Origin: Candidatus Omnitrophota bacterium
GTDB lineage: Bacteria > Omnitrophota > Gorgyraeia > Zapsychrales > JANLHA01
Direction: 5' to 3'
Length of the DNA stretch: 36,376 nucleotides
NCBI GenBank assembly: GCA_020849375.1
Contig: JADLGJ010000035.1
Location: 1 to 36,376 of the forward strand
Of the stretch, positions 1-36,376 are shown in pieces (within the stretch, counting starts at the first letter, position 1; each line of letters opens with the position of its first letter). The translations under genes were made by a program, and so were the position numbers. The notes beneath the pieces were generated by a model that saw only the letters and a list, made by a program, of their open reading frames with translations, had not been told where the DNA came from and did no database searches.

Positions 1-1060
1 GCAGGTCGAGATTTGGATTGTCCCAATTAAAATCCTTTGTGATGTTATACGTCGGGATCGGGAACGTAAAAACACGCCCTTTCGCGTCTCCCTCAAGCAT
101 GACATCGAGGAATGCACGGTTGAGCATGTCCATTTCCGCCTGAAAATCACCATAGGTGACATCCTGCGGCTTCCCACCGATGATGACCGGCTGGTCGCGA
201 AAATACGATGGGACATTGATGTCCATCGTCAAGTTCGTGAACGGTGTTTGGAATCCGACGCGGGTGGGGACATTGACATTAAAGACAAATTCCTGCAAAG
301 CTTGCTTAACGTCTTTATACTCTAATTTATCAAAGCGGATGAACGGTGCCAGCAAGGTATCAAAGTTCGAGAACGCCTGTGCACCGGCCGCCTCACCTTG
401 CAGTGTATAAAAGAAATTTACGATCTGTCCTAAGGCGGTACGCAAATGCTTGGCCGGAGCGCTTTCCATTTTTCCTGACGCGCCTTTAAAACCTTCCTTT
501 AATAAGTCCTGAAGGTCCCAACCCACACAATAAACACTGAGTAACCCAAGATCATGAATATGGACATCGCCGTTCTTATGCGCATCCTTGATCTGCGGAG
601 TATAAATTTTGCTCAGCCAATATGTTTTCGTTATTTCCGTCGAGATATAATTATTCAAGCCTTGCAGCGAATAGGCCATATTGCTGTTTTCATTCACTTT
701 CCAATCGCTCTGGTCCAAATAATTATCGACGAGGTCGACACTATTCTTAAGCGTCAACTCGCGGATCTTGGCGTGTTGGTCCCGGTAAATGATATAGGCT
801 TTGGTGGTTTTCTTATAAGGCGAGGTCATCAAAACATCTTCGACAATATCCTGAATATTCTCGACGGTCGGGGTCGTATCCGCAAAAAGCTGATGAAGGA
901 TATTAACGGCGCGGACGGCTAACGTATTCGCCGTGCTTTCACCGAATTCTCCGGAAGCTTCCCCGGCTTTACGAAGAGCCATAATTATTTTCTGCGGATT
1001 AAATTTTTCTTCTTTGCCGTTGCGTTTGATGATCTTCGTAAGTGTTTTAACCGGGCCCAT
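1..1060 (-). CDS. nrdD: anaerobic ribonucleoside-triphosphate reductase, N-terminal part (partial)
   Basis: Glycyl-radical class III reductase that makes deoxyribonucleotides without oxygen. I translated 353 residues from the ATG at 1060-1058; the gene runs off the left edge, so the C-terminal glycyl-radical site cannot be seen. Residues about 5-95 form an ATP-cone allosteric domain (KIIKRNGKEEKFNP near 9-22). The start of the catalytic barrel follows, with the family signatures GDVHIHDLGLLSVYCVGWDL at 164-183, QGEAAGAQAFSNFD near 221-234 and TFPIPTYNITKDF near 332-344. A strong AGGAGG lies 6 bases before the ATG. The promoter upstream carries two NrdR boxes, as expected for a ribonucleotide reductase. 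The activase gene nrdG is not in the window. The family call is very secure. Confidence 0.95.
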   Translation of the reverse strand, partial: MGPVKTLTKIIKRNGKEEKFNPQKIIMALRKAGEASGEFGESTANTLAVRAVNILHQLFADTTPTVENIQDIVEDVLMTSPYKKTTKAYIIYRDQHAKIRELTLKNSVDLVDNYLDQSDWKVNENSNMAYSLQGLNNYISTEITKTYWLSKIYTPQIKDAHKNGDVHIHDLGLLSVYCVGWDLQDLLKEGFKGASGKMESAPAKHLRTALGQIVNFFYTLQGEAAGAQAFSNFDTLLAPFIRFDKLEYKDVKQALQEFVFNVNVPTRVGFQTPFTNLTMDINVPSYFRDQPVIIGGKPQDVTYGDFQAEMDMLNRAFLDVMLEGDAKGRVFTFPIPTYNITKDFNWDNPNLDL

Positions 1061-1112
1061 CGGCGACCTCCTCTTGAAAAAGAACAGTGAATAATGTTTG
1101 ATTTGCTCAATC

Positions 1113-1140
1113 ATCATACTCACAATATATGGTATGTAAA
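1113..1140 (-). promoter_or_regulatory. sigma-70-type promoter of nrdD
   Basis: On the minus strand, -35 TTTACA (1140-1135) and -10 TATGAT (1118-1113) are separated by 16 bp. The start of nrdD is about 53 bases downstream of the -10. One NrdR box fills the spacer between the two elements, which supports both calls. Confidence 0.6.
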
Positions 1141-1166
1141 TACGCAAATATACGTATATATTGTGT
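1120..1166. promoter_or_regulatory. pair of NrdR boxes upstream of nrdD
   Basis: The two 16-bp sites are TCACAATATATGGTAT at 1120-1135 and TACGTATATATTGTGT at 1151-1166. They match the NrdR consensus acaCwAtATaTwGwgt at about 13 and 12 positions. Their starts are 31 bp apart (15 bp between them), about three helical turns, the usual arrangement for cooperative NrdR binding. The first box sits inside the promoter spacer, so binding would block RNA polymerase. NrdR itself is not encoded here. Confidence 0.75.
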
Positions 1167-1179
1167 TCCGTGCCACCCG

Positions 1180-1222
1180 AAAAAAAAACAAAAACCCACC
1201 GTCAACGTAACGATGGGTTTTT
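1180..1222 (-). terminator. intrinsic terminator of the 86-residue gene
   Basis: A perfect 9-bp stem (1190-1198 with 1214-1222, AAAAACCCA against TGGGTTTTT) is followed, on the minus strand, by a T-rich run at 1189-1180. It lies 15 bases after the stop codon of the minus-strand gene that ends at 1237. Confidence 0.75.
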
Positions 1223-1236
1223 AGAATATTCTTAAC

Positions 1237-1497
1237 TTACCGGGCTTTTTTGGAGGAAGAAGACTTATAACTTTTATCGGCCATATAGTGCTTGACCCAA
1301 CCCGCAGAAAATTTAATGATCCAATCATCCGCAGCTTTATCAAAGCCGATATCGTGTCCGGCCTTTTCGCTCTCGATCCAAAGATGACGCTTGATCTCTT
1401 CGATCACGCGCGGATCACGGAGCAATTCTTCCCTGCTGACCTTGGCCATTCCCATGGCCCCCTGATGATTAAATAGAGCTGACAATATTTTTTTCAT
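1237..1497 (-). CDS. small conserved-looking hypothetical protein, 86 aa
   Basis: I do not recognise a named family. The protein is charged and probably soluble: a hydrophobic start, then an acidic helical segment with tryptophans at regular places (HLWIESEKAG near 38-47, AADDWI near 55-60, SAGW near 64-67), and a serine/lysine tail that is probably disordered. The pattern of an aromatic residue, E-K-A-G, then A-x-D-W, loosely resembles DUF2934 proteins such as the one encoded at 17138-17386, but this is weak. It has its own promoter, a GGGAG ribosome site 6 bases before the ATG, and a clear terminator, so it is a real single-gene unit. Function unknown. Confidence 0.7.
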   Translation of the reverse strand: MKKILSALFNHQGAMGMAKVSREELLRDPRVIEEIKRHLWIESEKAGHDIGFDKAADDWIIKFSAGWVKHYMADKSYKSSSSKKAR

Positions 1498-1542
1498 ATT
1501 CTTCTCCCGGTTAAGGGCTGAAGGTTTGAAAACGATAAATTC

Positions 1543-1571
1543 ATTTTAAGCGTAAATACTTTAAAAATCAA
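1543..1571 (-). promoter_or_regulatory. promoter of the 86-residue gene
   Basis: On the minus strand, -35 TTGATT (1571-1566) and -10 TAAAAT (1548-1543) are separated by 17 bp. They lie 46 bp upstream of the ATG at 1497. Confidence 0.5.
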
Positions 1572-1647
1572 GCACTTCGAAACATCGTGTTAAAGTGTTC
1601 AACATGATCCAGGAAAATCAACCCCTGGCACCGTTTTAACTTTTCTA

Positions 1648-1676
1648 TTGAACACAAGGCGCTTTTCCCATATTGT
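1648..1676 (+). promoter_or_regulatory. promoter of the cysD-cysN-sulfotransferase operon
   Basis: -35 TTGAAC (1648-1653) and -10 TATTGT (1671-1676) are separated by 17 bp. The predicted transcript starts near 1683, only about 16 bases before the cysD ATG, and this short leader has no recognisable Shine-Dalgarno sequence. Confidence 0.55.
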
Positions 1677-1698
1677 AGAGAAAATCACCTAACGCTAT

Positions 1699-2499
1699 AT
1701 GACTTCCCTCGAAAAATTAGAGCATCAGAGCATTTACATCATCCGCGAAGCCTACAGCCGCTGCCGCAACCTGGCCCTGCTGTGGTCGATCGGCAAAGAT
1801 TCGACAACCCTGCTGTGGTTATGCCGCAAAGCTTTCTTCGGCAAGATCCCTTTCCCTGTTTTACACATTGATACCAGCTATAAATTTAAAGAGATCTATG
1901 ATTTCCGCGCGAAGTACTCCAAGGAATGGGGTTTAAACCTCATCATCGAGAAAAATGACGCCGCTTTAGCGCAGGGCATGAATAATACGCTCGGGAAATT
2001 CGAATGCTGTAATAGTTTAAAAACCACCACCCTAAAAAATGCGATAACAAAACATGCCTTCCAAGCGATCCTGCTTGGCATCCGCCGCGACGAGCACGGT
2101 ATCCGCGCGAAAGAACGTTTTTTCTCACCGCGCAACGCCGATCATCGTTGGGATTATCAGGGACAGCCGCCGGAACTTTGGAACTTTTATCAAACAAATC
2201 TCGAGCAAGAACATCATTTGCGCGTCCATCCACTTCTGGGCTGGCGGGAGATCGATGTCTGGGAATATGTGCAAAAAGAAAATATCCCTGTCACAAGCCT
2301 TTACTTTTCCGACAGCAAGAAACGCTTTCGCTCGATCGGTTGCGAACCTTGCTGCGCCCCGGTGGATTCGAAAGCCAATTCAGTTCCTAAGATCATTAAA
2401 GAATTACAAACAACAACTGTTTCCGAACGCAGCGGGCGCAGCCAGGACAAAGAAGATTCTTACAATATGCAAAAATTGCGCAGTTTAGGATACATGTAA
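1699..2499 (+). CDS. cysD: sulfate adenylyltransferase subunit 2 (CysD-type, short form with extra cysteines)
   Basis: Catalytic subunit of ATP sulfurylase, which joins sulfate and ATP to give adenylylsulfate (APS), driven by GTP hydrolysis in CysN. The PP-loop is SIGKDST at residues 30-36, and family blocks include HIDTSYKFKEIYDFR (56-70), GIRRDEHGIRAKER (127-140), HRWD and PELW, and the end TVSERSGRSQDKE. At 266 residues it is shorter than E. coli CysD (302): the roughly 35-residue insertion before the RFRSIGC segment is missing. It has a CC pair at 103-104 and a CxxC at 215-218, as in APS reductases. The start overlaps nothing and lacks a clear ribosome site. The next gene, cysN, overlaps its stop by one base, indicating a subunit pair made together. 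Confidence 0.88.
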   Translation: MTSLEKLEHQSIYIIREAYSRCRNLALLWSIGKDSTTLLWLCRKAFFGKIPFPVLHIDTSYKFKEIYDFRAKYSKEWGLNLIIEKNDAALAQGMNNTLGKFECCNSLKTTTLKNAITKHAFQAILLGIRRDEHGIRAKERFFSPRNADHRWDYQGQPPELWNFYQTNLEQEHHLRVHPLLGWREIDVWEYVQKENIPVTSLYFSDSKKRFRSIGCEPCCAPVDSKANSVPKIIKELQTTTVSERSGRSQDKEDSYNMQKLRSLGYM

Positions 2500-3743
2500 T
2501 GACGGACCAATTGAAGATCGCAGTTTGCGGACATATTGACCACGGAAAATCCACTCTCATCGGCCGATTGCTGCTAGATACCGGCTCTCTTCCCGACGAC
2601 AAGATCAAAGACCTCAAACGGATCGCCAAAGACTTTGACGAAGAAACACAGCTCGCCTATCTGACGGACCAGCTCAAAGAAGAACGAGAACGAAATATCA
2701 CCATCGAAACAACGCAGATCTTTTTAAAAACAAAAAAACGCCCTTATTGCCTCATTGATACGCCCGGCCACCTTGAATTCATTAAAAATATGCTTAGCGG
2801 CGCCAGCCAAGCGGAAGCGGCCATGCTCGTCGTTGACATCTCCGAGGGTATTCAGGACCAGACGCGGAGGCACGCTTATCTACTCCATTTTTTGTCGCTG
2901 CAGAATATCATTATTCTCGTCAACAAAATGGACCTTACGCAATATTCCCAGCAGAAATTCCAAGAGGTCGAAAAGCAAATCCAGGACCTTTTCAATGGGC
3001 TTAAACTAAAGCCGCGGCAGATCATTCCGGTCAGCGCAAAGCTCGGCGAGAATATTTCACGGCGTTCAAAACATATCAATTGGTATCACGGGCCTTGTTT
3101 GACGGAAGCACTCGATACCATCCCATCGAATTCAGATAAAAGAATGCTGTCACAAGACCTGCGCCTACCTATCCAGGACATTTACGACATTGACGAAGAA
3201 AAAATCATCGTAGGAAAAATAGCGGCAGGAATTTTACGCGAAGGCCAGACGGTCACGCTTCTTCCCAAAGGAATAAATACTAAGATCAAAGCGCTCAAAG
3301 TGTTTAACACGATTGCACGATCAGCTTCTGTCGACGAAAACGTCGGCCTCACGTTAACAACTGATATTCCCGGGCTGCAACGCGGCGACGTGATCTGCGC
3401 CAACGAGAATGCCCCCAAGAATTCCAAACGCTTCATGGGGAATCTGGTTTGGCTGCATTCTACCGCATTAAGTAAAGGGCAGAAATTTGAATTACATTGC
3501 GCGACACAAACGCTATCTTGTTCCGTCACGCGGATCCTGGAACGGGTCGACCCCAAGACGCTCACGATCCTCGAAACCGATGCTCAATTGATCGCCGAGA
3601 ATCAAGCCGGGATCGTCGAATTTGAGCTTTTGAAACCAGCCCTTATTGAAAAGCATTCTGCCGTCCCGGAACTCGGGCGATACAGCATTGAGAATGATCA
3701 AGGCCTGCTCGGAGCCGGAACGGTTTTGGAAAACTATGTTTAA
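2499..3743 (+). CDS. cysN: sulfate adenylyltransferase subunit 1, GTPase (CysN), no CysC fusion
   Basis: Elongation-factor-like GTPase that powers APS formation by CysD. G-motifs are clear: GHIDHGKST (11-19), the switch threonine in NITIETT (66-72), DTPGH (87-91), NKMD (142-145) and a SAK motif near 177. Two EF-Tu-type beta-barrel domains follow. At 414 residues it is shorter than E. coli CysN (475) and ends without an APS-kinase (CysC) domain, so the pair makes APS but not PAPS, and no separate cysC is visible here. Its ATG overlaps the cysD stop, and its last 8 bases overlap the next gene, so all three are probably translationally coupled. Confidence 0.92.
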   Translation: MTDQLKIAVCGHIDHGKSTLIGRLLLDTGSLPDDKIKDLKRIAKDFDEETQLAYLTDQLKEERERNITIETTQIFLKTKKRPYCLIDTPGHLEFIKNMLSGASQAEAAMLVVDISEGIQDQTRRHAYLLHFLSLQNIIILVNKMDLTQYSQQKFQEVEKQIQDLFNGLKLKPRQIIPVSAKLGENISRRSKHINWYHGPCLTEALDTIPSNSDKRMLSQDLRLPIQDIYDIDEEKIIVGKIAAGILREGQTVTLLPKGINTKIKALKVFNTIARSASVDENVGLTLTTDIPGLQRGDVICANENAPKNSKRFMGNLVWLHSTALSKGQKFELHCATQTLSCSVTRILERVDPKTLTILETDAQLIAENQAGIVEFELLKPALIEKHSAVPELGRYSIENDQGLLGAGTVLENYV

Positions 3744-4926
3744 ATCAGCACATCTTCTTAGCATTCTGGCGTGCGTCCTGTTGATCACATCACCAGCCCT
3801 TGCCGAAGACAGTAAACTCAAATTATTAATGGCTCTTCCCTATCTGCAGGGCTATGTAAAAGCCCCTGAGCGTACGAATGTCACCGTTTACAACCGCGGG
3901 CTCACCGAAAAAGGTTACAGTCTTTACTCGTCGGGGCACACCGGCTCAGCTTATTTGATCGACATGAAAGGCCACGTTTTGCACGAGTGGGTCTACGATA
4001 TCAACAAGATCTGGCCCGATAAAAGCATGACAGAAACAACCCCTTTCTGGGAAAACATTTATCTTTATCCCAACGGCGACTTGCTGGCGATTTACCACAA
4101 CGGCGGAATGATCAAGATCGACAGAAACTCTAAACTCCTATGGTCTTATGAATGCACCAGCCACCATGATATTGACGTTGATAGCGACGGCAACATTTAT
4201 ACGTTGACCAATGACTGGATCAAGCTCAAGGATGGCGTTCTTGTCATTGATAATGCGGTCCTGATCCTCTCTCCCGAGGGGAAACTTGTTAAAAAGATAC
4301 CGTTCTTGCCGCTCATGCATAAATCAAAAAATCCCAGCGTTGAGCCGCTGCTCAAACGAGTGATCGGGGTCGCTTTAGCGGGGACCCAGGACATTTATCA
4401 TACCAACACATTACAAGTCCTCGACGGCAAAGCCGCCATAAAACAACCCCAAGTCTACAAAAAGGGGAACATCCTGATCTCATTCCTAACGTTAAGCACG
4501 ATCGCTATCATTGATCCCGAGCTCGAAGAGATCATTTGGGTCGGGGGCCCAAGGCTTTGGATGGACGGCCAGCATAATGCGACATTGCTCGAGAATGGGA
4601 ACATGCTCACCTTTGACAATCACTTTAAAGGCGAAAAGACTCAATCGCGCGTTCTGGAATTCGACCCTTTCAAGAAAACCATTGTCTGGGAATACAAAGA
4701 CAAAGGGTTCTACACCGATACGCACGGCTCTGAGCAACGGTTGGCGAATGGGAATACCTTGATCATTGAAAGCAATAACGGGCGGGCATTTGAAGTAACG
4801 ACCAACGGGAAAATTGTTTGGGAATTCTTAAATCCGCACACGACCGGCGAGAAGAACGACTTGATCGCCGCGATCTTCGCAATGTACCGCATTGATCCTT
4901 CCGCGACATCTTCCTGGCTTAAGTGA
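3736..4926 (+). CDS. arylsulfotransferase (ASST) family protein, exported
   Basis: Predicted periplasmic sulfotransferase of the arylsulfotransferase family, which moves sulfate between phenolic groups without PAPS. I start it at 3736, where an N-terminal signal peptide begins (hydrophobic core 6-20, cleavage after ALA near 23); an upstream in-frame ATG at 3646 would bury the signal. The mature part is a series of beta-propeller-like repeats (LYPNGDLLAIY, DSDGNIYTLT, LLENGNMLTFDN, LANGNTLIIES). Histidines at H143-H144, H222, H280 and H330 lie where this family keeps its active-site histidines, but I have not aligned them. It overlaps cysN by 8 bases. The link with APS synthesis is unusual. 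Substrate unknown. Confidence 0.8.
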   Translation: MFKSAHLLSILACVLLITSPALAEDSKLKLLMALPYLQGYVKAPERTNVTVYNRGLTEKGYSLYSSGHTGSAYLIDMKGHVLHEWVYDINKIWPDKSMTETTPFWENIYLYPNGDLLAIYHNGGMIKIDRNSKLLWSYECTSHHDIDVDSDGNIYTLTNDWIKLKDGVLVIDNAVLILSPEGKLVKKIPFLPLMHKSKNPSVEPLLKRVIGVALAGTQDIYHTNTLQVLDGKAAIKQPQVYKKGNILISFLTLSTIAIIDPELEEIIWVGGPRLWMDGQHNATLLENGNMLTFDNHFKGEKTQSRVLEFDPFKKTIVWEYKDKGFYTDTHGSEQRLANGNTLIIESNNGRAFEVTTNGKIVWEFLNPHTTGEKNDLIAAIFAMYRIDPSATSSWLK

Positions 4927-5027
4927 GAGAGGGGTATTCCGTGCTCAAACAGTGATTTCGATTTCTTCTAAAACAAAAATGGAGAAAATCGAAATCAAAC
5001 TGCGCGCGAAATACCCCTCTCTCGCTT
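4921..5027. repeat. long imperfect inverted repeat between convergent genes
   Basis: The left arm (4921-4970) and right arm (about 4981-5027) are near-complementary. The outer 18 bp (4921-4938 with 5010-5027) match except for one G-T pair, and an inner block around GATTTCGATTT (4954-4964) pairs with 4987-4997. The loop is about 10 bases, rich in A. The arms include the stop codons of both the arylsulfotransferase and the opposing phosphatase-family gene. There is no T-run, so it may be a factor-assisted or processing-type bidirectional terminator. Confidence 0.75.
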
Positions 5028-7077
5028 AAAACAACGGCTGACCGTCGAAATCTTGCGCTTTGATCTCCTCATCGGAAAAGCCGACGAGATGAAGAATTGT
5101 CGGAGCAAGATCCATAATGGAAGGTTTTTCATTGAGGATCGGACGATTAGAAAACAGAACACCGTCGACAAGCTTGGGGTCAAAAAGATGCGAACCGGAC
5201 CACTTGCGCAAATTATCCTCGATCAAATCCGACGGGACAGCGCCCAAAGCAGTCTGCCACGATGAACCATAACCAGCATTAAAGCCAATAACAAGGTCCG
5301 GCGAATTTTTAGCTTCCGGGCCCTTATAAATATCTTGCGACACATACATTTTATTAACGACACGATTACCGTATTTCTCATCGACCCATGATTCCAACCC
5401 CTCAACGATCTGGGCCATTAAATTCTTTTTTTCTTCGCCCGCCGCGACAACGCCCTGGGCCTCCCGTCCGCGTTCATTGACATAGATCGAACCGAATCCG
5501 ATCGAATACGCTTTTGTTTTTGCCCAATCAATACTTTTGAGCAGCGGCTCACCGGTTAACGCACCCGCATCTTTGAGTTCCAATAACCCTCTTTCGCGCA
5601 GCCAGCTGTTAACGTGCACCGTCCGGCGGTAAGTGTCAAAGCCATGATCCGATAAAACAAGCAATGTGTCATTCGGGCCGACATGCTCCATCACTCGGCC
5701 GAGGATCTCGTCCATCTTTTCATACCACGTGCTGATCATATTCTTGTATTCAGCAGGAGCGTCAGCTTCGTATAGCGGATGTTGCGGGTCGGTGTAGCGC
5801 CAGAACATATGCTGGATAATATCGGGGTCTTCAAAATAAAAATAGAACACGCCTTTGTCAAAACGGCTCAGTTCCAAAGCCAGCATTTTTTCGCGTTCCT
5901 CAAGCACATCACCGACTTGCTCAAGGAAGCGTTTCTCGTCGAGACGCTTTTCATTGAGCGACCAGGTATCAAACGGCATCCCTTGTGTATGAAAAAGCCC
6001 AACTTCATCGCTCAATGTCCGGCTGTAATCCGGCGGATAAGAGATAGGAAGGAACGGTGCGCGCGGGTCAAGATTGAACGGGCTCACATAAAGCTTCAAA
6101 TCAGGCTCCGTAGCGACAAGAAAAAATTTAAAGATACCTTTAGCCTTCCTAAAAAGCCCGACATCAAAAGCAATCTCTTGCCAGCCGCTCCACTCGCTGT
6201 CGCTCAACGATACTTTTTTACTTTGAAATTCGATCTCAGCTTTTCCCTTTGCCGGGAAAGTGACTTTAAAGGGAACCTTCACTGCTTCTGCGCCGCCGGT
6301 CAGTCCAGCGACCCGCGGGCCGTAAAAATAATCAATGATCATCGGCGACTTTTTAACAGAGAAGACTCGTCCGCCGCTGGTATCAACATTACTTTCTTTG
6401 GCCGATGTGTAAAATGAGAACGTTCCTTCCGTTCCCAACAGGTCGGGAACGCCCATGCCGGACAGCATTTTGCCATGTACTTTGTCGGGCGGGAATGAAA
6501 CAGGACAACCAAGGATCACGGTGGGGATCTTCTTATCGGAAGTGTATTGCCAGAAACGTTTAGTTTTAATAACGGGTTTCGCGATGCCGCCTTCGGTATT
6601 CGAAAGCGATAATGATAAAAAATAATCCTTGGGGTTACGGCCGATAAAATCAAAAATACCGCTCTTCCCGGGATTCTTCCCCGTCGAGAAAGCGCTCCAT
6701 GCTACAGGGGATTCCGCAGGAGTCGTGGTCGCCAGATGCCGGTAACCGCCCTCCGTCTTGAGGCGTGCAAAGTTCTTAAGCTTCCCTTGCGCCATAAGCG
6801 GCTCCATGATGCGCGGGCTTAAGGCATCAAACCCGATGACGATCACTTTCTTATCAAACGCTATTGAAGGTTTTTGCATCGAAAAAACTCCCAAGGTCAC
6901 GCCGATCATGCCGATGACGATAATTGTAACCCAAGCCTTATGGCGTTTTAAAAAATTAAATATCTTTTTTATAAAAAGGAGGCTGGTGCTCAACATTCCC
7001 AAAAGGAATGTTAGCAGGATCCCGCCCAAACTGGCGACGGTATAACCTGTTCCGGGGTCAATGTAGCCGAAGATCAT
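5026..7077 (-). CDS. membrane-anchored alkaline phosphatase superfamily (type I phosphodiesterase/nucleotide pyrophosphatase-like) enzyme
   Basis: Hydrolase of the metal-dependent alkaline phosphatase superfamily, 683 residues. Two N-terminal transmembrane segments (about 13-36 and 49-67) anchor it, with the catalytic domain probably outside the cytoplasm. Visible metal-site and catalytic elements are VIGFDA (D84), the nucleophile region TTTPAESPVAWSAFSTGKNP (117-136, Ser123 or a nearby Thr as nucleophile), DPDIIQHMFW and LSDHGFDTYRRTVHVN. It has Ser/Thr and no C/S-x-P-x-R sulfatase signature, so phosphate ester cleavage is more likely than sulfatase activity. It faces the arylsulfotransferase gene across a shared inverted repeat; such a pairing may reflect work on the same surface glycoconjugate, but this is inference. 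Confidence 0.85.
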   Translation of the reverse strand: MIFGYIDPGTGYTVASLGGILLTFLLGMLSTSLLFIKKIFNFLKRHKAWVTIIVIGMIGVTLGVFSMQKPSIAFDKKVIVIGFDALSPRIMEPLMAQGKLKNFARLKTEGGYRHLATTTPAESPVAWSAFSTGKNPGKSGIFDFIGRNPKDYFLSLSLSNTEGGIAKPVIKTKRFWQYTSDKKIPTVILGCPVSFPPDKVHGKMLSGMGVPDLLGTEGTFSFYTSAKESNVDTSGGRVFSVKKSPMIIDYFYGPRVAGLTGGAEAVKVPFKVTFPAKGKAEIEFQSKKVSLSDSEWSGWQEIAFDVGLFRKAKGIFKFFLVATEPDLKLYVSPFNLDPRAPFLPISYPPDYSRTLSDEVGLFHTQGMPFDTWSLNEKRLDEKRFLEQVGDVLEEREKMLALELSRFDKGVFYFYFEDPDIIQHMFWRYTDPQHPLYEADAPAEYKNMISTWYEKMDEILGRVMEHVGPNDTLLVLSDHGFDTYRRTVHVNSWLRERGLLELKDAGALTGEPLLKSIDWAKTKAYSIGFGSIYVNERGREAQGVVAAGEEKKNLMAQIVEGLESWVDEKYGNRVVNKMYVSQDIYKGPEAKNSPDLVIGFNAGYGSSWQTALGAVPSDLIEDNLRKWSGSHLFDPKLVDGVLFSNRPILNEKPSIMDLAPTILHLVGFSDEEIKAQDFDGQPLF

Positions 7078-7105
7078 ATCGGATCTCTTTTTCTAAAAAG
7101 CCAAT

Positions 7106-7140
7106 AAAAAAGGATAGGCTGAATCAGCCTATCCTTTTTT
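7106..7140 (-). terminator. strong intrinsic terminator of the Cys/Met-rich small gene
   Basis: An almost perfect palindrome: 17-base arms (7106-7122 and 7124-7140) around GGATAGGCTGA, ending on the minus strand in six T. It lies 19 bases after the stop at 7160 and shields the downstream phosphatase-family gene. Because the A-tract and T-tract are symmetric it could stop transcription both ways. Confidence 0.85.
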
Positions 7141-7159
7141 CAAACGGGTCTTCGATGTC

Positions 7160-7408
7160 TCATTGTGCAGGCGGGATAGCAGCGCTTTTACCCATCAGAG
7201 GGCACATCGCCATTTTCCCTTTTGACATCTGGCAGCTGCTGGCTTTCATCGCCGGGCACATGGCCATCATTTCTTGCATCGAGTAGAAGATCCCCGACAG
7301 AAGAATGATTATGACTAAAAGCATGAAACTGAGCAAAAGACTTTTAGTCTTTGAGCCACAACCACAATTCTTGGAACAATCACATTTCTCTGAATTTTGT
7401 TCTGTCAT
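7160..7408 (-). CDS. Cys/Met-rich single-pass membrane protein, 82 aa, putative metal binding
   Basis: I do not recognise a named family. The N-terminus carries a cysteine cluster CDCSKNCGC (Cys 9, 11, 15, 17), followed by a basic stretch and one transmembrane helix (about 23-43). The C-terminal part is methionine-rich with a duplicated AMCPxM motif (49-54 and 67-72) and one more cysteine at 59. By the positive-inside rule the cysteine cluster would be cytoplasmic and the Met/Cys tail periplasmic. Soft-metal binding (copper, silver or similar) on both faces is a reasonable inference only. It has an AAGGAG site 7 bases before the ATG, a strong promoter and its own terminator, so it is expressed alone. 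Confidence 0.75.
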   Translation of the reverse strand: MTEQNSEKCDCSKNCGCGSKTKSLLLSFMLLVIIILLSGIFYSMQEMMAMCPAMKASSCQMSKGKMAMCPLMGKSAAIPPAQ

Positions 7409-7434
7409 CTTAAGCTCCTTTTTAAATTTTACTT

Positions 7435-7462
7435 ATTATAAGTTAAAAATAGCATTCGTCAA
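7435..7462 (-). promoter_or_regulatory. promoter of the Cys/Met-rich small gene
   Basis: On the minus strand, -35 TTGACG (7462-7457), 16-bp spacer, -10 TATAAT (7440-7435): close to the sigma-70 consensus. It lies 27 bases upstream of the ATG. Confidence 0.7.
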
Positions 7463-7645
7463 AGCCTGATTGCTAAACCTGACACTCAAAGAAATACTAA
7501 CCACATGAACAAGATATATAAAATCCTCGGGAGGCCACGGCAACGAGCAATACTGTTCTCCGACCATAGATCCTTAACCCTTTTAGACGCTATAAATCAA
7601 CGACGACAACTAAATTATTTTGCATTGACATTCCGGTAATTGACC

Positions 7646-7674
7646 TTGTGCTTCAAGAAAATTCATTATATACT
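7646..7674 (+). promoter_or_regulatory. promoter of the prepilin gene
   Basis: -35 TTGTGC (7646-7651), 17-bp spacer, -10 TATACT (7669-7674). The expected transcript start near 7680-7682 coincides with an in-frame ATG at 7680, 21 bases before the start I prefer. The rest of the 7409-7645 gap holds only the opposing promoter and one unsupported 44-codon ORF. Confidence 0.5.
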
Positions 7675-7700
7675 TTATTATGGCTATTCAAGAGAATACT

Positions 7701-8123
7701 ATGATTTCATTATCCCGCAGGAAAGGATTCACTCTCATCGAGATCATGGTCGTCGTGATCATCCTCGGAGTTATTGCTAGCTTGGCACTCTCAAACTACC
7801 ACAATATCGGGGAACAAAACCGTTGTCGCGCCGCGCAGATGAACCTTCTCCGAATTTATAACGCGAGTAAAGTCAGAGAAGTCAAAGATACCACCCACAT
7901 ACATGTCACTGGGGCAGAGGATATCAATCTTGTATTGAAGATAAAAATTGATGACCCTAACTTTATTTATACGTATCGGTATTATGATAGTCTAAGCTGG
8001 CTTGCATCTGCAACACGAGTTAACGGACCTCCATATGGCTGTATGTTAGCTGTAAACTCAGACGAAGAAATAACTTCTATAATATGTCCCTCTGATTATT
8101 GCGGCACCAGCATTATCCCGTAA
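7701..8123 (+). CDS. type IV prepilin-like protein (orphan pseudopilin), 140 aa
   Basis: The N-terminus is a short basic leader with a prepilin-peptidase site, RRKGFTLIE, cleaved after the glycine, followed by the standard hydrophobic helix (IMVVVIILGVIASLALSNY) with Glu5 of the mature protein. The globular part has cysteines near its start and in the tail (IICPSDYCGT), consistent with a disulfide-closed loop. I choose the ATG at 7701 because it gives a 9-residue leader and has AAGAGA upstream; the ATG at 7680 would add 7 residues. No pilus assembly genes are nearby. Its codons look AT-richer than its neighbours, suggesting later arrival or fast evolution. It may be a minor pilin, secretion pseudopilin or adhesin. 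Confidence 0.85.
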   Translation: MISLSRRKGFTLIEIMVVVIILGVIASLALSNYHNIGEQNRCRAAQMNLLRIYNASKVREVKDTTHIHVTGAEDINLVLKIKIDDPNFIYTYRYYDSLSWLASATRVNGPPYGCMLAVNSDEEITSIICPSDYCGTSIIP

Positions 8124-8151
8124 TCACTAGTAATTTTATCGAGTTGAATTC

Positions 8152-8850
8152 TTAGACGGACGGTCCCGGCGAGTCTTGATTCAAGATCTCGCGATGGTGG
8201 CGTATCATTTTCGCCTGAATCATGTAAATGACCTCTTCGGCGATGTAGGTCGCGCGGTCGCATATCCGCTCGAGATCGCGTGCGACAAGAAGCAGAGGAA
8301 TAGCGCGGGGAGCGGTTTTGCCGTCTTTAACGATAAACCCGTCAATGAGGCGCTTAATGACCGCACTGCGCAATTGGTTGGATTCGCTGTCGGAGAGAAT
8401 AACTTTTTCGGCTAAAGGTTCATCATTATTAACAAAGGCATCAATCGCGTTCTTGACCATCCACTTTGCACTATCCGCTAAATGCGGGAGGTCATTAATA
8501 GGCCCCAAAAGAGCTCCCCCTTTGTCAGAAAGCTCAAGGACGCGCTGGCAAATATTCACCGTCAGGTCCGCGATCAATTCTAATTCAGCATTGATATGCA
8601 TGGCGGTCACAATAAAACGCAAATCCTTGGCCATCGGCTGAAAAAGCGCCAAAAGTTCGATCGCATGTTCTTCATTATCGATCTCGAGGTCGTCGATCTG
8701 TTCATCGCGTTCAATAACAGCTTCAGCAAGATTTTTATCTACTTTTTGTAAGGCTTCAAAAGAATCGTGGATCGCTTTTTCGGTCAGCGAAGCCATCTTC
8801 AGCAACTTCTCTTTTAGTTTTTGTAATTCGTCATCTAAATGTCTATCCAT
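8152..8850 (-). CDS. phoU: phosphate signalling complex protein PhoU
   Basis: Negative regulator linking the Pst phosphate transporter to the PhoR kinase. At 232 residues it is the usual length, with two repeated three-helix PhoU domains. Family features include the N-terminal region HLDDELQKLKEKLLKMASL and the acidic metal-cluster motif ERDEQIDDLEIDNEE near 47-61, repeated in weaker form in the second half (LLVARDLERICDRAT). AAGGAT lies 8 bases before the ATG. It is the last gene of the pstSCAB-phoU series, 62 bases after pstB. No clear terminator separates it from the convergent prepilin gene 28 bases away. Confidence 0.95.
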   Translation of the reverse strand: MDRHLDDELQKLKEKLLKMASLTEKAIHDSFEALQKVDKNLAEAVIERDEQIDDLEIDNEEHAIELLALFQPMAKDLRFIVTAMHINAELELIADLTVNICQRVLELSDKGGALLGPINDLPHLADSAKWMVKNAIDAFVNNDEPLAEKVILSDSESNQLRSAVIKRLIDGFIVKDGKTAPRAIPLLLVARDLERICDRATYIAEEVIYMIQAKMIRHHREILNQDSPGPSV

Positions 8851-8912
8851 TAATATGATCCTTTAATTGTGAATAATAATTAAGTTAAGTATATACCATA
8901 TCACAAAAATGT

Positions 8913-9674
8913 TTAACCAAATTTACCTGTTAAATAGGCTTCTGTGCGGCTGTCCTTCGGAGCGGTGAACATTTTTCCAGTCGGCTCGAACTCGATAAGG
9001 TCACCCATATACAAAAATGCCGTAAAATCAGAAACACGTGCGGCCTGCGCCGTATTATGCGTTACTATAGCAATCGTATAGTTCTTTTTCAACTCCAAGA
9101 TCAATTCTTCTATCTTGGCGGTCGCCATCGGATCCAACGCGGAGCATGGCTCATCGAAAAGGATCACCTCGGGCTTGACTGCAAGGGCGCGAGCGATACA
9201 CAAGCGCTGTTGTTGTCCACCAGATAAAGCTAAAGCAGAATCATTCAGCCGCTCCTTAACTTCTTCCCAAAGCGCGCCTCTCTTAAGGCTTTCCTCGACA
9301 ACGCCACTCAAATAATCGCGGTCCTTGACCCCCTGAATACGTAACCCATAGGCGATATTTTCAAATATGCTTTTAGGGAAAGGATTAGGTTTCTGAAAAA
9401 CCATACCGATCTCACGGCGCAATTCCGTCACATCTACACTCGATGCGTAAAGGTCCGTTCCTTTGTAAATAATATCCCCTTCATATCTGAAGTTTAGGAC
9501 AAGGTCATTCATCCGGTTCAAACAACGGATCAACGTACTTTTCCCACAGCCTGAAGGCCCCATCAAAGCCGTTACCGCTTTAGGTGGGATATCTAAATTG
9601 ACCTTCTTTAGGATCTGCTTAGCACCGTAAAATGTATTCAAATTCTGGATCTTGAAAACCGTTTCCCCCGACAT
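8913..9674 (-). CDS. pstB: phosphate ABC transporter ATP-binding protein PstB
   Basis: ATPase of the high-affinity phosphate importer. Walker A is GPSGCGKST, the Q-loop is in FQKPNPFP, the ABC signature is LSGGQQQR, Walker B is [13 protein letters not shown], and the switch histidine is in [14 protein letters not shown] start at the ATG at 9674 (253 residues) because AAGGTGG stands 5-6 bases before it and it follows the pstA stop by 2 bases; a GTG at 9683 would add three residues and overlap pstA. All catalytic residues appear intact. Confidence 0.95.
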
Positions 9675-9676
9675 AA

Positions 9677-10579
9677 TTACCACCTTTTCTGATTTTTATG
9701 GCGTAAATAAATAGCGATGGCGTTCATAAACAAGGTAATTAACAACAAAACAATGATCCCAGCCGCGGCATTAACAAGAAAGCCTTTTTGCGGACGGGAG
9801 ACCCAGTTAAATATTTGAATCGGTAAAACCGTGAACGGATCAAGAAAACCCTGCAACGTAAAATTCACGAACGGCGCCGATTTTGAGACCGAAACAGGAC
9901 TCGTCGGTAAGAATGGGATATAGGTCAAGGCCCCAATGGCAATCAATGGCGCAGTCTCCCCTATCGCGCGCGACATCGCCAAAATAATTCCAGTCATGAT
10001 ATTAGCGAGGGCGGCCGGTAAGACCTGATAACGCACTGTTTGCCACTTGGTCGCCCCAAGGGCTAAAGACGCTTCACGGATCGAAGACGGAACCGCGCGC
10101 AACGCTTCACGAGTCGAAAGGATAATGACCGGTAAAACGAGTAACCCCAAGGTCATCCCGCCGGTAATAACGCCGCGGTCGAGCTTCATTGCGCGCGCAA
10201 AAATCGCCAGGCCCAAAAGCCCATAAATAACCGACGGAACGCCGGCTAAATTCGCGATATTGATCTCTATAAAATTGGTCAGACGATTTTTGCGGGCATA
10301 TTCCTCAAGGTAGATCCCCGACCCGATCCCGATCGGGATCGCAAACAAGGCAGTCGTGACCATGATCCAAATCGTCCCCCCCCATGCCGCAAGAATACCG
10401 GCTTGCTCAGGCTTACGGGAAGGGTAACTCATAATAAACTGCCAATTCAAGCGGCTAAAACCATCCGTGAACACATCATACAAAAGCACGGCCAAAACCG
10501 CGAGCCCAAAGAAGGTCGTGAATAAACCGACGGCTTGAAAAACCCTGTCGCTAAATTTACTCCATTGATTCCTAGTCAT
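9677..10579 (-). CDS. pstA: phosphate ABC transporter permease PstA
   Basis: Inner-membrane subunit forming, with PstC, the phosphate channel. There are about six hydrophobic helices and the inner-membrane loop that docks to PstB ([20 protein letters not shown]). The best start is the ATG at 10579 (300 residues), which overlaps the pstC stop by 8 bases and has AGGA just upstream; an earlier in-frame codon at 10621 lies deep inside pstC. The end is followed after 2 bases by pstB, so translation of the three genes is coupled. Confidence 0.94.
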
Positions 10580-11465
10580 AAACTTCCTGGAAATGTTTAC
10601 GCAATTTGTAACTAATGACATTAAGAATAAAGGTCAATAAAAATAAACTTAACCCACAAACAAAGATAGTTTTATATTCAATCGTGCCGTGCGGCGTGTC
10701 ACCCAAGCTGACTTGAACAATATATGCGGTGATCGTCATCACGGGAACTAACGGATTCGCGGTCAAGGTTGGCTGCTGTCCGGCGGCAATGGCGACGATC
10801 ATAGTCTCACCGATCGCGCGGGAAATGGCCAAAATAACAGCGGCCGTGATCCCGGAAAGTGCGGCCGGAAAAACGATACGAAAAGCGACTTGTAATTTAT
10901 GTGATCCGAGCGCATAAGCCCCTTCCTTCAGTCCCGAAGGAACAGCATGCATTGCGTCCTCACTTAACGAAGAGACCATCGGAATAATCATAACCCCCAT
11001 CACAAAGCCGGCTGAAAGCGCGCTAAAACCGGAAATGCTCGGGATAACCATTTTCAGGAGCGGAGTCACAAATAATAAAGCAAAATATCCATAAACTACC
11101 GTAGGAATTGCCGCGAGAATTTCCATTAAGGGCTTAATAATATTACGCGCCTTCGCGGAAGCATATTCGCTCAAGTAAACCGCACTGGCTAAACCGAAAG
11201 GAACAGCCACTAAAATCGCGATCACGGTCGTTAAGAACGTGCCGGACAAAAGCGGTAAAATGCCGAAATGTTTATTAGTGAAAAGCGGGGTCCATTCTGT
11301 ATCGGTCAAAAACTCAACAATCGAAACTTTCTGAAAGAAACCGATACTTTCGGAAAGTAAAACCCAAATGATGCCAAACGTCGTAAAAACTGACAAGAGG
11401 CTGCATAAAAACAGCAGCCTCTCGATCAGTTTTTCTTGGAACTTTATTGAACCATCTAACTTCAT
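10572..11465 (-). CDS. pstC: phosphate ABC transporter permease PstC
   Basis: Partner permease of PstA in the phosphate importer, 297 residues. It has six predicted membrane helices, the first at about 17-38, a periplasmic segment with [16 protein letters not shown] near 55-70, and the coupling-helix motif [19 protein letters not shown]. It begins 3 bases after the pstS stop and overlaps pstA by 8 bases. GGAAAA about 8 bases upstream is a weak ribosome site, so coupling to pstS is likely. Confidence 0.94.
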
Positions 11466-11468
11466 TTA

Positions 11469-12461
11469 TTATTTTTCCATACGGACGATGTCAGCGATGG
11501 ACATCCCCGCCGTAGAGATCCCGGAGAACACGGTTCCCGGAACACCATTGGCGAAACGGTTCTTTCCTGCTTCATAAGCATCGGCAGGAAGCGGGATATA
11601 TCCGACCTCTTCGACGAGTGCAACGGCATGGTCCAAGTAGTAATTCACAAAATCCTGGACTTTCTGGCGCTTCATCGCATCTTTAGAAACATAGATAAAG
11701 ATCGGACGAGCTAATGGTTGATAAGTCCCATTCTTAACAGTTTCCATGGACGGTTCGATCGGGCCTTCGCCATTGCCGGCCTTCTCATCATCAACCGCGA
11801 CCAACTTCAATTTATCTTTATTTTGTTCATAGTACGCAAGCCCGAAATAACCAATGCTTCCTTTATCAGAAGCGATCCCTTCAACGAGGACGTTATCATC
11901 TTCGCTGGCGGTATAATCACCGCGGCTGCTGCCGCCTTTACCATTGATGACTTCGGTAAAGTAGTCGAAGGTCCCTGAATCGGTTCCCGGCCCGAATAAA
12001 CGGATCTCAACATCCGGAAAACCATCACGAACTTGGCTCCACTTCGTGACCATTCCTTGAGCGCCCGGTTCCCAGATCTTTTTGAGTTCCGCAACGGTCA
12101 AGTGATCAACCCATGTGTTCTCTTTATTAACCATAACAGCTAAACCGTCAAAAGCAACGGGAAGCTCGACGTATTGGATCCCCGCGGCTTTACAAGTCGC
12201 CACTTCACTGGACTTAATCGGACGGGAAGCATCGCTGATATCGGTTTCACCGCGGCAAAAACGCTTAAAACCACCGCCGGTCCCGGAAATCCCGACCATG
12301 ACCTTGGTCCCGCCGGAAGCCTTACCGAATTCCTCAGCCACCGCTTCCGTAATCGGAAAAACGGTACTGGAACCGTCCGCCTTGATCACTTCCGCGCCGG
12401 CATTTTGACTTAAGAGCAGAACTGCCCAAAAAGCCGCTAACATCATCATTGTTTTTTTCAT
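11469..12461 (-). CDS. pstS: periplasmic phosphate-binding protein PstS
   Basis: Solute-binding protein that captures phosphate for PstCAB. A signal peptide covers residues 1-23 (MKKTMMM, hydrophobic core, AGA cleavage). Phosphate-contact segments typical of the family are visible: [13 protein letters not shown] (28-40), [22 protein letters not shown] and [12 protein letters not shown]. At 330 residues it is the usual length. AGGAG stands 7-8 bases before the ATG, with its own promoter and a small hairpin in the leader. First gene of pstSCAB-phoU, 77 bases after the porin gene, so it may be transcribed both from its own promoter and by read-through from the Pho-box promoter upstream. Confidence 0.96.
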
Positions 12462-12474
12462 TAAGTTCTCCTTA

Positions 12475-12488
12475 CCCCTTTTAAGGGG
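12475..12488 (-). other. small hairpin in the pstS leader next to the ribosome site
   Basis: CCCCTT and AAGGGG form a 6-bp stem with a 2-base loop immediately before the AAGGAG ribosome site of pstS. The CCCCTT arm could also pair, with one mismatch, to the ribosome site itself. It could tune translation or act as an mRNA 5' cap. Such a tight loop may breathe, so the function is uncertain. Confidence 0.4.
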
Positions 12489-12502
12489 ACTTACGGTTAA
12501 TC

Positions 12503-12530
12503 ATTATACTGACCGAATTCTAATTTTCAA
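12503..12530 (-). promoter_or_regulatory. promoter of pstSCAB-phoU
   Basis: On the minus strand, -35 TTGAAA (12530-12525), 16-bp spacer, -10 TATAAT (12508-12503), near consensus. I saw no Pho-box-like direct repeats here, so this promoter may give basal expression. Confidence 0.7.
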
Positions 12531-12538
12531 CTCTAGGT

Positions 12539-13801
12539 TTAGAATTTGACTACGAGGTCACCTTGGATCAAGGTTTCCTGATTATCAGTCCCTTTGTTAC
12601 GGTTCGAAGCGTAATAATCAAGGCCGAAACTCACGTTTTTCAATAAACCGACGGTTAACATCGCTTCATGGGAATAAATGTCCGTACGGCCGCCTAAACG
12701 GTCAGAATCCGGGAACACATCCGGAAACGCATCTTTCCCGAGATCGACATATTGGTACTTAACTTGCCATTGGCCCATACCATCAACCTTGGCGTTCCCA
12801 AAAACAAACCCAGAAGCCCAGCCCATATTCAATTCACTCGGTTCCGGGTTATTGATCATGTCAGCAAATATCGCGATACGTTCATCAATGCCAAAAGGAA
12901 GGCCGCCAAATAACTCCTTCACCCCAACTTCGGCAGAAACGGCAACGGAGTCGTAATCATATTGGAGATTTGCATCCGCAGCATTGGCAACCTGGGTATT
13001 GGTGTTATTTTCATTATCCAGATCATAGCCTTTGACACCATGGAAATTAAAATAGGTCGCGGCCAACTTCCCATCGATCTGATCTTTCTTGTAACTAACC
13101 CCGCCCTGAACATAGGTCATGAACGGATCCGTCGTATCCGTAGCGCTGCTTTCATCAAGGATCCATACCCCGCCGTTAACAAACCCTTTGATCCCCATAT
13201 CGATAGAAAGATCTTTTTGAAAATTGGCTGACATACCATAAGGATTGATGTCGGTATCGAACATCATGTCTGTAGTTTGCCAAAAATAATTTGAGAAAAC
13301 AAACTTACCGCCGATCACTTTGGCCCACGGAGCAGCTGCATATTCGATTGAGGAGTAGTCTAACCGGATATCCGGGCGTTCGAAGGTATTTTCCCATGTA
13401 ACATTCGTGGAACGCGGATCGGTCCCTCCCGAAGCAAGCCCGGCAGAAACGGTCACAGTCTTGATCGGCGCAATATCGATCCCCAGACGGTAACGGGTTC
13501 TCCCGCGGTTTCTTGACACTGTGGATGTTTGTGTTTCTTCATATTGATAGCGAAGACGAACATCCCCCTTGAGCTTCATCGACTGAACCCAAGACGGGAG
13601 ATTACGCTGGAACGCATCTTCCTGTATAAGCTTTTCATCAGCAGCGATATCGCCTTTGAGTTTACGGGCTTCTTCTTTCGTGAACGTGCCTTTTTCAACC
13701 AATTTCTCAAGCAAGGCGTCGACGGATGTCGCGGCAGAGCTCACCGAGCTCCAACACACAACCGCCATAACTGTTAATAATAAACTTAAAATCTTTTTCA
13801 T
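12539..13801 (-). CDS. outer-membrane porin, putative porin family, phosphate-regulon context
   Basis: A 420-residue outer-membrane beta-barrel. A signal peptide (1-24, cleavage near SSAA/T) is followed by a short helical, charged segment (about 26-62, VDALLEKLVEKGTFTKEEA), typical of porins with a periplasmic anchor or coiled region. Many alternating amphipathic strands follow, and the chain ends in LVVKF with the terminal phenylalanine used for barrel insertion. The content resembles the Porin_5 (putative porin) family. Its place between PhoBR and Pst suggests a phosphate or polyphosphate entry pore, like OprP or PhoE in function, but substrate choice cannot be read here. AAGGAG lies 6 bases before the ATG. 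Confidence 0.88.
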   Translation of the reverse strand: MKKILSLLLTVMAVVCWSSVSSAATSVDALLEKLVEKGTFTKEEARKLKGDIAADEKLIQEDAFQRNLPSWVQSMKLKGDVRLRYQYEETQTSTVSRNRGRTRYRLGIDIAPIKTVTVSAGLASGGTDPRSTNVTWENTFERPDIRLDYSSIEYAAAPWAKVIGGKFVFSNYFWQTTDMMFDTDINPYGMSANFQKDLSIDMGIKGFVNGGVWILDESSATDTTDPFMTYVQGGVSYKKDQIDGKLAATYFNFHGVKGYDLDNENNTNTQVANAADANLQYDYDSVAVSAEVGVKELFGGLPFGIDERIAIFADMINNPEPSELNMGWASGFVFGNAKVDGMGQWQVKYQYVDLGKDAFPDVFPDSDRLGGRTDIYSHEAMLTVGLLKNVSFGLDYYASNRNKGTDNQETLIQGDLVVKF

Positions 13802-13842
13802 TTCTGCTCCTTTTTAATTATTGCTATTGAGTGAACGGCCGA

Positions 13843-14013
13843 TCAAACGCAACCGTGATCCAATAGTTTTAAAGTGTCCTCTATATATTCAACTTCGTGT
13901 TGGTCGGAATTTCCCAACATGTCCATCAATTGCTGGAAGGGGACCATTTTGCGACGAAGATAAGTCACCGCATAGTCTTCATGTAAGCTCGAAAATGGCT
14001 TACGGGGTTCCAT
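13843..14013 (-). CDS. small hypothetical protein in the phosphate block, 56 aa
   Basis: A short gene between phoR and the porin. It has the best ribosome site in the window, AAAGGAGGTGAACC directly before the ATG at 14013. The product is a soluble, probably all-helical protein (FSSLHEDYAVTYLRRKMVPF at 7-26, then an acidic helix HEVEYIEDTLKLLDH at 39-53), with no signal peptide or membrane helix. I recognise no family. It sits downstream of four Pho-box-like repeats, so it may be phosphate-controlled and could act as a small adaptor or RNA/protein-binding factor. It ends 41 bases before the porin start and is probably co-transcribed with it. Confidence 0.72.
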   Translation of the reverse strand: MEPRKPFSSLHEDYAVTYLRRKMVPFQQLMDMLGNSDQHEVEYIEDTLKLLDHGCV

Positions 14014-14037
14014 GGTTCACCTCCTTTCATTACTAAC

Positions 14038-14091
14038 AATGTAGCTTTGGAGTATGAACGCTAAATGGCAGAAATGTGAACAGTCTGTGAA
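14038..14091 (-). promoter_or_regulatory. Pho-box-like tandem repeats and -10 of the small gene/porin promoter
   Basis: On the minus strand, four units start exactly 11 bp apart: TTCACA (14091-14086), TTCACA (14080-14075), GCCATT (14069-14064, degenerate) and TTCATA (14058-14053). A 9-bp gap then leads to a possible -10, TACATT (14043-14038). An 11-bp period with a TTxACA-like core is the layout of PhoB/PhoP binding sites (compare the Bacillus PhoP box TT[A/C/T]A[C/T]A), with the repeats replacing a -35. phoB and phoR lie next door. Confidence 0.65.
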
Positions 14092-14146
14092 CTGTTTAAA
14101 GAATCTATTCTCAAGGATTTAGGCGTGGAGAAAGACAAATGTGACG

Positions 14147-15544
14147 CTAGACCGCCGGTAATGTGAAGCAGAATGTTGAGCCCTGGCCGAGCTGGCTTTG
14201 AGCTCTAATATCACCGCCGTGGGCCTGAATGATGTGCTTAACGATGGATAGACCAAGTCCGGTGCCGGGGATGTCTCGGGAATGGGATTTATCAACACGG
14301 TAAAATCGTTCAAAAACGCGCGGAAGGTCCTGGGGCGGGATACCGATCCCGGTGTCGGCGATACAAACCTCAACCCAATCACCTTTGATCGTTGCGGAAA
14401 TAAGGATCTCACCGCCGGCTTTATTATATTTGATCGCGTTCTCAATCAAATTCAAAAAGATCTGCGAGACAGCGGAGTCATCAGCCTTAACCTGCGGAAG
14501 GTTTTGCGGAATATCCAGGCGCACTTTTAATTCATGCTGATTGATCTGCTGCGTTAAACCCGCCAAGCTCCAATCCACGATCTTTGCAATACTACACGGC
14601 TTAAGGTCCAAAACGGGACGATCAAGTTCGCTGCGCGCCAAAAGCAATAGGTCGTCGACCAACTTCGCCAACCGGTCGGATTCTGAATAAATGATCTTGA
14701 GGAAATCACGGGCATGGTCTTTGTCTTCGATCGCGCCATCAAGTAGCGTTTCAGAATAACCTTTGATGTTAGCGACTGGCGTCCGAAACTCATGTGACAC
14801 ATTGGCCACGAAATCCTTACGGATCGTCTCAAGCCTTCTCAAGTCGGTAATATCATGAAAAACAAGGACCGCGCCATCAGCTTTTCCATCACGGAGAACC
14901 GGCGCTGCGTGAACCCGCAATATCTTCTCTTCAGGCAAGAAAAAAGACATCTCCCGGCCATTGACGATTTGACGGAATTCCAAAGCGCGGTCAACGATGT
15001 CCTGGACTTCAATATTCCGGATCACTTCCAAAGGTTTACGGCCAACGGCTTGATGTTCGACGCGCAAGATCTTTTTCAACGTCTCATTGATCAAAAGGAT
15101 CTTACCGTCGGTGTTAACGACCATGACCCCCTCGACCATACTTAAAAAAACCGCTTCAAGGCGGCTTTTAGCGGTCGTCACGTCATCCATACGATAACGG
15201 ATCTGTAGCGACATAAAATCAACTGCTTTCGCTAGATCAGCGATCTCATCGTTCTGCCATAGTGATATTTTCTGTGAGAAATCTCCAGCCGCGATTGCCT
15301 GCGCGATCTTCGAAATCCGTTCAATAGGGCGGGTAATACGATGGGAAAGGATAAAATTCAAAAAAATAGCTAACGCGACCGAGATCAGAACCGCGATCCA
15401 GAGAAATCGCTCTAAATGAACAGCGCTGGCAGGGATCTTTGAAAATTGCAGTGTTTGATCGAGATAAAAATAAAGCCCAAAGAGGACAAAAGCAACCAAG
15501 AGGCCAAAAGTGAGCGTGATCTTTTGATGGCTTTTAAGACTCAC
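14147..15544 (-). CDS. phoR: phosphate-regulon sensor histidine kinase PhoR
   Basis: Membrane sensor kinase, 465 residues: transmembrane helices at about 10-28 and 47-66, a HAMP domain (67-118), a PAS domain (about 125-235), then HisKA with phospho-acceptor H251 in NVSHEFRTP and a HATPase_c domain with N, G1 and G2 boxes (NLIENAIKYNKAGG, DTGIGIPPQDLPRVFERFYR, GTGLGLSIVKHI). The small periplasmic loop (about 18 residues) and the PAS domain fit the PhoR type, which senses through Pst/PhoU instead of binding phosphate directly. GTG start, directly after the phoB stop, with GAGG 5 bases upstream. The assignment to phosphate rests on the family look and on the Pst genes beside it. Confidence 0.9.
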   Translation of the reverse strand: MSLKSHQKITLTFGLLVAFVLFGLYFYLDQTLQFSKIPASAVHLERFLWIAVLISVALAIFLNFILSHRITRPIERISKIAQAIAAGDFSQKISLWQNDEIADLAKAVDFMSLQIRYRMDDVTTAKSRLEAVFLSMVEGVMVVNTDGKILLINETLKKILRVEHQAVGRKPLEVIRNIEVQDIVDRALEFRQIVNGREMSFFLPEEKILRVHAAPVLRDGKADGAVLVFHDITDLRRLETIRKDFVANVSHEFRTPVANIKGYSETLLDGAIEDKDHARDFLKIIYSESDRLAKLVDDLLLLARSELDRPVLDLKPCSIAKIVDWSLAGLTQQINQHELKVRLDIPQNLPQVKADDSAVSQIFLNLIENAIKYNKAGGEILISATIKGDWVEVCIADTGIGIPPQDLPRVFERFYRVDKSHSRDIPGTGLGLSIVKHIIQAHGGDIRAQSQLGQGSTFCFTLPAV

Positions 15545-16246
15545 TTATTCCTCATCATCCATAAAACGGTACCCTAAGCCGCGGATCGTTTCGAGAACAT
15601 CACCCGCCCTCCCAAGTTTCTGACGTAGGCGCTTGACATGCGTATCCACGGTACGGGTCGTGACATCCGCTTCAATGTTCCAAACATCACTTAAAAGCTG
15701 TTCGCGCGATTGCACACGGCCGCGCCGTTCAAGCAAGATCGTCAGCAATTTAAATTCCATCGGCGTCAAAACGATCTCTTTACCCTTCACGCTGACGCGG
15801 TGGCGGGGAATATCGATTTCCAGGTCGCCGGATCGCAAATTCTCTTTGAGTTGAACCTGCTTACTCTTACCCTGCCCACGGCGCAAGATCGTTTTAGCAC
15901 GCAGGACAAGTTCACGCGGGCTAAAAGGTTTGACAACATAATCATCAGCGCCCAGCTCAAAACCGACAACGCGGTCAACTTCTTCCCCGCGAGCGGTCAG
16001 GATCATGATCGGGATCGATGACAAACGACTATCATCTTTCAGCCGACGGCAAGTTTCTAAACCATCCATTTTGGGCAGCATCAGGTCAAGAATGATAAGA
16101 TCGGCCATTTGCTTGGATAAATGCTCCAAAGCATCTTCACCGGTGATCGTCACAAAGACACGGTAACCCGCTTTTTCTAAATTATAACGGACCAGCTTAG
16201 CGATATTCTGGTCATCTTCAACAACAAGGATGGTTTCTTGTGCCAT
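15545..16246 (-). CDS. phoB: phosphate-regulon response regulator PhoB (OmpR/PhoB family)
   Basis: Two-domain DNA-binding response regulator. The receiver domain has the acidic pair E10-D11 and D12, the phospho-acceptor D54 in LDLMLPKMDG, a T in LTARGEE and K in VVKPFSPREL. The C-terminal winged helix (about 130-230) has the trans-activation loop and recognition helix region RTVDTHVKRLRQKLG and the ending IRGLGYRF. I start at the ATG at 16246 (233 residues), 4 bases after the upstream stop; an earlier in-frame codon would extend into the dienelactone hydrolase gene. Likely binds the 11-bp repeats at 14053-14091. Confidence 0.92.
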   Translation of the reverse strand: MAQETILVVEDDQNIAKLVRYNLEKAGYRVFVTITGEDALEHLSKQMADLIILDLMLPKMDGLETCRRLKDDSRLSSIPIMILTARGEEVDRVVGFELGADDYVVKPFSPRELVLRAKTILRRGQGKSKQVQLKENLRSGDLEIDIPRHRVSVKGKEIVLTPMEFKLLTILLERRGRVQSREQLLSDVWNIEADVTTRTVDTHVKRLRQKLGRAGDVLETIRGLGYRFMDDEE

Positions 16247-16250
16247 AAAA

Positions 16251-17027
16251 CTATTTGAACACTTCCTCAAAGAAAGATTTCATCGCGGTCCAAGAACGCT
16301 TGTCCGCGTTAGCGTTATACGCGGCGCCCTTGGAGTTATCATTACCGGCGGCCGGATTGGTAAAGGCGTGCACCGCACCGCTATATTTCACCAATTGCCA
16401 ATCGACTTTTCCATCGTTCATTTCTTTTTCGAACGCGTCAACTTCAGCGGCCGGAACATATGGATCATCGGCACCATGCAAAGCTAAAACCTTCGCCTTG
16501 ATATTCTTCGCATCCATGGGCGTCGGTGTGTTTAAACCGCCATGAAAACTCACGACCCCGACGATCGGAGCGCCGCTGCGGGCTAATTCCAATGAGGTTG
16601 TCCCGCCGAAACAAAAACCCATGACTGCGATCTTATTCACATCAACGGTAGCTTCGCTCTTCAACGCTTCATATCCGGCAATGATACGCTTACGTAATAA
16701 CGCTCGGTCGCTCTTATAAATGGTCGCTTGCGCGCCGGCTTCGTCAGTATTCTTCGGCCTCACGCCTTTGCCATAAATATCAACGGCAAGCGCGGTATAC
16801 CCTAGTTTTGCCAACTCTTCTGCTTTTTGATTGGCGAACGGGCCAAAACCCATCCAATCATGGACCACGAGCACTCCCGGACGTTTCCCGGCTACAGCGT
16901 CATCATAGGCGACATAACCTTCCAAAACAGTGTCGCCATCTTTATACTCAAATGTTTTCGTTTGCACTGCAGCAAAAGCGGGGATCGTAGCGGACAATAA
17001 AAACAATAGGGCAATAATTCTTTTCAT
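16251..17027 (-). CDS. exported dienelactone hydrolase family protein
   Basis: Alpha/beta hydrolase of the dienelactone hydrolase family, with a catalytic triad visible as Cys in GFCFGGTTS, Asp in HGADDPYVP and His in SGAVHAFT; the family motif HDWMGFG lies near the start. A signal peptide (from ATG 17027, cleavage after AFA near 19) sends it to the periplasm, as is common for this subgroup. Its natural substrate is unknown; ester or lactone hydrolysis is expected. GAGG stands about 8 bases before the chosen ATG; an in-frame ATG at 17048 would add 7 residues. It is the first gene before phoB, 4 bases apart, so it is probably in the phoBR operon. Confidence 0.88.
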   Translation of the reverse strand: MKRIIALLFLLSATIPAFAAVQTKTFEYKDGDTVLEGYVAYDDAVAGKRPGVLVVHDWMGFGPFANQKAEELAKLGYTALAVDIYGKGVRPKNTDEAGAQATIYKSDRALLRKRIIAGYEALKSEATVDVNKIAVMGFCFGGTTSLELARSGAPIVGVVSFHGGLNTPTPMDAKNIKAKVLALHGADDPYVPAAEVDAFEKEMNDGKVDWQLVKYSGAVHAFTNPAAGNDNSKGAAYNANADKRSWTAMKSFFEEVFK

Positions 17028-17071
17028 TGCAGATGACCTCATTTTCAATTATTAACACACAAAAAGACTAG

Positions 17072-17095
17072 GTCATAACTCACACGAATTATGAC
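17072..17095. promoter_or_regulatory. inverted repeat upstream of the dienelactone hydrolase-phoBR operon
   Basis: Perfect 7-bp arms GTCATAA (17072-17078) and TTATGAC (17089-17095) are separated by 10 bp, 45 bases before the operon start. The symmetry and size suit a dimeric regulator site. It does not show the 11-bp direct-repeat pattern seen at 14053-14091. No convincing -35/-10 pair was found around it. Confidence 0.4.
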
Positions 17096-17137
17096 ATTGC
17101 TCCGAGGGCCAAAACGGCAGGTACAACGTACTCCTCT

Positions 17138-17386
17138 TTATTTGGATTGTGAAGTAACTTTCGAAGCTACGATCTTCTCGGCCTCAAACCAATCATTAAG
17201 CTCATTCCCCGGCGCCCCACCGCGCTGCAAATAAAGCTCATAAGCTTTTTCCTGAACGCGCTGGTTATACGTGGCTTGGTTAACAAAGCTCGAAACATTC
17301 GATGCAATGATCGATTTTTGCTTTGCCACACGAGGCTTCGCGGTTGATGGGGTCGTTGGTTTAGCGGTACTTTTTGCATTTGCCAT
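17138..17386 (-). CDS. DUF2934 family protein, 82 aa
   Basis: Small cytoplasmic protein. The first 28 residues are basic and rich in Ala, Thr, Pro and Lys, probably disordered. The rest carries the DUF2934 pattern: a helix with AYELYLQRGGAPG (48-60), then NDWFEAEKIV (64-73). The function of DUF2934 is unknown; the basic tail could touch nucleic acid, which is a guess. AAGGAG lies 8 bases before the ATG, with a short hairpin (17406-17420) in the leader. Transcribed from its own promoter. Confidence 0.82.
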   Translation of the reverse strand: MANAKSTAKPTTPSTAKPRVAKQKSIIASNVSSFVNQATYNQRVQEKAYELYLQRGGAPGNELNDWFEAEKIVASKVTSQSK

Positions 17387-17427
17387 AATGTTACTCCTTG
17401 TTTATCACTCCCGTTGAGTGAAAAACT

Positions 17428-17456
17428 ATTATAACATTAACCTGCATTTGTGAGAA
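17428..17456 (-). promoter_or_regulatory. promoter of the DUF2934 gene
   Basis: On the minus strand, -10 TATAAT (17433-17428) is preceded by TGT, an extended -10. A weak -35 TTCTCA (17456-17451) lies 17 bp upstream. A small hairpin (CACTC with GAGTG, 17406-17420) follows in the leader. Confidence 0.6.
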
Positions 17457-17463
17457 AAATGTG

Positions 17464-18420
17464 TCAACTGTGTAACACCGGTGAAAAATTATCACGGCAT
17501 TCTTGAACACGTCTTTTAATATAGGATAGGATCTCGCCGGGGATATTGGCCGAACAGCACTCTTCCATACCACGGAATCCCGGAGAGGAATTCGCTTCGC
17601 AAACTTTGAAATTCTTTCCATCAAAGAGCAGGTCAACGCCCGCGATCTCAAGCCCCAAAACCTGCGCAACATCCAAAGCTAAACGTTCGATGGGTGGCGT
17701 CAACGGATATGCAACCACTTTCGCACCACGGGAATAATTGGCTTTAAACGTCCCCTCGCCCGCCACGCGCATCATACACCCGGCTACACGGCCGCCGATC
17801 ACAAAAACACGCAGGTCACGCCCGACGCTGTTAGCGATAAATTCCTGGATCACAAAGTTAGGGTTGCCACGGCTGGTCGTGATCATTCCGATCAAGTCCT
17901 CGAACTTCTGCCGGTTTTCGCACAAGAATACGCCGCGCCCTTGTGAGCCAGCTAAAGTTTTCACAATGACCGGAAAACCCAGTTCCCGTTCAACAAGGTC
18001 CACATCTGTAGGGAATTTTGCGAGCATTGATCGAGCGATAGGAATGCCGTTCTGCGCTAAAACCTGCAGGGTGTGCATTTTGTCGCGGGCCATTTCAACA
18101 CTTTGCGCGCGGTTCGGCAGGTATACGCCGGCATTCTCCATCTGGCGCATCACGGCCAAGGCAAAATACGTCGTCGCCGACCCCATGCGATTAAGGACAA
18201 AATCCGGTTGTGCCACTTTCTTTCCATTAAGCAAAAAAAGATGCCGCCCGATCAAGCCTCCCTGGGGGCCTTGATCCTCAACGATAATATCCATTTCTTT
18301 GGGAGAAACAACTTGTAAGGAAATATCGCGCTGCAAAGCTTCGCTTAAAAAGCGGTGGCCGCCGTAACAGTCAGCCGTCAAAGCATTTTGCGGTAATTTA
18401 TTGAGGAGCCAACCTTGCAT
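17464..18420 (-). CDS. RimK-like ATP-grasp ligase (alpha-L-glutamate ligase family)
   Basis: ATP-grasp enzyme that joins an amino acid, usually glutamate, to a carboxylate on a protein or small molecule. The fold is clear: the N-terminal preATP-grasp domain, then VIVKTLAGSQGRGVFLCE (ATP lysine and glycine loop), QEFI, RDLRVFVIGG, GEGTFKANYSRGA, and the metal-binding end DLLFDGKNFKVCEANSSPGF with E and N. I prefer the ATG at 18420 (318 residues), 7 bases after the preceding stop. An ATG at 18444 would overlap that gene by 17 bases and add 8 residues. The specific product cannot be told; RimK, LysX and cofactor gamma-ligases look alike at this level. Confidence 0.85.
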   Translation of the reverse strand: MQGWLLNKLPQNALTADCYGGHRFLSEALQRDISLQVVSPKEMDIIVEDQGPQGGLIGRHLFLLNGKKVAQPDFVLNRMGSATTYFALAVMRQMENAGVYLPNRAQSVEMARDKMHTLQVLAQNGIPIARSMLAKFPTDVDLVERELGFPVIVKTLAGSQGRGVFLCENRQKFEDLIGMITTSRGNPNFVIQEFIANSVGRDLRVFVIGGRVAGCMMRVAGEGTFKANYSRGAKVVAYPLTPPIERLALDVAQVLGLEIAGVDLLFDGKNFKVCEANSSPGFRGMEECCSANIPGEILSYIKRRVQECRDNFSPVLHS

Positions 18421-18427
18421 ACCAGGT

Positions 18428-18814
18428 TTAAAGTTCCGCGCCATTAGCGGCGGATTCATCCTCGACAACTTCTCGATGGATGATCTTTGCGGTACGTTTT
18501 CCGTCCTGCTCAAGGTAATACACTTCAACAACATCCTCGGGGGCAAGTTCAGCAACGGCTTTGATGCCTTCCAGCTTTGTTTCCGCAGAAATTTGATAAG
18601 TGATCTCTTTTTCGACGTCGGAATCGTAATCATATTCCTGGAGCGTAATTTCAGTATCACTGGCCTTCAGGACAGTCCCATAAGAATAAATAAATTGGCT
18701 CAGATCAACCTGCGTTGCCGCCGACGCATCGTCTTCGGCAGCCGCATGGACGGCGGGAACCGTAACACATAATAAAAAGACCCAAACAAACCAAGCAAAA
18801 ACTTTCATTGTCAT
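18428..18814 (-). CDS. small exported protein with an OB/DUF5666-like domain, 128 aa
   Basis: Signal peptide at 1-25 (hydrophobic core, cleavage near VHA). The mature part is acidic and beta-rich (YGTVLKASDTEITLQEYDYD, then EITYQISAETKLEG and EDVVEVYYLEQDGKRTAKII), a pattern seen in DUF5666-like secreted domains, but I assign this weakly. AAAGGAG lies 7 bases before the first ATG. It is followed 7 bases later by the ATP-grasp ligase gene, so the two form an operon; the exported protein and the cytoplasmic ligase have no obvious functional link. Confidence 0.75.
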   Translation of the reverse strand: MTMKVFAWFVWVFLLCVTVPAVHAAAEDDASAATQVDLSQFIYSYGTVLKASDTEITLQEYDYDSDVEKEITYQISAETKLEGIKAVAELAPEDVVEVYYLEQDGKRTAKIIHREVVEDESAANGAEL

Positions 18815-18873
18815 GAACTGACTCCTTTGGTAGCACCATTAATATAATCCACTTATATCACTAGCCCTGAGGG

Positions 18874-18901
18874 TTGAAAAGTACTATTTTTGCTGTATAA
18901 T
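18874..18901 (+). promoter_or_regulatory. promoter of the ROK kinase gene, probably leaderless
   Basis: -35 TTGAAA (18874-18879), 16-bp spacer, perfect -10 TATAAT (18896-18901). The ATG follows the -10 by only 7 bases (18909), so the transcript should start at or next to the A of the start codon. Confidence 0.75.
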
Positions 18902-18908
18902 CCGGAAT

Positions 18909-19865
18909 ATGAAACAAAAATTCTTTATTGGTATTGATGTCGGCGGAACGAAAATCGCGGCTGCTGCGGTTTCAGCGAACGGAAAGATCTTGTCCCGTAA
19001 AAAGATCGCAACTCCCCCCGCCTCAAAACCTTCCGCTATCCTCAAATTGATCATCAGCCTTGTCGATCAAGTTTTGGTCGAAAGCGGTTTACCTATGCAA
19101 AACCTCGGGGGCCTCGGACTTGGCCTCCCCGGCATTGTCGACAAGAATAATCATATCCTCGCGACACCCAATATTGATCTCGCTGGTTTTCCTTTATGCG
19201 AGAAACTTAAAAAAAAGTTCCGCGTTAAGATCGCTGCCGGCAATGATGTCAATCTCGGCCTGCTCGGCGAACAATGGCTCGGAGCCGGACAGAAAGCTGA
19301 TGATATTATTGGCATTTTCCCGGGAACCGGTGTCGGCGGAGCCATCATTATCGACGACAAACTCGTGACCGGCACACAAGGCGCAGCGGCAGAGATCGGA
19401 CACATGATCATGATGATGGACGGCCCACGCTGTAACTGCGGCAATCACGGCTGCCTTGAAGCTTTTGCCGGGCGCTGGGCGATCGAACGCGACATCCGTG
19501 CCGCAATGCAAAAAGGCCGCAAAAGCTTGATCAGCGGACTCATGGACGGCAAACAGGGACCGATTAAAAGTAAATTCCTCAAGAATGCTTTAGCCGCAAA
19601 AGACCCCATCACTGTTGACGTCATGACCAGGGCCGCGAAAACGTTAGGGTTGGCCTGCATTAATGTCCGTCATATTTTCAACCCGCAATTGATCATTCTC
19701 GGCGGTGGGGTCATTGAAGCGTGCGGCGATTTCCTCCTCCCGATCATCAACAAAACATTCCACACTGACCCCTTCTTTGCCAAGATCGACAAATGCAAGA
19801 TCGTCACCTCAAAACTCGGCGACGATGCGGTTATTCTCGGGGCGGTCGCCCTCGTCAAGAAATAA
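18909..19865 (+). CDS. ROK family sugar kinase (glucokinase-like)
   Basis: Cytoplasmic ROK-family kinase, 318 residues; glucose is the most likely substrate, but N-acetylmannosamine or fructose kinases of this family look similar. The ATP phosphate motif DVGGTKIAAAAV is at 10-21, the catalytic Asp in GNDVNLG, a second phosphate motif FPGTGVGG near 138-145, and the ROK zinc site GHMIMMMDGPRCNCGNHGCLE is complete (His plus three Cys). No ribosome site precedes the ATG, which agrees with a leaderless transcript. It ends 2 bases before the convergent ppk gene, with no terminator between them. Confidence 0.9.
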   Translation: MKQKFFIGIDVGGTKIAAAAVSANGKILSRKKIATPPASKPSAILKLIISLVDQVLVESGLPMQNLGGLGLGLPGIVDKNNHILATPNIDLAGFPLCEKLKKKFRVKIAAGNDVNLGLLGEQWLGAGQKADDIIGIFPGTGVGGAIIIDDKLVTGTQGAAAEIGHMIMMMDGPRCNCGNHGCLEAFAGRWAIERDIRAAMQKGRKSLISGLMDGKQGPIKSKFLKNALAAKDPITVDVMTRAAKTLGLACINVRHIFNPQLIILGGGVIEACGDFLLPIINKTFHTDPFFAKIDKCKIVTSKLGDDAVILGAVALVKK

Positions 19866-19867
19866 AA

Positions 19868-21904
19868 CTATCTTCCGTAGTAGCTGATCATCCGTTCCTG
19901 GAAATTAAATTTTTCTTCATTATCTTTTTGGCGGGTATATTTTCGGTCGGGCTGTAACAAGCGGGATTTGGAATTATCTTTCCAGCACATGTCCATCAAG
20001 TACTGTAAATGTTCTTTGATCTCTTCCTGGTAAATCTCAAAGAGAAGTTCAATGCGACTGTCAAAATTGCGGCTCATCCAATCGGCAGACGACAAAAAGA
20101 CGCGCGGATTGCCATTATTATTAAAGATCATGACGCGGGTGTGTTCCAAGAACCGCCCGACGATACTTTTGACCTCAATATTCTCGCTCAAGCCCGGCAC
20201 GCCAGGGATCAAACAGCAGATCCCGCGGACGACCAACTTGATCTTCACTCCGGCCTTTGACGCCTCATATAGTTTATCGATCATCTGCACATCTTCGAGC
20301 GAGTTCATTTTCGCGCTGATCAAACCGCTTTTAGAACGTTTTTGGTTCTCAATCTCACGATCAATGAGTTCAAAGAAATATTTGCGCATATCGTTCGGCG
20401 AGGACACGACACGTTTCCACATCGACGGTAAAGAATATCCGGTAATAACGTTAAAGACGTCGGAAATGTCCCGCGCCACATCGTCGTTCGCGGTGAAATA
20501 GCCGATGTCGGTATAAACGCGCGCCGTTTTCTCGTTATAATTTCCCGTCGAGAGATGGACATAGCGGCGGATACGGTCTTCCTCTTTGCGAACGATGAGT
20601 GTCATCTTAGAATGGATCTTGATATTCGCGATCCCGTAAATGACGTGGCAGCCGGCATCTTCCAGAACTTTCGCCCAACGAATATTCTTCTCTTCATCAA
20701 AACGGGCCTTGATCTCGACAAGGATGGTCACCTGTTTTTTGTTTTGCGCCGCCTCGACCAAAGCGCTGATGATCGCCGAATCTTCATTCGCGCGATAAAG
20801 CGTCATTTTAATGGCCAGGACATTCGGGTCATGAGCGGCGGTCTGGATCAAATCCACCGTCGGATAAAAAGACTGGAAGGGTAAATGAGAAATGAAATCC
20901 CCCTGGCTGATCCGTTCAAAAATATTCTCGTACTCGATCTTGGCGGGCTTATATTCACGGTACGATAAAGCAGGGTTGTCCAATAGACGCGCCAATTCAA
21001 AAAGGCAGCTCAAGTCCAGCGTCCCCCCGATACTGACAACTTCTTCTTTGGGGAATCCTAACCCCTGGCAAAGAATATCCAAGAATTCAGGCGCACAGGA
21101 CTTTTCGATCTCGAGATGAACGACCTTAGCCCGCATCCGCTGTTTGACTTCTTGCTCGATGGCGACCAGAAGGTCTTCAGCGAATTCTTCCGCCACATAA
21201 AGTTCGCTGTCACGCATGACGCGGAAAAGAGTTTGTTCCTGCAATTGGTATCCGCGAAAAAAATTCTTAAGATACGCACGGATGATCTCTTCGACCATGA
21301 TAAAACAGGCTTCGCCACGCTCCGACGGCAAACGGACAAACCGCGAAACGTTCTTTGGCACCGGAATGATCGCTAAGTGCGGCTTATTGTCACGCAGGAC
21401 ATTGACCGCAAAAGCGATAGTTTTCGACGGTAAGATCGGAAAAGGATGCCCCTGGTCAACAGCCATCGGCGTAATGATCGGGAACAATGTGGATTCAAAA
21501 TATTTACGGGTTTCGCGTTCCTGCTCCGGCGTCAATTCTTCATGGTTTTTAAAAAAGACCTTATTCTTTTCGAGGTCTTTTCTCATCTTCCCCTGAAAAA
21601 CCTCATAAAACTTCTTCGTCAACACATCCGCCTGCTTACGGACCTCAACAAAAAGCTCCTCAGGGAAATAACCGAATTTGTCTTTGTGGCTGTACTTAGA
21701 ATCGATCAATCGCTTTAACCCCGCAAGCCGCACCATATAAAACTCGTCAAGGTTACTGGTAAAGATCGCCAAGAATCTTAAACGTTCCAACAAAGGATTC
21801 GTGTTGTCGCTCGCTTCTTCAAGCACACGCTCATTGAACATGAGCCAGCTCAAGTCACGAGCAATAAATTTTTCTTTAGGGTCCAACGGGCCTGCCGATG
21901 TCAT
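19868..21904 (-). CDS. ppk1: polyphosphate kinase 1
   Basis: Makes polyphosphate from ATP, reversibly. At 678 residues it has the family's four parts: an N-terminal helical domain (LSWLMFNERVLEEA, FLAIFTSNLDEFYMVR), a head domain (MAVDQGHPFPILPSKTIAF), and two phospholipase-D-like catalytic domains. The phospho-acceptor histidine is probably in IKIHSKMTLIVR, with the second in RFLEHTRVMIF; the Mg/ATP segment TLYRANEDS and the VHLSTGNYNEKTARVYTD block are intact. It starts 9 bases after the ppx gene end, so synthesis and degradation enzymes share one operon. Confidence 0.96.
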   Translation of the reverse strand: MTSAGPLDPKEKFIARDLSWLMFNERVLEEASDNTNPLLERLRFLAIFTSNLDEFYMVRLAGLKRLIDSKYSHKDKFGYFPEELFVEVRKQADVLTKKFYEVFQGKMRKDLEKNKVFFKNHEELTPEQERETRKYFESTLFPIITPMAVDQGHPFPILPSKTIAFAVNVLRDNKPHLAIIPVPKNVSRFVRLPSERGEACFIMVEEIIRAYLKNFFRGYQLQEQTLFRVMRDSELYVAEEFAEDLLVAIEQEVKQRMRAKVVHLEIEKSCAPEFLDILCQGLGFPKEEVVSIGGTLDLSCLFELARLLDNPALSYREYKPAKIEYENIFERISQGDFISHLPFQSFYPTVDLIQTAAHDPNVLAIKMTLYRANEDSAIISALVEAAQNKKQVTILVEIKARFDEEKNIRWAKVLEDAGCHVIYGIANIKIHSKMTLIVRKEEDRIRRYVHLSTGNYNEKTARVYTDIGYFTANDDVARDISDVFNVITGYSLPSMWKRVVSSPNDMRKYFFELIDREIENQKRSKSGLISAKMNSLEDVQMIDKLYEASKAGVKIKLVVRGICCLIPGVPGLSENIEVKSIVGRFLEHTRVMIFNNNGNPRVFLSSADWMSRNFDSRIELLFEIYQEEIKEHLQYLMDMCWKDNSKSRLLQPDRKYTRQKDNEEKFNFQERMISYYGR

Positions 21905-21913
21905 AAGAATCCT

Positions 21914-23452
21914 TTAGGTATCCCGGCCTTTAACGGTCAAAGTCACACGGTTCCCTGTGATCTCTTCGAACATTTCTTTCTTATCTTTAAAGAACGCACG
22001 CTCCAACAACAGGTTATCCGACGAATGCGCAATGATATTGACATCTCCTTTGGCCGTAGAAACGACTTCGATCTTTTTGATCTTCTGTTTATGCGAACGG
22101 TCCAAAGCGTTCGCAATACGCAGCAGCGCACTCAATTTCTGGACCACGATCTGAGAATCGGACGCCAGCGTGTTATAAAGGAAATGCGCCGCCGTCGGCG
22201 TGCCTTTGCGGTGATACCGCGCAATCGCAGCGATCATGTTCATTTCATCTTCGGTCAAGCGGAAAAGGTTGAGCGAACTGATAATGTACTCACTGTGCTT
22301 ATGATGTGTGCGGTTATTGACGAACATGCCAATGTCATGGAGGTACGCGGCCAGCGTTAAGTAGATCAACTCCTCATCTTTTAACCCTAAGCTGTCCTTT
22401 AATTGGTTAAACAAGGATCCAGCCAGCTCAGCGACATGGCGGCTGTGATTAAGGTCCAGCTTATACTTGCCACACAAATTTTGCGCTACCGAGATGAGTT
22501 GATTCGTTTTATTATTTTCCTGAATGTTTTCCAACTTGAAGATCATATTGGCCATCACCGCTTCCGCCAAGGATGTCTCCAGCATATAAATATATTTGTT
22601 TTTTGTTAAACGAAAGATCTTATTAACAATGATGGCGTAACCAGCCATGGTCTCTGCGATATCAACGGGAACTTTATGCGTCATCGCGACTTCTTCCGGG
22701 CTGCTTTCGGTCAACTTGGCCAACAGCTCATCGCTTTCCTTATCGGAAAAAATAAAGAATTCTTTTTCGCGGCGCCGGCCTGAAAGAAAATTGTTCAAAT
22801 AAGACGAGTAATTCTCATCAACGACAATAATATCGTCAAGTTTCAAATGGGGAATGGTTTTTTTGACATACAGAATCTCATTGGTGATGTATTCTTCGAC
22901 CGCTTCATAAACTTCCTGCAAACTGCCGTCCAAGCTGTTCATAAAATTCTTCAGGCGCAGTGTCCCGACCGGGATACCCACGCTCATTTGCGTAAAGCCG
23001 TTCTCGAGCACAGAAATATCAACGCTTCCCGCACCCAGTTCCACGATCAGGAGATTCTTCTGATGGATCGGATATTTTTTCTTGAGCTTATGAGTTAAAA
23101 AAGCGTCAATGTAATAAACGACGTCCCCTACGTTCAAAACCTCGACCTTCAGCCCGGTTTTGCGTAACACGGTATCACAAAACATGTCACGATTAGCCGC
23201 TTCCCGGACCGCGGTGGTCGCGATCACGCGGACATTGGTGACATCGTATTCCTTCAGGCGCTCCTGGTACTTTTCAAGGATGGAAATGGTCTGATTGATC
23301 GTTTCCTGGGCAATACGGCCCCGGAAAAAGGTATTACGGCCGATCGGAACGACATTTTTGAGGGATTCGAGGACTTTGATCTCGTCACCGGCTTTTTCGC
23401 CAATGACCAATTTGAGTGAATTTGAACCGATATCAAGGACTGCGGCACGCAT
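21914..23452 (-). CDS. ppx: Ppx/GppA-type protein with C-terminal HD domain (active-site motifs altered)
   Basis: Exopolyphosphatase / pppGpp phosphohydrolase family, 512 residues: an ASKHA phosphatase domain (1-310) and an HD domain (about 340-500; NHSRHVAELAG, AAYLHDIGMF, HHKHSEY). Loop 1, DIGSNSLKLVIG (7-18), is normal. The usual second loop DIGGGSTE is ELGAGSVD (138-145), and the segment that carries the catalytic glutamate in E. coli Ppx (NEEARL) reads GDVVYY (109-114), so phosphatase activity may be reduced or changed. The HD metal motif is intact. GGAG stands 8 bases before the ATG. First gene of the ppx-ppk operon; a perfect inverted repeat precedes it. Confidence 0.88.
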   Translation of the reverse strand: MRAAVLDIGSNSLKLVIGEKAGDEIKVLESLKNVVPIGRNTFFRGRIAQETINQTISILEKYQERLKEYDVTNVRVIATTAVREAANRDMFCDTVLRKTGLKVEVLNVGDVVYYIDAFLTHKLKKKYPIHQKNLLIVELGAGSVDISVLENGFTQMSVGIPVGTLRLKNFMNSLDGSLQEVYEAVEEYITNEILYVKKTIPHLKLDDIIVVDENYSSYLNNFLSGRRREKEFFIFSDKESDELLAKLTESSPEEVAMTHKVPVDIAETMAGYAIIVNKIFRLTKNKYIYMLETSLAEAVMANMIFKLENIQENNKTNQLISVAQNLCGKYKLDLNHSRHVAELAGSLFNQLKDSLGLKDEELIYLTLAAYLHDIGMFVNNRTHHKHSEYIISSLNLFRLTEDEMNMIAAIARYHRKGTPTAAHFLYNTLASDSQIVVQKLSALLRIANALDRSHKQKIKKIEVVSTAKGDVNIIAHSSDNLLLERAFFKDKKEMFEEITGNRVTLTVKGRDT

Positions 23453-23492
23453 AGAATTGCTCCAAATTAATTGAGGTAATCCCCTGCGGGGA

Positions 23493-23526
23493 TAGACCCA
23501 GCTTTTCTACATTTAAGCTGGGTCTA
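23493..23526. repeat. perfect 12-bp inverted repeat upstream of ppx
   Basis: TAGACCCAGCTT (23493-23504) and its exact complement AAGCTGGGTCTA (23515-23526) flank a 10-base loop, 41 bases before the ppx start. A second short palindrome, CCCCTGCGGGG (23481-23491), follows on the transcript. No T-run follows, so it is more likely a leader structure or operator than a terminator. Confidence 0.65.
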
Positions 23527-23595
23527 GGATACCAGATTTGTCCTATTAAAGCTAAAGGATTTTTAAGGCAGGAAGGTGACAAAAAAGCAAACGAT

Positions 23596-23679
23596 GGGAA
23601 AAATAGGCTTCTGGCGAGTTCCGCAGCCACTCAGCTTTGCTGAGTGCGCGAGGACTGGTTGAGCAAAGAAGGCCTATTT
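23596..23679 (-). terminator. extended stem-loop terminator of the lipid-modification operon
   Basis: Outer arms AAATAGGC (23601-23608) with GCCTATTT (23672-23679) and an inner perfect 8-bp hairpin CACTCAGC/GCTGAGTG (23628-23635 with 23639-23646) form one long, partly paired rod. On the minus strand it ends in TTTTTCCC. It starts 11 bases after the stop at 23690. Confidence 0.65.
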
Positions 23680-23689
23680 CTTAACGCCT

Positions 23690-24946
23690 TTATATTTTGT
23701 GGTTATTCGGCCTTGTATAAACTGCCTGAGCGACACTGATATTGCGAGTTTTGAATGCGGCTTCGCAATACGACCAATAATAATTCCACTTGCGGAAAAA
23801 CGCGTCGTCAAATCCCAACTCTTTGACTTCCGCGGCCCTGGCATTGAAATTCTCCCGCCACATCGCCAGAGTGCGGACATAGTGATCAGTGATGTCTTCG
23901 TAATCCAAAAGACACAAAGAACCGGTACGGTTGAGCCCCTGAATGATCCTCTTCATCGACGGCAAAAGACTGCCCGGGAAAATATGCTTTTGGATCCAAT
24001 CCACATTATCACGGAAACTTTCGTAGCGATGATCCGGAGAAAGGATCATTTGCAACCCCAAAAGCCCGTCTTTCGCCAAAAGCTCATGGCATTTTGCAAA
24101 ATAAGTGTCCAAATACTTATCACCGACCGCCTCGATCATCTCAATAGAGACGATCTTATCGAACTTCCCTTCCATCAATCGGTAATCGAGGAATTTAACT
24201 TCCGCCAACTTATTGATCCCCTCTTCAAAGAACCGTTTTGTTGCATAATCGAACTGCTCGCGGGAAACCGTCAAGGCCGTGACGTGACAACCATAGTTCT
24301 TGGCCGCATGGACCGCAAATCCGCCCCATCCGCCGCCGATCTCCAAAACTTTATCGCTTTCTTTGAGCCGAAGTTTTTGGCAAAGTTCATCGTATTTCTG
24401 GATCTGTGCCTGCTGCAGGCCCTGATCCGGCTTTTTAAAATACGCGCTGGAATAAGTCATCGTCTGGTCTAAAAAAAGCTTAAAGAAATCATTACCAAGA
24501 TCATAGTGCGCGGAAATATTTCTGCGGCTCCCATAGACCGAGTTCATCTTAGCGAGATGCTTAATAACATTTAGAAGCCCCAACCAGTTGACCGGGGTCA
24601 TTTTCTTTTTATCCGCCATCAAGGTCGGGTGATTTTCGACATTACGGATCATCCATTCAATGACCCGAGTAATGTCGGTCGTGTCCCAATCTCCGTCGAC
24701 ATAAGATTCACCAAAGCCCACATCGCCCGTCCAAAAACATTTTCTGAACATATTCCGATTACGCATCGTGATGTCGGCTTGCACTCCGCCCTGTCCGTCC
24801 CCATAGAGGAACTTACGCCCATCGGGAAGCTCTACCGTTAAGCGGCCTTCGCGCATCGGCTTAAAGATCATGTCGAAAATGGACTCATAAAGATCTCTTT
24901 TAGCGGTACCAGCTAATTTTATCGTTTCAACTTTTTCTCCAAGCAC
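23690..24946 (-). CDS. cyclopropane-fatty-acyl-phospholipid synthase family methyltransferase (first copy)
   Basis: SAM-dependent enzyme that methylates or methylenates unsaturated acyl chains of membrane phospholipids. An N-terminal lipid-binding domain (to about 125) precedes the methyltransferase fold, with SAM motif VLEIGGGWGGFAVHAA near 185 and the family segments RRNISAHYDLGNDFF, MTYSSAYF, YCEAAF. I place the start at the GTG at 24946 (418 residues), because AAGGAGG stands 6-7 bases before it; it overlaps the DUF1365 stop by 20 bases. Last gene of a five-gene operon that holds a second family member. Product could be cyclopropane, methyl-branched or furan acyl chains. Confidence 0.9.
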   Translation of the reverse strand: MLGEKVETIKLAGTAKRDLYESIFDMIFKPMREGRLTVELPDGRKFLYGDGQGGVQADITMRNRNMFRKCFWTGDVGFGESYVDGDWDTTDITRVIEWMIRNVENHPTLMADKKKMTPVNWLGLLNVIKHLAKMNSVYGSRRNISAHYDLGNDFFKLFLDQTMTYSSAYFKKPDQGLQQAQIQKYDELCQKLRLKESDKVLEIGGGWGGFAVHAAKNYGCHVTALTVSREQFDYATKRFFEEGINKLAEVKFLDYRLMEGKFDKIVSIEMIEAVGDKYLDTYFAKCHELLAKDGLLGLQMILSPDHRYESFRDNVDWIQKHIFPGSLLPSMKRIIQGLNRTGSLCLLDYEDITDHYVRTLAMWRENFNARAAEVKELGFDDAFFRKWNYYWSYCEAAFKTRNISVAQAVYTRPNNHKI

Positions 24947-25706
24947 GGAGAACCTCCTTCTGCAAATGCGGATGATCTTGTTTCGGATAAAAAGGGACTT
25001 TCTTAAAATAAAGCCACAGCGCGTGCACATGGATCAATGCGATCACGTTCAAAGTGACGAATGGAAAACGCAATGTTAGCCAGAGCAAGTTGCGTTTATT
25101 GAGCGCCCTGCGCTTTCCCGTCAATGAAGCGTAAAGGATCTTCTCCCCGTCGCTAACATCATCAACGCGGATGTCCAGACGTTCATCCGGGATCTTAAAA
25201 TTAAAATCGAACGAAATATCCAATTTTGAGAATGGCGAAATGTAGTAGAGCTTCCCCTGTTCGTCCTTAAAGGACTCACCTTGCAAGGCTGACGGAGGCA
25301 GAATAAAAGATTTGATCTCACCGAAAGTATTGCCGACCTCGGGAACCGAGCATAACGGCTGGCCGTTCTTATCAAAACAAAAATAAACGGAGATCGGATT
25401 AAAAACATAACCGAAGGTCCGTAAATTTGCCAACAACATCACGCGGCCAACTTCCTGAGTGATCCCCTTCGAACGCAGAAAATACAGCAGATTCTCCCGG
25501 GCATTAGATTGGCCAAAGGGCAAATGATCGTCGTCATAAAAACTATACAGCCGCCAGCGGTTATGCCCGACCAAAGAATTCTTTTGACAGAGCGCATCGA
25601 TCTCATCGAGATCAATGTAGAACATAAAGATCTTATGGCGCAAGCGGTGCTGTTTCGGCTTGGTCCGCAAATGCATCACGGTACACTCATAAAGGCATGA
25701 GTTCAT
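24927..25706 (-). CDS. DUF1365 family protein
   Basis: A 259-residue protein of the DUF1365 family, recognised by the N-terminal CLYECTVMHLRTKP, HKIFMFYIDLDE and LLANLRTFGYVFNPISVYFCF blocks. One hydrophobic stretch near 210-230 may touch the membrane. The biochemical role is unknown, but the family almost always sits beside an FAD amine-oxidase-like protein and a CFA-type methyltransferase, exactly as here, and is associated with acyl-chain modification. Its ATG overlaps the preceding stop (ATGA), and its end overlaps the next gene by 20 bases, indicating coupled translation. Confidence 0.9.
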   Translation of the reverse strand: MNSCLYECTVMHLRTKPKQHRLRHKIFMFYIDLDEIDALCQKNSLVGHNRWRLYSFYDDDHLPFGQSNARENLLYFLRSKGITQEVGRVMLLANLRTFGYVFNPISVYFCFDKNGQPLCSVPEVGNTFGEIKSFILPPSALQGESFKDEQGKLYYISPFSKLDISFDFNFKIPDERLDIRVDDVSDGEKILYASLTGKRRALNKRNLLWLTLRFPFVTLNVIALIHVHALWLYFKKVPFYPKQDHPHLQKEVLRAWRKS

Positions 25707-26971
25707 TGCCAGGTCATCTCTCCTGTGATCGCACGCGCCACCTCAAGCCCCGAGTTGAAGGCATCTTCATGGAAACCGTAACGGAAATAACTGCCGCAAA
25801 AATACACCGGGCCGCTCTGATTTAATTTATAAAGATCGTCCTGCGCCCGGATCGCTCCCAAACTGAACAACGGATGGTCATATTCGCCGCGCCAAAGGAC
25901 TTTTTTCGGGTCAACTTCTCCGGGATCATTGACAGAAACAAAATAATCTTTATTCTTAGAAACTTTTTGCAGGCTATTCATGTAATAGATCGTCGCCGGC
26001 AACAACCGGCCGCTCCGGTCCGAAGTGATGCGATAATTCCATGAGGACCAAACATTCCGGGTCTTCGGCATCACCGAAGTGTCAGTATGCAACACCACGT
26101 GATTATTCTGATATTGGAATTCTTTTAACAACCACCGCTCTGCAGGCGTCGCTCCTTCGCCCAATAACCGCAGACTTTGGTCCGCATGGCAGGCCATCAC
26201 AACATGGTCATAAGTTTTCTTTTGCCCATTGATATCGAAGACCGAAACCTTTCCAAATTCACGCAGCACTTCCATAGCCATATTCCCTAACAACACTTTC
26301 CCAGGGAATAATTGCATCAGGCGGTCACGGTAGATGCGGCTCCCTCCTGGAAGAGTGCGCCATTGATAATGGCCGCGCAGCCCGAGAAAGCCGTGATTCT
26401 TAAAAAATCGTACCAAGGTCACGATCGGAAAGTCGAGGATCTTATCCGGGGGAGTTGACCACACTGCTGAACTCATCGGGATCAAATATTTATGTAGAAA
26501 ATCATGCCCTAATTTCTTTTCTTGGACATAATTAGCGACCGTGTGGAATTGATATTTCTCGTTAGTCAAAACTTCCGGGGACTCACGGTTAAAACGGTGC
26601 ATCGCGAACAACAGGGCCCAAAAACTCGGCTTAAAGATATTGATCCTTTGGCCAAACAGGCCATTGAGCCCGGTCCCGCAATACTCTAACCCGCTCGGCA
26701 AATGCTGAACACTGAACGACATTGACGTTGGCATCGTCGGGACTTCCAACTCACGAAAAAAACGGGTCAAATTCGGATAAGTGATCTCGTTATAAACCAT
26801 AAAACCAGTATCCACATAAACGGTCTCGGAGTCTGTTTTTAAGGTGACCGTGTTAGTATGTCCTCCAGCATAATTATCTTTTTCGTAAAACGTGATATCG
26901 TATTTATCTTTTAAAAAATACGCTGCCGACATTCCGGCGATCCCGGTCCCGATGATCGCGACTGATTTCAT
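25703..26971 (-). CDS. FAD-dependent amine-oxidase-family oxidoreductase
   Basis: Flavoprotein of 422 residues. The N-terminal dinucleotide-binding motif IIGTGIAGMSAAYFL (5-19) and the following acidic residue in FYEKDNYAGGH are intact, and the chain ends with the second flavin motif VYFCGSYFRYGFHEDAFNSG. It resembles the desaturase/oxidase-like NAD(P)-binding proteins paired with DUF1365 and CFA synthases, not true monoamine oxidases. It probably introduces or isomerises a double bond in an acyl chain, or oxidises a methylated one; this is by context. ATGA overlaps with both the gene before and the gene after. Confidence 0.88.
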   Translation of the reverse strand: MKSVAIIGTGIAGMSAAYFLKDKYDITFYEKDNYAGGHTNTVTLKTDSETVYVDTGFMVYNEITYPNLTRFFRELEVPTMPTSMSFSVQHLPSGLEYCGTGLNGLFGQRINIFKPSFWALLFAMHRFNRESPEVLTNEKYQFHTVANYVQEKKLGHDFLHKYLIPMSSAVWSTPPDKILDFPIVTLVRFFKNHGFLGLRGHYQWRTLPGGSRIYRDRLMQLFPGKVLLGNMAMEVLREFGKVSVFDINGQKKTYDHVVMACHADQSLRLLGEGATPAERWLLKEFQYQNNHVVLHTDTSVMPKTRNVWSSWNYRITSDRSGRLLPATIYYMNSLQKVSKNKDYFVSVNDPGEVDPKKVLWRGEYDHPLFSLGAIRAQDDLYKLNQSGPVYFCGSYFRYGFHEDAFNSGLEVARAITGEMTWQ

Positions 26972-28017
26972 ACCACACCCCGCTTATTAAAAAGATAATG
27001 GCTGACGATCCACTCATTGCCGCCATTGTAACCCCACAATTCTGCGCAGGCCATAAAGAAAACACGCCAATAAACCCACCACTTCTGATATTGCTCGCCG
27101 TAGGTTCCCTTAAGGATCGGAATGATCTTATCCCGATGAGCATCCATGTTCTTCAGCCAGCATTCAGACGTTTTTTGATAATGCATCCCCGAAACACGCC
27201 AATGATCCTTGATCTGGAAATGATCCTGAAAAGATAACAAAAGATGGTCCGACGGCATAATCCCGCCGGTAAAGAAATACTTGGCGATCCAGTCCTTATC
27301 ATCCGTGTCGTCGTAAAGATAAGAAAACTCGCGGTGGGTAAAAATATGGACGAAAAGTTTTCCGTCGCTCTTAAGAAAGCTGGCCGCCTTGGCCATCAAC
27401 TTTTCATAATTGCGCATGTGTTCGAACATTTCGACCGAAACAAGGCGGTCAAAACGGCGGGACGTTTCAAAAACATTCATATCCGATGTGATGATCTCAA
27501 GGTTCTTAATGTTACGCGCCTTGGCCTGGCCGTCAATATAGTCTTTCTGCGTGCGGGAATTAGAAACGCCGACAAACTGGCTTTCCGGGAATTTCTGCGC
27601 CATAAACAAGGACAACGAACCCCAACCGCAGCCGAACTCCAGGACGGCTTGCCCATTACGCAAGTCGGCGCGCTCGCAAGTGATGGCGAGCATATCGCGT
27701 TCCGCCTCGGCGAGGTCGGTAACGCCATCACGGAAATAGCAGGAACTATATTTAAGATGCGGCCCGAGGACCAATTTGAAAAATTCGGTAGGAACTTCGT
27801 AATGCTGTTGATTCGCTTCCGGTGTATTGACCGCGATCGGGCTGGCTTTCAATTGATTGATCAGTTGGATCTGCCGGGCTTGCCCGAACTCCAGCCCGTC
27901 CTTTTTCTCAGCAGCGATCTTTTGGCGCAAAAGTTCACGAATGCCGAAACGGATAACGGGATCCGGCAACAGGCCTTTTTCTAATAATCCCTGAGAGAAT
28001 GTGACAAGATTGGCCAT
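26968..28017 (-). CDS. CFA-family methyltransferase (second copy)
   Basis: A second cyclopropane-synthase-like SAM methyltransferase, clearly diverged from the first. It lacks the long N-terminal lipid-binding domain and has the SAM motif VLEFGCGWGSLSLFMA near 130 and the family blocks QQHYEVPTEFF, KYSSCYF, SVEMFEHMRNY, HIFTHREF. The best start is the ATG at 28017 (349 residues), one base after the DUF1295 stop; an in-frame codon at 28086 lies inside that gene. The shorter form resembles the methyltransferases of furan or methylated fatty-acid pathways, so the two copies probably do different steps. Confidence 0.88.
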   Translation of the reverse strand: MANLVTFSQGLLEKGLLPDPVIRFGIRELLRQKIAAEKKDGLEFGQARQIQLINQLKASPIAVNTPEANQQHYEVPTEFFKLVLGPHLKYSSCYFRDGVTDLAEAERDMLAITCERADLRNGQAVLEFGCGWGSLSLFMAQKFPESQFVGVSNSRTQKDYIDGQAKARNIKNLEIITSDMNVFETSRRFDRLVSVEMFEHMRNYEKLMAKAASFLKSDGKLFVHIFTHREFSYLYDDTDDKDWIAKYFFTGGIMPSDHLLLSFQDHFQIKDHWRVSGMHYQKTSECWLKNMDAHRDKIIPILKGTYGEQYQKWWVYWRVFFMACAELWGYNGGNEWIVSHYLFNKRGVV

Positions 28018-28018
28018 A

Positions 28019-28816
28019 TTAAATCTTTCTCTTAGGCAGTGGAACGAACATGCTCGTCGACTGCTGATAGCGGCGGTATTCTTCACCCCGCGATATTAAT
28101 GATTGCGCTTCGGCGAACGGTACGCCAGTGACATTGATCAAGAAATGGTACATGATGAAGGGGCAAACCGCCGCCACCCAACCCCACGGGCTGCCAAGCG
28201 CAAAAACAAAATATCCGACCCACATTAACCATTCAAAGAAATAATTCGGATGGCGAGAATAATACCAGAGCCCCGTATCGCAAGTCTTTCCTTTATTGCT
28301 CGGATCGTTCTTAAATTTCTTCAGTTGCTCGTCGGCGATCGTTTCACCCGCGAAACCGGCCAGCCAGATGAAAACGCCAATAATCTCAATGGCCTGCAAT
28401 TCCGGGCGGCCATTGACGGCGATCAAAAGAAATGGCACGGATAAGACCAAAGCCAAAAGTGCTTCAACTTCAAAAAGCGCTAGAAACTTCCATTCCACAT
28501 TTGGCTTCCAATCTTCCCTGATCTTCTGATACCGTCGGTCTTCACGCTTCTCACGGGTCATCCGTGTCACCAGCAGGATACTCAACCGAAGCCCCCAAAC
28601 GGACACCATCAATACGATCAAGGCCGAGCGGAGAAGAAAACCATCACCTTTAACGGCATAAAATACCGCCAACAGGACCAATGACAAAGCCCACCCAATG
28701 TCCACGAATCCGGCATTATTGATCAGCAGACTTAAAACCCAAAAGACGAACATCAAGGCCGCGGCTAATAGGAACCCTTCAAACGCAAATATTTTAAAAA
28801 GAGCTACTATTTCCAT
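28019..28816 (-). CDS. DUF1295 (steroid 5-alpha reductase-like) membrane protein
   Basis: A polytopic inner-membrane protein of 265 residues, with about six or seven hydrophobic helices. It shows the family end-signature: TCDTGLWYYSRHPNYFFEWL (near 183-202), SPWGW, and EEYRRYQQSTSMFVP. Relatives use NADPH-linked reduction of a double bond, so in this operon it might reduce an acyl intermediate; no activity is proven. First gene of the five-gene lipid operon. 84 bases separate it from the PAS-LuxR gene on the same strand, and a small inverted repeat lies in that gap. Confidence 0.9.
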   Translation of the reverse strand: MEIVALFKIFAFEGFLLAAALMFVFWVLSLLINNAGFVDIGWALSLVLLAVFYAVKGDGFLLRSALIVLMVSVWGLRLSILLVTRMTREKREDRRYQKIREDWKPNVEWKFLALFEVEALLALVLSVPFLLIAVNGRPELQAIEIIGVFIWLAGFAGETIADEQLKKFKNDPSNKGKTCDTGLWYYSRHPNYFFEWLMWVGYFVFALGSPWGWVAAVCPFIMYHFLINVTGVPFAEAQSLISRGEEYRRYQQSTSMFVPLPKRKI

Positions 28817-28867
28817 AATTTTAGATCATTTGCGACGGATGACAACGATGAATAAACACGCACTTAA

Positions 28868-28882
28868 TATGTATTAAACATA
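28868..28882. promoter_or_regulatory. possible operator upstream of the lipid-modification operon
   Basis: TATGT and ACATA flank ATTAA (28868-28882), 52 bases before the DUF1295 start. It could be a regulator half-site pair, for instance for the adjacent PAS-LuxR protein, but five-base arms in AT-rich DNA can arise by chance. No clear -35/-10 pair was identified in this gap. Confidence 0.3.
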
Positions 28883-28900
28883 CACAACACGGAGAAAGCT

Positions 28901-29782
28901 CTAACTATTTCTAAAATAAGAAGTTAAATTAACACTGCGGTTAACAAGCCCGAGTTTGCGGCGAATCTTATTGCGGATGGTTTCAACAGTTTTGATGGAA
29001 ATATTAAGAGTGCTGGCGATATCTTTGCTGCTCAAACCTGACTTGACCAAGTTCGCGATCTCGACTTCGCGCGGCGAAAGACGATGGCTCGGCTGAGAAA
29101 GCTGCGAACCGAAGGCAGAGGTCAAATCCTTCAGATGCTCTTCGATAATGCCGATATATTTCTTCTCATGGCGGCTGCGGCTGCGGCCTAAGCGGCTTAA
29201 AGCCGGCAGAACAACAACTTCAACATTGTTGCTGACATTTTCCTTGATCTTCTTTTTTTCAATTTCGATCAACTCTAAGATCTCACGCAAAGCAGCATTC
29301 TTCTGCTCCAAAATATTCTTTTGTTCCAACAATTCTACTTCCATGCGTTTACGTTCGGTAATATCCCGCTGGATAGCAAGAAAATGAGTAATATGCCCTT
29401 CAACATCTTTGATCGGCTCAATATGCCATTCATTAATGAATTCACGGCCATCTTTACGGTAATTTACCGTCCAGCCCCGAAAGACCTCGCCTTTTTCAAG
29501 TTTTGAACGCAGATCGGAAAGAACGGCAGGATCCGTCTTCGCCCCCTGCAATAGCTTGGGCGTCTTTCCCACAACCTCTTCAGAGCGATAGCCGGTCATA
29601 CGGGTAAAAGCGGGATTGACATAAACAATGACCGGGCCGGCTACAGAGATATCAGCATTCGTGATCAGTATCGCATCTTCAGAAAAATAGACCGCAGCGG
29701 CTAACAACGATTCATCGATCGCCGCCGGCTGATTCATCCGCGCATTTTCTAAACCCGTTTGATATATTTTCTTAGTGCCCAT
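28901..29782 (-). CDS. PAS-coiled-coil-LuxR transcription regulator
   Basis: Cytoplasmic regulator, 293 residues, with three parts. Residues about 25-145 are a PAS domain with its PAC end (FLAIQRDITERKR). A charged coiled coil (about 145-185) follows. The C-terminal LuxR-type helix-turn-helix (about 230-290) reads LSPREVEIANLVKSGLSSKD then IKTVETIRNKIRRKLG. There is no receiver domain. The PAS resembles LOV domains (VGKTPKLLQG at 71-80) but has Thr-Pro where photoactive LOV has Asn-Cys, so flavin-cysteine photochemistry is not expected. It is the gene just before the lipid operon and is divergent from a PAS kinase; control of both is a reasonable inference. Confidence 0.85.
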   Translation of the reverse strand: MGTKKIYQTGLENARMNQPAAIDESLLAAAVYFSEDAILITNADISVAGPVIVYVNPAFTRMTGYRSEEVVGKTPKLLQGAKTDPAVLSDLRSKLEKGEVFRGWTVNYRKDGREFINEWHIEPIKDVEGHITHFLAIQRDITERKRMEVELLEQKNILEQKNAALREILELIEIEKKKIKENVSNNVEVVVLPALSRLGRSRSRHEKKYIGIIEEHLKDLTSAFGSQLSQPSHRLSPREVEIANLVKSGLSSKDIASTLNISIKTVETIRNKIRRKLGLVNRSVNLTSYFRNS

Positions 29783-29840
29783 TTCGAAGGTGGCTTTTAA
29801 GCTACTCTTAGTGATGAACTTGATGCATATTGGATACTAT

Positions 29841-29869
29841 TTTATATCAGGTTTTCTAAAAAATGCCAA
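29841..29869 (-). promoter_or_regulatory. promoter of the PAS-LuxR gene
   Basis: On the minus strand, -35 TTGGCA (29869-29864), 17-bp spacer, -10 TATAAA (29846-29841). It is back to back with the kinase promoter; the two -35 elements are 14 bp apart. The transcript leader would be about 50 bases. Confidence 0.6.
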
Positions 29870-29883
29870 ATCTTTCTTTGTCA

Positions 29884-29912
29884 TTGACTTTTATCTACGG
29901 GACTGTTATAAA
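29884..29912 (+). promoter_or_regulatory. promoter of the PAS histidine kinase operon
   Basis: -35 TTGACT (29884-29889), 17-bp spacer, -10 TATAAA (29907-29912). The leader to the ATG at 30022 would be about 100 bases; it includes the palindromes AAGCGCTT (near 29970) and GATCGCGATC (29992-30001). The 239-base gap 29783-30021 is thus explained by two divergent promoters and this leader. Confidence 0.6.
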
Positions 29913-30021
29913 AAATTTATTCAAGTTATCCTTGTTGTTTACAATAATGTTTTTAGTCTTTGCGCCCCAAGCGCTTACGAAAGCACCCGTGATCGCGATC
30001 AACCACTAAAAAAAATAAACC

Positions 30022-32217
30022 ATGCACGCCCCCTCTCACGCGTTTCCTAAAAGGAGACAACGGCATCTTTGGGCCGGTTCGCTATTAGCTCTTCTGGCGA
30101 TCATTTGGTACACCATCCTTTTTTTCTCTCTCAGCAAGAACGCCGGGTCAGCATCCCCCCTCATCAGCGCACAATATCTCATCTCCATCGTTTTCCTGCT
30201 GATCATGACCTTGATCATTTTGATCACGAGCCGTAATCATCACGCCCGGGAAAGAAATTTACAAGAAGCCCAACAACAATATTTTGACCTTGTGCAGCAA
30301 GCCGCGGACCCCGTGATCGTCCTCAATGAACTCGGAACGATCGTTTCCGCAAATCCGGCTGTTGAACAAATGTCGGGGTATACACCTCAAGAACTGATCA
30401 ATAAGCATTTCCTAAAAATAAATGTCCTCGTCGGAAATGCTGTCGCAACGGCCGCACGGGAATTTTTACTGACCCTCAAGGGGGATATCCGTCCACCTTT
30501 CGAACTTTCCATGCTAAGAAAGAACGGAACCCCGCTCACTTCTGAAGCCCACTCCCGCCGCGTCAAAAATGCCAATGGCCGCTGGGCGGTTCACGTGATC
30601 TTGCGCGACATCACCGACCGTAAGAATGCGGAACAAAACTTGGTTGCGGAGAAAAATAAGGCAAGAAACTACCTCAACGTCGCCGGTGTCATGATCATGA
30701 CACTTGACCGGGACGGACGTGTAACCCTGATCAACAAAGAAGGCTGCAGGATCCTCGGCTATCCCGAATATCAGATCCTCGGGCAGAATTGGTTCACAAA
30801 ATTCTTACTACCCGAAGACGCCACCGAGATCAAACCTGTTTTTGAAGACCTCGTATCCGGCGATGAGACCCGTTACCGCACAAAAGAAAATCTTGTCATT
30901 ACAAAAACTGGCGAAAAACGGCTGATCTCCTGGAACAATACTTTGATCCGCGATAATGAGAACAATATCGTGGGAACTTTAAGTTCAGGACAAGATATTA
31001 CCGAAAAACGGTTGATCGAAGACCAATTGAATCTGCAGAGCGCCGCCCTGGATGCAGCCGCGAACGCCATCGTGATCACCAGAAAGGACGGCAAGATCGT
31101 CTGGGCCAACCAGGCTTTCACCGAGATCAGCGGCTACACCCGCGAAGAATGCGTCGGGCAAACACCGCGAGTCCTTAAGTCCGGTCTCCACAACGAACAT
31201 TTCTATGAAAATCTCTGGAACACGATCATTGACGGGAAAATATGGCACGGAGAAATTGTCAACCGCCGCAAAGATAACCGTCTTTATACGGAAGAAATGA
31301 CCATTACTCCGGTCCGCAACCGCACCGGCGAAGTCGAACACTTTATCGCGATCAAACGCGATGTGACGGAGCGCAAACGGTTACAGCAGAACTTAGAACA
31401 AGCCAATCTCGAACTGGAAGCGAATGGACGCAAATTGGAACGGACATTATTAGAAATGGCCGCCAAGAATAAACAATTGCAGGAAGCCCAGAATCAACTC
31501 ATTCAAAGCGAAAAATTAGCCGCGATCGGCGTCCTCTCGTCCGGGATCGCCCATGAGATCAAGAACCCTTTGGCCATTATCAGCTTAAGTATCGAAGAAT
31601 TTGAAAGCCATTCCGAGCAATTGGATGCTCAGAACAAGACCTACGTACAAATGATCAAGCGCGCAGCGGATCGCGCCAACAATGTTATTATTGAACTACT
31701 GCGTTTTGCCCGCGTCTCCGACCTGACGATCGAAAAGATCAATTTTTACAACCTTATTGAAGGGACATTACTGCTCGTCAGAAATAACGCTAAGTTCAAA
31801 AGTGTTTCCGTCGAGCAAACGACCAGTGATAAAAATCTTGAAGTGTCCGGTGACCGCATCCTTTTAGAGCAGGTTTTTTTTAATCTCTTGATGAATGCGC
31901 TCGATTCAACCGAACGCGGCGGGCAGATCACGGTGGCGACCCGCCTGCGCAAGGAGTTCTCACAAGAGGAGGTCGTGATAGACGTCAAAGACACCGGCAG
32001 CGGGATCCCGGCGGACATTTTACCGAAGATCTTTGAACCTTTTTTCACGACGAAAGAACAAGGCAAAGGGACTGGCTTAGGGCTCAGCACAGTGTATACT
32101 TTACTTAAGCGCCACCGCGGCACGATCGACGTGCAAAGTACTGTCGGTGAAGGGACGACTTTCACGGTCACACTGCCCTTGGCGCCCAAAGAACAAACGG
32201 AGGTAAAAAATGGATAA
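30022..32217 (+). CDS. membrane sensor histidine kinase with three PAS domains
   Basis: A 731-residue sensor kinase. Two transmembrane helices (about 15-36 and 47-68) enclose a very short loop, so sensing is probably through the membrane or the cytoplasmic PAS domains. Those lie at about 85-205, 215-335 and 340-455, each ending in a PAC-type D-I-T or D-V-T block. A coiled coil (about 455-500) leads to HisKA with H511 in SGIAHEIKNPL and HATPase_c (NLLMNALDSTERGG, DTGSGIPADI, GKGTGLGLSTVYTLL). It overlaps the response regulator by 8 bases, so they form a pair. No ribosome site before the ATG. Confidence 0.88.
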   Translation: MHAPSHAFPKRRQRHLWAGSLLALLAIIWYTILFFSLSKNAGSASPLISAQYLISIVFLLIMTLIILITSRNHHARERNLQEAQQQYFDLVQQAADPVIVLNELGTIVSANPAVEQMSGYTPQELINKHFLKINVLVGNAVATAAREFLLTLKGDIRPPFELSMLRKNGTPLTSEAHSRRVKNANGRWAVHVILRDITDRKNAEQNLVAEKNKARNYLNVAGVMIMTLDRDGRVTLINKEGCRILGYPEYQILGQNWFTKFLLPEDATEIKPVFEDLVSGDETRYRTKENLVITKTGEKRLISWNNTLIRDNENNIVGTLSSGQDITEKRLIEDQLNLQSAALDAAANAIVITRKDGKIVWANQAFTEISGYTREECVGQTPRVLKSGLHNEHFYENLWNTIIDGKIWHGEIVNRRKDNRLYTEEMTITPVRNRTGEVEHFIAIKRDVTERKRLQQNLEQANLELEANGRKLERTLLEMAAKNKQLQEAQNQLIQSEKLAAIGVLSSGIAHEIKNPLAIISLSIEEFESHSEQLDAQNKTYVQMIKRAADRANNVIIELLRFARVSDLTIEKINFYNLIEGTLLLVRNNAKFKSVSVEQTTSDKNLEVSGDRILLEQVFFNLLMNALDSTERGGQITVATRLRKEFSQEEVVIDVKDTGSGIPADILPKIFEPFFTTKEQGKGTGLGLSTVYTLLKRHRGTIDVQSTVGEGTTFTVTLPLAPKEQTEVKNG

Positions 32218-32710
32218 GAAAAAGATCGTTGTTATTGATGACGAGAAAGATCTTTGCCTGCTCATTCAGACTATTTTGGAAGGGACAGGAAAATATGAAG
32301 TTGCCATGGCCCACGACGGCCTTGCAGGGATCGACCTCATTAAACAAACGCAACCCGCTTTGATCTTCTGTGATTACGTGATGCCCAAAGCGACCGGGGA
32401 TAAAGTGATCGCGGCGGTGAAAGCCGATCCTGCGACCGCAAAAACCCCGATCGTCCTGATGAGTGGGCTTGGGGAGATGATCTACTCAAAAGCCAAGGAC
32501 CAATGGAAATGGCTGCCGAATAATCCGGCGACAAAGAACCGAGGAGAAATGCCGGAAGTCCTTTCCGACAAGACGATGTCCGGCCAGGTCGCGGAAACAC
32601 TCGGCGTCCGGGACTTCTTACAAAAACCTTTTAAGAAAGATACTTTGATCGAAATCGCGGCTGATCTTTTAAAGGTCGTGGAAGTGAAAGAAAAACTCGA
32701 CGATGTTTAA
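32210..32710 (+). CDS. single-domain response regulator with an internal insertion
   Basis: Receiver-only protein of 166 residues. The acidic pair D10-D11, phospho-acceptor D55 (FCDYVMPKATG), S85 (LMSGLG) and K139 (LQKPF) are all present. Between S85 and K139 there are 54 residues instead of about 22, so roughly 30 extra residues (about 89-125) are inserted at the face that usually binds partners. There is no DNA-binding or enzyme output domain, so it may act by protein contact, as a phosphorelay carrier or a phosphate sink. It overlaps the kinase gene by 8 bases and ends 5 bases before the opposing DUF2179 gene. Confidence 0.86.
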   Translation: MDKKKIVVIDDEKDLCLLIQTILEGTGKYEVAMAHDGLAGIDLIKQTQPALIFCDYVMPKATGDKVIAAVKADPATAKTPIVLMSGLGEMIYSKAKDQWKWLPNNPATKNRGEMPEVLSDKTMSGQVAETLGVRDFLQKPFKKDTLIEIAADLLKVVEVKEKLDDV

Positions 32711-32715
32711 GGGGA

Positions 32716-33285
32716 TCAAAACGGCTTGCTGAAAAGATTTGAACGCAGGGGAAATATCCCCTCGCTGGCTGATTTGACATCCTCAACGGTATAAAAAGCC
32801 CGCGGATTGAATTTCTTGATGATCTTGACCACCTTCTTGTGATGCCGGCGAGGCACGATCGTAAAAATGATCTGCACCCTTCCTGTTGAACCCTGCGCAT
32901 CCATGCAAGTTGTCCCGTACCCTTCTGAGGTCAACGAAGAGACCAACTCCAACGCATCGGTTTTCGAAATGATCCTGATGACCTCCAAGCCGACAGCTAA
33001 TTTTTCTTCCAAAATGATCCCGACATAATTTCCCATGGCGAACCCGCCGGCAAAACCGATATAAATAAACGGGTTCGTGAGATTTGACATGATCTGCCGC
33101 ATCGCCAAGAGCCATATCAGGACTTCGATAAAACCTAAAACAGGCGCCAGGACACGGCGGCCGCGGTAAAGCAGGATCAAACGGATCGTTGAAATGGAAA
33201 CATCACAGACCCGCGCGCAAAAGATCAAGAGGGGCAGGATCACATATTGGAAAATGGGCGTGGATAAGAATGCAGGTTCGAACAT
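32716..33285 (-). CDS. DUF2179 / UPF0316 family membrane protein
   Basis: About 189 residues. Three hydrophobic helices in the first 100 residues (FQYVILPLLIFCARVCDVSI, LAPVLGFIEVLIWLLAMR, FIYIGFAGGFAMGNYVGIIL) are followed by a soluble DUF2179 domain (about 105-185, with VQIIFTIVPRRHHKKVVKII and FYTVEDVKS). DUF2179 resembles the nucleotide-binding domains of YitT proteins, but the function is unknown. I use the ATG at 33285; a TTG at 33294 would add three residues. It lies 16 bases after MarC on the same strand, so it is probably co-transcribed. Confidence 0.86.
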   Translation of the reverse strand: MFEPAFLSTPIFQYVILPLLIFCARVCDVSISTIRLILLYRGRRVLAPVLGFIEVLIWLLAMRQIMSNLTNPFIYIGFAGGFAMGNYVGIILEEKLAVGLEVIRIISKTDALELVSSLTSEGYGTTCMDAQGSTGRVQIIFTIVPRRHHKKVVKIIKKFNPRAFYTVEDVKSASEGIFPLRSNLFSKPF

Positions 33286-33301
33286 AAGTGACAAAAGAGA
33301 T

Positions 33302-33904
33302 CTAGGTTATGCCCGGGGCAAAGTGTTGGGCAATGATCGCAACGATCCCCCGACGGATCATCATGACCGCAATAGCCGCCAAGAATAAAGAAAAGATCTT
33401 CGACAAGGCATTTGCCCCTGCCTTCCCTAAAACACGGATCAATCCGTCAGAAAAAATAAAAACAGCTCCCGCTAAAATAATATTGATCAAGACAGCAGCG
33501 ATCGTCAAAGGAACTCCATGTTGATCGATCGTGATCAAAGACGTTGTCAGAACCGCCGGCCCGACCATTAGAGGCGTACCGATCGGGACCGCAGCCAGCT
33601 CGCTAGGCGCACGGCGTTCGACCTTATTAGGCGTGACGAGATCCAACATCGCGATACAGAACAAAATTGCCCCGCCGGCGATCATAAAATCCTCGATCGT
33701 AATTCCCAGGAATTTAAAAATGGCCCGCCCCGCAATAATAAAAACGACGGCCAGACACGCGGCGGTGATGACGGATTGCGTAATGATCCTGTTTTTCGTC
33801 GGACGGTCGATCCCGTCGGTCAAAGAAACAAAGATCGGCAATAGGCCGATCGCATCTACGGCCACAAAGATCGGAATAAACGCCAGCAAGAATTCTGAGA
33901 ACAT
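33302..33904 (-). CDS. MarC family integral membrane protein
   Basis: A 200-residue protein with six predicted membrane helices, recognised by the N-terminal FVAVDAIGLLPIFVSLT, the central AVPIGTPLMVGPAVLTT (twice-glycine and proline motif) and the C-terminal FSLFLAAIAVMMIRRGI. MarC (UPF0056) proteins are widespread; despite the name, a role in antibiotic resistance was not confirmed, and their substrate is unknown. AAGGAG lies 7 bases before the ATG. Transcribed from its own promoter with the DUF2179 gene downstream. Confidence 0.9.
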   Translation of the reverse strand: MFSEFLLAFIPIFVAVDAIGLLPIFVSLTDGIDRPTKNRIITQSVITAACLAVVFIIAGRAIFKFLGITIEDFMIAGGAILFCIAMLDLVTPNKVERRAPSELAAVPIGTPLMVGPAVLTTSLITIDQHGVPLTIAAVLINIILAGAVFIFSDGLIRVLGKAGANALSKIFSLFLAAIAVMMIRRGIVAIIAQHFAPGIT

Positions 33905-33928
33905 AACACGCTCCTTTTGATTGCATTT

Positions 33929-33958
33929 ATTCTACCATTGAATGCGCGGGATGTTCAA
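33929..33958 (-). promoter_or_regulatory. promoter of the MarC-DUF2179 operon
   Basis: On the minus strand, -35 TTGAAC (33958-33953), 18-bp spacer, -10 TAGAAT (33934-33929), 25 bases before the MarC start. For the SulP gene on the other strand I found no convincing promoter in 33960-34065. Confidence 0.5.
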
Positions 33959-34065
33959 AAGTTGATAAAAAATTATCGTAAAGTCCTACAAAAAATATCT
34001 AGCCAAAGAAGCTGATTAGCAGTAGTATTTAAAAATCACTTCACCACTTTCAACCCAATAATTCT

Positions 34066-35757
34066 ATGTCAAGTCGTCCTTTTGAACCCAAACTCCTGAC
34101 GGTTCTCCGTGAAGGCTATTCATTAAAAACCTTCAGCAAAGACCTTATTGCCGGCATTATCGTCGGGATCGTAGCTTTGCCTCTTTCGATCGCCTTTGCT
34201 ATCGCGTCCGGTGTTAAACCTGAGCAAGGCCTATACACCGCCGTTATTGCCGGTTTCCTGATCTCCTTATTGAGCGGCAGCCGTGTGCAGATCGGCGGGC
34301 CGACCGGCGCTTTTATCGTCATTGTGTTTAGCATCGTCCAAAAACACGGCTACGACGGCTTAGCGCTCGCAACGATCATGGCCGGCGTTCTGTTGATCAT
34401 CATGGGCCTTGCGCGTTTAGGGGAAGTCATTAAATACATCCCCTACCCTGTCACCGTGGGTTTCACCAGCGGGATCGCTGTCATTATTTTCACAACACAG
34501 ATCAAAGAATTCTTCGGTTTGAACGTGGCCTTGCCGGAACATTTTATTCCGAAATGGATCACTTATTTCAAGAGTATCCCCCATATTGATATTCAAAGCG
34601 CTATTATCGGGGTCTTGACGCTTTTTATCTTGATCTTTTGGCCTAAGGTCTCCCGCAAGCTTCCCGGGCCGCTGGTCGCTATCGTCGCTTCAACAGCGGC
34701 GGTTCATTTCTTAAACCTCGCTGTCCCGACGATCGGGAGCCGCTTCGGCACGATCCCCAACCACTTTGCCGCGCCGCATTTTCCGCCGATCAGTTTTGAT
34801 CTCTTATCCCAACTTTCATCATCGGCGCTCGCGATCGCTTTATTGGCCGGGATAGAATCTTTACTATCCGCTGTTGTCGCCGACGGAATGACGGGAAGAA
34901 AACACCGTTCGAACATCGAGTTGATCGCCCAAGGAGCCGCAAACGTCATTACCCCTTTATTCGGGGGTATTCCCGCAACGGGCGCGATCGCACGTACAGC
35001 AACCAACATCAAGAGCGGCGGACAAACTCCCGTTGCAGGCATTATCCACGCCATCACGATCCTTTTACTTTTTCTCGTATTTGGTAAATGGGCGGAACTC
35101 ATCCCTATGGCGACCCTGGCCGGCATCCTGATGGTCGTCGCTTACAATATGAGCGAGTGGCAACTTTTTGTAAAACTTTTGCGCAGCCCCAAAAGCGACA
35201 TCGCCGTCCTTTTGATCACCTTCTTACTGACGGTCCTTGTTGATCTGACCGTCGCTATTGAAGTTGGCGTTGTTTTGGCATCATTCCTGTTTATGCGCCG
35301 CATGGTCGATGTCACCCAGGTCCGATCGATCACAAAGTTCATGAATGAGGATGAGCGCAGTGACCTTTCGGATAATCCCGCTGCTGACCCGAACGCGATC
35401 GCAGCGCGAAAAGTTCCCATGGGGGTCGAAGTCTTTGAGATCAACGGGCCATTCTTCTTTGGCGCTACCGATAAATTCCGTGACACCATGCGTGGTATCC
35501 AAAAACCGCCCAAAGTCCTCATCTTAAGAATGCGCCATGTCCCGACCATTGACGCGACCGGATTACGCGCCCTCGAGGATACCGTCCAGAAAGCTAAGAA
35601 AGACGGCATCACCGTCATTCTTTCCGCTGCTAACGCCCGGCTGATGAAACGGCTCAATAATGCCGGCATCACGGAACAGATCGGCAAAGAAAATATCCTG
35701 CCTGAAATTGACGAAGCCCTGCTCCGGGCTGAAGAGATCTTAAAAAACAAAAAATAA
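34066..35757 (+). CDS. SulP family inorganic anion transporter with STAS domain
   Basis: A 563-residue anion transporter with about twelve membrane segments (30-415) and a C-terminal cytoplasmic STAS domain (about 450-555). Family signatures are ALPLSIAFAIASGV (44-57), IGGPTGAFIV, ESLLSAVVADGMTG and NVITPLFGGIPATGAIARTA. SulP proteins carry sulfate, bicarbonate or other anions; sequence alone does not tell. Sulfate would fit the cysDN genes at the other end, but they are 30 kb away, so this is weak. In STAS the phosphorylatable serine position of SpoIIAA-like domains is threonine (TIDATGLRAL). No ribosome site is seen. It ends 4 bases before the opposing ABC-F gene. Confidence 0.93.
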   Translation: MSSRPFEPKLLTVLREGYSLKTFSKDLIAGIIVGIVALPLSIAFAIASGVKPEQGLYTAVIAGFLISLLSGSRVQIGGPTGAFIVIVFSIVQKHGYDGLALATIMAGVLLIIMGLARLGEVIKYIPYPVTVGFTSGIAVIIFTTQIKEFFGLNVALPEHFIPKWITYFKSIPHIDIQSAIIGVLTLFILIFWPKVSRKLPGPLVAIVASTAAVHFLNLAVPTIGSRFGTIPNHFAAPHFPPISFDLLSQLSSSALAIALLAGIESLLSAVVADGMTGRKHRSNIELIAQGAANVITPLFGGIPATGAIARTATNIKSGGQTPVAGIIHAITILLLFLVFGKWAELIPMATLAGILMVVAYNMSEWQLFVKLLRSPKSDIAVLLITFLLTVLVDLTVAIEVGVVLASFLFMRRMVDVTQVRSITKFMNEDERSDLSDNPAADPNAIAARKVPMGVEVFEINGPFFFGATDKFRDTMRGIQKPPKVLILRMRHVPTIDATGLRALEDTVQKAKKDGITVILSAANARLMKRLNNAGITEQIGKENILPEIDEALLRAEEILKNKK

Positions 35758-35761
35758 AATC

Positions 35762-36376
35762 TTAGACTTTGAGACGTTCTTCATACAACGCTTCGCGGCG
35801 CTTATGAATTTCGGGGTCGGCTAAATATTCATCGAGGGTCGTGCTGACACGGTCGATAAAGCCGTTAGGGGTGAGTTCCACGATGCGGTTGGCGACCGTT
35901 TGGATGAATTGATGGTCGTGGGACGAAAAAAGAATAGCATTTTCGCATTTCATCAGCCCGTTATTAAGGGCAATGATAGATTCAAGGTCAAGATGGTTGG
36001 TCGGATCGTCGAAGATCAGCGCATTCGCGCTGGCAAGCATCATCCGCGAGAACATACAACGGACTTTTTCGCCCCCGGACAGGACACGGACGATCTTAAG
36101 CGTTTCCTCGCCGGAAAAAAGCATTTTCCCTAAAAAGCCGCGGATAAAATTTTCATCCTTCTCTTTAGAATATTGCCGCAACCAATCAATGAGATTCAGG
36201 TCAGACTGAAAGAATTTAGAATTGTCTTTAGGAAAATATGCCGTCGAAATAGTTGAGCCCCATTTGAACGTTCCGCTGTCAGGAGCCATTTCACCGGCAA
36301 GGATCTGGAAAAATGTCGTGGCCGCCATATCATTACGCCCGATGAAAGCGATCTTATCTTCTTTGCTGACATGCAA
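35762..36376 (-). CDS. ABC-F family ATPase, C-terminal half (partial), altered second nucleotide-binding domain
   Basis: The second ABC domain and tail of a ribosome-associated ABC-F protein of the YbiT/YkpA type, cut by the right edge; the codon at 36376 is an internal leucine, not a start. The signature LSGGEKVRC and the ABC-F linker-like PTNHLDLESI are standard, as is the switch histidine in FSSHDHQF. The Walker A segment reads GRNDMAATTFF, with alanine in place of the essential lysine, and Walker B ends in DD (LIFDDPTNHLD), with Asp for the catalytic Glu. The intact first domain would lie outside the window. Function in translation is inferred from the family. Confidence 0.85.
   Translation of the reverse strand: MHVSKEDKIAFIGRNDMAATTFFQILAGEMAPDSGTFKWGSTISTAYFPKDNSKFFQSDLNLIDWLRQYSKEKDENFIRGFLGKMLFSGEETLKIVRVLSGGEKVRCMFSRMMLASANALIFDDPTNHLDLESIIALNNGLMKCENAILFSSHDHQFIQTVANRIVELTPNGFIDRVSTTLDEYLADPEIHKRREALYEERLKV

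Follow-up and report, generated by a model that had tools for sequence, protein, structure and literature searches.

The window, by which we mean the whole stretch of 36,376 nucleotides that was analysed, comes from a Candidatus Omnitrophota genome of 1.55 Mb in 123 contigs (88% complete). Its minus strand carries, at 21914..23452, a gene for a Ppx/GppA-like protein of 512 amino acids that appears to have lost the catalytic base of its family and whose open reading frame runs from an ATG at 23452 to a stop codon finishing at 21914. Only 9 nt (AGGATTCTT, with an AGGA inside) separate this stop codon from the ATG of an intact ppk1 gene, directly downstream on the same strand (19868..21904), which codes for a polyphosphate kinase 1 (PPK1) of 678 amino acids (TIGR03705, 841.8 bits for a cut-off of 465.85). 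A preliminary description of this DNA had placed the Ppx-like gene in front of ppk1, and so it lies; from the 9-nt gap, the two genes are probably co-expressed. The PPK1 keeps the equivalents of E. coli R375, R405, H435, H454, R564 and H592, which we take to be the catalytic residues of that enzyme, as do 52 of 52 relatives. Convergent with ppk1 lies a gene for a ROK-family sugar kinase (18909..19865, plus strand; PF00480, 229.2 bits), the product of which scores below the cut-offs of both TIGR00744 glucokinase and NF045942 polyphosphate glucokinase. On the other side, the 237-nt gap 5' of the Ppx-like gene contains an inverted repeat (GACCCAGCTT...AAGCTGGGTC) at 23494-23525, and an Rfam scan of 23400-23760 gave zero matches. 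Upstream on the same strand, 23690-28816 codes for two cyclopropane-synthase-type methyltransferases, a DUF1365 protein, an amine-oxidase-type flavoprotein and a DUF1295 protein.

The Ppx-like protein is a full-length member of the Ppx/GppA family with an ASKHA plus HD-like fold. It matches Pfam Ppx-GppA (PF02541) with 91.8 bits for a cut-off of 27 and Ppx-GppA_III (PF21447) with 96.8 bits for a cut-off of 27.3, and stays below the NCBIfam cut-offs for TIGR03706 exopolyphosphatase (125.2 versus 307 bits), NF008260 GppA (87.8 versus 624) and NF008108 Ppx (81 versus 864). An AlphaFold2 model built from 25 clade sequences has a mean pLDDT of 86.6 and a pTM of 0.80, with residues 378-385 below 50. 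In a Foldseek search with this model, the top rows were Ppx/GppA structures (E ~1e-25); its N-domain superimposes on 3mdq with a VIA Z of 32.1 (302 aligned, 2.8 A), and full-length structural matches have rmsd values of 7-21 A because the domains are arranged differently.

A scan of genome contigs with the single sequence found no matches, whereas an alignment-based scan retrieved 126 relatives, the best 80 of which were kept; tblastn against plasmids yielded 54 records, all below 60% identity. In named records, close homologues are found mostly in Candidatus Omnitrophota MAGs, together with some labelled Elusimicrobia, Auribacterota, Firestonebacteria, Verrucomicrobia or WOR-3. The clade studied here comprises 61 aligned sequences, namely the window protein (P0001) and 60 named loci, without the frame-broken L093. 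Two copies are damaged: L093, with 37 stops in the translated frame, and L013, with one TAA. Three other groups served for comparison. Omnitrophota homologues that retain the catalytic glutamate (L138-L154 and L162; 17 or 18 sequences, 'f54-type' after the commonest family code) are 29% identical to the clade over 500 columns, have equal residue numbering through loop 2 and lie mostly 5' of ppk1 with a ROK gene near, as in the clade. A PVC-type set of 18 (L106-L124 without L121, which holds a stop) carries the labels Planctomycetota, Verrucomicrobiota, Lentisphaerae, Sumerlaeota, a spirochaete and others. Finally, 13 canonical Ppx/GppA come from other Omnitrophota genomes (L125-L137).

Aligned by MAFFT with E. 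coli Ppx (reference sequence from NC_000913), the window protein has V111 for E121, D110 for E120, Y113 for R123, E138 for D143, D145 for E150 and R83 for R93. The segment GDVVYYID (residues 109-116, 23105..23128, minus strand) replaces x-E-E-A-R-L, with the V111 codon (23120-23122) at the catalytic base. Alignment thus bears out the preliminary reading of D-V-V-Y at the E-E-A-R site and of ELGAGSVD as phosphate loop 2 (residues 138-145, 23018..23041); likewise, phosphate loop 1, said there to be intact, is so: DIGSNS (D7-S12, 23417..23434) has its D7 in 60 of 61 clade members, with one gap. The TTAVR segment (T79 to R83, 23204..23218) is intact as well, T79 and R83 being present in 61/61; we take D7 and R83 as the equivalents of D7 and R86 in D. 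radiodurans PPX (DrPPX). The two loop-2 carboxylates have undergone conservative swaps, to E138 and D145, each in all 61 sequences. The preliminary description had also considered that an alignment might reveal other acidic residues in the right place, which is true of loop 2, acidic through E138 and D145, and not of the base position, occupied by V.

The register of this segment deserves attention, since alignments to distant sequences differ. In the phmmer alignment with DrPPX, gapped in the segment, D116 stands opposite the catalytic E114, and in the HMMER profile alignment, also gapped there, V108 does so (counted from the printed letters). By contrast, hhalign aligns the clade without gaps to the PVC-type set through the catalytic segment, and to the E-retaining Omnitrophota set over residues 82-161; against the canonical set, V111 faces E121 with a two-residue gap right behind. 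All 111 sequences in the five groups counted have a distance of 8 between residues 103 and 111, and the distance between residue 111 and loop 2 is 27 in 59/61 clade members, 17/17 E-retaining Omnitrophota and 16/18 PVC-type sequences. We adopted the gap-free register because the two closer sets align without gaps and with equal spacing; since a helix at 108-123 is also shared by the AlphaFold2 models of the window protein and of an E-retaining relative, V111 lies at the catalytic-base position (E. coli E121, DrPPX E114), which in this register has no acidic residue. The gapped HMMER alignments are mutually discordant, and we rejected the idea that the altered site is an alignment artefact in favour of the gap-free register.

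The altered site is itself strongly conserved. At position 111, 45 of the 61 aligned clade members have V and the other 16 have I; a second, partly overlapping set of 17 has V in 13 sequences and I in 4. Within the clade, position 110 is D in 60 sequences and T in one (L096), D116 is D in 59/61, and E138, D145, T79, R83 and N87 are invariant. The motif GD[VI][VI]YYID (109-116) ranks fourth in conservation among 298 eight-residue windows of the N-domain; in a pattern search of 45 loci it was present in 42, the remaining L022, L024 and L167 having GDVVYY or GDIVYY outside the pattern. Mean pairwise identity is 55.3% for the Ppx-like proteins and 60.6% for PPK1, with r 0.86 over 1378 pairs from 53 loci. 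Given this slow protein evolution and an altered motif in 61/61 aligned members, a pseudogene or a sequencing error was rejected; the pattern looks like purifying selection acting on the changed site rather than decay.

Other N-domain changes accompany the loss of the glutamate. The REG-motif Arg, which we equate with DrPPX R302 at the polyphosphate entrance, is replaced by A296 (22565..22567); in the clade this column is A in 32, S in 24, another residue in 5 and Arg in none of 61, whereas a REG-type Arg is found in 18/18 PVC-type, 15/15 readable E-retaining Omnitrophota and 13/13 canonical sequences. D212-E213 (22814..22819) replaces the glycine-rich GG/SG motif, with D212 in 57/61 and E213 in 60/61 clade members, for G in 16/16 and 13/16 readable E-retaining relatives, respectively. 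The column taken for DrPPX R271 has no Arg in the clade and had already none in the E-retaining relatives. Loop 2, listed in the preliminary description among the altered phosphatase motifs, does differ in sequence, but its D-to-E change is no sign of inactivity and we rejected it as such: E also occupies this position in 17/17 E-retaining Omnitrophota and 12/18 PVC-type sequences, and 26 of these 29 relatives keep the catalytic Glu.

The C-terminal HD-type domain III (residues 323-470, 22043..22486; Pfam PF21447) had been described as apparently intact, a claim that the column counts contradict. Where the metal quartet of HD domains is H...HD...D, the window protein reads HHDN, with N448 (22109..22111) at the position where relatives carry the presumed fourth ligand, Asp. 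Position 448 is N in 60/60 readable clade members (N in 15 and S in 1 of 16 readable in the second, overlapping set) and D in 18/18 PVC-type and 14/15 readable E-retaining Omnitrophota sequences. That it corresponds to the last Asp of the HD motif is suggested by an A-D pattern shared with YfbR (KQAD137), D137 of which is presumably a metal ligand; an hhalign comparison of an HD-only set with the single YfbR sequence aligned an unrelated segment and was set aside. D373 is also replaced in 10/61 clade members (N in 7, P in 3), while HHDD is kept in 22/22 stand-alone or phosphoesterase-fused Ppx-type HD domains in the best 80 of the 126 relatives' loci. Because position 448 is always N among readable members and D373 is not always maintained, the HD domain is unlikely to work as a metal hydrolase in this clade. 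H336, H372, HHKH (383-386) and RYHR are nearly invariant, and the conservation of H336, HHKH and RYHR would fit a retained anion-binding role.

In a tree of 95 sequences inferred after removing the trait columns, the 47 clade members included form one branch with an SH-aLRT of 100. This was a quick IQ-TREE search with SH-aLRT support only, with long branches flagged for L135, EcGppA, L113 and L136; it omits L093, L101, L121, the partial L148, L152 and L154 and near-duplicates, and four clade loci were swapped for loci of the same genomes. On this tree, four changes are needed to explain where the catalytic Glu is missing, in keeping with a single event in the clade and separate events in L107 (A), L117 (V) and L118 (L); ppk1 follows the gene in all three. 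Of the 18 PVC-type sequences, 9 have L in place of the loop-2 Glu, one has Q and one has I, and the catalytic Glu is replaced in 3/18; these are further ppk1-linked Ppx that have partly degenerated. The 13 canonical proteins all keep the catalytic Glu, loop-2 Asp being absent in 8 and loop-2 Glu replaced by Q in 7, and the 61 Omnitrophota genomes with ppk1 include none of theirs. Eight of them (L129-L134, L136 and L137, from genomes without a ppk1 match) have kept the catalytic Glu and lost the loop-2 Asp, with Gln for loop-2 Glu in 7/8, and so are a mirror image of the window protein.

The pairing with ppk1 extends across genomes. Among 54 genomes of the order, that of the window included, PF02503 (for ppk1) matched in 28 and PF02541 in the same 28, with one PF02541 match each, and 26 had neither. 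In 384 Omnitrophota genomes, ppk1 occurs in 61, 60 of which have a PF02541 match above cut-off, the exception being G134, which is 75% complete; of these 61, 43 encode a V/I-type and 17 an E-type protein. Conversely, PF02541 matches 77 of the 384 genomes: the 60 with ppk1, 13 with canonical proteins, and G123, G127, G132 and G294, the last carrying a V-type gene at a contig end in a genome without a ppk1 match. Of the 61 named loci L045-L105, 58 have a ppk1 frame at most 300 nt downstream on the same strand, two have it 5-6 kb off and one past the contig end.

Downstream of the gene pair, other genes recur. In 42 clade loci the sequence extends 5.5 kb or more beyond the gene; these contain genes for ROK proteins in 36, CHAD proteins in 25, stand-alone Ppx-type HD proteins in 12, metallophosphoesterase-HD fusions in 8, a CHAD-HD fusion in 1 and PPK2 in 5. 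CHAD domains have been reported as polyphosphate-binding (PMC6537752). In the 54-genome set, 14 of the 28 genomes with ppk1 also have PPK2. Searches of the window genome (88% complete) found neither CHAD nor PPK2 nor another Ppx-type HD protein, which leaves no obvious substitute polyphosphatase there.

Comparison with characterized systems clarifies what the changes may entail. The window protein resembles the Ppx of E. coli and D. radiodurans (PDB 1u6z, 8jgo) in its ASKHA plus HD-like architecture, loop 1 and conserved Arg; it shares HHKH and RYHR with DrPPX and a gene that adjoins ppk with E. coli, although the order is ppx-ppk1 in the clade and ppk-ppx in E. coli. The clade differs from both in having V or I for the catalytic Glu, D for the loop-2 Glu and N for the presumed HD Asp, with the REG Arg mostly A or S and the glycine motif mostly D-E. 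The E-retaining Omnitrophota proteins likewise depart from the clade in keeping E-E-x-R and the loop-2 Glu (17/17), the RD/EG Arg (15/15 readable) and Asp 448 (14/15 readable). In DrPPX, the E114A mutation is reported to lower kcat from 37.95 to 2.11 per s, retaining ~6% of it, and kcat/Km from 2.28 to 0.05, with kcat/Km values of 0.1 for D136A and 0.04 for E143A (PMC11234463), and E. coli Ppx mutants at E121, D143 and E150 are described as having only residual activity (PMC5417653). In M. tuberculosis PPX1, hydrolysis has been assigned to the corresponding Arg and Glu, and metal binding to the two acids of loop 2 (PMC3411833). By analogy with the D. radiodurans and E. coli mutants, hydrolysis by the window protein would be strongly reduced, while D7, S10-S12, R83, E138 and D145 would still be expected to bind Mg2+ and phosphate.

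Two further homologues show how far such predictions can be carried. Neither exopolyphosphatase nor pppGpp hydrolase activity was reportedly detected in Rv1026, a Ppx/GppA homologue of M. tuberculosis, yet it keeps the four named catalytic and metal residues, has a modest ATPase activity and aligns with the N-terminal region only (PMC3411833). Rv1026 shows that activity in this family does not follow from residues alone. Yeast Rtg2p, a Ppx-fold protein with a signalling role, also has its loop-2 Glu replaced (Q165); in contrast, it is eukaryotic and keeps the base Glu (E137), and the cited description mentions no link to a polyphosphate kinase (PMC5417653). In the open-licence PMC literature we recognised no report of an exopolyphosphatase-like protein without the catalytic Glu. 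The Ppx/GppA family is well known; what seems new, as not recognised in that literature, is a clade-wide, doubly altered, ppk1-linked form of it.

The loss of the cutting residue in a strongly conserved altered form suggests binding or regulation instead of cutting. Our favoured explanation, to which we give a probability of roughly 55%, is that of a clade-specific pseudo-exopolyphosphatase that binds without efficient cleavage and has been retained as a partner or regulator of PPK1 that binds phosphate or polyphosphate. The protein would have lost the water-activating Glu and, probably, the HD metal site, and would have retained the Mg2+/phosphate loops and a His/Arg-rich C-terminal domain. 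Most likely, it would bind a phosphorylated ligand (a polyphosphate chain end, a nucleotide or phosphate) without cleaving it efficiently and, encoded next to ppk1 and inherited with it, would anchor, sense or regulate the polyphosphate made by PPK1. Co-occurrence and adjacency suggest PPK1 as the partner. The preliminary description had proposed either binding without cleavage or catalysis by the HD domain: the first alternative is the best reading, the Glu being gone and loop 1, the conserved Arg and the glycines of loop 2 retained, and the second is at odds with N448 and with D373 replaced in 10/61. Against polyphosphate as the ligand of the N-domain, the entrance Arg is never Arg in 61 sequences and D212-E213 adds negative charge; together with the lack of Arg in the R271 column, these changes mean that the N-domain may bind something else, and a nucleotide or another phosphate ligand is about as possible there as polyphosphate. 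A bolder version, which we regard as tentative, would be that the lineage's only Ppx is now a pseudoenzyme with both domains inactive, a dedicated non-hydrolytic partner of PPK1, and that the neighbouring CHAD, stand-alone Ppx-type HD and YfcE-HD fusion proteins have taken over the handling of polyphosphate in part of the lineage.

Alternatively, although we find it rather unlikely, the protein might still be an exopolyphosphatase, with slower or rearranged chemistry in which E138, D145, D110 or D116 positions the water. The full conservation of acids in loop 2, the near invariance of D110 and D116, the one gapped phmmer alignment that sets D116 against DrPPX E114, the residual activity of E114A in that enzyme (PMC11234463) and the fact that this is the sole Ppx/GppA match in the 28 ppk1 genomes of the 54 all speak for it. 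However, in the gap-free register no acid is found at the base and D116 lies five residues further along the helix, D110 is T in L096, which still has an adjacent ppk1, and the entrance Arg is lost. More doubtful is a phosphotransferase, in which an ASKHA site without water-activating Glu would move phosphate from polyphosphate or ATP to ADP, a sugar or another acceptor. P. aeruginosa Ppx has been reported to act as a polyphosphate:ADP phosphotransferase through the same site (PMC4631893), D7, R83 and loop 2 are retained, and the change of the glycine motif to D-E may reflect an altered nucleotide or acceptor side; nothing, however, points to an acceptor or a new base, and the neighbouring ROK gene already provides a sugar-kinase fold. 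Improbable too, and placed after the phosphotransferase, would be a sensor of nucleotides or alarmones whose target need not be PPK1, on the model of Rtg2p, a signalling protein whose Ppx-fold domain has been proposed to bind ATP (PMC5417653): the phosphate loops are indeed retained, but the tight pairing with ppk1 points to polyphosphate, and the Glu that Rtg2p has as E137 is lost in the clade. A shift of hydrolysis to the HD domain, despite the near invariance of H336, H372, HHKH and RYHR, is very improbable in the face of N448 and the replacements of D373, as opposed to the HHDD of the stand-alone and fused domains.

In bacteria, a ppk1 and ppx pair is normally read as polyphosphate synthesis plus degradation. 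Annotation would name the window gene an exopolyphosphatase and predict degradation, while its conserved sequence points the opposite way. If the pseudo-exopolyphosphatase reading is true, the clade would offer a naturally occurring pseudo-Ppx for studying the regulation of PPK1, the ligand of domain III and the consumption of polyphosphate in Omnitrophota, and counts of Ppx genes in metagenomes may overstate polyphosphatase potential.

Several gene arrangements in the ppk1 islands of relatives are worth recording. Fusions of a metallophosphoesterase with a Ppx-GppA_III HD domain (e.g. L036:11689-13023 and L032:9888-11231) number nine among the best 80 of the 126 relatives' loci, eight in the clade and one in a Planctomycetales record; in the one protein scanned, the phosphoesterase is of the YfcE type (TIGR00040), and the fusion is a candidate polyphosphate or dinucleotide polyphosphate hydrolase. 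In some relatives a PPK2 gene lies immediately 5' of the Ppx-like gene (L035:9846-10715), and in Candidatus Omnitrophus magneticus (L098:5394-8527) two tandem Ppx-like frames precede ppk1. Finally, both ROK-DUF498 proteins scanned (L036:13072-14421 and L037:3788-5107) combine a ROK kinase with a C-terminal DUF498 in the same frame.
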